DNA of 64,000 nt, taken from Polaromonas sp. (GTDB lineage: Bacteria; Pseudomonadota; Gammaproteobacteria; Burkholderiales; Burkholderiaceae_C). How positions within the stretch are numbered: the stretch's first letter is position 1; every line of letters begins with the position of its first letter. This document shows, one piece after another, positions 1 to 64,000 of this stretch. Location: the NCBI GenBank assembly GCA_030655515.1, contig JAURVI010000010.1:1-64000 (forward strand), in the 5' to 3' direction. The position numbers and the translations under genes are program-made. The notes below the pieces were generated by a model. That model was not told the origin of the DNA. It did no database searches and saw only the letters and a list, made by a program, of their open reading frames with translations.

Positions 1-108
1 GGGCCGCAGCGCTACGAAGAACAGCAGCGCCAGCGTTCAGTCGCCGCCCTCAAGCGCCGCGCCGCCGCGCTCGGCTTCCAGATCAATCCAACTTCTGCGG
101 CAGCATGA
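1..108 (+). CDS. 3' end of an unidentified CDS (partial, starts upstream of window)
   Basis: Frame 1 reads GPQRYEEQQRQRSVAALKRRAAALGFQINPTSAAA* to TGA at 106-108; basic C-terminal tail, family not identified. Confidence 0.5.
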   Translation, partial: GPQRYEEQQRQRSVAALKRRAAALGFQINPTSAAA

Positions 109-197
109 AAACAGCCGGAATCGATTCTGTTTCTTGTGAGCCTAAGCGCCGCGGGCGCAGCAGCGTCCGGGACGAGGGCGTGCGAAGTCTAAAAGGC

Positions 198-362
198 TTA
201 GCCGCCCTTTTTAGGACGTTTGCCCGGGTTTTTCTTGCTGCGGGTCGAGGTACCGCGTTCCAGGCTGATCTTTTGACCCCGTCCGGCAGTGCGGGTCATG
301 CCTGCTGCGGGAATGGGTTTAGGCGCACAAATGTCGGCTTCGACTCTGATTTTTTTAGGCAT
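198..362 (-). CDS. small basic hypothetical protein (54 aa)
   Basis: Reverse-strand ORF missing from the ORF track (below 60 aa): MPKKIRVEADICAPKPIPAAGMTRTAGRGQKISLERGTSTRSKKNPGKRPKKGG*; lies between two genes; very Lys/Arg-rich tail. Confidence 0.45.
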   Translation of the reverse strand: MPKKIRVEADICAPKPIPAAGMTRTAGRGQKISLERGTSTRSKKNPGKRPKKGG

Positions 363-468
363 GGATGACTCCGGTTAGAAATGGCTAGCCGGGAATTTTA
401 AGCCACACCGCGCTGACCTGCGCGGATGCGAGTTCAAGAATCAGGAAACCGTGTACCGATGGTCCGGA

Positions 469-1404
469 TCACGCCATGACCTTCACCTCGGGGTAAAGCC
501 GTTCGACATCGGCCTTGCTGCAAAGACGGGTGCCGGTTGACAGCAGTGCGGCCGAGCCGGCGGCCACGCCGTAGCGCAAGGCCTGCGGCAGATCGGCAGC
601 GCGCGCCAGCGCCCAGACCATGGCGCCGACGAAGCTGTCACCCGCGCCGGTGGCGCTGCGAACCGGCACCGTCAGGCCCGGCGCACGCCAGCTTGCCTCC
701 GCGGTGACGAGCAGCGCACCATGTTCCCCGAGGGACAGCGCCACCATCTCGGCTTGCCCCTGCCTGACGATTTGCTGCGCTGCCGCGCGCCATTCGGGTT
801 CGCTGGCCAGTGGCTGGCCGGTGAGGTCGCGCAGTTCGCGCAGGCTGGGCTTGACGAGGTAAACGCCCGCCTCTAGTGCCGCCGCCAGTGCCGGCCCCGA
901 GCTGTCGAGCACCACGCGCGTGCCGTGCGCGCGCGCCAGGCGCACCAGCCGGGCATAGAAATCCACCGGTACACCCGGCGGCAGGCTGCCACTGAGCACC
1001 AGATAGCGCGGTGGCGTATCCAGCGCAGTCAATCGTTCCAGGCAGGCCTGCCACTGCGCCGGCGTCAGGGTGGGGCCTGGCAGCACAAAGCGAAATTCGC
1101 GTCCGCTCGATGTTTCGCCGACCGTGAAGTTCTCGCGCGTCTCCTCGGCAATGTCCACGCACAGGCTGCGCACCTGTTCCTGGTCGAGCAACTGCCGCAG
1201 CAACTGGCCGGTCGTGCCGCCGGCGGGGTAGAGCGCGAGGCAGTCGCCGCCCAGGCGCTGCACGACGCGGGCCACGTTGACCCCGCCGCCGCCGGCGTGG
1301 CGCTGCGCCGGGCTGCATCTGAGCTTGTGCGTGTCAAGCACCTTGCCGGTGGACGTTGACACGTCGATGGCCGGATTCATGGTGACGGTCAGAATGTTGG
1401 TCAT
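469..1404 (-). CDS. pfkB: PfkB-family hexose kinase (6-phosphofructokinase II-like)
   Basis: Protein motifs [59 protein letters not shown]. Confidence 0.9.
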
Positions 1405-1569
1405 CGTGGTGCGGGGGTGGTTCGGTTGACGCTATTTTGCCAGTGCGTTGCGGGTCAAAAGGCCTTGAGCAAGGTGCATGCGTATGCCTCTAAAATCCCA
1501 AGATCACCCGGACAGCCGAATGGCGATACTCGCCCCCCTGAAATGTCCAGCCACCACTTGGAGAAATTG

Positions 1570-2760
1570 ATGCGCCACGCCGAGAAAAAAGCCAGCTTCC
1601 ACTGGGCCGACCCACTGCTGCTGGACCAGCAACTGAGCGGCGATGAGCGCATGGTGCGCGATACCGCACACGCTTATTGCCAGGAAAAACTCGTGCCGCG
1701 CGTTTTGGAATCTTTTCGCCATGAGCGCACCGACGTTGCCATTTTCCGGGAGATGGGCGCGCTGGGCCTGCTCGGCGCCACCCTCCCCGAGGCCTACGGC
1801 GGCGCCGGGCTGAACTACGTTTGCTACGGTCTGGTCGCACGCGAGGTCGAGCGTGTCGATTCCGGCTACCGTTCGATGATGAGCGTGCAGTCTTCGCTGG
1901 TGATGGTGCCCATCCATGAGTTCGGCACCGAAGCCCAAAAGCAGAAATACCTGCCCAGGCTCGCCACCGGCGAGGCGATCGGCTGCTTTGGCCTGACCGA
2001 GCCCAACCACGGCTCCGACCCGGGCAGCATGATCACCCGCGCGCGCAAGGTGCCCGGCGGTTACGCGCTGAGCGGCAGCAAGATGTGGATCACGAACAGC
2101 CCGATCGCCGACGTGTTTGTGGTCTGGGCCAAGGACGACGAAGGTGCGATTCGCGGCTTCATTCTGGACAAAGGCGCCAAAGGCCTGAGCGCCCCGGCCA
2201 TCCACGGCAAGGTCGGCCTGCGCGCATCGATCACCGGCGAAATCGTGATGGACGCGGTGTTCTGCCCCGAGGAAAACGCCTTCCCCGACGTGCGCGGCCT
2301 CAAAGGCCCGTTTACGTGCCTGAATTCGGCGCGTTACGGCATTGCCTGGGGTGCATTGGGCGCGGCCGAAGACTGCTTTGACAAGGCGCGCCAGTACACG
2401 CTGGACCGCAAGCAGTTCGGTCGCCCGCTGGCAGCCAACCAGTTGGTCCAGAAAAAACTCGCGGACATGGAAACCGAAATCGCCCTCGGGCTGCAGGGTT
2501 GCCTGCGCCTGGGGCGCATGAAAGACGAGGGCGGCGCCGCGGTCGAGGTCACCTCGATCATGAAGCGCAACTCCTGCGGCAAGGCGCTCGATATCGCCCG
2601 CATGGCGCGCGACATGCTGGGCGGCAACGGCATCAGCGACGAGTTCGGCGTAGCGCGCCACCTGGTCAACCTGGAAGTTGTCAATACCTACGAAGGCACC
2701 CACGACGTTCACGCGCTGATCATCGGGCGCGCGATCACCGGCATCGCGGCTTTTTCTTGA
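1570..2760 (+). CDS. gcdH: glutaryl-CoA dehydrogenase (acyl-CoA dehydrogenase family)
   Basis: Motifs [56 protein letters not shown]; start set at [15 protein letters not shown] inside the longer ORF. Confidence 0.9.
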
Positions 2761-2821
2761 ATAGCCATGCCGGCGGGCAGGCAACACGATGCTGGCGAGC
2801 GTCGATTCTGATTGCCAAAGA

Positions 2822-2893
2822 TTCCTTGGGACGGCCCGGCGGAAAATTGCCGCCCCACGCTTGTCACTGCGTGTAGTATGCCGCTCCCCGACG
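2822..2893. repeat. degenerate GPP-type repeat (halves of two copies) upstream of the helicase
   Basis: cttgggacggcccggcggaaaat tgccgccccacgcttgtcactgcgtgtagtatgccgctccccgac resembles the end and start halves of the reverse-orientation repeat. Confidence 0.55.
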
Positions 2894-2907
2894 CAAAGCA
2901 CCTGTCC

Positions 2908-4143
2908 ATGCCATTTTCCGCCCTGGGCCTGTCCCCTGACCTGTTACGCGCTGTCAGCGCCAGCGGCTACCTGGCGCCCAGACCCATCCAGGCGGCGGCG
3001 ATCCCGGCGGTGCTGCAGGGCCGCGATGTGCTGGGCGCGGCACCAACCGGCTCGGGCAAGACGGCGGCATTTGCGCTGCCGCTGCTGCAGCAGTTGCAGC
3101 AGGCCCCGGGTGACAAGCCGCGGCGGGTGCGCGCGCTGATTCTGGTGCCCACGCGCGAGCTCAGCAGCCAGATCGGCGAGGCGATTCGCCGCCTGGCAAA
3201 ACACCTGCCACGGTCTTTGAAGGTGGCCATTGTGTTTGGCGGCGTGTCCATCAACCCGCAAATGATGGGCTTGCGCGGCGGTGCCGATATCGTGGTCGCC
3301 ACACCCGGCCGTTTGCTGGACCTGACAGCGCACAACGCGCTGGTGCTGTCCGGCGTTTCGGTGCTGGTGCTCGATGAGGCGGACCGCCTCTTCGACCTGG
3401 GTTTTTCCGATGAATTCGGGCGCATCCTCGCGCTGCTGCCGCCGCAGCGTCAGAACCTGTTTTTCTCGGCCACTTTCCCGCCGGCGGTGCAGGCTCTGGC
3501 GCAAACGTTGCTGCGCGATCCGGTGCGCATCGACATGTTGTCCGAGCCGCAGGACCGGCCCGACATCGTGCAGCGGGCCATGGCGGTGGACGCTCGCCGG
3601 CGCACCCAGTTGTTGCGGCACCTGATACAAGAAAACGCCTGGACGCAGGTGCTGGTTTTTGTCGCCACCAAACACGCCGCCGAAATCGTTGCCGACAAGT
3701 TGCGCAAGGCCCGAATCAATGCCGAACCTTTCCACGGCGCGTTGAGCCAGGGCAAACGCACGCAGGTGCTGGCCGATTTCAAGGCGTCCCGGCTGAAGGT
3801 GGTGATCGCCACCGATGTCGCTGCCCGCGGCATCGACATTGCGCAATTGCCTGTCGTGGTGAACTACGACCTGCCACGCTCGGCGCTGGACTACATTCAT
3901 CGCATCGGCCGCACCGGCCGGGCCGGGGAAAGCGGCGTGGCGTTGAGCTTTGTCAGCGCAGATACCGAAGCGCATTGGCGTCTGATCGAAAAGCACCAGC
4001 GCCTGAGCTTGCCGTGCGAACACATGGCGGGATTTGAACCGCTGCCGGCCGCCGCCAGGGCAATCGCCCCCCCGACCGGCGGTGTCAAAGGCAAGCGCCC
4101 GAGCAAGAAAGACAAGCTCCGGGAAGCCGCCGCCCGCGGTTGA
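2908..4143 (+). CDS. DEAD-box ATP-dependent RNA helicase (RhlE-like)
   Basis: Motifs GAAPTGSGKTAAF, PTRELSSQI, VATPGRLLD, VLDEADRLFDLGF, FSATF, ATDVAARGIDI, HRIGRTGRAG. Confidence 0.92.
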   Translation: MPFSALGLSPDLLRAVSASGYLAPRPIQAAAIPAVLQGRDVLGAAPTGSGKTAAFALPLLQQLQQAPGDKPRRVRALILVPTRELSSQIGEAIRRLAKHLPRSLKVAIVFGGVSINPQMMGLRGGADIVVATPGRLLDLTAHNALVLSGVSVLVLDEADRLFDLGFSDEFGRILALLPPQRQNLFFSATFPPAVQALAQTLLRDPVRIDMLSEPQDRPDIVQRAMAVDARRRTQLLRHLIQENAWTQVLVFVATKHAAEIVADKLRKARINAEPFHGALSQGKRTQVLADFKASRLKVVIATDVAARGIDIAQLPVVVNYDLPRSALDYIHRIGRTGRAGESGVALSFVSADTEAHWRLIEKHQRLSLPCEHMAGFEPLPAAARAIAPPTGGVKGKRPSKKDKLREAAARG

Positions 4144-4206
4144 AGCGCCAAGGGAGGCCTGCCTGGCACCCTAAAATACCCTCAACATCGACTGGAAAAA
4201 TACGCC

Positions 4207-4974
4207 ATGCCACTGATTCGCTCCGTTCTGCACCTCCTGTGGATGATCATCACGGTGATCCCGTGGGCGCTGGCCGTTCTGGTTTTTTCCCTGTTCGGCA
4301 GCAGTACGCAGATTTACTGGATGTGCGCCGGCTGGTTGCGCGTGGCGGTCAGCGGCGGCACGGTCATTCTGGGCATCAAGAACCGGGTGACCGGCATGGA
4401 AAACCTGCCCACGGAGAAAACCGGTGCTGCGGTGCTTTTGCTCAAACACCAGAGTGCCTGGGAAACGTTGTCGATGCCGGCGCTGATGCCGCATCCGCTG
4501 GCCTACGTTTTCAAAAAAGAGCTGCTCTACGTGCCGTTTTTCGGCTGGGCCATGGCCTGCATGGACATGATTCACATTGACCGCAGCCAGCGCACACAGG
4601 CTTTCAACAAGGTGGTCGAGCAGGGCCGCCGCCTGATGAGCCAGGGCGTCTGGGTCGTCATGTTTCCAGAAGGCACGCGTATCGCGCGCGGGAAGAAAGG
4701 CGTCTACAAATCGGGGGGCACGCGGCTGGCCATCGAAACCGGTGCGCCGGTGATTCCCATCGCCGTGACCTCCGCCAAGTGCTGGCCGCGCAAGGCCTTC
4801 ATCAAGAAGCCGGGCACGGTGGACATCTCGATCGGCAAACCCATCAGCAGCGCCGGCCGCAAGCCTGACGAGCTGATGCGCGAAGTCGAGGCCTGGATAG
4901 AAGCCGAAATGCGCCGGCTCGACCCCGAAGCCTACCCGGAGACCGCCGCGGCAGCGACAGGGGCCAAGGCTTGA
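4207..4974 (+). CDS. plsC: lysophospholipid acyltransferase family protein (PlsC-like)
   Basis: KHQSAWET (HX4D-like box), FPEGTRIARGKKGVYKSGG motif, N-terminal TM segment. Confidence 0.85.
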   Translation: MPLIRSVLHLLWMIITVIPWALAVLVFSLFGSSTQIYWMCAGWLRVAVSGGTVILGIKNRVTGMENLPTEKTGAAVLLLKHQSAWETLSMPALMPHPLAYVFKKELLYVPFFGWAMACMDMIHIDRSQRTQAFNKVVEQGRRLMSQGVWVVMFPEGTRIARGKKGVYKSGGTRLAIETGAPVIPIAVTSAKCWPRKAFIKKPGTVDISIGKPISSAGRKPDELMREVEAWIEAEMRRLDPEAYPETAAAATGAKA

Positions 4975-5021
4975 CAACACGGCGTCCGTTTTGCTGGGGT
5001 GACCGGCGCTAAACTGCCATC

Positions 5022-6026
5022 ATGCAAAGGCTCCTACAGTTCACGCTGGATCTATTTGATCCGGCGCCCGCACGGCCAGCGGCCCCCCGCCCCCCCAACA
5101 CCGGGGAAAAAGAGTCAAATAGGCCGACAGCCCTTGTAGAATATTCGCAAGTAGCTATTGAAACAGTAGCAGATCAGAAACCCGCCACGGACCCGCTGGC
5201 GGCTCAAACCTTGCAGCAGTTGCTGGCGCCGGCCACCTACCGCCATCCGGGCGCCACGCGTGAAGCCCTGTTGGGCGACACCGTGGTGGGCTACCGGTTC
5301 CGGCGCGGCAAGCGGCGCACCATCGGTTTTTCGGTCGGCGCGGAAGGCCTGGTCGTCAGCGCGCCCAAGTGGGTGCCGCTGTATGAAATCGACAAGGCCG
5401 TGCAGGAGAAATCGGACTGGATTGTCAAAAAGCTGCACGAGACCCGGGCCCGGCATGATCGGCTGGAATCAGCGCGTATTGAATGGAAAGACGGCGCCAC
5501 CCTGCCTTTTCTCGGTGAGCCGGTGATTGTGGCGATCGACCCGCGGCACGCTTTCGGCAGCGTCGGCGGCGAACTCAAAACTGGGGCCGTGCGCGACACC
5601 CATGTCGGCGGGCAAACCAGCCTGCCCGGGGTGACCAGGCTCACCTTGCACATCGGCCTGGCCCACGATGCCACGGCAGACCAGATTCGCGACAGCGTGC
5701 AAGCCTGGCTGATGCGGCAGGCCAAGCGTCTTTTCACCGAACGCCTGAACCACTTTGCGCCGCACCTGGGCGTGCAGTGGCGAAAACTGAGCTTGAGCAG
5801 TGCCGGCACCCGCTGGGGCAGCGCCAGCGCCGACGGCGCCATCCGCCTGAACTGGCGGCTGATTCACTTCAAGCAGTCGGTCATTGACTACGTGGTGGTT
5901 CACGAGCTGAGCCATCTGCGGGTGATGGATCACAGCCCGCGTTTCTGGGACACGGTGCGCACCGTGGTGCCGGACTACGCAAAACTGCGCAGCCAGTTGA
6001 AGGAAGAAGCCGTGCCGAGGTGGTAA
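5022..6026 (+). CDS. M48/YgjP-like metal-dependent hydrolase (DUF45)
   Basis: C-terminal VVHELSHLRVMDHSPRFW metal-binding motif plus RWGSASADGAIRLNWRLIHF. Confidence 0.88.
   Translation: MQRLLQFTLDLFDPAPARPAAPRPPNTGEKESNRPTALVEYSQVAIETVADQKPATDPLAAQTLQQLLAPATYRHPGATREALLGDTVVGYRFRRGKRRTIGFSVGAEGLVVSAPKWVPLYEIDKAVQEKSDWIVKKLHETRARHDRLESARIEWKDGATLPFLGEPVIVAIDPRHAFGSVGGELKTGAVRDTHVGGQTSLPGVTRLTLHIGLAHDATADQIRDSVQAWLMRQAKRLFTERLNHFAPHLGVQWRKLSLSSAGTRWGSASADGAIRLNWRLIHFKQSVIDYVVVHELSHLRVMDHSPRFWDTVRTVVPDYAKLRSQLKEEAVPRW
5147..5170. repeat. hairpin repeat inside the M48/YgjP-like gene
   Basis: gcaagtagctattgaaacagtagc; in frame (QVAIETVA). Confidence 0.75.
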
Positions 6027-6159
6027 TTTGGGGCGGCTGGTGGTTTAATGCCGTGAAACTCGTTGGTCAATGGTAGGATCAATATGTAAACGTATGTAAT
6101 ATTTTCGACAAATATCATGAGGATGACGGAGTTATGACTACAGATTCTGGGGGGTGCGG

Positions 6160-6600
6160 ATGGACAGCAAACCAATTCTTGTAGTTGAAGACAATCCGGA
6201 CCATCTTGAGCTCACTGTTTTGACGCTGCAGGAGCAAGATGCGGACGCGGTCATTGTCACGGCGCGCGATGGTGTCGAGGCGCTCGACTACCTGTTTGGT
6301 CAAGGTGCTCATGCGGGCCGTGACACGAACAAGCAACCGGCCTTCATCTTGCTGGACATGAAGCTGCCCAAGCTGTCCGGCCTGGATGTTTTGCGCAGCG
6401 TGCGCAGCAATCCGCTGACCGCGCTGGTTCCGGTGGTCATGCTGACCTCGTCCAGCGAGCAGTCCGATATCATTGCCTGCTACCAAAGCGGGGCCAACAG
6501 CTTTGTGCGCAAAGCGGTTGATTTTGGCGACTTCACTGAAAAACTGAGCCGCCTGCAGGACTACTGGCTGCGGGTCAATGAATCCATCGCCACCGCCTGA
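6160..6600 (+). CDS. stand-alone response regulator (Rcp1-like REC domain)
   Basis: ILVVEDNPDHLEL, FILLDMKLPKLSGLDVL, PVVMLTSSSEQSDI; no output domain. Confidence 0.88.
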   Translation: MDSKPILVVEDNPDHLELTVLTLQEQDADAVIVTARDGVEALDYLFGQGAHAGRDTNKQPAFILLDMKLPKLSGLDVLRSVRSNPLTALVPVVMLTSSSEQSDIIACYQSGANSFVRKAVDFGDFTEKLSRLQDYWLRVNESIATA

Positions 6601-6674
6601 AGGCCGGTGCCGGCTTTGCGCTTTGCCCTGAAGTCGATGACTTGCAGTCGGGTAGTTACACGGCGGAAAGCACC

Positions 6675-9600
6675 ATGAAGGCCAGGATCAGTTTGCGTGT
6701 GCGCATCGTCATGCTGGTGATGGCGGCGATTGTCCCGTTGTTCGGCTTGTCGATCTTCAAGGCGCTGCACAATGCCGATGCCGAGCTGGAGCGGGCCAAA
6801 AGCAATCTGCGGTTCGCCGCGTCGCTGGTCGCGGCCAGCCAGGAGCGGGTTGCCGACTCCGCCCGGCAGATGCTGACGGTGATTGCCTCGCTGCCGGGCC
6901 TGCAGGACGGCAAGAACCTCGACTGCGACCGGTATTTTTCAAGCCTGACCCGGCGCTTTCCCGAATATGCCAATCTGGGCATTCTGGGCCTGGACGGTTA
7001 TACCCGCTGCCATGCCTTGGGCAGCGACAAAAAAGCTTTTTCGGGAGACCGTGCCCACTTCCGCAACGCCATTGAGCAACGCCGCTTTGTGGTGGGTAAC
7101 TACAGGCAGGGGCCGCTGGCCGGCAAGCCGGTCATCGCTTTCGCACAGCCGGTGATCGACGCTGACGACAAGGTGACGGGCGTGGTTTTTGCCGCGCTGG
7201 ATTTGACCGAGATGGCCAAATCGGTTGCCGGGATACAGTTGCCCTCCGGTGCCGCGCTGGGGATTCACGACCGCGACGGCGCCTTGCTGGCGGGAAAGCC
7301 CGCTCTGCCTATTCAGGTTGGTAAAAAGGTGCTCAGCCCGGTGCTGCGGGAGGCCGTGAAAACCTGGAGCATGGGGGTGCGCGAAGGCGTCGATGGCGCG
7401 GGGCATGAGCGCTTGTGGGCATTCATGCCCAGCAGCCCGCATGCGGAGGCGGCGGTTTTCGTGGCGGTCAGCCTGGACCGCGATCAGGTCGTGGGGTCGA
7501 TCCGCAAGCAGCTTTGGCTTGAGCTGGCCGTGCTCGCACTGGTGGCTTTTCTCGGCGGCTGGGTGGCGTGGATGATTGGCGGGAGCGCCCTGGTTGCGCC
7601 GACCCGGCAGATTCTTCATGCCACGCGGGAGCTGGAAAAAGGCAACCTCAATGTTCGCATTCCGGTTCTCCGGAGCGACGCCCAGGGCGAGTTTTCCAGA
7701 ATTGCGGCCAGCTTCAACCTGATGGCCGACTCGCTTGAGCAACGCGAGAACGATCTGGAAAAAGAGCTGACGCGAAGCCGGCAGGCTTACGCAACGCTGG
7801 ATCTGACCATCAACAGCATGCAGGAAGGCCTGATGGCGGTGGACATCCTGGGCCGCGTCTTGCTGATGAATGAAGCGGCATCCCGGCTGTTTGTCCTGGA
7901 CCAGGCGCCCACGATCCTGTCCCGCCAATGGCCGCAGCACCTGGGGCTCTTTGTGCCCGGCACCGATACCTTGTATGCCGTCGACGAATTGCCTCTTCAT
8001 AGGGCCCTTCAGGGAAAAAGCGGCGGGCCGCTGCATATTCTGGTGCGCAACGACGCCGCGCCCGAGGGCCGCTTGATCAGCGTCAGTTACCGGCCCATGC
8101 AGGGTCCCGATGGCATCGTCGGCGCCTTGATGGTATTTGCAGACATCACGCAGCTTGAACAACTGCAGATGGAGCAGACGCGCAGTTACGAGCAATTGCA
8201 GGAAGTCCAGCGCAAACTGCTCAATGCCCAGCACCTGGGGCGCATAGGCAACTGGGAGCTGAACCTGAAAACCGGCCAGCTCTGGTGGTCCGACGAGATG
8301 TATGAACTGTACGGGCTGGCGAGAGAGGACTTTGACGGCAACCCGGACACCGTGATCCGGCTGACCCACCCGGATGACCGCCCTGGCTACGAGCGCCTGC
8401 GCGATGAGGCCATACGAAACGGCCTGCCCCTGGATATCGAATACCGCATCGTCACCCCTGGCGGGCAGACCCGCTGGATACACCAGCTCGGCGAGCTTCA
8501 TGTCGACAGCACGGGCATGGCCATTTTGCGCGACGGTGTGGCGCAGGACATCACCGGGCGAAAGCTCGCGGAGCGGGCCGCCGCACGTACCACGGAGTTG
8601 CTGCGCCGCACCGGTGAAATGGGAAAAATCGGCGGCTGGGAGGTGATTCTTGACGGCATGCGGCTGGTCTGGTCGGAGCAAATCTACCGCATCCACGAGC
8701 TGGATCGCGCAACCGAGCCCAGCGTTGCCGAGGCCCTGGCGTTTTATGCGCTTGAAGCACGGGCGGTGATGAATGCAGCGGTGCAGGGCGCCCTTGAACA
8801 CGGGCTGCCCTGGGATCTGGAGCTGCCGCTGGTGACCGCCAAAGGCCGGCGCATCTGGGTGCGGACGCAGGGACAGGCACTGACGCAGGACGGCAAGGTC
8901 GAGCGCGTGGTGGGCATGCTTCAGGACATCACCGAAAAGCATGACTCGCAGCAGCATCTGCGGCTGCTGGAGACCGCCATTTCCCGCTTGAACGACATCG
9001 TGCTGATCTCCGAGATCGACCCGCTGGATAAGCAGTCGCGACGCATCGTGTTTGTCAACGATGCCTTTGAACGCTGCACCGGCCACAGCCGCGAGGAAGT
9101 GCTGGGCAAGCCGACGGGTTTTCTGCGGGGCCCCAAAACGCAGGGTTCCGAGCTGGACCGCATCGGCGCGGCGCTCAGGAAAATGGAGCCGGTGCGCGCC
9201 GAACTGACCAACTACAAAAAAAATGGCGAGGAGTTCTGGCTGGAACTCGACATCGTTCCCATTGCCGACGCCAAGGGGGTGTTCACGCACTGGGTGGCCG
9301 TTGAGCGCGACATCACCGAGCGCAAATTGTCCGAGCAGGCCCTGATTGACGGCGAACAGCGTTACGCCGCCTTGTTCAAGTCCGCGCCGGTGCCGATGTG
9401 GATTGTCGATGCCCAGACCCTGAAGTTTCTGGCGGTCAACGAGACAACCATCAGCGGCTATGGTTATTCCCGTGACGAATTTTTGCAGTTGACTCTCTTC
9501 GACATCCGGCCCCGGGCAGAGCAGGAGCGCCTGGAGCAGTACGTTGCCAAAGGTTTCACGGGTGCGCCAACCCGGTGGCTTCACGTGCGCAAGGACGGCC

Positions 9601-11369
9601 TGGAGTTCCCGGTGGAGACGGTCTCGCGCGTCATTCATTACCTTGGGCGAGAGGCCCGCTTCGTGGTGGCGATCAACATCACCGCACAGGTCAAAGCCGA
9701 GAACGACGTGCAGGCCTACCTGTTCACGCTGCAGCGCGCCGCCGACGCGACCCAGGCCATTACCCGCCAGCGCACACTGGAAGCCGCGATGCAGGAAACG
9801 GTGGACCAGGCCAGGGCCGTGGTCGGCGCGCACCAGGCGGTCGTCAGTTTGACGGCCCGGGAGGGCGGGCCGCAAGCGATCAATGCCTTGTCCCTCTCCG
9901 ACAAATATGCCAACGGCCGGGATTTCGTGAAACAGTCCTATGCCAGCGGTATCTATTCGCTCGTGTGCGAAACCAACAGCCCGATGCGGCTGACACAGGC
10001 GGAGCTGGAAGCGCTCCCGCACTGGCGCGATTTTGGCGACCAGGCCGACAACAAACACCCGCCCATGCGCGGCTGGCTGGCGGTGCCGCTGACGGGGCGC
10101 AACGGCGAGAATATCGGGTTGCTGCAGTTGACCGATAAATACGAGGGCGAGTTCACCTTGCAGGACCAGTATGTCAGCGCCGAGCTGGCCCAACTGGCCT
10201 CCATCGCCATTGAAAATGTCAAACTGTTCGAGCAGGTACACCGGCTCAATCTGGGGCTGGAAGAAAAAGTCGCCGAGCGGACCGCCGCCCTGGCGCGGCA
10301 AGAGGCTTTGTTCCGGGCGCTGACCGAGCAGGCTCCGCAGATCATCTGGAATGTCGACGCTGACGGCAAGGTGATCTACCTGAACCGGAGGTGGTACGAG
10401 TTGATGGGCGGTACACCGGCTGACTGGCTGGGATACAAGTGGATGACCGTGGTACACCCCGATGACCTGGACGACATGTCCGCCAACTGGGGGGCGTCGC
10501 GCCGGAGCCTGACGCCGTATGTGGGCATGCGGCGCCTGCTGGCCAAGGACGGCGCCTACCACGCCATGTCTTACCGGGCTTCGCCGGTGCTTGACGACAA
10601 CGGCAGCGTGCTGTTCTGGGTCGGTATTGATGCCGATGTGACCGAGATCAAGGAGATCGAGACCGCTTTGCGCTTGTCCAACCAGGAACTGGAAGCCTTT
10701 TCCTATTCGGTGTCGCATGACCTGCGTTCGCCGCTGAACACGGTGGACGGTTTTAGCCGCCTGCTGGCCAGGCAGCTCGGTGCCGACAACCCGAACGAGA
10801 AAGTTCAACACTACCTCGCCCGCATCCAGGCCGGGGTGGCGCAGATGGGGCAATTGATCGAAGACTTGTTGTCGCTGGCGCAGGTCTCGCGTATGCAGTT
10901 GCGCCATGAAACGGTCGATCTGAGCGCCATCGCGCGCGAGATCGCGGATGAATGCCAGGGCCGTCACCCGGAACGCGTGGCGCGCATCAGCATAGAAGAC
11001 GGCTTACAGGTTCAGGGCGACGGTCGGCTGATCCGTGTGTTGATGGAAAATCTGTTCGGCAATGCCTGGAAATTCACTTCGCAGCGAGATTGTGCCGAAA
11101 TCAGGGTCGGGCGCAAAATCGACGCTGCCGGCACCTCGACGTTTTTCGTGCAGGACAATGGGGCCGGCTTCGACATGGCGTATGCCGACAAGCTCTTCAA
11201 TACCTTTCAAAGGCTGCATGCCGCGGTCGAGTTTCCCGGAACCGGCGTGGGCCTGGCTACGGTCAGCCGGGTGGTTGGCCGCCATCGCGGCCAGGTGTGG
11301 GCCGAATCCGAGCCGGGCAAAGGAGCCACCTTCTTTTTCACCTTGCCCGGCGCCATCGCGGCCCCTTGA
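6675..11369 (+). CDS. multi-PAS/GAF sensor histidine kinase with extracytoplasmic sensor and HAMP
   Basis: N-terminal TM, ~250-aa periplasmic region, second TM and HAMP, repeated PAS/PAC (DITxxKxxE), GAF, phytochrome-type HisKA (EAFSYSVSHDLRSPLNTVDGFSRLL), HATPase (ENLFGNAWKFT, DNGAGFDM, GTGVGLATV). Confidence 0.9.
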   Translation: MKARISLRVRIVMLVMAAIVPLFGLSIFKALHNADAELERAKSNLRFAASLVAASQERVADSARQMLTVIASLPGLQDGKNLDCDRYFSSLTRRFPEYANLGILGLDGYTRCHALGSDKKAFSGDRAHFRNAIEQRRFVVGNYRQGPLAGKPVIAFAQPVIDADDKVTGVVFAALDLTEMAKSVAGIQLPSGAALGIHDRDGALLAGKPALPIQVGKKVLSPVLREAVKTWSMGVREGVDGAGHERLWAFMPSSPHAEAAVFVAVSLDRDQVVGSIRKQLWLELAVLALVAFLGGWVAWMIGGSALVAPTRQILHATRELEKGNLNVRIPVLRSDAQGEFSRIAASFNLMADSLEQRENDLEKELTRSRQAYATLDLTINSMQEGLMAVDILGRVLLMNEAASRLFVLDQAPTILSRQWPQHLGLFVPGTDTLYAVDELPLHRALQGKSGGPLHILVRNDAAPEGRLISVSYRPMQGPDGIVGALMVFADITQLEQLQMEQTRSYEQLQEVQRKLLNAQHLGRIGNWELNLKTGQLWWSDEMYELYGLAREDFDGNPDTVIRLTHPDDRPGYERLRDEAIRNGLPLDIEYRIVTPGGQTRWIHQLGELHVDSTGMAILRDGVAQDITGRKLAERAAARTTELLRRTGEMGKIGGWEVILDGMRLVWSEQIYRIHELDRATEPSVAEALAFYALEARAVMNAAVQGALEHGLPWDLELPLVTAKGRRIWVRTQGQALTQDGKVERVVGMLQDITEKHDSQQHLRLLETAISRLNDIVLISEIDPLDKQSRRIVFVNDAFERCTGHSREEVLGKPTGFLRGPKTQGSELDRIGAALRKMEPVRAELTNYKKNGEEFWLELDIVPIADAKGVFTHWVAVERDITERKLSEQALIDGEQRYAALFKSAPVPMWIVDAQTLKFLAVNETTISGYGYSRDEFLQLTLFDIRPRAEQERLEQYVAKGFTGAPTRWLHVRKDGLEFPVETVSRVIHYLGREARFVVAINITAQVKAENDVQAYLFTLQRAADATQAITRQRTLEAAMQETVDQARAVVGAHQAVVSLTAREGGPQAINALSLSDKYANGRDFVKQSYASGIYSLVCETNSPMRLTQAELEALPHWRDFGDQADNKHPPMRGWLAVPLTGRNGENIGLLQLTDKYEGEFTLQDQYVSAELAQLASIAIENVKLFEQVHRLNLGLEEKVAERTAALARQEALFRALTEQAPQIIWNVDADGKVIYLNRRWYELMGGTPADWLGYKWMTVVHPDDLDDMSANWGASRRSLTPYVGMRRLLAKDGAYHAMSYRASPVLDDNGSVLFWVGIDADVTEIKEIETALRLSNQELEAFSYSVSHDLRSPLNTVDGFSRLLARQLGADNPNEKVQHYLARIQAGVAQMGQLIEDLLSLAQVSRMQLRHETVDLSAIAREIADECQGRHPERVARISIEDGLQVQGDGRLIRVLMENLFGNAWKFTSQRDCAEIRVGRKIDAAGTSTFFVQDNGAGFDMAYADKLFNTFQRLHAAVEFPGTGVGLATVSRVVGRHRGQVWAESEPGKGATFFFTLPGAIAAP

Positions 11370-11472
11370 ATTCGGCTTATAACGACAAAGTCCCGGAAAT
11401 AAAAATAATCCAGTTCGATTAGACTGATCAATGTAACAAATGTGTCAATCATCATTTTGATGGGTTTTTCTT

Positions 11473-12114
11473 ATGCCGCGCGAACCCCGGAGTTTTGAAA
11501 ACGCCATCACGGCGAACGATTTTTCCAGTGCCGATTATTGCGGCACCACTTATGCCGCCAAATTGCTGGGGCTGTCGGTGGCCACGGTGCAGTCGCTGGT
11601 TGAAAAGGGCGAAATCGAGGCATGGAAAACGCTGGGCGGGCATCGCCGGTTGTCCCTGCGCGCCATCAACAACTACCTGCAAAAAAACAGTCCGCAACTG
11701 GCCCAGGTTGATCCGGACCCCCGACATCGCCTGAGTGTGCTGGTGGTGGAAGACGATGAAGTCGCCCGCGATCTCTACAAGGCCCAGTTCGACGAATGGG
11801 ATTTGGCGGTGGACTGCAGCTTCATGCCGTCCGCCCTGGAGGCTTTGATGGACATCGCCAGCATGCGGCCCGACCTGTTGATCACAGACCTGATCATGCC
11901 GGGTGTTGACGGCATGGAGATGCTGCGCGCCCTCAAGCGCAACCAGCAGTTGCTAGCCATGCAGATACTGGTCATCAGCGGCCTGCCCAGAGAGGCTATC
12001 GAGGAAAGAGGCGGTCTTCCGCCCAACTCGTACTACCTTGAAAAGCCGATCAATTTTGACTGGCTGCATGGTTATGTCTGCGCGCTTCTTGGGGCTAATC
12101 GCAAGTGGCGATAG
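11473..12114 (+). CDS. response regulator with N-terminal excisionase/MerR-like HTH and C-terminal REC domain
   Basis: TYAAKLLGLSVATVQSLVEKGEIEAWKTLGGHRRLS (HTH_17-like) followed by VLVVEDDEVARDL...LLITDLIMPGVDGMEML. Confidence 0.85.
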   Translation: MPREPRSFENAITANDFSSADYCGTTYAAKLLGLSVATVQSLVEKGEIEAWKTLGGHRRLSLRAINNYLQKNSPQLAQVDPDPRHRLSVLVVEDDEVARDLYKAQFDEWDLAVDCSFMPSALEALMDIASMRPDLLITDLIMPGVDGMEMLRALKRNQQLLAMQILVISGLPREAIEERGGLPPNSYYLEKPINFDWLHGYVCALLGANRKWR

Positions 12115-12135
12115 CCAATTCGGCCTGCGCTTGTT

Positions 12136-13254
12136 CTACGCCGGGTGAAAGCGGTAAATGCCGTCGCTTCCCCGCAGGCGTCGCAGCTTGCCCTCAAACC
12201 ACAACGTATGCAGATGGGCAACCGCCTCGCCCAGGGCGAACGTGGTTTGGTGCAGATCCAGCTTGCGTTTGAACATCACGGGCAGGATGTCCGTGCCGCT
12301 GCAGGGGCTGGCCTGGCAGGCCTCCATGACTTCCGCCAGCCGGTCACGGTGGTGCTCATGCAGTTGCGCGATGCGCGTGTGCAAGCCTTTGAAGGGTTTG
12401 CCATGGGACGGCAGTGTCAGCGTATCGGGGTGCAGCGCCTTGAATTTGTCGATCGACTGCAAAAACAGCGTCAGCGGATTGGACTCCGGCTCGATGTCGT
12501 AGACACTGATATTGGTCGAGATGCGTGGCAATATCATGTCGCCGCTGATCAGTAAACCGGCGACGCGCCCTTCGGGGGTCGTTGCCGCAGTCCCCGTGGG
12601 AGCCAACGAGACATCAGCGCAGGACAGGGCGATGTGTTCGGGCGCATGGCCGTAGCCGCTGATGCAGGTCCAGTTGCGGCCCCCGATGGCGATGACCTGG
12701 CCGTCCATCATGCGGTGGAATCGGCTGGGGACCTCGGGTACCAGGCCGGGGTAGTAGCTGGCGCGCGCCTTGATTTGCGCCATGGCCTGCGGATCGGTCA
12801 GCCCGTGCGATGCAAAAAACGCGGCCGCACTCTCGCCCCCGAAAGCGGAGCTGCCCCGGCTGTTGATGCGGGCGGCATTGTAGTCGGTGGCGCTGATCCA
12901 CAGCGGCGCGTTCCAGCGGGCGCACAGCCAGTGCGCCAGCCCGACGTGGTCCGGGTGCATGTGGGTGACGATGACCCGCAGGATCGGCAAACCTTCGAGC
13001 TCGTTGGCGAAAATCTGCTCCCATTGCGCCTTGGATTCATCTTGGGTGATGCAGCAGTCCACGACCGTCCAGCCGCGAACCTTGCCGTCGGGGCCGTCCA
13101 GTTCATCGCGCAGCAGCCACAGATTGATGTGGTCCAGCGCGAAAGGCAGGGTCATGCGTAGCCACTTGACGCCCGGGGCCACCTCCAGGGCGCCTCCGGT
13201 CGGCGGCAAAATATCGCCGAGAGGGTAGTGCAATTGGGCTTCTTGTGCATTCAT
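12136..13254 (-). CDS. MBL-fold metallo-hydrolase
   Basis: VTHMHPDHVGLAHWL metal-binding motif; DNA divergent from the MerR gene. Confidence 0.88.
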   Translation of the reverse strand: MNAQEAQLHYPLGDILPPTGGALEVAPGVKWLRMTLPFALDHINLWLLRDELDGPDGKVRGWTVVDCCITQDESKAQWEQIFANELEGLPILRVIVTHMHPDHVGLAHWLCARWNAPLWISATDYNAARINSRGSSAFGGESAAAFFASHGLTDPQAMAQIKARASYYPGLVPEVPSRFHRMMDGQVIAIGGRNWTCISGYGHAPEHIALSCADVSLAPTGTAATTPEGRVAGLLISGDMILPRISTNISVYDIEPESNPLTLFLQSIDKFKALHPDTLTLPSHGKPFKGLHTRIAQLHEHHRDRLAEVMEACQASPCSGTDILPVMFKRKLDLHQTTFALGEAVAHLHTLWFEGKLRRLRGSDGIYRFHPA

Positions 13255-13275
13255 CTTGTAAGATTGCTGATTAGG

Positions 13276-13300
13276 TTGACGTTTACGTTAACGTAAATGT
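13276..13300. promoter_or_regulatory. putative LiuR (MerR-family) operator, imperfect palindrome
   Basis: TTGACGTTTACGTTAACGTAAATGT in the divergent intergenic region; matches the 13776 palindrome core. Confidence 0.65.
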
Positions 13301-13366
13301 GAGCGTTCTATTACACCTGATTTTTCGAGCAGCTTCACAACGGGCCTGTCACCAGGGTTTCACAGC

Positions 13367-13768
13367 ATGGCAATCACCACACACTCCATCGGCGATCTGG
13401 CCAAAGAGTTCGACCTGACGACACGCGCCATCCGCTTTTATGAAGACATGGGCTTGCTGCAGCCCCAGCGTGAGGGGCCGGCCGGCCGAAACCGCGTCTA
13501 TACCGCGCGCGACAGAACCCGGCTCAAGCTGACCTTGCGGGCCAAACGGCTGGGTTTGAGCCTGGTTGAGGCCAAAGAGCTCATCGACATGTACGATTCG
13601 CCGCGCGACACCGTTCCCCAACTGAAGAAGTTCTTGCTCATCCTGGGCGAGCATCGCGCAGAGCTCGACGCGCAGATGGTCGATCTGAGAACCACGCTGG
13701 ATGAAGTCAAGGCCCACGAAAAAGAAGCCCGGGCGCTGCTCGCCAAGACCGGCAAAACGGCAAAGTAG
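13367..13768 (+). CDS. liuR: MerR-family transcriptional regulator (LiuR-like)
   Basis: SIGDLAKEFDLTTRAIRFYEDMGLLQPQREGPAGRNRVYTARDRTRLKLTLRAKRLGLSLVEAKELIDMYD; next to isovaleryl-CoA dehydrogenase and palindromic boxes. Confidence 0.82.
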   Translation: MAITTHSIGDLAKEFDLTTRAIRFYEDMGLLQPQREGPAGRNRVYTARDRTRLKLTLRAKRLGLSLVEAKELIDMYDSPRDTVPQLKKFLLILGEHRAELDAQMVDLRTTLDEVKAHEKEARALLAKTGKTAK

Positions 13769-13775
13769 GCCATAA

Positions 13776-13797
13776 TTGACGTTTACGTAAACGTCAA
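13776..13797. promoter_or_regulatory. perfect 22-bp palindrome, probable LiuR operator
   Basis: TTGACGTTTAC|GTAAACGTCAA, perfect inverted repeat just upstream of the thioesterase/liuA genes. Confidence 0.75.
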
Positions 13798-13810
13798 TCA
13801 GGAGTTGACC

Positions 13811-14272
13811 ATGGAATTCCCCCGTTTCGAGCCCAGGGACGAAGGTTACGCGGCCCGGGTGCAGGGCAGCTTTGCGCGCCAGGGTGTCATGGCGACCATC
13901 GGCGCTTCGCTGGCCGGGATAGAGCCCGGACGGGTGGTCATTGAGCTGGCGTGGGCGGCCGGCCTGAGCCAGCAGCACGGTTTTTTGCATGCCGGCATGG
14001 TGGCTACGGCGCTCGACTCGGCCTGCGGTTACGCCGGCTTCACGCTGATGCCAGCCGATGCGGGTGTGCTGACCATCGAATACAAGATCAACCTGCTGGC
14101 CCCCGCGAAAGGCCAGCGCTTTCGCATGGTGGGCCAGGTGGTCAAGCCGGGGCGCACGGTCACGGTGACCGAAGGGCGGGCCTATGCCATCGACGAAGGC
14201 CGTGAAAAACTCATCGCCACCATGAGCGCCACGTTAATGACAGTGCTGGGCCGTGAAGACGTGAAAAACTGA
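13811..14272 (+). CDS. PaaI-family hotdog thioesterase
   Basis: [46 protein letters not shown]. Confidence 0.85.
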
Positions 14273-14291
14273 AACAAAAAAGGAGAATCCA

Positions 14292-15539
14292 GTGAACAAC
14301 CTGCCCGGACTCAACTTCCAGCTCGGACAGGACATTGATGTCCTGCGCGATGCGGTGCGCGATTTCGCTCAAGATCAGATCGCGCCGCGGGCTTTCGAGA
14401 TTGACCGCGACGGCCAGTTTCCGATGGATCTGTGGCGAAAAATGGGCGCTCTGGGCGTGCTCGGCATCACGGTCAGCGAGGAATATGGCGGTGCCAACAT
14501 GGGCTACCTGGCGCACATGGTCGCGATGGAGGAAATCAGCCGCGCCAGCGCCTCGGTGGGGTTGTCCTACGGCGCTCACAGCAATCTGTGCGTCAACCAG
14601 ATCAAGCGCAACGGCACGCAGGAGCAGCGCCGAAAATACCTGCCGAAGCTGATCACCGGCGAACATGTCGGCGCGCTCGCCATGAGCGAACCCGGCGCCG
14701 GCAGCGACGTCATGTCAATGAAGCTCAAGGCTGAGGACAAGGGCGGCTATTACCTGCTCAACGGCAGCAAGATGTGGATCACCAACGGGCCGGACGCCGA
14801 CACCTTGGTGGTCTATGCCAAGACCGAGCCCGAAACTGGCCCCCACGCTGCGCTGCCCCCCGAGGGGGCTGTTTTGCCTAGGGGCGGCCCGTCGGCAAAA
14901 CGCGGCGCGCACAGCATCACCGCCTTCCTGATCGAAAAAGGCATGAAAGGCTTTTCCGTCGCGCAAAAGCTCGACAAGCTCGGCATGCGCGGTTCGCACA
15001 CCGGTGAGCTGGTGTTCGACAATGTGGAAGTGCCGGCGCAAAATATCCTGGGCGGTCTCAACGGCGGCGCCAAAGTGTTGATGAGCGGCCTGGACTACGA
15101 GCGCGCCGTGCTCACCGGCGGCCCCCTGGGCATCATGCAGTCCGTCATGGACAACGTGATTCCCTACATTCACGACCGCAAGCAGTTCGGTGCCCCCATT
15201 GGCGAGTTCCAGTTGATTCAGGGCAAGGTGGCCGACATGTACACCGTGCTGCAGGCCGGGCGTTCGTTTGCCTACACGGTTGCCAAAAATCTGGACATGC
15301 TGGGAACGGAGCATGTGCGCCAGGTGCGCAAGGACTGCGCATCGGTCATTCTCTGGTGCGCTGAAAAGGCCACCTGGATGGCCGGTGAAGGCGTGCAGAT
15401 TTTCGGCGGCAATGGCTACATCAACGACTACCCGCTGGGCCGCCTCTGGCGCGACGCCAAGCTGTACGAAATCGGCGCCGGCACCAGCGAAATCCGCCGC
15501 ATGCTGATTGGACGCGAGTTGTTTGCCGAGACTATGTGA
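14292..15539 (+). CDS. liuA: isovaleryl-CoA dehydrogenase, with in-frame repeat insertion
   Basis: [74 protein letters not shown] start with AGGAG upstream. Confidence 0.92.
14838..14900. repeat. GPP-type palindromic repeat (reverse orientation) inside liuA
   Basis: ggcccccacgctgcgctgccccccgagggggctgttttgcctaggggcggcccgtcggcaaaa; reads in frame as [21 protein letters not shown]. Confidence 0.85.
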
Positions 15540-15548
15540 AAATTGACG

Positions 15549-16205
15549 ATGCACTCAGAAATACAACAGCTTTTTTCCTACAACCGCGCCTGGGCCGCGC
15601 AGATGGAGCGCGACCGGCCGGGCTTTTTCACGGGGCTGATCAAGCAGCAAAAGCCCAGGTACATGTGGATTGGCTGCTCTGACAGCCGGGTTCCGGCCAA
15701 CCAGATCACCGGCCTGGAGCCGGGCGAAGTGTTTGTGCATAGGAATGTGGCCAACATCGTGGTGCATTCCGACCTCAACGCGCTCTCGGCCATCCAGTTC
15801 GCGGTGGAAATGCTCAAGGTGGAGCACCTCATGGTCGTGGGGCACTACGGCTGCGGCGGCGTGCAGGCGGCGTTGGCCGGTGCGCGCATCGGGCTGGCGG
15901 ACAACTGGATACGCCACATCCAGGACGTGCGTGACCGGCACAGTGCGCTGCTGGAGCGCCTGCCCGAGGCGCACCGCGCCGACGCGCTGTGCGACCTCAA
16001 TGTGATCGAGCAGGTGGTCAACGTCTGTGTGAGCACCGTGATGGTCGATGCCTGGGCCAGGGGCCAGAAGATCAGCATTCATGGCTGGACCTACGGCGTT
16101 CACGATGGCCTGCTGCAGGACCTGAAAATGACTGTCTCCGATCCCGCCGAACTCGACACGCTGTACCGTGCGGCGGTTGACCGCGTCAGGGACGCAAGAC
16201 GATAA
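15549..16205 (+). CDS. can: beta-class carbonic anhydrase
   Basis: [46 protein letters not shown]. Confidence 0.93.
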
Positions 16206-16207
16206 GC

Positions 16208-18019
16208 ATGTTTCCCCGGCGCCTCGACTCTCCGCTGGCCTACGAAATCGCCAAAGCGATGATGGATGGCTTTAATCGCCACTACCGGCTATTTCGCACC
16301 GAATCGGCCCGTGCCAAGCACCGGTTCGAAACGGCGGACTGGCACGGCCAGCAGCGGGCCCAGCGGGAGCGCATCGAGTTTTATGACCTGAGGGTGCGCG
16401 AGGCCTCAACCCGGCTGGAGCGCGAATTCAAGGCCGGGGAGCAGCCGATGGACGTGTGGCAGCAGGTCAAGCTGCATTACATCGGTTTGCTGGTCAACCA
16501 CCACCAGCCTGAGCTGGCCGAGACCTTCTTCAATTCGGTCACCACCAAGATCCTGCATCGCAGCTATTTCCAGAACGACTTCATTTTTGTACGGCCGGCC
16601 GTCAGCACCGAGTACATCGAAAACGACGAACCTGCCGCGCAGCCCACCTACCGGGCCTATTATCCCCAGCGGGACACCTTGCACCAGCACCTGTCTCGCA
16701 TGGTGAGCGACTTTGACCTGCGCCTGGAGTTTGAAGACCTGGCGCGTGACGTGGCTTACGTGGTGGAAGAAATCAACAGCCGCCTGGGCGATGTCAAATT
16801 ACGCGCCAACTTCCAGATTCAGGCGCTCTCCAGCCTGTTTTTCCGCAACAAGGGCGCCTACATTGTCGGCAAGCTGATCAACGGCTTCAACGAGCTGCCG
16901 TTTGCGCTGCCGCTGCTGCACGGAAAGTCGAACAGGCTGGTGATTGATGCGATGCTGATTGGGGAAGACGACCTGCTGATCCTCTTCAGTTTCGCGCGCG
17001 CCTATTTCATGGTGGAGATGGGGATTCCCTCGGCCTATGTGCAGTTTTTGCGCAGCATGATGCCGCGCATGCCGCGCGCCGAAATCTACAATGCACTCGG
17101 TCTGGCCAAGCAGGGCAAGACACTTTTTTACCGTGATTTTCTGTACCATCTGCGCCACTCGACCGACAAATTCCGCATCGCCCCCGGCATCAAGGGCATG
17201 GTCATGCTGGTGTTCGATCTGCCCTCGTTTCCCTATGTGTTCAAGGTCATCAAGGACCATTACCCGCCGCAAAAAGACACGACGAGAGAGCAGATCCAGG
17301 GCAAATACCTGCTGGTCAAGCAGCACGACCGCGTCGGCCGCATGGCCGACACCCAGGAGTACAGCGAGGTGGCCTTTCCGCGCGAGCGTTTTGACGACGA
17401 GCTGATTGCCGAGATCGAGAAATTCGCGCCCAGCCAACTGGAGATCAGCGACCGCGATGGCGACGGAAACATGGAGATCATCATCAAGCACGTCTACATC
17501 GAGCGCCGCATGATCCCGCTCAATATTTATTTGCAGGAAGCCTTCGACGCCGGTGTCACGGAGCCAGCCGCAAAAAACCAGATCGAGCGCGCCGTGATCG
17601 AATACGGCAACGCCATCAAGGACCTGGTGGCGGCCAACATCTTTCCCGGCGACATGCTGTGGAAGAACTTTGGCATCACGCGCCATGGCAAGGTGGTTTT
17701 TTACGACTACGACGAGATCGAATACATCACCGACTGCAACTTCCGCCGGGTGCCGACGCCGCGCAATGAGGAAGAAGAAATGAGCGGCGAGGTCTGGTAC
17801 TCGGTCGGACCCAGGGATGTGTTTCCGGAAACCTTCGGCCCCTTCCTGCTGGGCAACGACGCGGTGCGCGAGGTCTTCATGAAATACCATGCCGACCTGC
17901 TGGACGTGGCCTTCTGGCAAAGCCACAAGGAGCGTATTGCGGCAGGCCATGTGCATGATGTGTTTCCCTACGAGCGGGACAGGCGCTTCGTGCGCAAATA
18001 CGCCGACCGGAAAACCTGA
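16208..18019 (+). CDS. aceK: isocitrate dehydrogenase kinase/phosphatase
   Basis: ~600 aa; [62 protein letters not shown]. Confidence 0.95.
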
Positions 18020-18200
18020 AGATCTGTGATGCGAGCGGCCTGCCAGTTGCTGTCGGGCGCCTACAATGACTTTTTTTGAAGATGGTTACTGCGGCTCTCG
18101 CCCAGCAAGCGCGCGGCGCGGTGACTCAAGTTCTTAACCTTGGGCCAAGCGTGGTGACCTCGGTTGCTGCGCTGTCCCTCATCCACCAGGAGAAAAAACC

Positions 18201-19382
18201 ATGTCTGATTCCATTGTTATCATCGGCGCCGCCCGCACCCCCATGGGGGGCTTCCAGGGCGATTTTTCCAGTCTGTCCGCTCATGACCTGGGCGGCGCAG
18301 CGATCAAGGCCGCCGTCGAGCGCTCGGGCATTGCGCCCGAGAAGGTCGATGAAGTGCTGTTTGGCAACTGCCTGATGGCGGGCCAGGGCCAGGCGCCGGC
18401 CCGGCAAGCCGGCTTCAAGGGCGGCCTGCCGGCCAGCAGCGGCGCGGTGACGCTGTCCAAAATGTGCGGCTCCGGCATGGAAACAGCGATCCTGGCGCAC
18501 GACCAGTTGCTGGTCGGCAGCCGTGATGTGATGGTGGCCGGCGGCATGGAAAGCATGACCAACGCGCCGCACCTGCTGCTCAAGGGCCGCAGTGGTATCC
18601 GCATCGGGCACGACCGCATTTATGACCACATGATGCTCGACGGCCTGGAAGACGCTTACGAGCCAGGTCGCGCCATGGGCACCTTTGGCGAGCAGTGTGC
18701 TGACAAATACAAATTCACGCGAGAGGCGCAGGACGCTTTCGCGGTGACCAGCGTGCAACGCGCCAAAGCGGCCACCGAATCCGGCGCCTTCAAGGCGGAG
18801 ATTACGCCGGTCACCGTCAAAGGCCGTGCCGGCGACACCGTGATTTCCATCGACGAAGGCCCGGGCAAGGTCAAGCTCGACAAGATTCCGACGCTCAAGC
18901 CCGCCTTCAAGAAAGACGGCACCATCACCGCCGCGTCCAGCTCGTCGATCAACGACGGCGCCGCCGCGCTGGTGCTGGCCCGCGCATCCACCGCCAAGGA
19001 ACTGGGCGCCAAGCCCCTCGCCCGCATCGTCGGCCACGCCACCTTTGCCCAGGCGCCCGAGTGGTTCACCACGGCACCGGTCGGCGCGGTGCAAAAACTT
19101 CTGAAGAAGATCGGCTGGAGCGTCAAGGACGTGGACCTGTGGGAAATCAATGAAGCCTTTGCCGTGGTGCCCATGGCCGCCATGAAAGAACTCGGCATCA
19201 GCCACGACATCGTCAACGTCAACGGCGGCGCCTGCGCGCTGGGCCACCCGGTCGGCGCCAGCGGCGCCCGCATCATCGTTACGCTGATTTACGCGCTGAA
19301 GGCGCGGGGCCTGAAAAAAGGCATTGCAACCTTGTGTATCGGCGGCGGCGAAGGCACGGCGCTGGCCCTCGAATTGCTTTGA
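18201..19382 (+). CDS. acetyl-CoA C-acetyltransferase (thiolase)
   Basis: VTLSKMCGSGMETAI, VAGGMESMTNAPHLL, NVNGGACALGHPVGASGARI, LCIGGGEGTALALE. Confidence 0.93.
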   Translation: MSDSIVIIGAARTPMGGFQGDFSSLSAHDLGGAAIKAAVERSGIAPEKVDEVLFGNCLMAGQGQAPARQAGFKGGLPASSGAVTLSKMCGSGMETAILAHDQLLVGSRDVMVAGGMESMTNAPHLLLKGRSGIRIGHDRIYDHMMLDGLEDAYEPGRAMGTFGEQCADKYKFTREAQDAFAVTSVQRAKAATESGAFKAEITPVTVKGRAGDTVISIDEGPGKVKLDKIPTLKPAFKKDGTITAASSSSINDGAAALVLARASTAKELGAKPLARIVGHATFAQAPEWFTTAPVGAVQKLLKKIGWSVKDVDLWEINEAFAVVPMAAMKELGISHDIVNVNGGACALGHPVGASGARIIVTLIYALKARGLKKGIATLCIGGGEGTALALELL

Positions 19383-19421
19383 TGTGGCACACTGAATGCA
19401 AACTGAAGCATCATGAAAAAT

Positions 19422-20020
19422 GTTAGCCACTCGATTTGAAAATCATGCGCGGGCCGTGGTTTATGGTGGCGACTGCCTGAAGTTGTTGCGTGATGTTCCT
19501 GACGAGTCGGTCCAACCGGTTGACTTCGCCGCCCTACAACATTGGCAAGCCCTACGAAACCAAGCTCAGTCTCAAAGAGTACGTGACGCAACAGGAAGAA
19601 GTCATTGAGGCGTGTGAGCGTGTGCTGGCACCCACGGGAAGCATTTGCTGGCAGGTCGGGAACTACGTGGATAAAGGACAAATAACGCCGCTCGACATTG
19701 TTCTCTATCCAGTCTTTGAGCGCTTTGTTTTGTCGCTGACCGATGTCAACGACTGGGTGTTAGGGCTACGCTGAATAAGTCCGTTCGCGTTGAGCCTGTC
19801 GAAACGCTGCCCTTGCAAATCAACAACTTGCGAAGGACTTCGACAGGCTCAGTCCGAACGGGGAGACTTATTCAGCATTGCGTTAAAGCATGGCCGCCGG
19901 GGGATGGGCGCAGAACTTGCCCAGGACTATGCGCAGATTGCCAAAAACAGAATCAAGGAGCAATTGGCCGGACGCCTGGAGACGCGGCCCATGAACAAGC
20001 CTGTTTTTGATCCAGAAACG
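19422..20020 (+). pseudogene. decayed DNA methyltransferase (N-terminal and C-terminal pieces with internal deletion and frameshift)
   Basis: ARAVVYGGDCLKLLRDVPDESVQ, then in another frame TSPPYNIGKPYE..ICWQVGNYVDKGQITPLDIVLYPVFERF, a repeat element, then IALKHGRRGMGAELAQDYAQIAKNRI. Confidence 0.75.
19770..19876. repeat. REPIN/MITE-like element, 107 bp, perfect 12-bp terminal inverted repeats
   Basis: GCTGAATAAGTC ... GACTTATTCAGC flanking internal arms gttgagcctgtcgaa / ttcgacaggctcag; located inside the methyltransferase remnant. Confidence 0.8.
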
Positions 20021-20168
20021 GCCGGGCGCTCACTGGTGACCAATCCGTGGAAAGAACCGGGTGTGTCTCAGACGCAGCTCCAATTGATGCAGGCGCGCGC
20101 TCTTTATGGGGTGGCAGCTATGTGCAGGCCATCTTAATGCGCGATGTGTGTAATGAAGGAGACAAAGC

Positions 20169-20591
20169 ATGCCCATCACCAAAGGATTCCGCGCCCTCGT
20201 CGATGAAGCCATGGCCCAGGTCACCACCTATTCGGTCGCCGAAGTCCAGGCCCGGCTGACGGACCCGCAGGTGCAGATCGTTGACATCCGCGACGTGCGC
20301 GAACTCGCAGGCGGCACGGTGGTGGGCGCCTTTCATGCACCCCGTGGCATGCTGGAGTTCTGGGTCGATCCCGCCTCGCCGTACCACAAGAGTCTGTTTG
20401 CCGACGAAGGCAAGGAGTTCATCCTGTTCTGCGGCGCCGGCTGGCGCAGTGCGCTGGCTGCCAAGACTTTGCAGGAGATGGGCATGAGCAACGTCGCCCA
20501 CATCGACGGTGGTTATGCCGAATGGCTCAAGCAGGGCGCGCCGACCGAAACGCTCGAAGACCGGGAAAAGCGCAAGGCCAGGAAGGGTTGA
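20169..20591 (+). CDS. rhodanese-like domain protein
   Basis: VQIVDIRDVRELAGGTVVGAFHAPRG...ILFCGAGWRSALAAKTLQEMG. Confidence 0.88.
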   Translation: MPITKGFRALVDEAMAQVTTYSVAEVQARLTDPQVQIVDIRDVRELAGGTVVGAFHAPRGMLEFWVDPASPYHKSLFADEGKEFILFCGAGWRSALAAKTLQEMGMSNVAHIDGGYAEWLKQGAPTETLEDREKRKARKG

Positions 20592-21007
20592 TGCCGCAGG
20601 TATTGCCCGCCCAACCTTGTCCCTGTGGTCGCCTGGGACCATCGAAAAAGCCACTGGTGCTTGGCAATTGCTGCGGCCGCTTCGTGGGCGACTTCGCCCA
20701 AACACCGGCGCCCGATGCCCAAGCGCTGATGCGCTCGCGTTACACCGCCTTTGTGCTGGAACGGGCCGACTACCTGCTGGCCACCTGGCACGCCAGCCGC
20801 CGCCCGGCCCAACTGGCGTTTGACTCCGGCGTGAAGTGGCTGGGGCTGGACGTGCGGCAGCATCGCCAACTGGACGCCACCCATGCAGAAGTCGAATTTG
20901 TCGCCCGGCAAAAAAGCCCAGGCAGTCCGGCTGTCCGCCTGCACGAGCGCAGCCGCTTCGTGCATGAGGCAGGCCGTTGGCACTATGTGGACGGCGATCT
21001 GCTGTGA
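20592..21007 (+). CDS. YchJ/UPF0225 family protein
   Basis: CPCGRLGPSKKPLVLGNCCGRF, PDAQALMRSRYTAFVLERADYLLATWH, RSRFVHEAGRWHYVDGD. Confidence 0.85.
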
Positions 21008-21046
21008 GGTGTGGTGAAAAGTTATCCTACCCCCTATTTCATGTGT

Positions 21047-21070
21047 GCAAGCAGCTATTGAATCAGTAGC
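21047..21070. repeat. GCAAGCA-GCTATTG-hairpin repeat, intergenic copy
   Basis: gcaagcagctattgaatcagtagc; same core as 5147 and 43632. Confidence 0.75.
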
Positions 21071-21163
21071 AAAACGGTAACCCGGATTCACGAACTGTAC
21101 GAAGGGCGCATCGCCTGCGCCTCCGGGGCGGACCGGTTCAAGGGTGGAGTTGCAACTGGAAAA

Positions 21164-21448
21164 GTGCGGACTGATGCCCTCGCAGAGAACAATAGCGCCG
21201 TCGAAATGATGGGCGACGACAAGCTCAAACTCATCGCTCACGAGTTGTTGGTCAGCCTGCGCGAGAACGTGTCCGTCGATTGGGCTCATCGTGATTCGGC
21301 CAGGGCGCGGATGCGGGTGCTGGTAAAGCGCATTCTGCGCAAATACGGCTTCCCGCCTGACCTGCAGGACGCCGCCGTCCAAACCGTACTTCAGCAGGCC
21401 GAGGCCCTATCTTCAGGGTGGAACGTAAGTCGGGTGGACTTGCGGTAA
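21164..21448 (+). pseudogene. C-terminal fragment of a type I restriction enzyme R subunit (HsdR)
   Basis: [64 protein letters not shown]; no ATPase/nuclease part upstream. Confidence 0.7.
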
Positions 21449-22492
21449 TTGCCGACCCCCCCGAAATTCTCCAGGGGAGGCTCCCGTCCACTCCCGAAAC
21501 GCCCGCATAAAACTCTTTTCATTCCGAAATCCCGCCGCCGCTGCAATTTGCTTCAATGGCTTGTCACTGCGGTTCAATAAATCTTTTGCGCGCTCAAATC
21601 GCACCTCATCCTTCAATTTCTGTAGCGACGCACCTTCTTCCTTCAGTTGTCGGTGCAGTGTGCGCGCAGACATGTGCAGCAGACTGGCAATGCCTTCTGC
21701 GCTATGCGTGTCGGCGGGGTTGGCCGTAAGCGTCTGCCGTACCTGCTGCACCAGCAGGCGGTCGCGTCGGTATTGCAGCACCGTGAGCGGCAGGGCGCGC
21801 TGCAGCATCTGTCGCAGCGCCTTTTCGTCGCGGCGCAGGGGCAGGGCCAGGTAGCGCGCGTCGAACCGGATTTCGGCCTGCGCGGCGCCAAAGCGCAGTG
21901 GGCCGGGGAACATGTGCTGGTAGGCGTCGGCATGCGGCGGTGCGGCAAAGGGAAAGCGTGCGCCCTGCAGCGGAATGCGTGAGGCGATGTACCAGCAGGC
22001 CAGGCCGTGGATGTTGCGCAGCACATGGACCAGGCAGAACTCGCGCTGTCCTTGACCATGGCGGCCCAGGTCGGCGCGCTCCTCGATCACGATGGCCGCG
22101 CTGTCGCCGGTGGTCGCCAGCTTGAGGTGAATGTCGTCGGCCAGCAGCGCGTGGTGGCGGCACCAGCGTTTGAGTGCCACGCCCAGGTTGGGCGCGCTGA
22201 GCGAGGCTCTTGCCAGCATGCCGTAGCTGCCCCAGGGCAGCCGGCGGCTGAAAGCGCCCAGCACTTCGTCGTCCAGTTCCTGCATGGCCGCGCCGGACAG
22301 CACTTCCATCTGCCGTGCGGTGATGTGTCCGTCGGCTTGCCGTAGATCGGCTGGCGTGATCTGTGCCAGCTTGAGGGCTTTGACTGGGCTCTGTTTATAA
22401 CGCGGGTAAGCCGCGACGATGGCACGGGCAAAGGCCATGGGCGTGGCAGCGGCGGGCTGGCCCGTGAGGGCGGACGAGGTGCGGGTGGGCAT
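21413..22492 (-). CDS. AraC-family transcriptional regulator
   Basis: C-terminal [81 protein letters not shown]. Confidence 0.85.
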
Positions 22493-22625
22493 GGGTCGAG
22501 TTTGCGGTAAGCTGGCACGATTTGCAACCTGCGTGGCAGGCGTTCGGCGTCTTTTGCGCCTAAGCTGCCGTATTGGCGTTAAGGTGTGGTCCATGCGCGG
22601 CCGCCAGCGCCGCTGTGAGGAATTC

Positions 22626-24260
22626 ATGCCCGTTCTGGAGACAAAACTCAACGCCCGATCCGCCGACTTCCAGGCCAACGCCGCCGCCATGCGCGCGCTG
22701 GTTGATGATCTGCGGGTGCAGGTAGCCAAAGCCGCCGCCGGCGGTGGTGAAGCGGCGCGCGCCAAACACATGGCGCGCGGCAAGCTGCCGCCGCGCGAGC
22801 GGGTGCAGATGCTGCTTGACCCCGGCACGCCGTTTCTGGAGCTGGCCCCGCTGGCCGCCCACGCGATGTACCCGGACAAGGATGGCAGCGACAGCGCGCC
22901 CTGTGCCGGCGTGATCACCGGCATCGGCCGTGTCAGCGGGGTCGACTGCCTGATTGTGTGCAACGACGCCACGGTCAAGGGGGGCACCTACTACCCGATG
23001 ACGGTCAAAAAACATTTGCGGGCGCAGGAAGTCGCGCAGCAGAACCGGCTGCCCTGCATTTACCTGGTCGATTCGGGCGGCGCCAACCTGCCCAACCAGG
23101 ACGACGTGTTTCCTGACCGCGAGCATTTTGGCCGCATCTTTTACAACCAGGCCAACATGAGCGCGCAAGGCATCGCGCAGATCGCGGTCGTCATGGGCAG
23201 TTGCACGGCAGGCGGGGCCTATATGCCGGCGATGAGCGACGAGACCATCATCGTCAAGAACCAGGGCACGATTTTCCTGGGCGGCCCGCCGCTGGTGAAG
23301 GCGGCCACCGGCGAGATCGTGACCGCCGAAGACCTGGGCGGCGGCGATGTGCATACCCGTCTGTCCGGCGTGGCCGACCACCTGGCGCAAAACGATGCCC
23401 ATGCGCTGGCGTTGGCCCGTTCGGCGGTTGCCAACCTGAACGCGAATTTCAATCGAAAAGTCCCTGCCAACCTGACTGATCGTGCAGTACGTGCTCCTGA
23501 GTACGAAGCAGACGAGATTTACGGCATTGTCCCCGCCGATACCCGCAAGCCTTATGACGTGCGCGAAATCATTGCCCGCGTCGTCGATGGCAGCGAGTTC
23601 GACGAGTTCAAGGCGCGCTTCGGCACGACGCTGGTGACCGGCTTTGCACGCATCGAAGGCATGCCGGTGGGCATCATCGCCAACAACGGCATTTTGTTCA
23701 GCGAGTCGGCGCAAAAAGGCGCGCACTTCATCGAACTTTGCTGTCAACGGAAAATCCCGCTGGTGTTTCTGCAGAACATCACCGGTTTCATGGTCGGCCG
23801 CAAGTACGAGGCCGAGGGTATTGCGCGCCATGGCGCCAAGCTGGTGATGGCCGTGGCCACCGCCCAGGTGCCCAAGTTCACCATCATCATCGGCGGCAGT
23901 TTCGGCGCCGGCAACTACGGCATGTGCGGCCGCGCTTACAGCCCGCGCTTTTTATGGATGTGGCCGAACGCGCGTATTTGTGTGATGGGCGGCGAGCAGG
24001 CCTCGTCGGTGCTGGCCAGCGTGCGGCGCGACGCGATCGAGGCCAAGGGCGGGCAGTGGAGCGCCGAAGAGGAGAAAGCTTTCAAGCAACCGATGCTCGA
24101 CCAGTTCGACCACCAGTCCCGCCCTTATTACTCCAGTGCGCGCCTGTGGGACGACGGGGTCATCGACCCGGCCGACACGCGGCGCGTGCTGGCGCTCGGG
24201 CTGCGTGCCAGCCTGAACGCCCCGATTCCCGAGCCGCGTTTTGGCGTGTTCCGCATGTAA
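22626..24260 (+). CDS. liuB: methylcrotonyl-CoA carboxylase beta subunit (carboxyltransferase)
   Basis: [72 protein letters not shown]. Confidence 0.93.
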
Positions 24261-24312
24261 GGGAACCGATGATTGCCAACACCCGCTTCAACATTCACGA
24301 CCGCGCCCGGCA

Positions 24313-24499
24313 TGCGTGCGGCGGCGATTACACCGCGAGACACCACCATGTTTAAAAAAATACTGATTGCCAATCGCGGTGACCAGCCGCGAAGCGGCGC
24401 AGCAGCGAAGCTAAATTGCATGGCGCGCGAAGCGTGCGCAGGCGATTACACCGCGAGACACCACCATGTTTAAAAAAATACTGATTGCCAATCGCGGTG
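24313..24499. repeat. ~69-bp direct repeat (118-bp spacing) duplicating the mccA translation start
   Basis: gcgattacaccgcgagacaccaccatgtttaaaaaaatactgattgccaatcgcggtga occurs at 24322-24381 and again at 24440-24499; first ATG 24348, second ATG 24466. Confidence 0.9.
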
Positions 24500-26529
24500 A
24501 AATCGCCTGCCGCGTGGCAGCAACCGCCAGGCGCATGGCGATCCAGACCGTGGCGGTGTATTCGGACGCAGACGCCGGCGCCAAACATGTCAGCGTGTGC
24601 GACGAGGCGATTCACATCGGCGGCAGCGCGCCCAAAGACAGCTACCTGTGCTGGAAAAAAATCATCGCCGCGGCCCAGGCCACAGGTGCCGAGGCCATCC
24701 ATCCGGGCTACGGGTTTCTGAGCGAGAACGAAGAGTTCGCGCAAGCCTGCGCCGACGCCGGCCTGGTCTTCATCGGCCCGCCCGCGTCGGCCATCAAGGC
24801 CATGGGCCTGAAGGCAGAGTCCAAGCAACTGATGGAAAAAGCCGGCGTGCCGCTGGTGCCGGGCTACCACGGCAGCGACCAGGATCCGGCCATGCTCCAG
24901 CACGAGGCCAACCGCATCGGTTACCCGGTGCTGATCAAGGCCAGCGCGGGCGGCGGCGGCAAAGGCATGCGGGTGGTGGACCAGGCGGCGGACTTCGGGG
25001 CCGCGCTCGCCTCCTGCCAGCGCGAGGCGCGCAACAGTTTTGGCAGCGACGCGGTGCTGATTGAAAAATACGTGCAGCGCCCGCGCCACATCGAGATCCA
25101 GGTATTTGGCGACACCCACGGCAATTACGTCTATCTGTTTGAGCGCGATTGCTCGGTGCAGCGGCGTCATCAGAAGGTGCTGGAAGAAGCGCCGGCGCCC
25201 GGCATGACGCCCGAGATGCGCCAGCAGATGGGCCTGGCCGCTGTCGCGGCGGCGCGCGCCGTGCATTATGTGGGCGCAGGCACGGTGGAATTCATCGTCG
25301 AGCAGCCGATTAAAGAGCATTTTTCCGACGGGCCACCCTTAGGAAAAATAGCCCCCTCGGGGGGCAGCGCAGCACACGAAGTGGCAAGCGTGGGGGCCTT
25401 TTTCTTCATGGAGATGAACACCCGCCTGCAAGTGGAGCATCCGGTGACTGAAGCGATTACCGGGCTGGATTTGGTGGCGTGGCAACTGCGTGTCGCGTCG
25501 GGCGAGAAGCTGCCGCTGACGCAAGACCAATTGCGCATTCACGGCCACGCCATCGAGGCCCGTATTTGCGCCGAAAACCCGGATAACAACTTCCTGCCGG
25601 CCACCGGCACCCTGCATGTCTATGGCCTGCCGCCGTGCGTTTCTTTCGAGCAGGGCCCGGTGCGTGTGGATGCCGGCGTGCGCGAAGGCGATGTGATCTC
25701 GCCGTTTTACGACTCGATGATCGCCAAGCTGATCGTGCATGGCGATACCCGCGAACAGGCGCTGGCGCGCATGGATGAAGCGCTGGCGGAACTGCACATC
25801 GTGGGTCTGTCTACCAATGTGCAGTTTTTGCGCCATGTGGTGCAAAGCCGCTCGTTTGCCGGGGCCGATCTCGATACCGCGCTGATTCCGCGCGAGCAGG
25901 CGGTGCTGTTCCATCAGGAAAAGCTCGGCCTGCCCGCTGCTGCTGCTGCCGCCGTGGCGCTGACCTTGCTGGAGGAAAAAGCGCAGGAGACGGCCGACCC
26001 CTTCAGCAAAAGGGACGGCTGGCGCTCCCATGGCCTGACGCTGCGGCGCTTCGAGTTCGAGTTTCATGGCGAGTCTGTGCAGGCCGAGCTGACCTACCTG
26101 CATGACGGCGCGTTGCACCTGGCCGCCGGCGGCCAGGACGGCCCGCTGGTTTTTTCGCGCGGAGAGGCCGCGATGGACCTCCAGTTTGGCGGGCAGCGGT
26201 TCAGCGCAAACATCTACCGCCGTGGCGAGACGGTGCATGTGTTCGCCCGCCAGGGCGCGACCCAGATCACGGTGATTGACCGGCTGGCGCATGCCGGGGA
26301 AAGCCATGGCGAAGCCGGCCGCCTGACTGCGCCCATGCCCGGCAAGGTCGTGTCCTTCGCGGTAAAGGCCGGCGACAAGGTCAGCAAAGGCCAGGCGCTG
26401 GCAGTGATGGAGGCGATGAAGATGGAGCACACGATTGCCGCGCCGGCCGACGGTGTGGTGCAGGAGCTGCTGTACGCTCTCGGCGACCAGGTCGCCGAAG
26501 GGGCGGAACTCTTGACGATGACCGCCTGA
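24466..26529 (+). CDS. liuD: methylcrotonyl-CoA carboxylase alpha subunit (biotin carboxylase + BCCP), with in-frame repeat insertion
   Basis: MFKKILIANRGEIACRVAATARRM, HPGYGFLSENEEFAQ, FMEMNTRLQVEHPVTE, VMEAMKMEHTI biotinyl motif. Confidence 0.93.
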   Translation: MFKKILIANRGEIACRVAATARRMAIQTVAVYSDADAGAKHVSVCDEAIHIGGSAPKDSYLCWKKIIAAAQATGAEAIHPGYGFLSENEEFAQACADAGLVFIGPPASAIKAMGLKAESKQLMEKAGVPLVPGYHGSDQDPAMLQHEANRIGYPVLIKASAGGGGKGMRVVDQAADFGAALASCQREARNSFGSDAVLIEKYVQRPRHIEIQVFGDTHGNYVYLFERDCSVQRRHQKVLEEAPAPGMTPEMRQQMGLAAVAAARAVHYVGAGTVEFIVEQPIKEHFSDGPPLGKIAPSGGSAAHEVASVGAFFFMEMNTRLQVEHPVTEAITGLDLVAWQLRVASGEKLPLTQDQLRIHGHAIEARICAENPDNNFLPATGTLHVYGLPPCVSFEQGPVRVDAGVREGDVISPFYDSMIAKLIVHGDTREQALARMDEALAELHIVGLSTNVQFLRHVVQSRSFAGADLDTALIPREQAVLFHQEKLGLPAAAAAAVALTLLEEKAQETADPFSKRDGWRSHGLTLRRFEFEFHGESVQAELTYLHDGALHLAAGGQDGPLVFSRGEAAMDLQFGGQRFSANIYRRGETVHVFARQGATQITVIDRLAHAGESHGEAGRLTAPMPGKVVSFAVKAGDKVSKGQALAVMEAMKMEHTIAAPADGVVQELLYALGDQVAEGAELLTMTA
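25321..25398. repeat. GPP-type palindromic repeat inside mccA/liuD
   Basis: [26 protein letters not shown] in frame between EFIVEQPIKEH and FFFMEMNTRLQ. Confidence 0.85.
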
Positions 26530-26757
26530 CAAGCTGCCGCAGGACGCGATGCCGGATGTTTTTCGCACTGAACCGCTGCCGGCTGCGCATCCCTTCTGGC
26601 AGCATCTTAAAATGACCGTCACGCCGCCCACCTCGGCCCGTACCCTGCGCGAGGAAAGCATGGGGCAGACAACAGGCAAGATGGCGGCACTGCAAGGGCG
26701 GGCAAGCCATTTCCAGCCTTCCCGGTGCGGTTAATCCAAACAAAGGATACTGATATC

Positions 26758-27666
26758 GTGTCACTCCCCTCCAAAGTCAAACTCGTCGATGTCGGTCCGC
26801 GCGACGGCCTGCAAAATGAAAAGCAGCCGGTGCCTGCCGCCGTCAAGATCGAGCTGGTGCATAGGCTGCAGGATGCCGGCCTCACCGAGATCGAAGTCAC
26901 CAGTTTTGTGTCGCCCAAATGGGTGCCGCAGATGGCTGACAACGCGGAGGTCATGGCCGGTATCAGGCGCAAGCCGGGTGTGCGTTACTCGGTGCTGACG
27001 CCCAATATGCAGGGCTTCGAGGCGGCGGTGTTGTCAAAACCCGATGAGGTGGTGGTGTTTGCCGCGGCCAGCGAAGCCTTCAGCCAGCGCAACATCAACT
27101 GCTCGATCGCCGAAAGCATCGAGCGCTTCCGGCCGGTGGTCGAAGCGGCCAGGGCACGCAACATTTATGTGCGTGGCGCGATCTCCTGCGCCGTGGGCTG
27201 CCCTTACGAGGGCGAGGTGGCGCCGGAGCGGGTCGAGCTGGTGGCGCGTCTGCTGAAGGACATCGGTGTGCAGCACGCCGGCGTGGCCGACACGGTTGGC
27301 GTAGGCACCCCGCTGAAGGTGCGGCGCGCGATGGAAGCGACGCTGCGGCACTACAGCATCGACGATGTGTCGGGCCATTTTCACGATACCTATGGTCAAG
27401 CGCTGGCCAACACGCTGATCTGCCTGCAAATGGGTATCTGGCAATACGACACCTCGTCCGCCGGCCTGGGCGGCTGCCCCTATGCCAAAGGCGCCACCGG
27501 CAATGTGGCGACCGAAGACGTGGTCTACCTGCTGCAGGGCATGGGCATCGTTACCGGCATTGATCTGGACAAACTGATCGACGCCGGCAAATTCATCAGC
27601 GACTTTCTGGAGCGCAAACCCAATTCACGCGCGGCGACCGCGCTGCTGAACAAAAGGGCGAGTTGA
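26758..27666 (+). CDS. liuE: hydroxymethylglutaryl-CoA lyase
   Basis: VDVGPRDGLQNEKQPVP, ISCAVGCPYEGEVAPERV, HFHDTYGQALAN, GLGGCPYAKGATGNVATEDVVYLLQGMGI; GTG start. Confidence 0.93.
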   Translation: MSLPSKVKLVDVGPRDGLQNEKQPVPAAVKIELVHRLQDAGLTEIEVTSFVSPKWVPQMADNAEVMAGIRRKPGVRYSVLTPNMQGFEAAVLSKPDEVVVFAAASEAFSQRNINCSIAESIERFRPVVEAARARNIYVRGAISCAVGCPYEGEVAPERVELVARLLKDIGVQHAGVADTVGVGTPLKVRRAMEATLRHYSIDDVSGHFHDTYGQALANTLICLQMGIWQYDTSSAGLGGCPYAKGATGNVATEDVVYLLQGMGIVTGIDLDKLIDAGKFISDFLERKPNSRAATALLNKRAS

Positions 27667-27668
27667 AA

Positions 27669-28403
27669 ATGCTGCCAGAAGGCGTCCAGCGCGTGGCCGC
27701 CGTGTTGCAGGCCAAAGGCCACCCGCACTTGCCGCTCATGCTGGACGACGCGGCCCGCACCGCGCAGCAGGCGGCTGACGCGCTGGGCATCGCGTTGGGC
27801 CAGATCGCCAAAAGCATTATTTTTCGCCGCAAACCGGATGATGCAGCGGTACTGGTCATTACCTCGGGCGATCAGCGGGTGGATGAAAAAAAAGTCGAAG
27901 CCCTGGTCTGCCCCGACGGCAAACGGCTGGGCCGCGCCGATGCGGCGTTCGTCAAAATCCGAACCGGTTTTTCGATTGGCGGCGTGTCGCCGCTGGCGCA
28001 TGCCTCAGCGTCCGTCACCCTGATTGACCGGCAGTTGTTTCGCTTTGAAGAGATATGGGCGGCGGCCGGTCATCCGCATGGCGTCTTCAAGCTCAGCCCG
28101 CAGCAACTGCAGGCCTTGACCGGCGCACCGGTTGCCGACGTGGCGGTCGATCCGGTGCAGGAACAGGCAGCGCTGCAAAACGCTATTAATTTAGTCGCTG
28201 CCCGCGTCCATAAAATAAAAAACGAAACCACTAATTTGCCCTCGCCCTGCATCTCCGTGTGCCGAATGAGCGAGGTCAGCGGTTGCTGTGAAGGCTGCTT
28301 TCGGACCCGCGAAGAAATCGCCGGCTGGAGCCAGGCGACGGATGCCGGCAAGCGCGCGGTCTGGAATCTGATCGAGCAGCGCATGGTGGCGCTGCAACCA
28401 TGA
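27669..28403 (+). CDS. YbaK/aminoacyl-tRNA deacylase domain fused to DUF1289 domain
   Basis: N-terminal YbaK/EbsC-type domain; C-terminal LPSPCISVCRMSEVSGCCEGCFRTREEIAGWSQATDAGKRAVW is a DUF1289 signature. Confidence 0.82.
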   Translation: MLPEGVQRVAAVLQAKGHPHLPLMLDDAARTAQQAADALGIALGQIAKSIIFRRKPDDAAVLVITSGDQRVDEKKVEALVCPDGKRLGRADAAFVKIRTGFSIGGVSPLAHASASVTLIDRQLFRFEEIWAAAGHPHGVFKLSPQQLQALTGAPVADVAVDPVQEQAALQNAINLVAARVHKIKNETTNLPSPCISVCRMSEVSGCCEGCFRTREEIAGWSQATDAGKRAVWNLIEQRMVALQP

Positions 28404-28432
28404 GGTTGCACCCCGATCCAGCAGCTACCCGC

Positions 28433-29074
28433 ATGAAACACATCACCTTTTACCTCGATTTCATCTCACCCTACGCCTACCTGGCGTTCGAGAAGCTGCC
28501 GGAAGCCTTGAGGGACATCAGCTACAGCGTGACTTACAAGCCGCTGCTGTTTGCCGGACTGCTGAAACACCATGGGCAACTCGGCCCCGCGGAAATGGCC
28601 GGCAAGCGCGACTGGACTTACCGCCAGGTCCTGTGGCTGGCGCATCAGCAGGGCATGGCGTTGCAGTTGCCTGCCAGCCACCCTTTCAACCCCTTGGCCC
28701 TGTTGCGGCTGGCCGTGGCTTGCGATGCACAAGGCACGCCCAACCGTTATGTTTGCGAAACGCTGTTTCGGCATGTCTGGCGCGGCGGCGCAGAGGCGGT
28801 TGAGCCCCGGCGGCTGGCCGCACTGATTGCGCAACTGGCCCCGCAACGTGATGTCAACGGCGCAGACGTCAAGGCCCAGTTGAAGGGTCACAGCGACGAA
28901 GCGATTGCGCAGGGCGTGTTTGGCGTGCCCACCCTGGCGCTGGATGGCAAGGTGTTCTGGGGTTTCGATGCGCTGCCCATGTTGCGGGCCTATGTGCTGG
29001 GTGATGCCTGGTTTGACGGCCCCGGCTGGGAGGCTGCCAGTCAGTTGGCTGTGGGTGTCTCGCGCCAAAAATAG
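28433..29074 (+). CDS. 2-hydroxychromene-2-carboxylate isomerase family (DsbA-like)
   Basis: ITFYLDFISPYAYLAFEKLP, YKPLLFAGLLKHHGQLGPAEMAGKRDW, GVFGVPTLALDGKVFWGFDALPML. Confidence 0.87.
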   Translation: MKHITFYLDFISPYAYLAFEKLPEALRDISYSVTYKPLLFAGLLKHHGQLGPAEMAGKRDWTYRQVLWLAHQQGMALQLPASHPFNPLALLRLAVACDAQGTPNRYVCETLFRHVWRGGAEAVEPRRLAALIAQLAPQRDVNGADVKAQLKGHSDEAIAQGVFGVPTLALDGKVFWGFDALPMLRAYVLGDAWFDGPGWEAASQLAVGVSRQK

Positions 29075-29206
29075 CTCTGCGTGGCGTAGTCAGCGCATGT
29101 TGACAAGCCGCCGAAGGGTGTTTGCGTCGCTTGTCAGGAGCCGATAAGTTTCTCGCAGGCCCGACAGGCGCCTAGAATGTTTGACCTCTTCAGAAAAGCT
29201 CCATTC

Positions 29207-35302
<6,096 letters not shown>

Positions 35303-35369
35303 AAGGGATGTCGGGAGTAAATGACCTGTTCGGTTTTAAGCAAGTAATCTGTTCGGTGTGAGGAGTGTG

Positions 35370-35975
35370 ATGCAAGACACACCGATCAGCCGGACTCGCT
35401 ACATGCAGGAGAACCGGAAGATGAGATTCGAACAAGCCTACGAGGAATGGAAAACGGGGCGGCTGACACAGTCAGAAGCGGCCCTGCTGCCAGGACAGGG
35501 CAAGCACCGCATCAAACGTGAGCGGGCCCCACTGGAGGGCATGATGATGCATCAGGATGCCAGCACGCATCGCTGGGTGCCGGGAGCCGTGTGGGATCTG
35601 GTGGTCACGATGGATGATGCCACCGGCGTTCACACCTCCATGTTCTTCTGCGGGCAAGAAGGCAGCGCTTCAAGCTTTCACGGCATCGGCCAGACGATGG
35701 TCCGTTATGGCCTGTTCGCCAGCCTTTACACCGACAGGGGTGCGCGCTACTTCACCACGCCTGTGGCCGGTGGCAAGGTCGACAAGGCCCACCTGACGCA
35801 GGTAGGCCGCGCCCTCAAGCAATTGGGTATTGAGCACATTGCGGCCTACTCGCCGCAGGCCAGAGGGCGCAGCGAGCGGGCGTTTCAGACGCATCAGGGC
35901 AGGCTGCCGCAAGAGCTGGCGCGTGCGGGCATCACGGACATGGATAGCGCCAATCGTTACCTTGATGCCCTTCGC
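35370..35975 (+). pseudogene. truncated/internally deleted ISNCY-type transposase
   Basis: MRFEQAYEEWKTGRLTQSEAALL then directly GMMMHQDASTHRWVPGAVWDLVVTMDDATGVHTSMFF...YTDRGARYF...YSPQARGRSERAF..GRLPQELARAGITDMDSANRYLD; HTH portion and C-terminus missing. Confidence 0.7.
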
Positions 35976-36077
35976 GGCTTTGCAACCGGTGCAATCCAAG
36001 TCAACAGAAAGCGGACAATCCGTTTGCTATCAAACCAGACATTTCTATTTACTGCCGACACGCGAGTTTGGAAGGGA

Positions 36078-36106
36078 TTGAGTTGCTATTTAATTCTGGC
36101 TATAAT
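36078..36106 (+). promoter_or_regulatory. sigma70-like promoter for the tRNA cluster
   Basis: TTGAGT - 17 bp - TATAAT, 48 bp upstream of tRNA-Ala. Confidence 0.6.
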
Positions 36107-36153
36107 TCAAGGCTTGGCAATTTCAGAGAAATTTTGCAATTGCAGGACGGTGC

Positions 36154-36229
<76 letters not shown>

Positions 36230-36302
36230 ATAAATTGTCAATTGTCGAGTAAGTTTTTTTTGCAGGGCTTCAAAAGCCTGCTTCCGGAAGTTCCAAGGTT
36301 TT

Positions 36303-36378
36303 GACCCCATCGTCTAGAGGCCTAGGACATCACCCTTTCACGGTGAGTACCGGGGTTCGAATCCCCGTGGGGTCGCCA
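36303..36378 (+). tRNA. tRNA-Glu (TTC)
   Basis: GACCCCATCGTCTAGAGGCCTAGGACATCACCCTTTCACGGTGAGTACCGGGGTTCGAATCCCCGTGGGGTCGCCA; anticodon TTC. Confidence 0.95.
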
Positions 36379-36458
36379 GCATTTCTCGCAGTGATGCGTT
36401 GAAACAAGGCGCAAGTTTGATGGCACCTGGCTCGAAAGAGCAAACGTTATCTCTACCA

Positions 36459-36535
36459 GGAGTGGTAGTTCAGTTGGTTAGAATACCGGCCTGTCACGCC
36501 GGGGGTCGCGGGTTCGAGTCCCGTCCACTCCGCCA
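36459..36535 (+). tRNA. tRNA-Asp (GTC)
   Basis: GGAGTGGTAGTTCAGTTGGTTAGAATACCGGCCTGTCACGCCGGGGGTCGCGGGTTCGAGTCCCGTCCACTCCGCCA; anticodon GTC. Confidence 0.95.
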
Positions 36536-36576
36536 GTAATTGGTTCAGCAAGGTACTGCAAGGTCCCCTGAAAATC

Positions 36577-36606
36577 GAAAAGCTCCTCTGAAAAGGGGCT
36601 TTTTTG
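36577..36606 (+). terminator. Rho-independent terminator after tRNA cluster
   Basis: aaaagctcctctgaaaaggggctttttt: stem-loop followed by T-run. Confidence 0.7.
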
Positions 36607-36764
36607 TTTCTGGACGTCCTATGTTGTCCATCTGCTTCCGACACTTTATCGGGGTATTTTTCGGGGTACGGATTTCGGCTTATTGGGGTATTCTGGCAGC
36701 AAGAGCAAGGATATTTCATGTTGTCAGAGTCAATTTCCACCCCCCCATAATCATTAGGCGAGAG

Positions 36765-36890
36765 CGAAATCCGCGCGCCAAACTCACCGACAAAGAGCTC
36801 AGCCAGGCAAAACCCGCCTTCGCACAATGCAAGCTTTATGACGGCAATGGTCTTCACCTGATCGTGACCCAGGCGGATCTAAGTTATGGC
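36765..36890 (+). pseudogene. N-terminal scrap of a phage-type tyrosine integrase (DUF4102-like)
   Basis: PRAKLTDKELSQAKPAFAQCKLYDGNGLHLIVTQ directly downstream of tRNA-Asp; rest absent. Confidence 0.55.
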
Positions 36891-36963
36891 GATGGAAGTA
36901 CAGCAAGGCAAGCCGTTGCGGGGCCTGCGTGCCGTGGGTCGGAGCGCGGTTTGCGGACAAAAT

Positions 36964-37869
36964 TCAGCGCCCGATTTTTAGCAAGCCGGTGGACAGCGCG
37001 GTGCCGCAGACGATGATCGCGGCGCAGAGCAGCATCCAGGGCGTCACCGCCTCGCCGAGAAACACCATGCCGTAGAACACGGCAAACACCGGCACGACAA
37101 AAGTCACCGCCAGCGCGCGCGCCGGGCCGGCGGTGGCTATCAGGCGAAAGTACAGGATGTAGGCGATGCCGGTGCATAGCACGCCGACGGCCAGCAGCGC
37201 CAGCCAGGCGCTGCTGCCGGGCATGCGGTCCGGCCACAGCCACAGCGCCGGCAGGCCCAGACCCAGCGTGGCGCCGATCTGGCTGCCGGCAGCGGTGACC
37301 AGCGGCGGCAGGCCGGCCAGATGCCGCTTGGTGTAACTCGCCGACAGCGCATAACACAGGCAAGCCAGCAGGCAGGCCAGCACCGCCCAGCCCGGCGCCA
37401 CGCCCGAGGCATCGGGTGTGAAGGTGGCCTTGTCCCAGGCCAGCATGGCCACGCCGGCAAAACCGGCGACCAGGCCGAGCACACGCGAGTGGTTGGGCCG
37501 GTCCTTGAGCCAGAGCCAGGCCACGACGGCGCCAAACATCGGCACGGTGGCATTGAGAATGGCCGACAGTCCCGTCGTGATGGACAGCAGCGCAAACGAA
37601 AAGCACGCAAATGGAATGCCCGAGTTGAACAGGCCGGCCAGGAAAACACGGCGCCAGTTTTTTGCCAAGGTAGGCCCCAGCCCGCGCAGCAGCACCAGCG
37701 GCAGCAAAAAGGCGGCGGCAATCGCCACGCGCACGGCGGCGGTGGGCAGCGGGCCAAACTCTACCGTGCCGATGCGCATGAACAGAAAAGACGAGCCCCA
37801 GATGGCCGCCAGCAGAACGAAGTCGGTGAGCCAGGTGCTGTTTTTCAAAACGGGTGGCGCAACAGTCAC
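36964..37869 (-). CDS. EamA/DMT-family transporter
   Basis: ~300 aa, ten hydrophobic segments, AAIWGSSFLFMRIGTVEFGPLPTAAVRV. Confidence 0.87.
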   Translation of the reverse strand: MTVAPPVLKNSTWLTDFVLLAAIWGSSFLFMRIGTVEFGPLPTAAVRVAIAAAFLLPLVLLRGLGPTLAKNWRRVFLAGLFNSGIPFACFSFALLSITTGLSAILNATVPMFGAVVAWLWLKDRPNHSRVLGLVAGFAGVAMLAWDKATFTPDASGVAPGWAVLACLLACLCYALSASYTKRHLAGLPPLVTAAGSQIGATLGLGLPALWLWPDRMPGSSAWLALLAVGVLCTGIAYILYFRLIATAGPARALAVTFVVPVFAVFYGMVFLGEAVTPWMLLCAAIIVCGTALSTGLLKIGR

Positions 37870-38420
37870 GATGCGCCCTCAAGGCGCACGCCCTCCAGCT
37901 TGAGCAACGCGGTTTTCCGGTCCAGCCCGCCGGCATAGCCGGTGAGCGCGCCATGGGCACCCAGCACGCGGTGGCAGGGCACGATGATGCTGACCGGGTT
38001 GCGGCCCACTGCTGCACCCACGGCGCGCACCGCGGCCGGTTTGCCGATGGAGGCGCTGACCTCGCTGTAGCTGGCGGTGCCGCCGCGCGGAATTTTCAGC
38101 AGCGCCTGCCAGACCGATTGCTGGAACGCCGTGCCGTAGGCCAGGTCGAGCGGAACATCGAATTGCGTGCGTTGTCCCGCAAAATACTCGGCGAGTTGCC
38201 GGCTGACCTTTTGCAGCACCGGATGATCGGGGTCCGTGGGCCACACCGCAGGGGAGGGCAACGAGGACACGTCAGTGCCGAGCGTGGGGGCCAATTCCCG
38301 AGGCAGGTGGCGCTGGCCTTCAAACCAGAGTCCGGCCAGGCCTTTGTTTGTCGCCGCGATGATGAGGGTTCCGAGCGGGCTCTGGAAGCGGGTCTGGACG
38401 ATGGATGCATCGAATTTCAT
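37866..38420 (-). CDS. ogt: methylated-DNA--protein-cysteine S-methyltransferase
   Basis: VGRNPVSIIVPCHRVLGAHGALTGYAGGLDRKTALLKLE. Confidence 0.93.
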   Translation of the reverse strand: MKFDASIVQTRFQSPLGTLIIAATNKGLAGLWFEGQRHLPRELAPTLGTDVSSLPSPAVWPTDPDHPVLQKVSRQLAEYFAGQRTQFDVPLDLAYGTAFQQSVWQALLKIPRGGTASYSEVSASIGKPAAVRAVGAAVGRNPVSIIVPCHRVLGAHGALTGYAGGLDRKTALLKLEGVRLEGAS

Positions 38421-38443
38421 GGTGATCTCCTTGGGCGTGTCTC

Positions 38444-39958
38444 TCATTGGCGGGAAGGGGCTTGCATCGCGCCGCTCCAGGCGCGAATGACCGCATAACT
38501 GCGCCATGGCTTCCAGGCCATGGACGCCAGTTCGGCTTGCCGGGCCGGGTTTTTCAAGCCCTGCACACCCAAGGCTTTGTGCAGCGCCACATCACCGGCC
38601 GGAAAAGCGTCGGGCCAGCGCAGTGCGCGCATGGCGATGTACTGCGCCGTCCAGTCGCCAATGCCGGGCAGCTCTTTCAGCGCGGCGAGGGTGGCGTTGA
38701 CATCGGCGCCGCCATGCAATTGCAGGCGTTTTGAAGCCACGGCTTGGGAAATGCCGACGATGGCAGTCTGTCGCTGCTTGACGATGCCGAGCTGGCCCAG
38801 CGCATCGCCGCCGGCCTGGGCCAGCATGGCCGCCGCGGGGAACAGCCGCGTCAGTTCGGGCCAGGGCGTTGCCATCGGCTCACCGAATCTGTCGACCATG
38901 CGCTGCGCCAGCGTGCGGGCGGCCGCCACCGTGATCTGCTGGCCCAGCACGGCGCGCACCGCCAGTTCATAACCGTCCATCGTACCCGGCACACGCAGGC
39001 CGTCGCCGCCCGGAAAACCGGCGTGCAGCACGCTGTTGATGGCCTGCGGATCGGCATCGAGGTCCAGCATCGCGCGCAGCCGGCGTATCACCAGCGGCAA
39101 CACCTCGCGCAGCGAATCGCTGACACGCAGCGCGACATGGCAGCGGCGCTCGTCAAAAGTGGCGAGCAGCCAGCCTGCATGGGTCCGGCCGCCGGTTTCC
39201 ACGCGAAAAGTGCGTCCAATCGCCGGATCACCCGCGCCGTCAGATGCAAATTCAATCGCATTGATCTGCCGCTTCTTGAAGAAACCGGTCATCGCGGCCA
39301 CGTCGTAAGGCGGGCGGTAACCGAGCTTGACGGTGATGCCCCGGTCCGACGGCGTTGCGCCCTGACGCCGCAGTTGCGTCGGGTTCAGGCCGTAATGCTC
39401 GGCAAAGGCGGCGTTGAAGCGCCGCACACTGGCGTAGCCGCTGATCAGCGCAACCCGCGTGATCGGCAAGGCGGTGTCGGCCAGCAACTGCTTGGCCGTC
39501 AGCAGGCGGCGGGTTTGCAGGTATTGCACCGGCGACACGCCGAACTGCGCTTCAAAAATTCGCCGCACATGGCGGTCGCTGACGCCCAGCCGCGCGGCCA
39601 ACCGCTCGACGGAGGGAGCGCTTCCGCCCCAGGCTTCCGGCTCTTCGAGCAGACGCGCCGCCTGGTGCGCGAGGATGTAAGACGCATCCTGGATCGACCA
39701 TACCACCGAGTGCGGCGCCAGTTCGGGCCGGCAGCGCAGGCAGGGCCGAAAGCCCGCGCTTTCGGCCTGCGCGGCGTGGCTGAAAAAACGGCAGTTTTCG
39801 CGCTTCGGTGTTTTGACGCCGCAGACCGGGCGGCAGTAAATGCCGGTGGAGGTGACGCCGGTAAAAAAGCTGCCGTCAAAACGCGCGTCCCTTGCCTTCA
39901 GGGCAAGGTAGCAGGCGTCGTCGGCGAGGGGAGCGCTGTCCGGGTGCATGGGGTTCAT
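38444..39958 (-). CDS. Ada-type Zn/AraC domains fused to AlkA DNA-3-methyladenine glycosylase
   Basis: GVTSTGIYCRPVCGVKTPKRENCRFF (Ada N-domain), AraC HTH, C-terminal HhH glycosylase ELPGIGDWTAQYIAMRALRWPDAFPAGD. Confidence 0.92.
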   Translation of the reverse strand: MNPMHPDSAPLADDACYLALKARDARFDGSFFTGVTSTGIYCRPVCGVKTPKRENCRFFSHAAQAESAGFRPCLRCRPELAPHSVVWSIQDASYILAHQAARLLEEPEAWGGSAPSVERLAARLGVSDRHVRRIFEAQFGVSPVQYLQTRRLLTAKQLLADTALPITRVALISGYASVRRFNAAFAEHYGLNPTQLRRQGATPSDRGITVKLGYRPPYDVAAMTGFFKKRQINAIEFASDGAGDPAIGRTFRVETGGRTHAGWLLATFDERRCHVALRVSDSLREVLPLVIRRLRAMLDLDADPQAINSVLHAGFPGGDGLRVPGTMDGYELAVRAVLGQQITVAAARTLAQRMVDRFGEPMATPWPELTRLFPAAAMLAQAGGDALGQLGIVKQRQTAIVGISQAVASKRLQLHGGADVNATLAALKELPGIGDWTAQYIAMRALRWPDAFPAGDVALHKALGVQGLKNPARQAELASMAWKPWRSYAVIRAWSGAMQAPSRQ

Positions 39959-40062
39959 GATACGCGGCGGACGGGTTTGGGCTAGCCGTTTTCGGACATC
40001 TCCCTCGCCGCCCTGGCGCCTACAATCCATGCAGCTCCAGCAACTCAGGAAACCCCCCTCCC

Positions 40063-41448
40063 ATGCAGGTTGACGCATCGATTTTCAAAGCTTACGACAT
40101 CCGCGGCGTTGTGCCCGCGACCGTCAATGAATCCATGGCGGAGGCGCTTGGCCGGGCTTTCGGCAGCATGGCCCTGGCCGAAGGCGAACGCACGGTGGCG
40201 GTGGGCCGCGACGGGCGCCTCAGCGGGCCGGCGCTCAGCGCCGCACTGATTCGAGGGCTGGTGGCAAGCGGTGTGGACGTGATCGATGTCGGCATGGCCA
40301 CCACGCCCCTGCTGTATTTTGCGGCCAGCACCCTGGCCGGCTCCGGCATCCAGATCACCGGCAGCCACAACCCCCGGGACTACAACGGTTTCAAGATGGT
40401 GCTGGCCGGGCGCGCGATTTACGGCGAGGAAATTCAGGCGCTGAGAAGATCGATGGCGTCGGACAACCGGACGGCAACGGCCCGCCCCGGAATGGTCAGA
40501 AATATCAGTGTGCTCGCTCCTTACCGCGACCGCATTGTCTCGGACGTCAAGCTCAAGCGCCCCATGAAGGTGGTGATCGATTCCGGCAACGGCATTGCCG
40601 GCGCCTCGGCCCCCGGCATTTTTCGCGCGCTGGGCTGCGAGGTGATCGAGCTGTTCAGCGAGGTGGACGGCAGCTTTCCCAACCACCACCCGGATCCGAG
40701 CAAGCCGGAAAACCTCAAAGACCTGATTGCTGCGCTGCAGTCCAGCGATGCTGAACTGGGCCTGGCTTTTGACGGCGACGGCGACCGCCTGGGCATCGTG
40801 ACCCGCGAGGGCAACACCATTTACCCGGACCGCCAGATGATGCTGTTCGCGCGCGATGTGTTGTCGCGCGTGCCGGGCGGCACCATTGTTTTCGACGTCA
40901 AGTGCTCGCAGCGCCTGGCGCCCGAGATAGCATCCGCCGGCGGCGTGCCCCTGATGTACAAAACCGGGCACTCGCTGATCAAGGCGAAGATGAAAGAAGT
41001 CAATTCGCCATTGGGCGGCGAGATGAGTGGCCACATCTTCTTCAAGGAACGCTGGTTCGGTTTTGACGACGGCACTTATGCCGGCGCGCGCCTGCTGGAA
41101 ATTTTGAGCGCCGCGCCCGACGCCGGCGTACTGCTCAATGGCCTGCCGACCAGTTTTTCCACGCCCGAGTTGAACGTCCACTGTGCGGAGGGCGAGCCCC
41201 ACGCGCTGGCGGACCAACTGGTCCTGCGCGCCGACTTCGCCGCGCCGGCTGTCGTGAATACGATTGACGGATTGCGGGTGGACTGGCCCGATGGTTTTGG
41301 CCTGATACGCGCGTCCAACACCACGCCGGTGCTGGTGCTGCGTTTTGAAGGGCACACGCAAGAGGCGCTGGAGCGCATCGAGGCTGCCATGCTGGCGCTG
41401 CTGCGCAGCGTCAAGCCCGATGCGAGTTTTGCGGCGGCTGCGCATTGA
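40063..41448 (+). CDS. phosphomannomutase/phosphoglucomutase
   Basis: FKAYDIRGVVP, QITGSHNPRDYNGFKMV, FDGDGDRLGIVT, GEMSGHIFFKERWFGFDDGTYAG. Confidence 0.93.
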   Translation: MQVDASIFKAYDIRGVVPATVNESMAEALGRAFGSMALAEGERTVAVGRDGRLSGPALSAALIRGLVASGVDVIDVGMATTPLLYFAASTLAGSGIQITGSHNPRDYNGFKMVLAGRAIYGEEIQALRRSMASDNRTATARPGMVRNISVLAPYRDRIVSDVKLKRPMKVVIDSGNGIAGASAPGIFRALGCEVIELFSEVDGSFPNHHPDPSKPENLKDLIAALQSSDAELGLAFDGDGDRLGIVTREGNTIYPDRQMMLFARDVLSRVPGGTIVFDVKCSQRLAPEIASAGGVPLMYKTGHSLIKAKMKEVNSPLGGEMSGHIFFKERWFGFDDGTYAGARLLEILSAAPDAGVLLNGLPTSFSTPELNVHCAEGEPHALADQLVLRADFAAPAVVNTIDGLRVDWPDGFGLIRASNTTPVLVLRFEGHTQEALERIEAAMLALLRSVKPDASFAAAAH

Positions 41449-41562
41449 TCAAGGAAGCCGCCCCCCCGGGCCTGACCCGGAGTCCATGCTTCGAATTCCT
41501 GGGCGCGCAGCCCAGGATGGCGGGTCCAGCCCGCCATGACAGACCATGAGTGAGCAAGTGCG

Positions 41563-41806
41563 CCGCGCAGGGCCGCCCCAAGCAAGCACAGCCCCCTCGG
41601 GGGGCAGCGCATTACACGAAGTGAAAAGCGTGGGGGCCGCAGCACCCCGCGCAGGGCCGCCCCAAGCAAGCACGGCCCCCTCGGGGGGCAGCGTATTACA
41701 CGAAGTGAAAAGCGTGGGGGCCGCAGCACCCCGCGCAGGGCCGCCCCAAGCAAGCACGGCCCCCTCGGGGGGCAGCGCATTACACGAAGTGAAAAGCGTG
41801 GGGGCC
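41563..41806. repeat. three tandem GPP-type repeats (84-bp period) at the 5' end of waaC
   Basis: [28 protein letters not shown] x3 in frame; 84 bp = 28 codons per unit. Confidence 0.92.
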
Positions 41807-42847
41807 AGAATCCTTCTGGTCAAGCTGTCATCTTTGGGTGACGTGGTGCATACGCTGCCCGTGGTCCAGGACATCCTGACTGCGCGACCGGGTGCGCAGA
41901 TCGACTGGGCCGTGGAGAAGTCCTTCGCGCCTTTGCTGTCGCTGCTGCTGGGGGCCGGCTTGCACCGCGTCATTCCTTGCGAACTACGCCGCTGGCGGAA
42001 ATCGTTGCTGGCGGCCAACACGCGGGCCGAGTGGCGCGTCTTCAAGTCCCGGTTGCAGACCGAACACTACGACGCGGTCATTGACCTGCAGGGCTTGACC
42101 AAGTCGGCCCTGGTGGCCCGGCTGGCCCGGCTCAGCGCGACCGGTCAACGCTATGCGCTGGCGAATCGGACCGAAGGTTCGGGCTACGAAGCGCCGACGC
42201 GCTGGGTGGCTGATGTGGCCATTGCCATCGAGCCGCACATCCACGCGGTGCAGCGTTCGCGCGCGCTGTGCGCCCGCGCGCTGGGTTATGCCTTGCCGCC
42301 CGCGCTGGACTATGGACTAAAAAAGGCCCTGGCCCAGATCACACGGGCGCAGGCAGCGCCTGAAACAATAGCGTTCGTCCATGGCGCTTCGCGCGCTGAC
42401 AAGCAGTGGCCGCTGGCAAGCTGGATCGCCCTGGGTCGGCAGCTCAATACGCTGGGCTACCGGATTGCGCTGCCGCACGGCAGTGCCGATGAATTGGCGG
42501 CCAGCCAGGTGATTGCCGATGCCTTGAACGGCGAAGGCAAGGGCAGCGAGCCTCGTGCCCTGATTTGGCCACGCCTGCCACTGGACGCGCTGACGCCGCA
42601 GATGGCGCAGTGCGCGGGAGTGATCGGCGTGGACAGCGGCCTGAGCCACATCGCCGTGGCGCTGGACTTGCCGCATGTGCAGATATACAACTTCGACACG
42701 GCCTGGCGCACCGGGCCGGGGCCCGCCGGTTCAGCCGGGGTTCGCCAGATCAGTGTGCATGCCCGGCCGACACCGACCGTTCAGGCGGTCTGGGACGCAT
42801 GGCTCGGCTGCCAGCCGACTGGCGCAGAACTGCGGGATGCCGTTTGA
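41798..42847 (+). CDS. waaC: lipopolysaccharide heptosyltransferase I (start uncertain: GTG 41798 or ATG 41546)
   Basis: RILLVKLSSLGDVVHTLPVVQDI, DLQGLTKSALVARL, FVHGASRADKQWPLASW, GVDSGLSHIAVALDLP. Confidence 0.88.
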   Translation: MGARILLVKLSSLGDVVHTLPVVQDILTARPGAQIDWAVEKSFAPLLSLLLGAGLHRVIPCELRRWRKSLLAANTRAEWRVFKSRLQTEHYDAVIDLQGLTKSALVARLARLSATGQRYALANRTEGSGYEAPTRWVADVAIAIEPHIHAVQRSRALCARALGYALPPALDYGLKKALAQITRAQAAPETIAFVHGASRADKQWPLASWIALGRQLNTLGYRIALPHGSADELAASQVIADALNGEGKGSEPRALIWPRLPLDALTPQMAQCAGVIGVDSGLSHIAVALDLPHVQIYNFDTAWRTGPGPAGSAGVRQISVHARPTPTVQAVWDAWLGCQPTGAELRDAV

Positions 42848-44190
42848 TGGCGACCATGATCCGCAAGCTCTATTCGCTGCTGATGTGGGCGGCCCAGCCT
42901 TTCCTGCGGCGCAAGCTGATCCGGCGCGGCCAGGTTGAACCGGGTTACCTTGAGGCGGTCGATGAGCGTTTCGGGTTTTACACGCAGGCGCCAGAGGTCC
43001 GCTCCGAGCTGGTGTGGGTACACGCGGTGTCGCTGGGCGAAACCCGCACCGCCGGCATTTTGCTCAAGGCCTTGCGCGAACGGTTGCCGGCGCTGCGGAT
43101 ATTGCTGACGCATGGCACGGCGACCGGGCGGGTCGAAGGCGTGAGTCTGCTGCGCGAAGGGGATGTGCAGGTCTGGCAGCCCTGGGACAGCGAAGCCGCC
43201 GTCGCCCGTTTCTTCGCGCACTTCCAGCCGCGCCTGGGCATCCTGCTGGAAACCGAGGTCTGGCCCAACAGCGTGGCTTGCGCGCAGGCGCGCGGTGTGC
43301 CGCTGGCACTGGTCAACGCGCGCCTCTCGGACAAGTCGCTGCAGCAGGCGCTGCGCATGGCGCCACTGTCGCGGCCCGCGTATGCGGCGCTGGCGGCGGT
43401 GTACGCGCAGACGCAGGACGACGCGCGGCGCTTGCGTTCGCTGGGGGCGACAGTGCAGCACGTATTCGGTAACCTGAAGTTTGATGCCGCGCCCGATGCG
43501 GCGCAGTACGCCCAGGGCAAACAGTGGCGGCTGGCGCTGGCCCGCCCTGTTTTGATGCTGGCCAGTTCGCGGGAAGGTGAGGAAGAAAGCTTTCTTGAAA
43601 GAATAAGTGCTCCGGCCCTTTCTGTGCAGGCGCAAGACGCTACTAAAACAGTAGCGGATGCTGATTCGGCAGAAACATCGGTTGTCGCTGTTTTCCAGAT
43701 ACTGATTGTGCCGCGTCATCCGCAGCGCTTTGACGAGGTGTGCGCGCTGGTCGAAAAGCGCGGCTTGTCGGTGTCGCGCCGCTCCAACTGGAATGGCGGG
43801 CCGCCGCTGGCGGCCGATGTCTGGCTCGGCGACTCGCTGGGCGAGATGGCGCTGTATTACGCGATGAGTGACGTGGCGCTGCTCGGCGGCAGCTTTGCGC
43901 CGCTGGGCGGGCAGAACCTGATTGAAGCGGCTGCCTGCGGCTGCCCTGTGATGATGGGGCCGCACACATTCAACTTTGCCGAAGTGGCTGAGCTGGCCGA
44001 AGCCGCCGGCGCTGCCCGGCGCGCACTGGACATGGCCGACGCGGTGCGCAACGCCAAAGCATTGTTGACCCGGCCGACTGCGCAGCACGCCGCCGCCGCG
44101 GCCAGCCTGCAATTTGCGGCGCAGCATCGGGGCGCAACCGCGAACACGGCCCAGGCCCTGGCCTCGCTTCTGAATGGCGACGGGGATTGA
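42847..44190 (+). CDS. waaA: 3-deoxy-D-manno-octulosonic acid (KDO) transferase
   Basis: WVHAVSLGETRTAGILLKAL, LLETEVWPNSVACAQARGVPLALVNARLSDKS, LLGGSFAPLGGQNLIEAAACGCPVMMGPHTFNF; ATGA overlap with waaC. Confidence 0.93.
   Translation: MATMIRKLYSLLMWAAQPFLRRKLIRRGQVEPGYLEAVDERFGFYTQAPEVRSELVWVHAVSLGETRTAGILLKALRERLPALRILLTHGTATGRVEGVSLLREGDVQVWQPWDSEAAVARFFAHFQPRLGILLETEVWPNSVACAQARGVPLALVNARLSDKSLQQALRMAPLSRPAYAALAAVYAQTQDDARRLRSLGATVQHVFGNLKFDAAPDAAQYAQGKQWRLALARPVLMLASSREGEEESFLERISAPALSVQAQDATKTVADADSAETSVVAVFQILIVPRHPQRFDEVCALVEKRGLSVSRRSNWNGGPPLAADVWLGDSLGEMALYYAMSDVALLGGSFAPLGGQNLIEAAACGCPVMMGPHTFNFAEVAELAEAAGAARRALDMADAVRNAKALLTRPTAQHAAAAASLQFAAQHRGATANTAQALASLLNGDGD
43632..43655. 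repeat. hairpin repeat inside waaA
   Basis: gcaagacgctactaaaacagtagc; in frame (QDATKTVA) between FLE and ILIVPRHPQRF. Confidence 0.75.
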
Positions 44191-44259
44191 AGCGCTTGAC
44201 CTTCACGCGCATTTTTTCATGCGGTCGCATTACAATTGAGCGAATAGTAAGGAGATGCC

Positions 44260-44481
44260 ATGTCTGAATCCACCATAACCATCAAAGGCCAGACCACCGT
44301 GCCTCAGCCCATCAGGGATGCCTTGCACACCCAGCCAGGAACCAGGTTGCAATGGACGCTCATGCCTGACGGCACCATCATCGTGCGTGCCAAAACCAAG
44401 TCCATACTTGACCTTGCAGGAATGCTCAAAGCGCCCACGGGTAAAAAGGTGCGAATTGAAGACATGAATGCCTGGCGCTGA
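44260..44481 (+). CDS. AbrB/VapB-like antitoxin
   Basis: STITIKGQTTVPQPIRDALHTQPGTRLQWTLMPDGTIIVRAK; overlaps the toxin start. Confidence 0.82.
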   Translation: MSESTITIKGQTTVPQPIRDALHTQPGTRLQWTLMPDGTIIVRAKTKSILDLAGMLKAPTGKKVRIEDMNAWR

Positions 44482-44882
44482 TGGCTTCTCTTGATACCAA
44501 CGTGCTGGTCCGCTATCTTGTTCAAGACGATGATCGGCAGCTCGGATTGGCAAAAAAACTCATACGCGCAGTGCTGCGTGCGGGTGAGACGCTGTATATC
44601 CCTATCACTGTGATGCTGGAGCTGGAGTGGGTACTGCGCTCAAATTTCGGCTTCGACAAAGACCAGATCACCAACGCCATTTCCAGCCTTCTGGCATCGG
44701 CAGAACTGTCTTTTGAATCTGAAGCTGCCGCAGAGGTTGCTCTTGCTTTGTACCAACGCAACAGAGCCGATTTTGCAGACTGTGTTCACGTCGCACTGGC
44801 ACACGCCGCTGGTGAACGCCCGCTGTGGACATTTGACCGCGCCGCTTCAAAACTCGACGGCGCCAAAATGCTGGCGGCGTGA
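44481..44882 (+). CDS. VapC-like PIN-domain toxin
   Basis: SLDTNVLVRYLVQDD, ITVMLELEWVLRS, ADFADCVHVALA, LWTFDRAASKL. Confidence 0.85.
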   Translation: MASLDTNVLVRYLVQDDDRQLGLAKKLIRAVLRAGETLYIPITVMLELEWVLRSNFGFDKDQITNAISSLLASAELSFESEAAAEVALALYQRNRADFADCVHVALAHAAGERPLWTFDRAASKLDGAKMLAA

Positions 44883-44974
44883 GCGTTGAGGGCGTGAAAG
44901 CTGACAGCGCCCAGGCACCCCACAGGAGCATGAGGCAGTGCGCTCCCTCTGCTTGGGGCGCAGGCCCCTTACCC

Positions 44975-45088
44975 CAATACTGTTCGCTTAACCGTTCGGG
45001 CTGAGCTTGTCGAAGCCTGTTTGCACTGTGACGACCCTTCGACAGGCTCAGGGCGAACGGGGTTGTAGCGCTTCAATGAACAGCATTG
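44975..45088. repeat. REPIN/MITE-like element copy A (114 bp)
   Basis: CAATACTGTTC ... GAACAGCATTG near-perfect terminal inverted repeats; same sequence as 63193-63306. Confidence 0.85.
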
Positions 45089-45099
45089 CCCCTTCCCCT

Positions 45100-46446
45100 T
45101 TACTTCACCAGCAAGGAATTAATCAACAGCAGGTCTTCCGGCGTCAAGGTGCCATTGGCCTGGCGCAGCTTGAGGCTGCCGACCAGCACGTCGTAGCGGG
45201 CTTTGGCCAGGTCGCGTTTGGTCTGGAACAACTGGCTTTGTGCGTTCAGCACGTCGATGTTGATGCGCACGCCGACCTGGTAGCCGAGTTTGTTGGCGTC
45301 CAAAGCGCTCTGGCTGGATGCCTCGGCCGCTTCCAGCGCCTTGACTTGCCCCTGGCCCGACAACACGCTGAAGAAGGCGGTGCGGGTGCTCAGGGCGGCG
45401 CCGCGTTTGGCGCCTTCCAGGTCGGAACGCGCCTTTTCTTCCAGCGAGAGTGTTTCCCGGATGCGGTTTTGCGTGGCGAAGCCGGCAAACAGCGGCAGGT
45501 TCAGCGCCAGGCCGACCGTTGTGTTGTTGGTGCGTGAGCTCTGGTTGGTCAGGGTGTTGCCGCTCGGGTTGCGCTGCACGCCGTAGCTGGCGGTCAGGTC
45601 CAGCGTCGGCTTGTGGCCGGCTTCGGCTTTGTTGATCTCCAGTTTGGCAACCTCCAGGTTGGCCTGGGCCTGCCGGACCGTTGGATGAACATCTTCCGAC
45701 GGCCGGATCCAGGCCGCCACGTCGTTGGGCAGCAGCGGTGGCAAGGCCAGCGGCATGAGCAGGCCTTTGGGCTGGGCGTCGGTTTTTCCGACCAGTTGGT
45801 CGAGCGCGATCTGTTTGACGCGCAAGTCGTTTTCGGCGGCAATTTCCTGGGCAATCACCAGGTCGTAGCGCGCCTGCGCTTCGCGCGCGTCGGTGATGGT
45901 CGAGGTGCCGACTTCGAAGTTGCGTTTGGCCGAAGCCAACTGCTCGGCGACCGCGGCTTTTTGTGCTCTGACAAACGCCAGCGTGTCCTGCGAGGCCAGC
46001 ACATCGAAATAGGACTGGCTGGTGCGCACGATCAGGTCTTGTTCGGCCGCTTCGAGCTGGGCTTTGGACAACTCGACCTGCTGTTTGCCCTGCTCATAGC
46101 TCGCCCAGTTGCCGGGCCGGTACAGCGGCTGCGAGGCGCTCAGCGTCGCGCTCTGGGTCGTGAAGCTGCGTTCGGTGACCGAGCTGGTGATGCTTTCATA
46201 ATTCGTGCGCGACACACCGGAGGCCAGGCCCGCCGTTGGCAAAATGCCGGCCTTGGCCTGCTCGGCCTTGGCCAGGTTCGCCTCGTACAGCGAACGGGAC
46301 GACTGGTAAGCGGCATCGTAGTCGCGCGCCGACTGGTACAGCGCCACCAGATTTTGAGCCTGGGCCGCAGGCGCCACCACCGCCAACACAGCGTTCAACG
46401 CGAGAGCCAAGGGCAGCAATGCCGGTTTTTTCAATAGCGTTGTCAT
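45100..46446 (-). CDS. tolC: TolC-family outer membrane protein
   Basis: Signal peptide; NLVALYQSARDYDAAYQSSRSLYEANLAKAEQAKAGILPTAGLASGVSR, LQANGTLTPEDLLLIN. Confidence 0.9.
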   Translation of the reverse strand: MTTLLKKPALLPLALALNAVLAVVAPAAQAQNLVALYQSARDYDAAYQSSRSLYEANLAKAEQAKAGILPTAGLASGVSRTNYESITSSVTERSFTTQSATLSASQPLYRPGNWASYEQGKQQVELSKAQLEAAEQDLIVRTSQSYFDVLASQDTLAFVRAQKAAVAEQLASAKRNFEVGTSTITDAREAQARYDLVIAQEIAAENDLRVKQIALDQLVGKTDAQPKGLLMPLALPPLLPNDVAAWIRPSEDVHPTVRQAQANLEVAKLEINKAEAGHKPTLDLTASYGVQRNPSGNTLTNQSSRTNNTTVGLALNLPLFAGFATQNRIRETLSLEEKARSDLEGAKRGAALSTRTAFFSVLSGQGQVKALEAAEASSQSALDANKLGYQVGVRINIDVLNAQSQLFQTKRDLAKARYDVLVGSLKLRQANGTLTPEDLLLINSLLVK

Positions 46447-46480
46447 GGGTGTCCTGGAAAAGGCTGCAAATTCTTTGCAT

Positions 46481-47164
46481 TTAGAAGTTGAATCTGGAAG
46501 GCTCGGGGAAGTTGAGCAGGCGCGGCGCCACCGTGTCCCAGCCTTGCGTCGTGCGCCAGGCGGCTTCACCGACGCGTGTCACCAAGGTGGCGCGCATCAT
46601 GGGCTCGAAGCCGACGATGGCGCTGAGCCGGCCGCCGGTTTTCAGCATCGCCAGCAGCGTGGCCGGCACCTCGGCCACCGAGCCGCTGAGCACGATCACA
46701 TCAAAGGGACCACTGAGCGGGTCCTTGCTGGAGACGGCCTGGCCGAGCCGGGCGGCACCGTCGCCGGTGCGTACCTCGGCGTTGTAAACGCCGGCCTTTT
46801 TCAGGTTGTTGCGTGCCGTTTCGGCCAGGTCAGGGTCGATCTCCAGTGTGATCACCTGCTGCGCGCGGTGCGCCAGCAAAGCGGCCATATAGCCGGAACC
46901 GGCACCGATTTCCAGGACTTTTTCATGCTTTTGCACAGCCAGGTCCTGCAGGACCCGGGCTTCCACCTTGGGCGACAACATGCATTGGCCGGGTTTGGGC
47001 GACAGCGCAATTTCCATGTCGGCAAAGGCCAGCGACTTCAGCGCCGCTGGCACAAAATCTTCGCGCCTGACCACGGCCAGCAAAGAAAGGACCTGGCTGT
47101 CCAGCACTTCCCAGGGGCGGATTTGCTGTTCAATCATGTTGAAGCGGGCTTGTTCGTAGTTCAT
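46481..47164 (-). CDS. pcm: protein-L-isoaspartate O-methyltransferase family
   Basis: MIEQQIRPWEVLD, QCMLSPKVEARVLQDLAVQKHEKVLEIGAGSGYMAALLAHRA. Confidence 0.88.
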   Translation of the reverse strand: MNYEQARFNMIEQQIRPWEVLDSQVLSLLAVVRREDFVPAALKSLAFADMEIALSPKPGQCMLSPKVEARVLQDLAVQKHEKVLEIGAGSGYMAALLAHRAQQVITLEIDPDLAETARNNLKKAGVYNAEVRTGDGAARLGQAVSSKDPLSGPFDVIVLSGSVAEVPATLLAMLKTGGRLSAIVGFEPMMRATLVTRVGEAAWRTTQGWDTVAPRLLNFPEPSRFNF

Positions 47165-47211
47165 GGTTGGCCTGTAAAAAAAACGGGGCGGTAGCGATTG
47201 AATCCTTGATT

Positions 47212-50200
47212 TTACCGGGGGGCCACCGGGGTGACCATCGCAGCAGGCACGGCGCGCCGGCCAGCGAATCGGCGCTTGAGCCACTGCGCCAGATCGTCGA
47301 GGTAGCAGTAAGTCACCGGCACCACCACCAGGGTCAACAGCGACGAGGTGATGACGCCGCCAATCACGGCCTGGCCCATGGGCGCGCGCTGCTCCGAGCC
47401 CTCGGTCAGCGCAAAGGCCAGCGGCACCATGCCAAAAATCATCGCCAGCGTGGTCATCAGAATCGGGCGCAGCCGGACGCGGGCGGCCATCAGCAGCGCG
47501 TCGCTGCGTTCCATGCCTTCATCTCTCATTCGGATTGCGAAGTCCACCAGCAAAATCGCATTTTTGGTGACCAGCCCCATCAGCATCACCACGCCGATGA
47601 TGGAAAACATCGACAGCGTCGAGCGGAACAGCAGCAGCGCCAGCACCACGCCGATGAGCGTCAGCGGCAGCGAGGTCATTAACGCCAGGGGCTGCAGAAA
47701 GCTCTTGAACTGGCTGGCCAGAATCATGTAGATGAACAGGATGGCCAGCACCAGCGCCGAGATCGCGTAGCCAAAAGACTCGGCCATGTTTTTGGTGGAG
47801 CCGCCGAACTGGTAGCGGTAGCCGGGCGGGAAGCTGATGCTGTCGAGCGCCTTGCGGATGTCGGTCGAGACTTCGCCGGCCGAGCGGTTGTAGACGTTGG
47901 CATTGATCGCGACTTCACGCGTCAGGTCGCGCCGGTTGATCTGGTTCGGGCCGGTGGACTCCTTCACCGTGGCGACCTGGCTCAGGCGCACGGTGCGGGC
48001 CGAGCCGTCGGCGTTGCTGCCGATGACGCTGCTGATGAAGGGCAGGCGCTCCAGGTCCTGCGGCGCGTCTCTGGCGCCAGGGGCCAGACGCACGTTCACG
48101 TCGTAGGTCTGGTCGTCCGGCGCGCGCCAGTTGCCGACGGTCTGCCCGGCCACCAGGGTGCGCAGCGAGGCGGCAATCTGCGCCACCGACAGCCCGAGGT
48201 CGGACGCAGCATCGCGATTGACATCAACCTCGATGGTCGGCTTGTCCGCCTTGAGGCTGGAGTCCAGGTCCACCAGGCCGGGAATGCCGCTGATCTTGTC
48301 CGTGACCAGTCGCGTCAGGCGTTCCAGCTCTTTCAGGTCGGCGCCCTGCAGCGAAAACTCCACCTGCTTGTTGCCGCCCACCATGTCAAGCAGGCCGATG
48401 TGCGTGACCGTGATGCCGGGCACCTGCTTGAGCCGTTCGCGCAGAATGTTCGACAACTGGTCCACGCTGCGGCTTCTGGCTTTGCGGTCCACCAGGCGCA
48501 CGTAAATGCTGGCGTACATCTTGCCCTGGGCATTGCCGGTGTTGAGGGTGGACAGCGTGTAGCTGACCTCGGGGAATTCGCGCAGGATGGTCTCGACCTG
48601 CCGGGTCTTGGCCTCGGTCGCTTCCAGAGAGGAGCCCACCGGGGTGTGGAAATTGAGCGAGGTTTCCGAGAAGTCGGCCTTGGGCACGAACTCGGTACCG
48701 AGCAGCGGCACCATGACGATACTGGTGACAAAAATCGCCACGGCCAGCCCGATGGTGGCCAGCTTGTGGCCAAGTGCCCAGCGCAGGATGCGCTGGTAGG
48801 TCTCGGCCAGCGCGTCGGTGGCGCGCTCGAACCAGCCGGTCACGCGGCCTATGGTCTTGTCGTAAAAAGTCACCGGCGCGTGGTGCTGGCCATGGGCCTC
48901 GATGCTCGGGTCGTGCCAGATGCTCGATAACATCGGGTCCAGCGTGAAGCTGACAAACATCGAGATCAGCACTGCGGCGACGATGGTGACGCCGAACTCG
49001 TGAAAGAACTTGCCGATGATGCCGCCCATGAAGCCGATGGGCAGGAATACCGCAACAATCGAAAACGTGGTGGCCAGCACCGCCAGCCCGATTTCCTGGG
49101 TGCCGTCCATCGCGGCCTGGAAGGGCCGCTTGCCCATCTGCACATGGCGCACGATGTTCTCGCGCACCACGATCGCGTCGTCAATCAGCAGGCCCACGCA
49201 CAGGCTGAGCGCCATCAAGGTGACCATGTTGATGGTGAAGCCGAACAGGTTCATGAACAAAAAAGTTCCGATGATGGAGATCGGCAAGGTCAGGCCGGTG
49301 ATCACCGTCGAGCGCCAGGAGTTCAGGAAGAGGAAAACAATCAGAATCGTGAGCAGCGCACCTTCGATCAGGGTGCGCCTGACGTTCTCGACCGCCACGC
49401 GGATGGGGCGCGAGCCGTCGCCAATCGTCTCCAGCCGGGTACCGGCCGGAAGCAGGGCCTGGAGGTCTCTGACGGACTTGTTCAGTCCGTCCACCACCGC
49501 GATGGTGTTTTCACCCTGGGCTTTCTGCACGGTCAGCAGCAGCGTGCGCTGGCCGTTGTACAGCGCCAGGCTGTCGACCTCCTGCGCGCCGTCGCGGATG
49601 GCGGCGACCTGATCCACCGTGACCGCCGTGCCCGCGCCGGTGCCGGATGTCTTGCGCGCCACGATGATCTTGCCGAAATCTTCCGGTCGTTTCATGCGGG
49701 CATCGATTTTCACGACCCGTTCCTGCGCCAGCGAACGGATGGCGCCGACCGGCAGGTCCTGGTTTTCGCTGCGCACTGCACCGACCACCTGGTCGGCCGT
49801 GATGCCCAGCGCTTCCATGGCCTGCGGGTTCAGGTAGATGTTGATCTCGCGTTTGCTGCCGCCCACCAGACTGACCGAGCCGACGCCCCGCACATTTTCA
49901 AGCCGCTTTTTCAACACCTGGTCGGCCCAGTTGGTGAGCTCGACGGCGCCGGGGACGGCGACTGCCTTGCCGGTTGCGGTGGTTGCGGCGGGTAAAACTG
50001 CAACTGACCAGATCGAGCGGCTGGCCGGATCGAAGCGCAACACACGCGGTTCCTTGACCTCATCGCGCAGCAGCGGGCGCAGGGAGGCGATCTTTTCGCG
50101 CACGTCTTCCGCCGCCTTGCGGCCGTCGATATGCAACTGGAATTCAATGATGACGACCGACTGGCCTTCGTAGCTGCGCGAAGTCAGGCTGTTGATGCCG

Positions 50201-50424
50201 GCAATCGAGTTGACGCCTTCCTCGATCTTTTTGGTGACTTCGCTTTCGACAATTTCCGGCGAAGCGCCCGGGTATTCGGTCGTGACCACCACCACCGGAA
50301 AATCAATGGCCGGAAACTGGTCCACCTGCAGGCGCTGGTAGGAGAACAGGCCCAGCACGACGATGGCCAGCATGACCATGGTCGCGAACACCGGATTTTT
50401 CAGGCTGACTTGGGTGAACCACAT
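47212..50424 (-). CDS. RND-family efflux transporter permease
   Basis: 1070 aa; FPAIDFPVVVVTTEYPGASPEIVESEVTKKIEEGVNSIAGI, LMGLVTKNAILLVDFA. Confidence 0.93.
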   Translation of the reverse strand: MWFTQVSLKNPVFATMVMLAIVVLGLFSYQRLQVDQFPAIDFPVVVVTTEYPGASPEIVESEVTKKIEEGVNSIAGINSLTSRSYEGQSVVIIEFQLHIDGRKAAEDVREKIASLRPLLRDEVKEPRVLRFDPASRSIWSVAVLPAATTATGKAVAVPGAVELTNWADQVLKKRLENVRGVGSVSLVGGSKREINIYLNPQAMEALGITADQVVGAVRSENQDLPVGAIRSLAQERVVKIDARMKRPEDFGKIIVARKTSGTGAGTAVTVDQVAAIRDGAQEVDSLALYNGQRTLLLTVQKAQGENTIAVVDGLNKSVRDLQALLPAGTRLETIGDGSRPIRVAVENVRRTLIEGALLTILIVFLFLNSWRSTVITGLTLPISIIGTFLFMNLFGFTINMVTLMALSLCVGLLIDDAIVVRENIVRHVQMGKRPFQAAMDGTQEIGLAVLATTFSIVAVFLPIGFMGGIIGKFFHEFGVTIVAAVLISMFVSFTLDPMLSSIWHDPSIEAHGQHHAPVTFYDKTIGRVTGWFERATDALAETYQRILRWALGHKLATIGLAVAIFVTSIVMVPLLGTEFVPKADFSETSLNFHTPVGSSLEATEAKTRQVETILREFPEVSYTLSTLNTGNAQGKMYASIYVRLVDRKARSRSVDQLSNILRERLKQVPGITVTHIGLLDMVGGNKQVEFSLQGADLKELERLTRLVTDKISGIPGLVDLDSSLKADKPTIEVDVNRDAASDLGLSVAQIAASLRTLVAGQTVGNWRAPDDQTYDVNVRLAPGARDAPQDLERLPFISSVIGSNADGSARTVRLSQVATVKESTGPNQINRRDLTREVAINANVYNRSAGEVSTDIRKALDSISFPPGYRYQFGGSTKNMAESFGYAISALVLAILFIYMILASQFKSFLQPLALMTSLPLTLIGVVLALLLFRSTLSMFSIIGVVMLMGLVTKNAILLVDFAIRMRDEGMERSDALLMAARVRLRPILMTTLAMIFGMVPLAFALTEGSEQRAPMGQAVIGGVITSSLLTLVVVPVTYCYLDDLAQWLKRRFAGRRAVPAAMVTPVAPR

Positions 50425-50430
50425 ACGGGC

Positions 50431-51612
50431 TTAAGGGGCTGTCTTGGGGGAAGGGGTCTGGGCCCAGCTCGGGGCCTGCGTGAACTTCACGGCCGTGCCT
50501 TCGCGCAAAGCGCCCACCGCGCCGGCGATGACGACGGCGTTTTCCGCCAGCCCCTTGACCGCCACCATGGGTTCGCCGCCCGCGCCTGGGGCGCTGTTGC
50601 CGCGTGTACCCATTTCCACCGGCTTGTGGGCCACCTGCTTGTTTTCCACCACCTGCACATAAGGCGCAGGCTTGTCGGTGCGTACCGCGCTGAGCGGAAC
50701 GGCCAGCGCCGAAATGCGCGCCGTGCCCAGCGTACCCTGCGCAAACAGGCCCTGCCGCAAGCCTGCTTGCATGGCCGTGTTGTCTATGCTCAGGTAGACC
50801 AGAACGCTGCGGCTGCCGGCTTGTGCGCTGGGGTTGGTGCGCGCCACCGTGGCCGTGACGGTTTGCGCGCTGCCTTCGAGCCGGAGCACGGCGCTCTGGC
50901 CGGGTTGCACGCTCAACGCGTCGGCCGCGCCGAGGCTGGCTTCGAGTTCGAGCCGGCGCAGATCCACGATTTCAAGCACCCGGGCGTCCACGCCCACGCG
51001 CTCTCCGGACTGCGCCAGCCGCTGCGACACCTGGCCGGACAGCGGCGCGCGCAGCACCGTGTCGTCCAGCGATTTTTTCGCCACATCCACGGCTGCCAGC
51101 GCCGCCTGGTGGTTGGCTCTGGCGGCGTTGAGATTGCCCAGCGAGGTGTCCAGCGCGGTTTTGGAAATAAAGCCCTGAGTGACCAGTGCCTGGTTGTTGT
51201 CGTACTGGCGCTGCACGATGTCAATCTGTGCCTGGGCCGAACCGGCCTGTTCCTGGAACTGCCGCACACGCGACTGGTATTCACTGGCCTCGATGCGCGC
51301 AAGAACCTGGCCGGCCTTGACAAAGTCGCCTTCACGCACGCTCAGGCCCTGCAGCTCGCCGGCGACCCGCGCCTTGACGACGGCCGAGTTGACAGCCTTG
51401 AGTGTGCCCGACACCGCCAAGCCCTGGCTGAGTTCGCGGGTTTGCGCCTGCACGACATCGGTGGCGGCCAGTTCGACCAGCGTCTGCGTCTTGTCGGCAC
51501 TGGCGGCCAGCGCCTGCTGCTGGGTTTTGCGGGCCGACAGGGCGCCCACGACGGCGGTGGCCAGCAGCAGCAAGACAATGACCGCGATGGCCCATTGGAT
51601 CGAACGTTTCAT
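50431..51612 (-). CDS. RND efflux periplasmic adaptor subunit
   Basis: KARVAGELQGLSVREGDFVKAGQVLARIEASEYQSRV; upstream in the same operon as the permease. Confidence 0.9.
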   Translation of the reverse strand: MKRSIQWAIAVIVLLLLATAVVGALSARKTQQQALAASADKTQTLVELAATDVVQAQTRELSQGLAVSGTLKAVNSAVVKARVAGELQGLSVREGDFVKAGQVLARIEASEYQSRVRQFQEQAGSAQAQIDIVQRQYDNNQALVTQGFISKTALDTSLGNLNAARANHQAALAAVDVAKKSLDDTVLRAPLSGQVSQRLAQSGERVGVDARVLEIVDLRRLELEASLGAADALSVQPGQSAVLRLEGSAQTVTATVARTNPSAQAGSRSVLVYLSIDNTAMQAGLRQGLFAQGTLGTARISALAVPLSAVRTDKPAPYVQVVENKQVAHKPVEMGTRGNSAPGAGGEPMVAVKGLAENAVVIAGAVGALREGTAVKFTQAPSWAQTPSPKTAP

Positions 51613-52394
51613 GCTTTGGCCTTGTCCTTGCGTGGGGGGGGCGCCTGGGGTGAAGGAATGCCCCCCCCGCTTTTCACTTTGTGTGATGCACGGCCCCCCG
51701 AGGGGGCTGTTTCGGGTTGGGGCGGCCCGGCACCGAAACCTATGCCGTGGAGAATGGTGTCGACCTGGGCTGCGATGTATTTTTCGGCGTTGCCCGGCAG
51801 ATCGGCGTCGGTGCAGATGCCGCTCGAATGTTTGGCCAGGATCAGGAAAATCATCGGCGCAATCACGCTGTACACCGCGTAGTCGAGGTCCACCGCGCGG
51901 AACTCGCCGCGGTCGATGCCGCGCTGCATGATGCGGCGAATCAGCTTTTGCCCCGGCCGGACGACCTCCTGCTGGTAGAAAGCGGCAATTTCCGGGAAGT
52001 TGCCGGCCTCGCTCATCATCAGCTTGGCGATGCCCGAGGCCCGGGTGGCGCCCACACGTTCCCACCATGTCGTCATGCAGTAGCGCAGCATCTCGGCTGT
52101 CGTGCCTTCAAAAGTTGCAAATTCGTCGTTCCACTCCTTGAAGCGGCCCGAGATGCTTTCGCGCACCACGGCTTTGAGCAATTCTTCCTTGCTCTGGAAA
52201 TACAGAAACAGTGTGCCTTTGGAGACGCCGGCCCGCGCGGCGACTTCTTCGGCGCGGGTCGCGGCAAAGCCTTTTTCGACAAACAAGTCGAGCGCCGCGT
52301 CCAGCAGTTCGCCGGGACGCGCCTCTTTGCGCCGCTCGCGTTTGGCGGACAGCGGGGCTGTTGTGTCGCAAGTGAAGAGTTTGGGAATCGGCAT
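51609..52394 (-). CDS. TetR/AcrR-family regulator with repeat-derived C-terminal tail
   Basis: GELLDAALDLFVEKGFAATRAEEVAARAGVSKGTLFLYFQSKEELLKAVV; C-terminus FGAGPPQPETAPSGGRASHKVKSGGG is a GPP-type repeat. Confidence 0.9.
   Translation of the reverse strand: MPIPKLFTCDTTAPLSAKRERRKEARPGELLDAALDLFVEKGFAATRAEEVAARAGVSKGTLFLYFQSKEELLKAVVRESISGRFKEWNDEFATFEGTTAEMLRYCMTTWWERVGATRASGIAKLMMSEAGNFPEIAAFYQQEVVRPGQKLIRRIMQRGIDRGEFRAVDLDYAVYSVIAPMIFLILAKHSSGICTDADLPGNAEKYIAAQVDTILHGIGFGAGPPQPETAPSGGRASHKVKSGGGIPSPQAPPPRKDKAKA
51658..51739. repeat. GPP-type palindromic repeat in the tetR 3' end
   Basis: ccccccccgcttttcactttgtgtgatgcacggccccccgagggggctgtttcgggttggggcggcccggcaccgaaa. Confidence 0.85.
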
Positions 52395-52540
52395 AAATTA
52401 CTGACTGACTGGTTAGTAATGTAGCGGGTTGCCGCTTGTCCGTCAACCGCTACGCTGATACCACTCTGACACCACCACTCTGAGACCGACGCCTGAACCG
52501 GCGCTGTCGCTCAGGTAAATTTTGGGTAAAGCCGTGGCTG

Positions 52541-53311
52541 TCAAGGCGATGCGACACGCAAGGCCAGCCATTCCTTGAGTACCACGCGCGACGATTGCAG
52601 GCCCTCGACCGACGGCAACCATTCGAGCCCCCGGTTCTGGTGGGGCAAAATATAAGCCATGGGCGCAGCGGTCACCGTGAACCCGGCGCGCTCAAACGCC
52701 TGCACCGAGCGCGGCATGTGCCAGGCATGGGTGACCAGCGCAATACGCTGGATTTTGTCCTTTTGCAGCAGCGGCCGCAGCATCCGGGCGTTCTCGAAGG
52801 TGTCGCGCGACTGGTCATCGACCCAGCGCAAGCTCAGCCCGTAGTCCTGCTGTGCCAGGCGGCGCGTGACTTCGCCTTCAGACAAGGTCTGCGCATCGGC
52901 CGCGCCCCAGCCCCGGCCGCCCGCAAAAGCCACCGGCAAGCCGGTTTGCCGGGCCAGCCACACACCGTAGCGCAGGCGCGCAGCGGCAGGCAACGAGGCT
53001 TGCGGCTCACCGTACTCCGGCGCCGTGGGCCGGACGCCGCCGCCCAGCACCACAATCGCTTGTACCCCGGTGTTTTTCAGCGAGGCCACTGACACCGGTG
53101 CAAATTGGGGCAATGCGTTCTGCGCCAGCCACACTGCCACGGCATGGCAGCTCAGGAGCCAGAGCAAAGCCACTGCGGCAAAACTCAGGGCCAGGCCGGC
53201 AGCCCGCTTTCTGGTCGCCAGCAGCAGCCCCAGCAGGGCCAGCAGCAGCGGCGCGGCGGGCGGCAGCAGCAGGGTGGCAAGAATCGGCTTGAGTTGACCC
53301 AGCTCTGTCAT
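52541..53311 (-). CDS. YdcF/ElyC-like DUF218 protein
   Basis: AIVVLGGGVRPTAPEYGEPQASLPAAARLRYGVWLARQTGLPVAFAGG, DDQSRDTFENARML, LVTHAWHMPRSVQAFERAG. Confidence 0.87.
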   Translation of the reverse strand: MTELGQLKPILATLLLPPAAPLLLALLGLLLATRKRAAGLALSFAAVALLWLLSCHAVAVWLAQNALPQFAPVSVASLKNTGVQAIVVLGGGVRPTAPEYGEPQASLPAAARLRYGVWLARQTGLPVAFAGGRGWGAADAQTLSEGEVTRRLAQQDYGLSLRWVDDQSRDTFENARMLRPLLQKDKIQRIALVTHAWHMPRSVQAFERAGFTVTAAPMAYILPHQNRGLEWLPSVEGLQSSRVVLKEWLALRVASP

Positions 53312-53492
53312 GAGGTGCCCATGTCGTTATGAAATAAATAGTTGCAAGCTGACTTGATCATTCAATCCCGCGGCATGTCGTGACCGGCCTGGCCAGGTCA
53401 GGCCGTGGCAAGGGGTTTTCGGCGTGCGGGGCTGAATGCAAAATAGTTTTCCCGGATGATCTGCGTTTGATGGATGGATAAAAGGAAGACTT

Positions 53493-54053
53493 ATGGAACA
53501 GGACAAGTTTACGGGCAGCGCCAACGAGACCATCACGCTGGGCGGCGGCTGCTTCTGGTGCATCGAAGCGGTGTTCGTGCAGGTGCGCGGCATTATTGAT
53601 GTGGAGTCGGGCTACAGCAACGGCCACATTGACAATCCCGCTTATGAGCAGGTCTGCACCGGCACCACCGGGCACAACGAGGTCGTCAGGCTGATCTATG
53701 ACCCGGCGCAGATCAGCCTGCGCGCGATTCTTGAAATCTTCTTCGTCATTCATGACCCGACCACGCTCAACCGCCAGGGCAATGACAGCGGCACGCAGTA
53801 CCGCAGCGGCATCTACTATTCAACGCCGGGGCAAAAGCAGGTGGCCGAGGAGATGGTCAGCGAGTTGAACCGGCAAAAGCTGTTCGGTATGCCGGTTGTG
53901 ACCGAGGTGCTGCCGGTATCGAACTATTCGCCGGCCGAAGAGTACCACCAGGACTTCTTCGAAAAGAACCCGAACCAGGGGTACTGCATGGCGGTGGCCG
54001 GCCCCAAGGTCGCCAAGTTTCGCAAGACCTTTTCAGCCTACGCCAAGGCCTGA
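53493..54053 (+). CDS. msrA: peptide-methionine (S)-S-oxide reductase
   Basis: LGGGCFWCIEAVFVQVRGIIDVESGYSNGH, HDPTTLNRQGNDSGTQYRSGIYY. Confidence 0.93.
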   Translation: MEQDKFTGSANETITLGGGCFWCIEAVFVQVRGIIDVESGYSNGHIDNPAYEQVCTGTTGHNEVVRLIYDPAQISLRAILEIFFVIHDPTTLNRQGNDSGTQYRSGIYYSTPGQKQVAEEMVSELNRQKLFGMPVVTEVLPVSNYSPAEEYHQDFFEKNPNQGYCMAVAGPKVAKFRKTFSAYAKA

Positions 54054-54874
54054 TGGCGTGAGGGCTCCCCTCCGGGGGGCAGCGCTTTCAGCACATTTTC
54101 CGCCGTCGCTGGTGCCGTCAGATGAACCATCTGACCATCCCCGCGCGCCAGAATCACGTCGTACACGCCGGGCATGGTGAGTGCGGCGCTGGCGCCAACG
54201 GCCAGCAGCCGGTCGTGCGCCACCGTCGAGAGAATCGGTGCCGCGGCCACGCCGCCCGCGCCGGCTCATCAGCACCACGCTGGCGCGCAACGCCATCAGC
54301 AGCGGCATCGAGTCGCCAATCGGCGAGCCGTTGGCCACGTTGCCGCCCAGGGTGCCGGCGTTGCGCACCGGCAGACCGGCAAAACGGGCGGCAAAGGCGT
54401 GCAGGTGCGGCCGGTCTTTCACCAGCGCCGCATAGGCATCGGCCAGCGGCACTGCGGCGCCTGTCGCGATGTGATGCGGATAGTCTTCAATGCGGCGCAA
54501 TTCCTGTCAAAATCCGGCGTGCAAAAGCCGCACTGGCTGGCGTGGCAATCAACCATGCTTTGTTGCGCCGGATGCAGCGTGCCGTCTTTGGCCGCGAGGT
54601 CTTCCACCGTCCACAGCGCCATGCCGTCGACCGAATGTGCCAGGCGGAGACAACTGTTGCTGGCCCGGTAGCGGATGTGATTGCCCTCGGCCTCGCCGAC
54701 CACCACCGTGCAGGCGCAGCCGCCGCCTTCGCCGCAGCCTTCCTTGGCGCCGGTGCGACCCAGGTCTTCGCGCAACAGCGCCAGCAGGGTGCGGCTGGGT
54801 GGTACATTGGCGAGCGAGACCACCTTGCCAGCCCTGACGAATTGAATGGTTTTGAGAGGCGATTGAATGTCCAT
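54050..54874 (-). pseudogene. xdhA: remnants of xanthine dehydrogenase genes xdhA and probably xdhB
   Basis: N-terminal [2Fe-2S] domain (LREDLGRTGAKEGCGEGGGCACTVVVGEAEG..DCHASQCGFCTPDF), then out of frame FAD-domain piece (FAGLPVRNAGTLGGNVANGSPIGDSMPLLMAL), then XdhB-like pieces (HDRLLAVGASAALTMPGVYDVILA / HLTAPATAENVLKAL). Confidence 0.75.
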
Positions 54875-54921
54875 GCGTGTAAGTGTGCTGTGCCTGCGCC
54901 TGTCCAGCAAGGGTTGATGTC

Positions 54922-56520
54922 ATGAACCCTAAAAAATTGCCAGAGACAATGACCGCTGCTATTTTTCCAGCCGCCGCCGTGCCCCGCTTGCAGCTCACCG
55001 GCATCACCAAACGCTATCCGGCGGTGGTGGCCAACAGCGAGGTGGCGCTGAGGGTGGAGCCCGGTGAAATTCATGCCGTACTGGGCGAAAATGGCGCCGG
55101 CAAATCGACCCTGATGAAAATCATCTACGGCGCAGTCAGGCCCGATGCCGGCAGTATGCAGGTCGATGGCCAGACGGTCGTGATACGCAACCCGCAGCAA
55201 GCGCTCGCGCTGGGCATCGGCATGGTGTTTCAGCATTTCAACCTGTTCGACACGCTGACCGTCGCCGAAAACGTCTGGCTCGGCCTTGGCAAACACCTGA
55301 GCCTGCCCGAGGTGTCGCGGCGCATCAGCGCCACGACGCAGGAATACGACCTGCAACTGGAGCCGGCCCGGCCGGTGCATACGCTGAGTGTCGGCGAGCG
55401 CCAGCGCGTCGAAATTGTGCGCGCGCTCTTGAGCAAGCCCCGGCTGCTGATTCTCGACGAGCCGACCTCGGTGCTGACGCCGCAGGCGGCGGAAAACCTT
55501 TTTTCCACGCTGCGTCAGTTGGCCGCGCGGGGTTGCAGCATCTTGTACATCAGCCACAAGCTCCATGAAATCCGCGCCTTATGCACGGCTTGCACGGTGT
55601 TGCGGGGCGGCAAGGTCCGTGGGGTGTGCGATCCGCGGCAGGAGTCCAACGCCTCGCTCAGCCGCCTGATGATCGGTGCCGAGCCATCGGCGCTGGAGCC
55701 CCGCGCGGTAACGCTTGGCGCCACCGTGCTGGAAGTGCGCGATTTAAGCCTGGCCCGGGAAGACCAGTTTGGCGTGGACTTGCAGCATGTCGCACTGACG
55801 GTGCGTGCCGGTGAAGTGGTCGGCATTGCCGGCGTGTCCGGCAACGGGCAGAAGGAGCTGCTGTATGTCTTGTCGGGTGAAGACACGCGAGCCGCGGCTG
55901 CCTCGATCCGGGTCGAAGGGCAGGGCGTGGGCCCGCTCAACCCGGCGCAGCGCCGCGCGCTGGGCTTGCATTTTGTGCCGGAAGAACGGCTCGGGCGCGG
56001 CGCGGTGCCAACGCTGAGCCTGGCGCACAACCTGCTGCTGACGCGCAAAAATGCGGTCGGCCGGGGCGGCTGGTTGCATCTGCGGGCCTTGCAGGCGCAG
56101 GCAGCCGACCTCATGGCCCGCTTCGGGGTCAAGGCCGGCGGCCCTCACGCGGCGGCCCAATCGCTGTCCGGCGGGAACCTGCAAAAATTCATTGTTGGCC
56201 GCGAGATCGCGGCGAATCCACGGCTCCTCATCGTCTCGCAACCGACCTGGGGGGTTGACGTGGGCGCCGCCGTGCAGATACGGGGCGAGATACTGAAGCT
56301 GGCGGACAGCGGCTGCGCGGTGCTGGTCGTCAGCGAAGAACTCGAAGAGCTGTTTGACGTCTGCGACCGCCTGTATGTGATGGCCAGGGGGCAGATGTCG
56401 CCGTCGCTGCCGCGTGCCCACGCCACGGTGGCGCTGGTCGGGCAGTGGATGAGCGGGCTGTGGCATGACACCGCTGGCACGGCACTCACGGAAACCGGAG
56501 CGCCACATGCTCAAGCTTGA
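54922..56520 (+). CDS. nucleoside ABC transporter ATP-binding protein (two ABC domains)
   Basis: GENGAGKSTLMKIIYGAVRPDAGSM, VGERQRVEIVRALLSKPRLLILDEPTSVLTP, second ABC domain with LSGGNLQKFIVGREI. Confidence 0.9.
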   Translation: MNPKKLPETMTAAIFPAAAVPRLQLTGITKRYPAVVANSEVALRVEPGEIHAVLGENGAGKSTLMKIIYGAVRPDAGSMQVDGQTVVIRNPQQALALGIGMVFQHFNLFDTLTVAENVWLGLGKHLSLPEVSRRISATTQEYDLQLEPARPVHTLSVGERQRVEIVRALLSKPRLLILDEPTSVLTPQAAENLFSTLRQLAARGCSILYISHKLHEIRALCTACTVLRGGKVRGVCDPRQESNASLSRLMIGAEPSALEPRAVTLGATVLEVRDLSLAREDQFGVDLQHVALTVRAGEVVGIAGVSGNGQKELLYVLSGEDTRAAAASIRVEGQGVGPLNPAQRRALGLHFVPEERLGRGAVPTLSLAHNLLLTRKNAVGRGGWLHLRALQAQAADLMARFGVKAGGPHAAAQSLSGGNLQKFIVGREIAANPRLLIVSQPTWGVDVGAAVQIRGEILKLADSGCAVLVVSEELEELFDVCDRLYVMARGQMSPSLPRAHATVALVGQWMSGLWHDTAGTALTETGAPHAQA

Positions 56521-57571
56521 GGCGCGGCCCCAGCCGTCCCGTTTCTGGCGCTTCGTCTCGCCGTTGCTGGCGCTCCTGATCACCGTGCTCATCGGTGTGC
56601 TGCTGTTCGTCGCGCTGGGCAAAGACCCGGTCCGGGGCTTGCAGATTTTTTTCTGGGAGCCGATCAAGTCACCCTATGCACTGGGCGAGCTGATGGTCAA
56701 GGCGACACCTCTGCTCATCATTGCGCTGGGCCTGGCCGTGTGTTTTCGCTCCAATGTCTGGAACATTGGCGCCGAGGGGCAATTTGTCATCGGGGCGGTG
56801 GCCGCAGGCGGCGTTGCCTTGCTGGCCGACAAGAGCACGGGGCCGTGGATCGTTGTTTTCATCGTCCTGGCCGGTGTGCTGGGCGGCATGGCCTGGGCCG
56901 GCATCACGGCGCTGCTGAAGGACCGCTTCAACGCCAATGAAATCCTGGTCAGCCTGATGCTGGTCTATGTGGCCGACATGGTGCTGAACTACCTGGTGTT
57001 CGGTCCCTGGAAAGACCCGGCCGGCTACAACTTTCCGCAAACCAAAACCTTCGAAGCGGTGACGCAGATTCCGCGCCTGATGCCGGGCTCGCGCGTCAGC
57101 ATCGGCCTGCTCTTGGGTCTGGCGGGCGCGGCGGCGCTGTGGTTGTACCTGTTTCGCACCTACGCCGGTTTTGCCCAGCAGGTCGGCGGCCTGGCCCCTG
57201 GCGCCGCGCGTTACGCGGGCTTTTCGTCGCGCAAGGCCTTGTGGGTGGCGCTGCTGACCTCGGGCGGCGCCGCCGGCCTGGCCGGCGCGCTGGAAGTGGC
57301 CGGGCCGATCGGTCAGCTCACGCCTTATGTGCCGGCAGGCTACGGCTTTGCCGCGATCATCGTGGCTTTTGTCGGGCGCCTGCACCCGGCCGGCATGGCG
57401 CTCTCGGCGATGTTGATGAGCATGTTTTACATTGGCGGCGAGCTGGCGCAGTCGCGCCTGGGCTTGCCCAAGTCGCTGACCGGCGTGTTTCAGGGCCTGC
57501 TGCTGTTTTGCCTGCTGGCCTGCGATACCTTGATGGCTTACCGTCTCGAATTCCGCAAGGCGCTTCGCTGA
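56507..57571 (+). CDS. nucleoside ABC transporter permease
   Basis: NIGAEGQFVIGAVAAGGVAL, LMLVYVADMVLNYLVFGPWKDPAGYNFPQT. Confidence 0.9.
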   Translation: MLKLEARPQPSRFWRFVSPLLALLITVLIGVLLFVALGKDPVRGLQIFFWEPIKSPYALGELMVKATPLLIIALGLAVCFRSNVWNIGAEGQFVIGAVAAGGVALLADKSTGPWIVVFIVLAGVLGGMAWAGITALLKDRFNANEILVSLMLVYVADMVLNYLVFGPWKDPAGYNFPQTKTFEAVTQIPRLMPGSRVSIGLLLGLAGAAALWLYLFRTYAGFAQQVGGLAPGAARYAGFSSRKALWVALLTSGGAAGLAGALEVAGPIGQLTPYVPAGYGFAAIIVAFVGRLHPAGMALSAMLMSMFYIGGELAQSRLGLPKSLTGVFQGLLLFCLLACDTLMAYRLEFRKALR

Positions 57572-58491
57572 TGGACGCCACCGCATGGCTGCTGGCGGCC
57601 ACCCTGAGCGCCGGCACCGTGCTGGCGATTGCCGCACTGGGCCTGCTGATCAACGAAAAAGCCGGCATCGTCAACCTGGGGGCAGAAGGCATGATGCTGT
57701 GTGCCGCCATTGCCGGTTTTGCCACCGTGGTTCACACCGGCAACAGTTGGCTGGGCTTTGCCGCCGGCATGGCGGCCGGCGCCCTGCTGGCTGCCGTCTT
57801 GGGTGTGCTGGTGATCTGGCTCAATACCAACCAGTACGCGACCGGTCTGGCGCTGAGCCTGTTTGGTGCGGGGTTCTCGGCCTTCGTCGGCATCAAGTAT
57901 GTGCAGGAAAAGCTGCCCGAGCAGACGCAATACGCCATTCCCTGGTTTAGTGAGCTGCCTTTTGCCGGGCCGGCGCTGTTTCGCCAGCACCCCATGGTCT
58001 ACATCGCCATGGGGCTGGCCGGGGGCCTGGTCTGGTTTTTGTACCGCACCCGTGCCGGCCTGGTGCTGCGTTCGGTCGGCGAAAGCCCCGAATCGGCCCA
58101 TGCGCTGGGTTACCCGGTGCGGCGCATCCGCCTGGCTGCCGTGGTGGCCGGCGGCGCGCTGTGCGGCCTGGCCGGCGCGTATGTTTCGGTGGTCTACACG
58201 CCACTGTGGGTCGAAGGCATGATTGCCGGCAAGGGCTGGATTGCGCTGGCACTGACCACTTTTGCCACCTGGCGCCCGGCACGGGTGTTGCTTGGAGCTT
58301 ACCTGTTCGGCGGCGTGACCATGCTGCAGTTTCATCTGCAGGGCCTGGGGGTTGACGTGCCGCCCCAGTTCCTGACGATGCTGCCCTACCTGGCCACCAT
58401 CGGGGTGCTGGTGCTGATTTCGCGCAATCCGCGCTGGATCAGGCTGAACATGCCGGCATCGATTGGCAAACCTTTCCATCCTGGATCCTGA
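57571..58491 (+). CDS. nucleoside ABC transporter permease
   Basis: GLLINEKAGIVNLGAEGMMLCAAIAGF; overlaps preceding stop (TGATG). Confidence 0.9.
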   Translation: MDATAWLLAATLSAGTVLAIAALGLLINEKAGIVNLGAEGMMLCAAIAGFATVVHTGNSWLGFAAGMAAGALLAAVLGVLVIWLNTNQYATGLALSLFGAGFSAFVGIKYVQEKLPEQTQYAIPWFSELPFAGPALFRQHPMVYIAMGLAGGLVWFLYRTRAGLVLRSVGESPESAHALGYPVRRIRLAAVVAGGALCGLAGAYVSVVYTPLWVEGMIAGKGWIALALTTFATWRPARVLLGAYLFGGVTMLQFHLQGLGVDVPPQFLTMLPYLATIGVLVLISRNPRWIRLNMPASIGKPFHPGS

Positions 58492-58554
58492 TTTCCCCGG
58501 CTCATAATCCGAGTTTTTTTAAACAAATTCTTAACCGTCGCTACAGGAGATGAC

Positions 58555-59691
58555 ATGACAGATCACCAAAAACGCTCACTGCTCAAGCTGGCGGCATTGT
58601 CCGCAGTCGCTTCCGCCGCGCTGCTGGGTTGCGGCAAAACGCAAGAGCCCGCACCCGCGCCTGTGGCCGCCGCACCGGCCAAGCCGGTACCTTTGAAAAT
58701 CGCCTTCGCCTACATCGGCCCGGTCGGCGACGGCGGCTGGACCTTTGCGCACGACAACGGCCGCAAGGCGATTGAAAAAGAGTTTGGCGACAAGGTCGTC
58801 ACCAGCTTTGTCGAAAAAGTACCGGAGTCGGCCGATGCCGAGCGCGTGCTCCGCGACATGGCCAACCAGGGCAACAAGCTGATTTTCGGCACCACCTTTG
58901 GCTACATGGAACCCATGCTCAAAGTAGCCGCCGACTTCAAAGGCGTGAAGTTCGAGCACGCCACCGGCTACAAAACCGCGGAGAACCTGCGCACCTACGA
59001 CAGCCGCACTTACGAGGGCGCCTACATGGCGGGCGTGATCGCCGGCAAGATGAGCAAAAGCGGCACCTTGGGCGTGGTCGGCTCGATTCCGATTCCAGAG
59101 GTCATCCGCAACATCAACAGCTTCACGCTGGGTGCGCAGTCGGTCAACCCCCAGGTCAAGACCCGGGTGGTCTGGGTCAACGAGTGGTTCAATCCGCCCA
59201 AGGAAACCGAAGCCGCCACCGCGCTCATCAACGGTGGCGCCGACGTGCTGTTCCAGAACACCGACTCGTCGGCCGTGCTGCAGACCGCTGAAAAAATGAA
59301 CATGCGCGCCTTTGGCTGGGATTCCGACATGACCTCCTACGGCCCCAAGGCCCACCTGGGCTCGGCGATCATCAACTGGGGCCCGTACTACGTCAAGGCC
59401 ACCCGCGACGCGCTCGAAGGCAAGTGGGCCACCGGCCAGAGCTGGTGGGGCGTCAAGGAAGGCGCGATCGACATGGTGTCGATTGCCGCCGATGTGCCGG
59501 ACGAGACGAAGAAGCGGATCGACGAGATCAAGGCGGGCCTGAAAGACGGCTCCTTCATGATTTGGACGGGGCCGATCACGGACAACACCGGCAAGGAACT
59601 GGTGGCCAAGGACGCAGTGGCTGACGACAAGTTTCTTGGCGGACTCAAGAGCTACGTCAAAGGGGTGGAAGGCAAAGTCCCCGGCAATTGA
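58555..59691 (+). CDS. BMP-family ABC transporter substrate-binding lipoprotein
   Basis: Lipobox ASAALLGCGK; KIAFAYIGPVGDGGWTFAHDNGRKAIEKEFG. Confidence 0.92.
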   Translation: MTDHQKRSLLKLAALSAVASAALLGCGKTQEPAPAPVAAAPAKPVPLKIAFAYIGPVGDGGWTFAHDNGRKAIEKEFGDKVVTSFVEKVPESADAERVLRDMANQGNKLIFGTTFGYMEPMLKVAADFKGVKFEHATGYKTAENLRTYDSRTYEGAYMAGVIAGKMSKSGTLGVVGSIPIPEVIRNINSFTLGAQSVNPQVKTRVVWVNEWFNPPKETEAATALINGGADVLFQNTDSSAVLQTAEKMNMRAFGWDSDMTSYGPKAHLGSAIINWGPYYVKATRDALEGKWATGQSWWGVKEGAIDMVSIAADVPDETKKRIDEIKAGLKDGSFMIWTGPITDNTGKELVAKDAVADDKFLGGLKSYVKGVEGKVPGN

Positions 59692-59778
59692 GTTTTCTCT
59701 CCCTCTCCCACGGGGGGAAGGCGCGAAGCTTGATGCTCAGGCTGCCTTCTGGCGGTTTTTTCGCTTGTTGGAGAAAAG

Positions 59779-60819
59779 ATGAAATCAGTCAAGCCCGTTG
59801 CACCCGACCGTTTGTCCGAGCTGCTGCGTCGGATGCCCAAGGCCGAGCTGCACATTCACATTGAAGGCTCGCTCGAACCCGAGCTGATTTTTGCGCTGGC
59901 GCGGCGCAACGGCGTGGCCTTGCCCTGCGCTTCTGTGGAGGAGCTGCGCAGCGCCTATGCGTTCACCAACCTGCAGAGCTTTCTTGATATTTATTACGCC
60001 GGCGCCAGTGTGTTGCTCAAAGAGCAGGATTTTTATGACATGGCGCGCGCTTACTTCGTGAAAACCGCAGAAGACAATGTGGTTCACACCGAGCTGTTTT
60101 TCGATCCGCAGACACACACCGCGCGCGGCGTCAGCATGGAAACCGTGGTCAAGGGCCTGCACCGCGCCTGTGTCGACGCCAAGGCCGAGCTTGGGGTCAG
60201 TGCATCTTTAATCATGTGTTTTCTGCGCCACCTCCCTGAAGAAGACGCCTTTGAAACGCTGGAGCAGGCAATGCCTTTTTGCGACTTGATTGTCGGCGTG
60301 GGGCTCGATTCCGGCGAGGTCGGCAACCCGCCTGAAAAGTTTGCCCGCGTGTTTGCGCGCTGCCGTGCGCTGGGCCTGCATCGGGTCGCGCATGCCGGCG
60401 AAGAAGGTCCGCCCGGCTACATCTGGACGGCGCTGGACGTGCTCAAGGTCGAACGCATCGACCACGGCGTGCAGTCTGCCAAAGACCCTGCGCTGATGCA
60501 GCGTCTGGCGCGGGACCGCATCCCGCTCACGGTGTGCCCGCTGTCCAACCTCAAGCTTTGCGTGTTCCCCGACCTGGCACGGCACAACCTGGGCGAGCTG
60601 CTGGATGCCGGGCTGGTCGCCACCGTCAACTCCGACGATCCGGCCTACTTCGGTGGCTATATGAATGACAACTTCACGCAGACCTTTGCGGCTCTCGGCC
60701 TGAATGCGCAGCACGCCTACACGCTGGCGCGCAACAGCTTTGAGGCCAGTTTTGTTGATGAGTCAGCCAAGCGCCTTCACCTCGACCGGCTGAACGAATG
60801 CTTCGAGACTTTTCGCTAG
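59779..60819 (+). CDS. add: adenosine deaminase
   Basis: [73 protein letters not shown] (here [14 protein letters not shown]). Confidence 0.93.
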
Positions 60820-60833
60820 CGAAGCGTCCGAAC

Positions 60834-61637
60834 TCAGAACCTGGCTTTCTTGTCGATCCAGAAATCTTTCGACGCAGCGGAGTCTTCCGGCAATCCGACG
60901 ACCGTCCTGACCGCATGCATCAGCGCGTCGGCCTCGAAGGGCTTGGTGATGTAGCCGTCCGCGCCGCTGGCCAGGCCCTTGATCACGGCTTCGCGCGTGG
61001 CCTTCCCGGTCAGCATGATGACGGGCACGTTTTTCAGCGCCGGGTGCTGGCGCAGTCTGAGCAAAATGTCAAAGCCGTCGGCGTCCGGCAGCATCACGTC
61101 CAGAAGAATCAGGTCGGGAATGGGGGGCTTGCGGAACTCGGCAATGACTTCGGCCCGGTTGCCTGCCAGCCGGACATGAAAGCCCTCGAAAGACAGATAG
61201 CTCTGGATGAATTTGGCGAGCGTGGGCTCGTCGTCCACCACAATGGCCGAGAGCACCTCGCCCGGCGCCAGTGTGCGGGCAGGGCCGCGCTTGCGGGCAA
61301 TGCTCACGTAATAGCCGGTCTTCTTGAGCGAAACGGCGCCCGAATCGGCCTCGGCTTCGACCCGGGACAACGCCATTTTGTTCAGTTGGGCCTGGAATTG
61401 TTCGGCGAAGGGATCGACCTCGGCCAGCGATAGCAAGCCCCGGTCCAGCAAGCGCTTGAAGGTGGCTGTGAAGGCCTCTGGCGCAACCGCCGGCATTCCC
61501 GCCTTGATTTGCGCGAAGGTCAGGACACCGTCGATCCGGATCAACTGTTCAATCTCGGCCGGCGACAGCGTGGTCGCGCTGCCGCGCAATTCCTGTTCAC
61601 CGCGGGGGGTAAGCTTGTAAACGTCGTTGTCATGCAT
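60834..61637 (-). CDS. response regulator with N-terminal uncharacterised (winged-helix/PatA-N-like) domain
   Basis: C-terminal REC domain SAIVVDDEPTLAKFIQSYL..LILLDVMLPDADGFDIL..VIMLTGKATREAVIKG; N-terminal LTPRGEQELRGSATTLSPAEIEQLIRIDGVLTFAQI. Confidence 0.8.
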   Translation of the reverse strand: MHDNDVYKLTPRGEQELRGSATTLSPAEIEQLIRIDGVLTFAQIKAGMPAVAPEAFTATFKRLLDRGLLSLAEVDPFAEQFQAQLNKMALSRVEAEADSGAVSLKKTGYYVSIARKRGPARTLAPGEVLSAIVVDDEPTLAKFIQSYLSFEGFHVRLAGNRAEVIAEFRKPPIPDLILLDVMLPDADGFDILLRLRQHPALKNVPVIMLTGKATREAVIKGLASGADGYITKPFEADALMHAVRTVVGLPEDSAASKDFWIDKKARF

Positions 61638-61837
61638 CTTCGCTGGCTTCCGTGAGGGTGAGGGGCTCCGTTTCCGAGGATTATCCTCGTTTCCGGCCAT
61701 GGCGGACCCGCCAGGTCGCCAGTTTGCAGAGTCACCGTCATCCCATCCGGCCGGAACCGTTAAACTCAATGCATGTCAGCGTGCTGTCCCGGCGCGCTGG
61801 TGGTTTTTGTTATTCCGGGGCCATGTAGAGGACTACC

Positions 61838-62920
61838 ATGTATAAAAACCTCGCTGCCGCGCTCGTGGCCGCCTGTCTTGTTTCTCCCGCTTTTTCCCAA
61901 TCACCGGCACCTGAGAAAGAGCCGCTGAAGATCGGCTTTGTTTATGTCGCGCCGCTCGCCGAGGCTGGCTGGGTGCGCCAGCACGAAGAAGGCCGCCAGG
62001 CGGTGGACGCAGCGCTGGGGAGCAAAGTCAAAACCACCTACGTGGAAAACGTCGCGGAAGGCGCTGATGCCGAACGCGTGATCCGCGACCTGGCCCGGCA
62101 GGGCAACATGCTGATTTTCACGCCCAGCTTTGGCTACATGGAGCCGACGCTCAAGGTGGCCAAAGACTTTCCCGACGTGAAGTTCGAGTCCGTCACCGGC
62201 TACAAAACCGCGCCCAATGTGGCCGTGGCCAATGCGCGCTATTACGAAGGCCGTTACCTGGCCGGCATTGCGGCGGGCCGTCTGGCCGGCAGCGCCGGCT
62301 ATGTGGCGGGTTTTCCGATTCCCGAGGTGATTCAGGGCATCAACGCCTTCACGCTGGGCATGCGGTCGGTGAACCCCCAGGCCGAAGTGAAGGTGGTCTG
62401 GCTCGGCGCCTGGTTCGACCCGCCGCGCGAGCGCGATGCGGCCATGACGCTGTTTAACCAGGGGGTGGAGGTCATCGCTTTTCACACCGGCTCGACCGCG
62501 GTGATGCGTGCGGCGCAGGAGCGCGGCAAGCTCGCCATCGCCTACCACTCCGACATGCGCAAAGTTGCGCCCGACGCGCAACTGCTGGCTGTGACGCACC
62601 AGTGGGGCAACTACTACACCCGCCGCGCCCAGGCCGTGCTCGACGGCAACTGGAAAAGCGGCGCATTCGGGGGCGGCGTGAAGGAAGGCATGGTTCGTGT
62701 CGACAGCTTTGGCCCCAAAATCCCGAAGCAAGTCGCCGCCGAAGTCATGGCGCGCCAGCGCGACATCGCCGCAGGCAGGCTGCATCCTTTCAAGGCGCAG
62801 ACGGCACTGCTGGACAACGAAGGCCAGGAAGTGCTGGCTGCCGGAAAAACGCTGACGGACGCGCAGATTCTGGCCATGAATTTTCTGGTGCAGGGTGTGC
62901 AGGGCAAGTTGCCAAAATAG
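61838..62920 (+). CDS. second BMP-family substrate-binding protein
   Basis: Signal peptide; KIGFVYVAPLAEAGWVRQHEEGRQAVDAALG; paralogous to 58555-59691. Confidence 0.9.
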   Translation: MYKNLAAALVAACLVSPAFSQSPAPEKEPLKIGFVYVAPLAEAGWVRQHEEGRQAVDAALGSKVKTTYVENVAEGADAERVIRDLARQGNMLIFTPSFGYMEPTLKVAKDFPDVKFESVTGYKTAPNVAVANARYYEGRYLAGIAAGRLAGSAGYVAGFPIPEVIQGINAFTLGMRSVNPQAEVKVVWLGAWFDPPRERDAAMTLFNQGVEVIAFHTGSTAVMRAAQERGKLAIAYHSDMRKVAPDAQLLAVTHQWGNYYTRRAQAVLDGNWKSGAFGGGVKEGMVRVDSFGPKIPKQVAAEVMARQRDIAAGRLHPFKAQTALLDNEGQEVLAAGKTLTDAQILAMNFLVQGVQGKLPK

Positions 62921-62934
62921 TGAGCCGACCCCCC

Positions 62935-62990
62935 CCGACTTATCGAGTCGGTTTGCCCCCTCTCCTTTTGGGAGAGGGCTGGGGTGAGGT
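62935..62990. repeat. hairpin plus GC-rich palindromic repeat after BMP gene
   Basis: CCGACT-tatcg-AGTCGG followed by ccccctctccttttgggagagggctggggtgagg, same type as 34033. Confidence 0.6.
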
Positions 62991-63018
62991 TAAACGGCGC
63001 ATGAGGTAACCTGCCCCC

Positions 63019-63177
63019 ATGAAAGCCTGCCGCGCCTCCATTCTTTACTTTGCCGATCCGGCGCAGGCCGTGCTGGAAACCGAAGGTTTGCTGCCGGGCT
63101 GCGAGGGCGACTTTGTGGTGCTCAACCCGCAGGCTACCCCGCCGCTGGCGCGCAAAACGGGCGCAAGCAGCTATTGA
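63019..63177 (+). pseudogene. guaD: guanine deaminase (guaD) remnant, N-terminal and C-terminal pieces joined
   Basis: MKACRASILYFADPAQAVLETEGLLPGCEGDFVVLNPQATPPLARKTGASSY*; interior missing; tail interrupted by hairpin repeat. Confidence 0.65.
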
Positions 63178-63192
63178 CTTGATCGCTAGCCG

Positions 63193-63306
63193 CAATACTG
63201 TTCGCTTAACCGTTCGGGCTGAGCTTGTCGAAGCCTGTTTGCACTGTGACGACCCTTCGACAGGCTCAGGGCGAACGGGGTTGTAGCGCTTCAATGAACA
63301 GCATTG
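63193..63306. repeat. REPIN/MITE-like element copy B (114 bp)
   Basis: Same 114-bp sequence as 44975-45088 by reading, with terminal CAATACTGTTC / GAACAGCATTG. Confidence 0.85.
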
Positions 63307-63378
63307 TCGCTAGCCGTCAGGTTTTCTGGCCCGCTTGCAGCGTGCCTACAATCACTGGCAAAGCAAGGAGCTTCCCGA

Positions 63379-63945
63379 ATGAGCATCAAAAGCGACAAGT
63401 GGATACGCCGCATGGCGGAAACGACCGGCATGATCGAACCCTTCGAGCCGGGTCAGATCCGCGAGCGCGAAGGCAAGAAAATCATCAGCTACGGCACCAG
63501 CAGCTATGGCTACGACATCCGCTGCGCGCCCGAGTTCAAGGTCTTCACCAACATCCACAGCACGGTGGTGGACCCGAAGAACTTCGACGAAAAAAGCTTT
63601 GTCGATTTTCATGATGATGTCTGCATCATCCCGCCCAACAGCTTCGCGCTGGCCCGCACCATGGAGTACTTCCGCATCCCGCGCAACGTGCTGACCATCT
63701 GCCTGGGCAAAAGCACGTACGCCCGTTGCGGCATCATCGTCAACGTCACGCCCTTCGAGCCCGAGTGGGAAGGCTACGTGACGCTGGAATTCAGCAACAC
63801 GACGCCGCTGCCCGCCAAGATCTACGCGGGCGAGGGCTGTGCGCAGGTGCTGTTCTTCGAGAGCGACGAGGTCTGCGAGGTCAGCTACAAGGACCGCGGC
63901 GGCAAGTACCAGGGCCAGCACGGCGTGACGCTGCCCAAGGCCTGA
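63379..63945 (+). CDS. dcd: dCTP deaminase
   Basis: [87 protein letters not shown]. Confidence 0.95.
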
Positions 63946-64000
63946 TTGGACGCCCGTCGGATGCCTGGCGGCGTCCGAGTCGCGGCCCGGCTGTGGTCCT

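Follow-up and report, generated by a model that had tools for sequence, protein, structure and literature searches.

A BRE-like tandem repeat inserted in frame probably gives WaaC a repeat-encoded N-terminal tail in a Polaromonas genome

The 64,000-nt stretch of DNA analysed here (the window) comes from a Polaromonas genome in draft form that was probably assembled from a metagenome (52 contigs, 84.8% complete, 5.2% contamination), and carries a pgm–waaC–waaA gene series in which a short tandem repeat precedes the conserved part of waaC (Table 1). The WaaC family model, NCBIfam heptsyl_trn_I (heptosyltransferase I), begins at residue 88 of a 433-aa ORF that runs without a stop across all repeat units. 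On the upstream side, this ORF is bounded by an in-frame TGA (41537–41539) located within a different, imperfect inverted repeat. Sequences similar to the latter are found upstream of waaC in three other loci (L017, L018, and L097), with a single partial further copy among the sampled loci of the source genome. Given the draft state and contamination of the assembly, the array could be viewed as a neutral intergenic repeat in front of a pseudogenized or wrongly assembled waaC. However, the 346-aa core is intact with a strong family score, and the same repeat-waaC arrangement occurs in Polaromonas sp. OV174 (L023), whose record is not marked as metagenome-assembled, and in many other genomes, which makes this reading highly improbable. 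The exact number of units at waaC could still be an assembly result, since the genome is a draft and probably metagenome-assembled.

Table 1 Features of the pgm–waaC–waaA locus and in-gene repeat copies in the window
Feature	Coordinates	Strand	Evidence
BRE-like unit in frame within biotin carboxylase alpha-subunit gene (24466–26529), ATP-grasp region	25332..25396	+	
Two tandem BRE-like units in frame within 2041-aa double UvrA gene (29177–35302)	29674..29819	+	
pgm/algC-like phosphomannomutase/phosphoglucomutase gene, upstream neighbour of waaC	40063..41448	+	NCBIfam PgmG best match 3e-147, under curated cut-off
Different imperfect inverted repeat between pgm and array, CCTGACCCGGAGTCC...GGGTCCAGCCCGCCATGACA	41464..41540	+	Sequence reading
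waaC ORF, N-terminal 87 residues repeat-encoded, conserved core from 41807	41546..42847	+	TIGR02193 6e-83 from residue 88; Pfam PF01075
ATG, furthest-upstream in-frame start of waaC, putatively the best candidate	41546..41548	+	Anti-SD duplex +0.4 kcal/mol
GTG at left edge of array, in frame, SD-like GAGUGAG upstream, second candidate start	41558..41560	+	SD duplex -4.8 kcal/mol
BRE-like unit 1 (profile core 41572–41636)	41563..41646	+	TRF and profile
BRE-like unit 2 (profile core 41656–41720)	41647..41730	+	TRF and profile
BRE-like unit 3 (profile core 41740–41804), ends GCGTGGGGGCC flush with waaC core	41731..41806	+	TRF and profile
GTG within unit 3, alternative start (MGARILLVK)	41798..41800	+	SD duplex -1.9 kcal/mol
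waaA/kdtA-like gene, start overlapping waaC stop	42847..44190	+	NCBIfam Kdo transferase best match 9e-137, under curated cut-off

Tandem Repeats Finder (TRF) delimited the array at 41563–41806, as 2.9 copies of an 84-bp (28-codon) unit with 98% matches. Unit 1 is identical to unit 2 at 82/84 positions and unit 2 to unit 3 at 75/76, in line with the three near-identical 84-bp units described in a first-pass annotation of this DNA; the GC content of units 1 and 2 is 71.4%. The same annotation stated that the heptosyltransferase core has no native start beside it, and indeed no ATG, GTG, or TTG occurs in the window at position -3, directly before RILLVKLSSLGD. A start at this position is present in 67 of the 86 distinct waaC loci of relatives. 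Usable waaC starts in the window thus lie only in or just before the repeat, as had been proposed. The two in-frame options named at the time, GTG 41798 and ATG 41546, are both in frame, yet they are accompanied by six more in-frame GTGs (41558, 41621, 41630, 41705, 41714, and 41789), the last of which would give a product beginning MKSVGARILL. Initiation at the ATG would add a repeat-encoded N-terminus as suggested, with a length of 87 residues instead of about 84. This ATG is without a Shine-Dalgarno (SD) match and has no counterpart in relatives. We also considered a native start at MSEQVR with an insertion after codon 5–6, and rejected it because no counterpart was found in relatives.

The unit at waaC is not specific to this gene. 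BLAST of the region against its own genome returned 51 places and a single-unit query 66, and a profile search of sampled stretches around repeats identified 88 units in 54 arrays, with 1–6 units per array and both full and partial copies. Because the unit belongs to a dispersed family, the array upstream of waaC does not reflect chance. Tandem periods are mostly 84 bp (30 cases) and 81 bp (9 cases). Of 87 Polaromonas genomes, 84 contain the repeat; across the wider bacterial family, it was present in 109 of the 201 genomes sampled, covering 81 of 141 sampled genera. No Rfam family matches the repeat. Its properties instead agree with those of the beta-proteobacterial repeat element (BRE; Hot et al. 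2011, PMC3110155), to which that paper assigns no function. As for BRE, the repeat is a dispersed element of ~75–91 bp in full or partial copies, forms tandem arrays of variable number with few nucleotides between units, falls within a GC range of 64–79%, and is abundant in the genome of Polaromonas sp. JS666, with 42 matches (E ≤ 0.01) against the 29 reported in PMC3110155. We therefore call the units BRE-like, a fit based on unit length, GC content, tandem organization, host range, and abundance in JS666 instead of an alignment with the Bordetella BRE. A REP/REPIN family with its RAYT is not supported, since no repeat-flanked Y1 (REP-associated) transposase was found: the one Y1_Tnp gene of the source genome (C23:58832-59158) lies ~12 kb from the nearest repeat element and not next to a copy.

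The repeat also occurs inside genes, where it favors one reading frame. Our survey covered 149 arrays from five genomes and asked whether coding frames run straight through them, with these frames assigned via a simple codon-usage score and not a gene finder. By this measure, 29 of the arrays are in-gene: 21, 1, and 1 are read in sense frames +0, +1, and +2, respectively, and the remaining 6 share a single antisense frame. As >90% of units lack stops in each of four frames, stops alone do not explain the preference for frame +0. Insertion in frame within unrelated protein genes, with one preferred frame (21/29), is the behavior of the Rickettsia palindromic element (RPE) kind, and the window itself provides two examples besides waaC (Table 1). 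For the double-length UvrA gene, another genome (G484) carries a unit at apparently the same place (L232). The source genome holds additional genes joined in frame to an element at their 5' end (L158, L161, L172, L175, L179, and L195), which from a reading of their sequences could be named ispF-, glyoxalase-, uvrA-, yejE-, gluQ-, and miaA-like. The idea of a portable ribosome-binding site within the element was rejected, as SD energies are alike in start-fused and in-gene copies and mostly weak. Similarly, we set aside the idea that frame +0 fusions are genes started by the element; many were first scored as forced GTG starts, but ybgC and waaC of relatives keep an in-frame upstream start.

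Relatives indicate that the fusion at waaC is recurrent. In a pattern search, 7 of the 87 Polaromonas genomes showed the end of the repeat joined to the waaC core; outside the genus, no such fusion turned up among 401 sampled family genomes, apart from the window. Reading all fetched loci raised the count to 12 rows of the WaaC tree, including two loci labelled merely as beta proteobacteria (L066 and L074). On this tree, the fusion label of the 12 loci requires at least seven changes, either gains or losses, which excludes a single inherited event without losses, although some members share their insertion. As the first-pass annotation had anticipated, unit number can change without loss of frame, with one, two, or three units at the waaC junction in different relatives.

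These loci also bear on where translation starts. In many Comamonadaceae, the waaC start is a codon overlapping the pgm stop (caTTGA), and four element-free loci without a start at -3 (L064, L073, L079, and L086) begin waaC at this pgm-overlapping TTG, with a short N-terminal extension. We compared waaC loci lacking a -3 start and having a gap of at least 45 nt with loci that have a -3 start. The codon overlapping the pgm stop shared the waaC phase, uninterrupted by a stop, in 9/12 vs. 1/38 loci (Fisher p = 8e-7), counts and a p-value that overstate the number of independent events because several fused loci share ancestry. Direct reading of the locus added a tenth in-phase case (L150). At fused loci, the overlapping codon is mostly TTG, with CTG in Polaromonas sp. 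OV174 and TTA in L118. In two loci (L050 and L150), the repeat sits in another frame while the upstream pgm-overlapping TTG is in phase with waaC, so that the GTG of the repeat cannot be the waaC start there. Two loci depart from this phase rule. One is the window, where the TTG overlapping the pgm stop falls out of phase and runs into a stop, so the rule of relatives does not apply to it directly. The other (L014) carries an in-frame ATG immediately following the stop.

A parallel pattern was observed at ybgC. The native TTG of this gene, which overlaps the upstream gene (CTTGGCTGA), is in frame with ybgC in all 8 element-bearing loci, through inserts of widely differing length, as it is in 15/15 element-free loci. 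One further arrangement, L331 (G015), has an element in the opposite orientation upstream of ybgC, which is still in frame with its native TTG.

Taken together, these patterns show in-frame insertion of a BRE-like element, its recurrence, and conservation of phase in relatives, and they make it probable that translation begins upstream of the repeat, which would then encode an N-terminal tail of WaaC. Copies of the family can reside within genes because their favored frame contains no stops and tandem units mostly span a multiple of three. On this reading, copies at waaC and ybgC have repeatedly entered in frame after a native start, typically one that overlaps the stop of the preceding gene, and ahead of the conserved enzyme core. 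Translation would then most likely begin upstream of the array and read through it; in this organism, by analogy with relatives, the candidate start would be ATG 41546 or else GTG 41558. The conservation of upstream phase through the repeats favors initiation upstream, as phase would be needless if the GTG of the repeat were the start. The main competing explanation places the start within the repeat itself, at GTG 41798 (or 41789) of the last unit, in which case WaaC gains an extra Gly-Ala and the remaining array is leader RNA. This GTG, together with a spacing of 9 or 12 nt before the core, is the only in-frame feature common to nearly all fused loci, and its use would yield a product matching normal WaaC in length. 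The glyoxalase-like gene (L161) has no other in-frame start that we could see upstream of its array, and in a degraded element remnant upstream of ybgC in G037 (L313) the position matching this GTG now reads ATG, in frame. Yet upstream phase is conserved where a repeat-borne start does not need it, L050 and L150 carry the GTG in another frame, the SD pairing of the GTG in the window is weak, and the codon is paired in the predicted fold, though RNA folds of the repeat units were no better than shuffles (z near 0). We consequently regard a start within the repeat as rather unlikely. The same evidence, with upstream phase kept in most fused waaC and ybgC loci, runs against the first-pass proposal that the repeat controls initiation, whose observations were otherwise confirmed and whose interpretation is only partly supported. 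On balance, the array most likely extends WaaC and does not provide its start.

With initiation upstream, WaaC would gain a tail of roughly 85 repeat-encoded residues that is probably disordered: an AlphaFold model built on an alignment of 24 sequences gave pLDDT < 50 and no secondary structure for residues 1–80, followed by a good core whose first strand starts at residue 88. Each unit gained or lost would change the tail by 28 residues with the frame kept. A comparison of codon positions between in-gene and intergenic copies revealed no bias and no sign of constraint on the repeat peptide itself. This lack of bias suggests that the tail is tolerated, more likely than selected for any usefulness. 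Alternatively, the array could act as a contingency or dosage device, with unit number tuning WaaC level or tail length and hence varying the LPS core. The in-frame 84-bp units and their one to three copies in relatives are compatible with such a device, as is the variable number of BRE loci described for Bordetella (PMC3110155). However, unit changes never break the frame and thus offer no on/off switch, housekeeping genes such as biotin carboxylase and uvrA hold the same element, and copy number from a draft genome is uncertain, so that we consider this very improbable. Also unlikely is that the pgm–waaC and ybgC upstream junctions are preferred landing sites at which the repeat is useful, the tail or a hairpin separating or tuning the coupling of overlapping genes; if true, tandem unit number would set the amount or behavior of WaaC.

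There are precedents for small palindromic repeats fused in frame to genes. RPEs (Ogata et al. 2000, reviewed in PMC10969869) are palindromic repeats found in frame in unrelated genes and read within the frame of the gene product, as here. They differ in being alphaproteobacterial, with a unit of ~150 bp, whereas the Polaromonas repeat is tandem and has many copies at gene 5' ends by overlapping starts. An assignment to RPE proper was dismissed on the betaproteobacterial host, not on RPE sequence. Likewise, ERIC, YAPL/RU-2, and Correia elements are small and non-autonomous, and their open frames have been joined to host ORFs (Delihas 2007, PMC2229807); they differ as MITEs, which carry terminal inverted repeats and duplicate their target. 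The closest match remains BRE, likewise an 84-bp GC-rich unit, single or tandem and dispersed, for which intergenic copies and copies overlapping gene ends and inside genes had already been noted (PMC3110155); the single-frame rule within genes and the N-terminal waaC and ybgC fusions found here are not described in the available part of that paper. What appears new from these sequence comparisons is that a BRE-like element does likewise in Polaromonas and relatives, as tandem 28-codon units and with repeated insertion just after overlapping native starts. An overlooked beta-proteobacterial repeat is thus indicated as a protein-coding insert with one favored frame in many genes, comparable to the Rickettsia case. 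Automatic start calls for waaC, ybgC, and other repeat-fused genes are accordingly ambiguous, and long tails made by the repeat may set orthologues apart. Comparing frame phase offers a simple way to weigh internal vs. upstream starts with nothing but sequence. Near waaA, we also noted an ORF (44481–44882) beginning MASLDTNVLVRYLVQDDDRQL that looks like a PIN-domain (VapC-type) protein.
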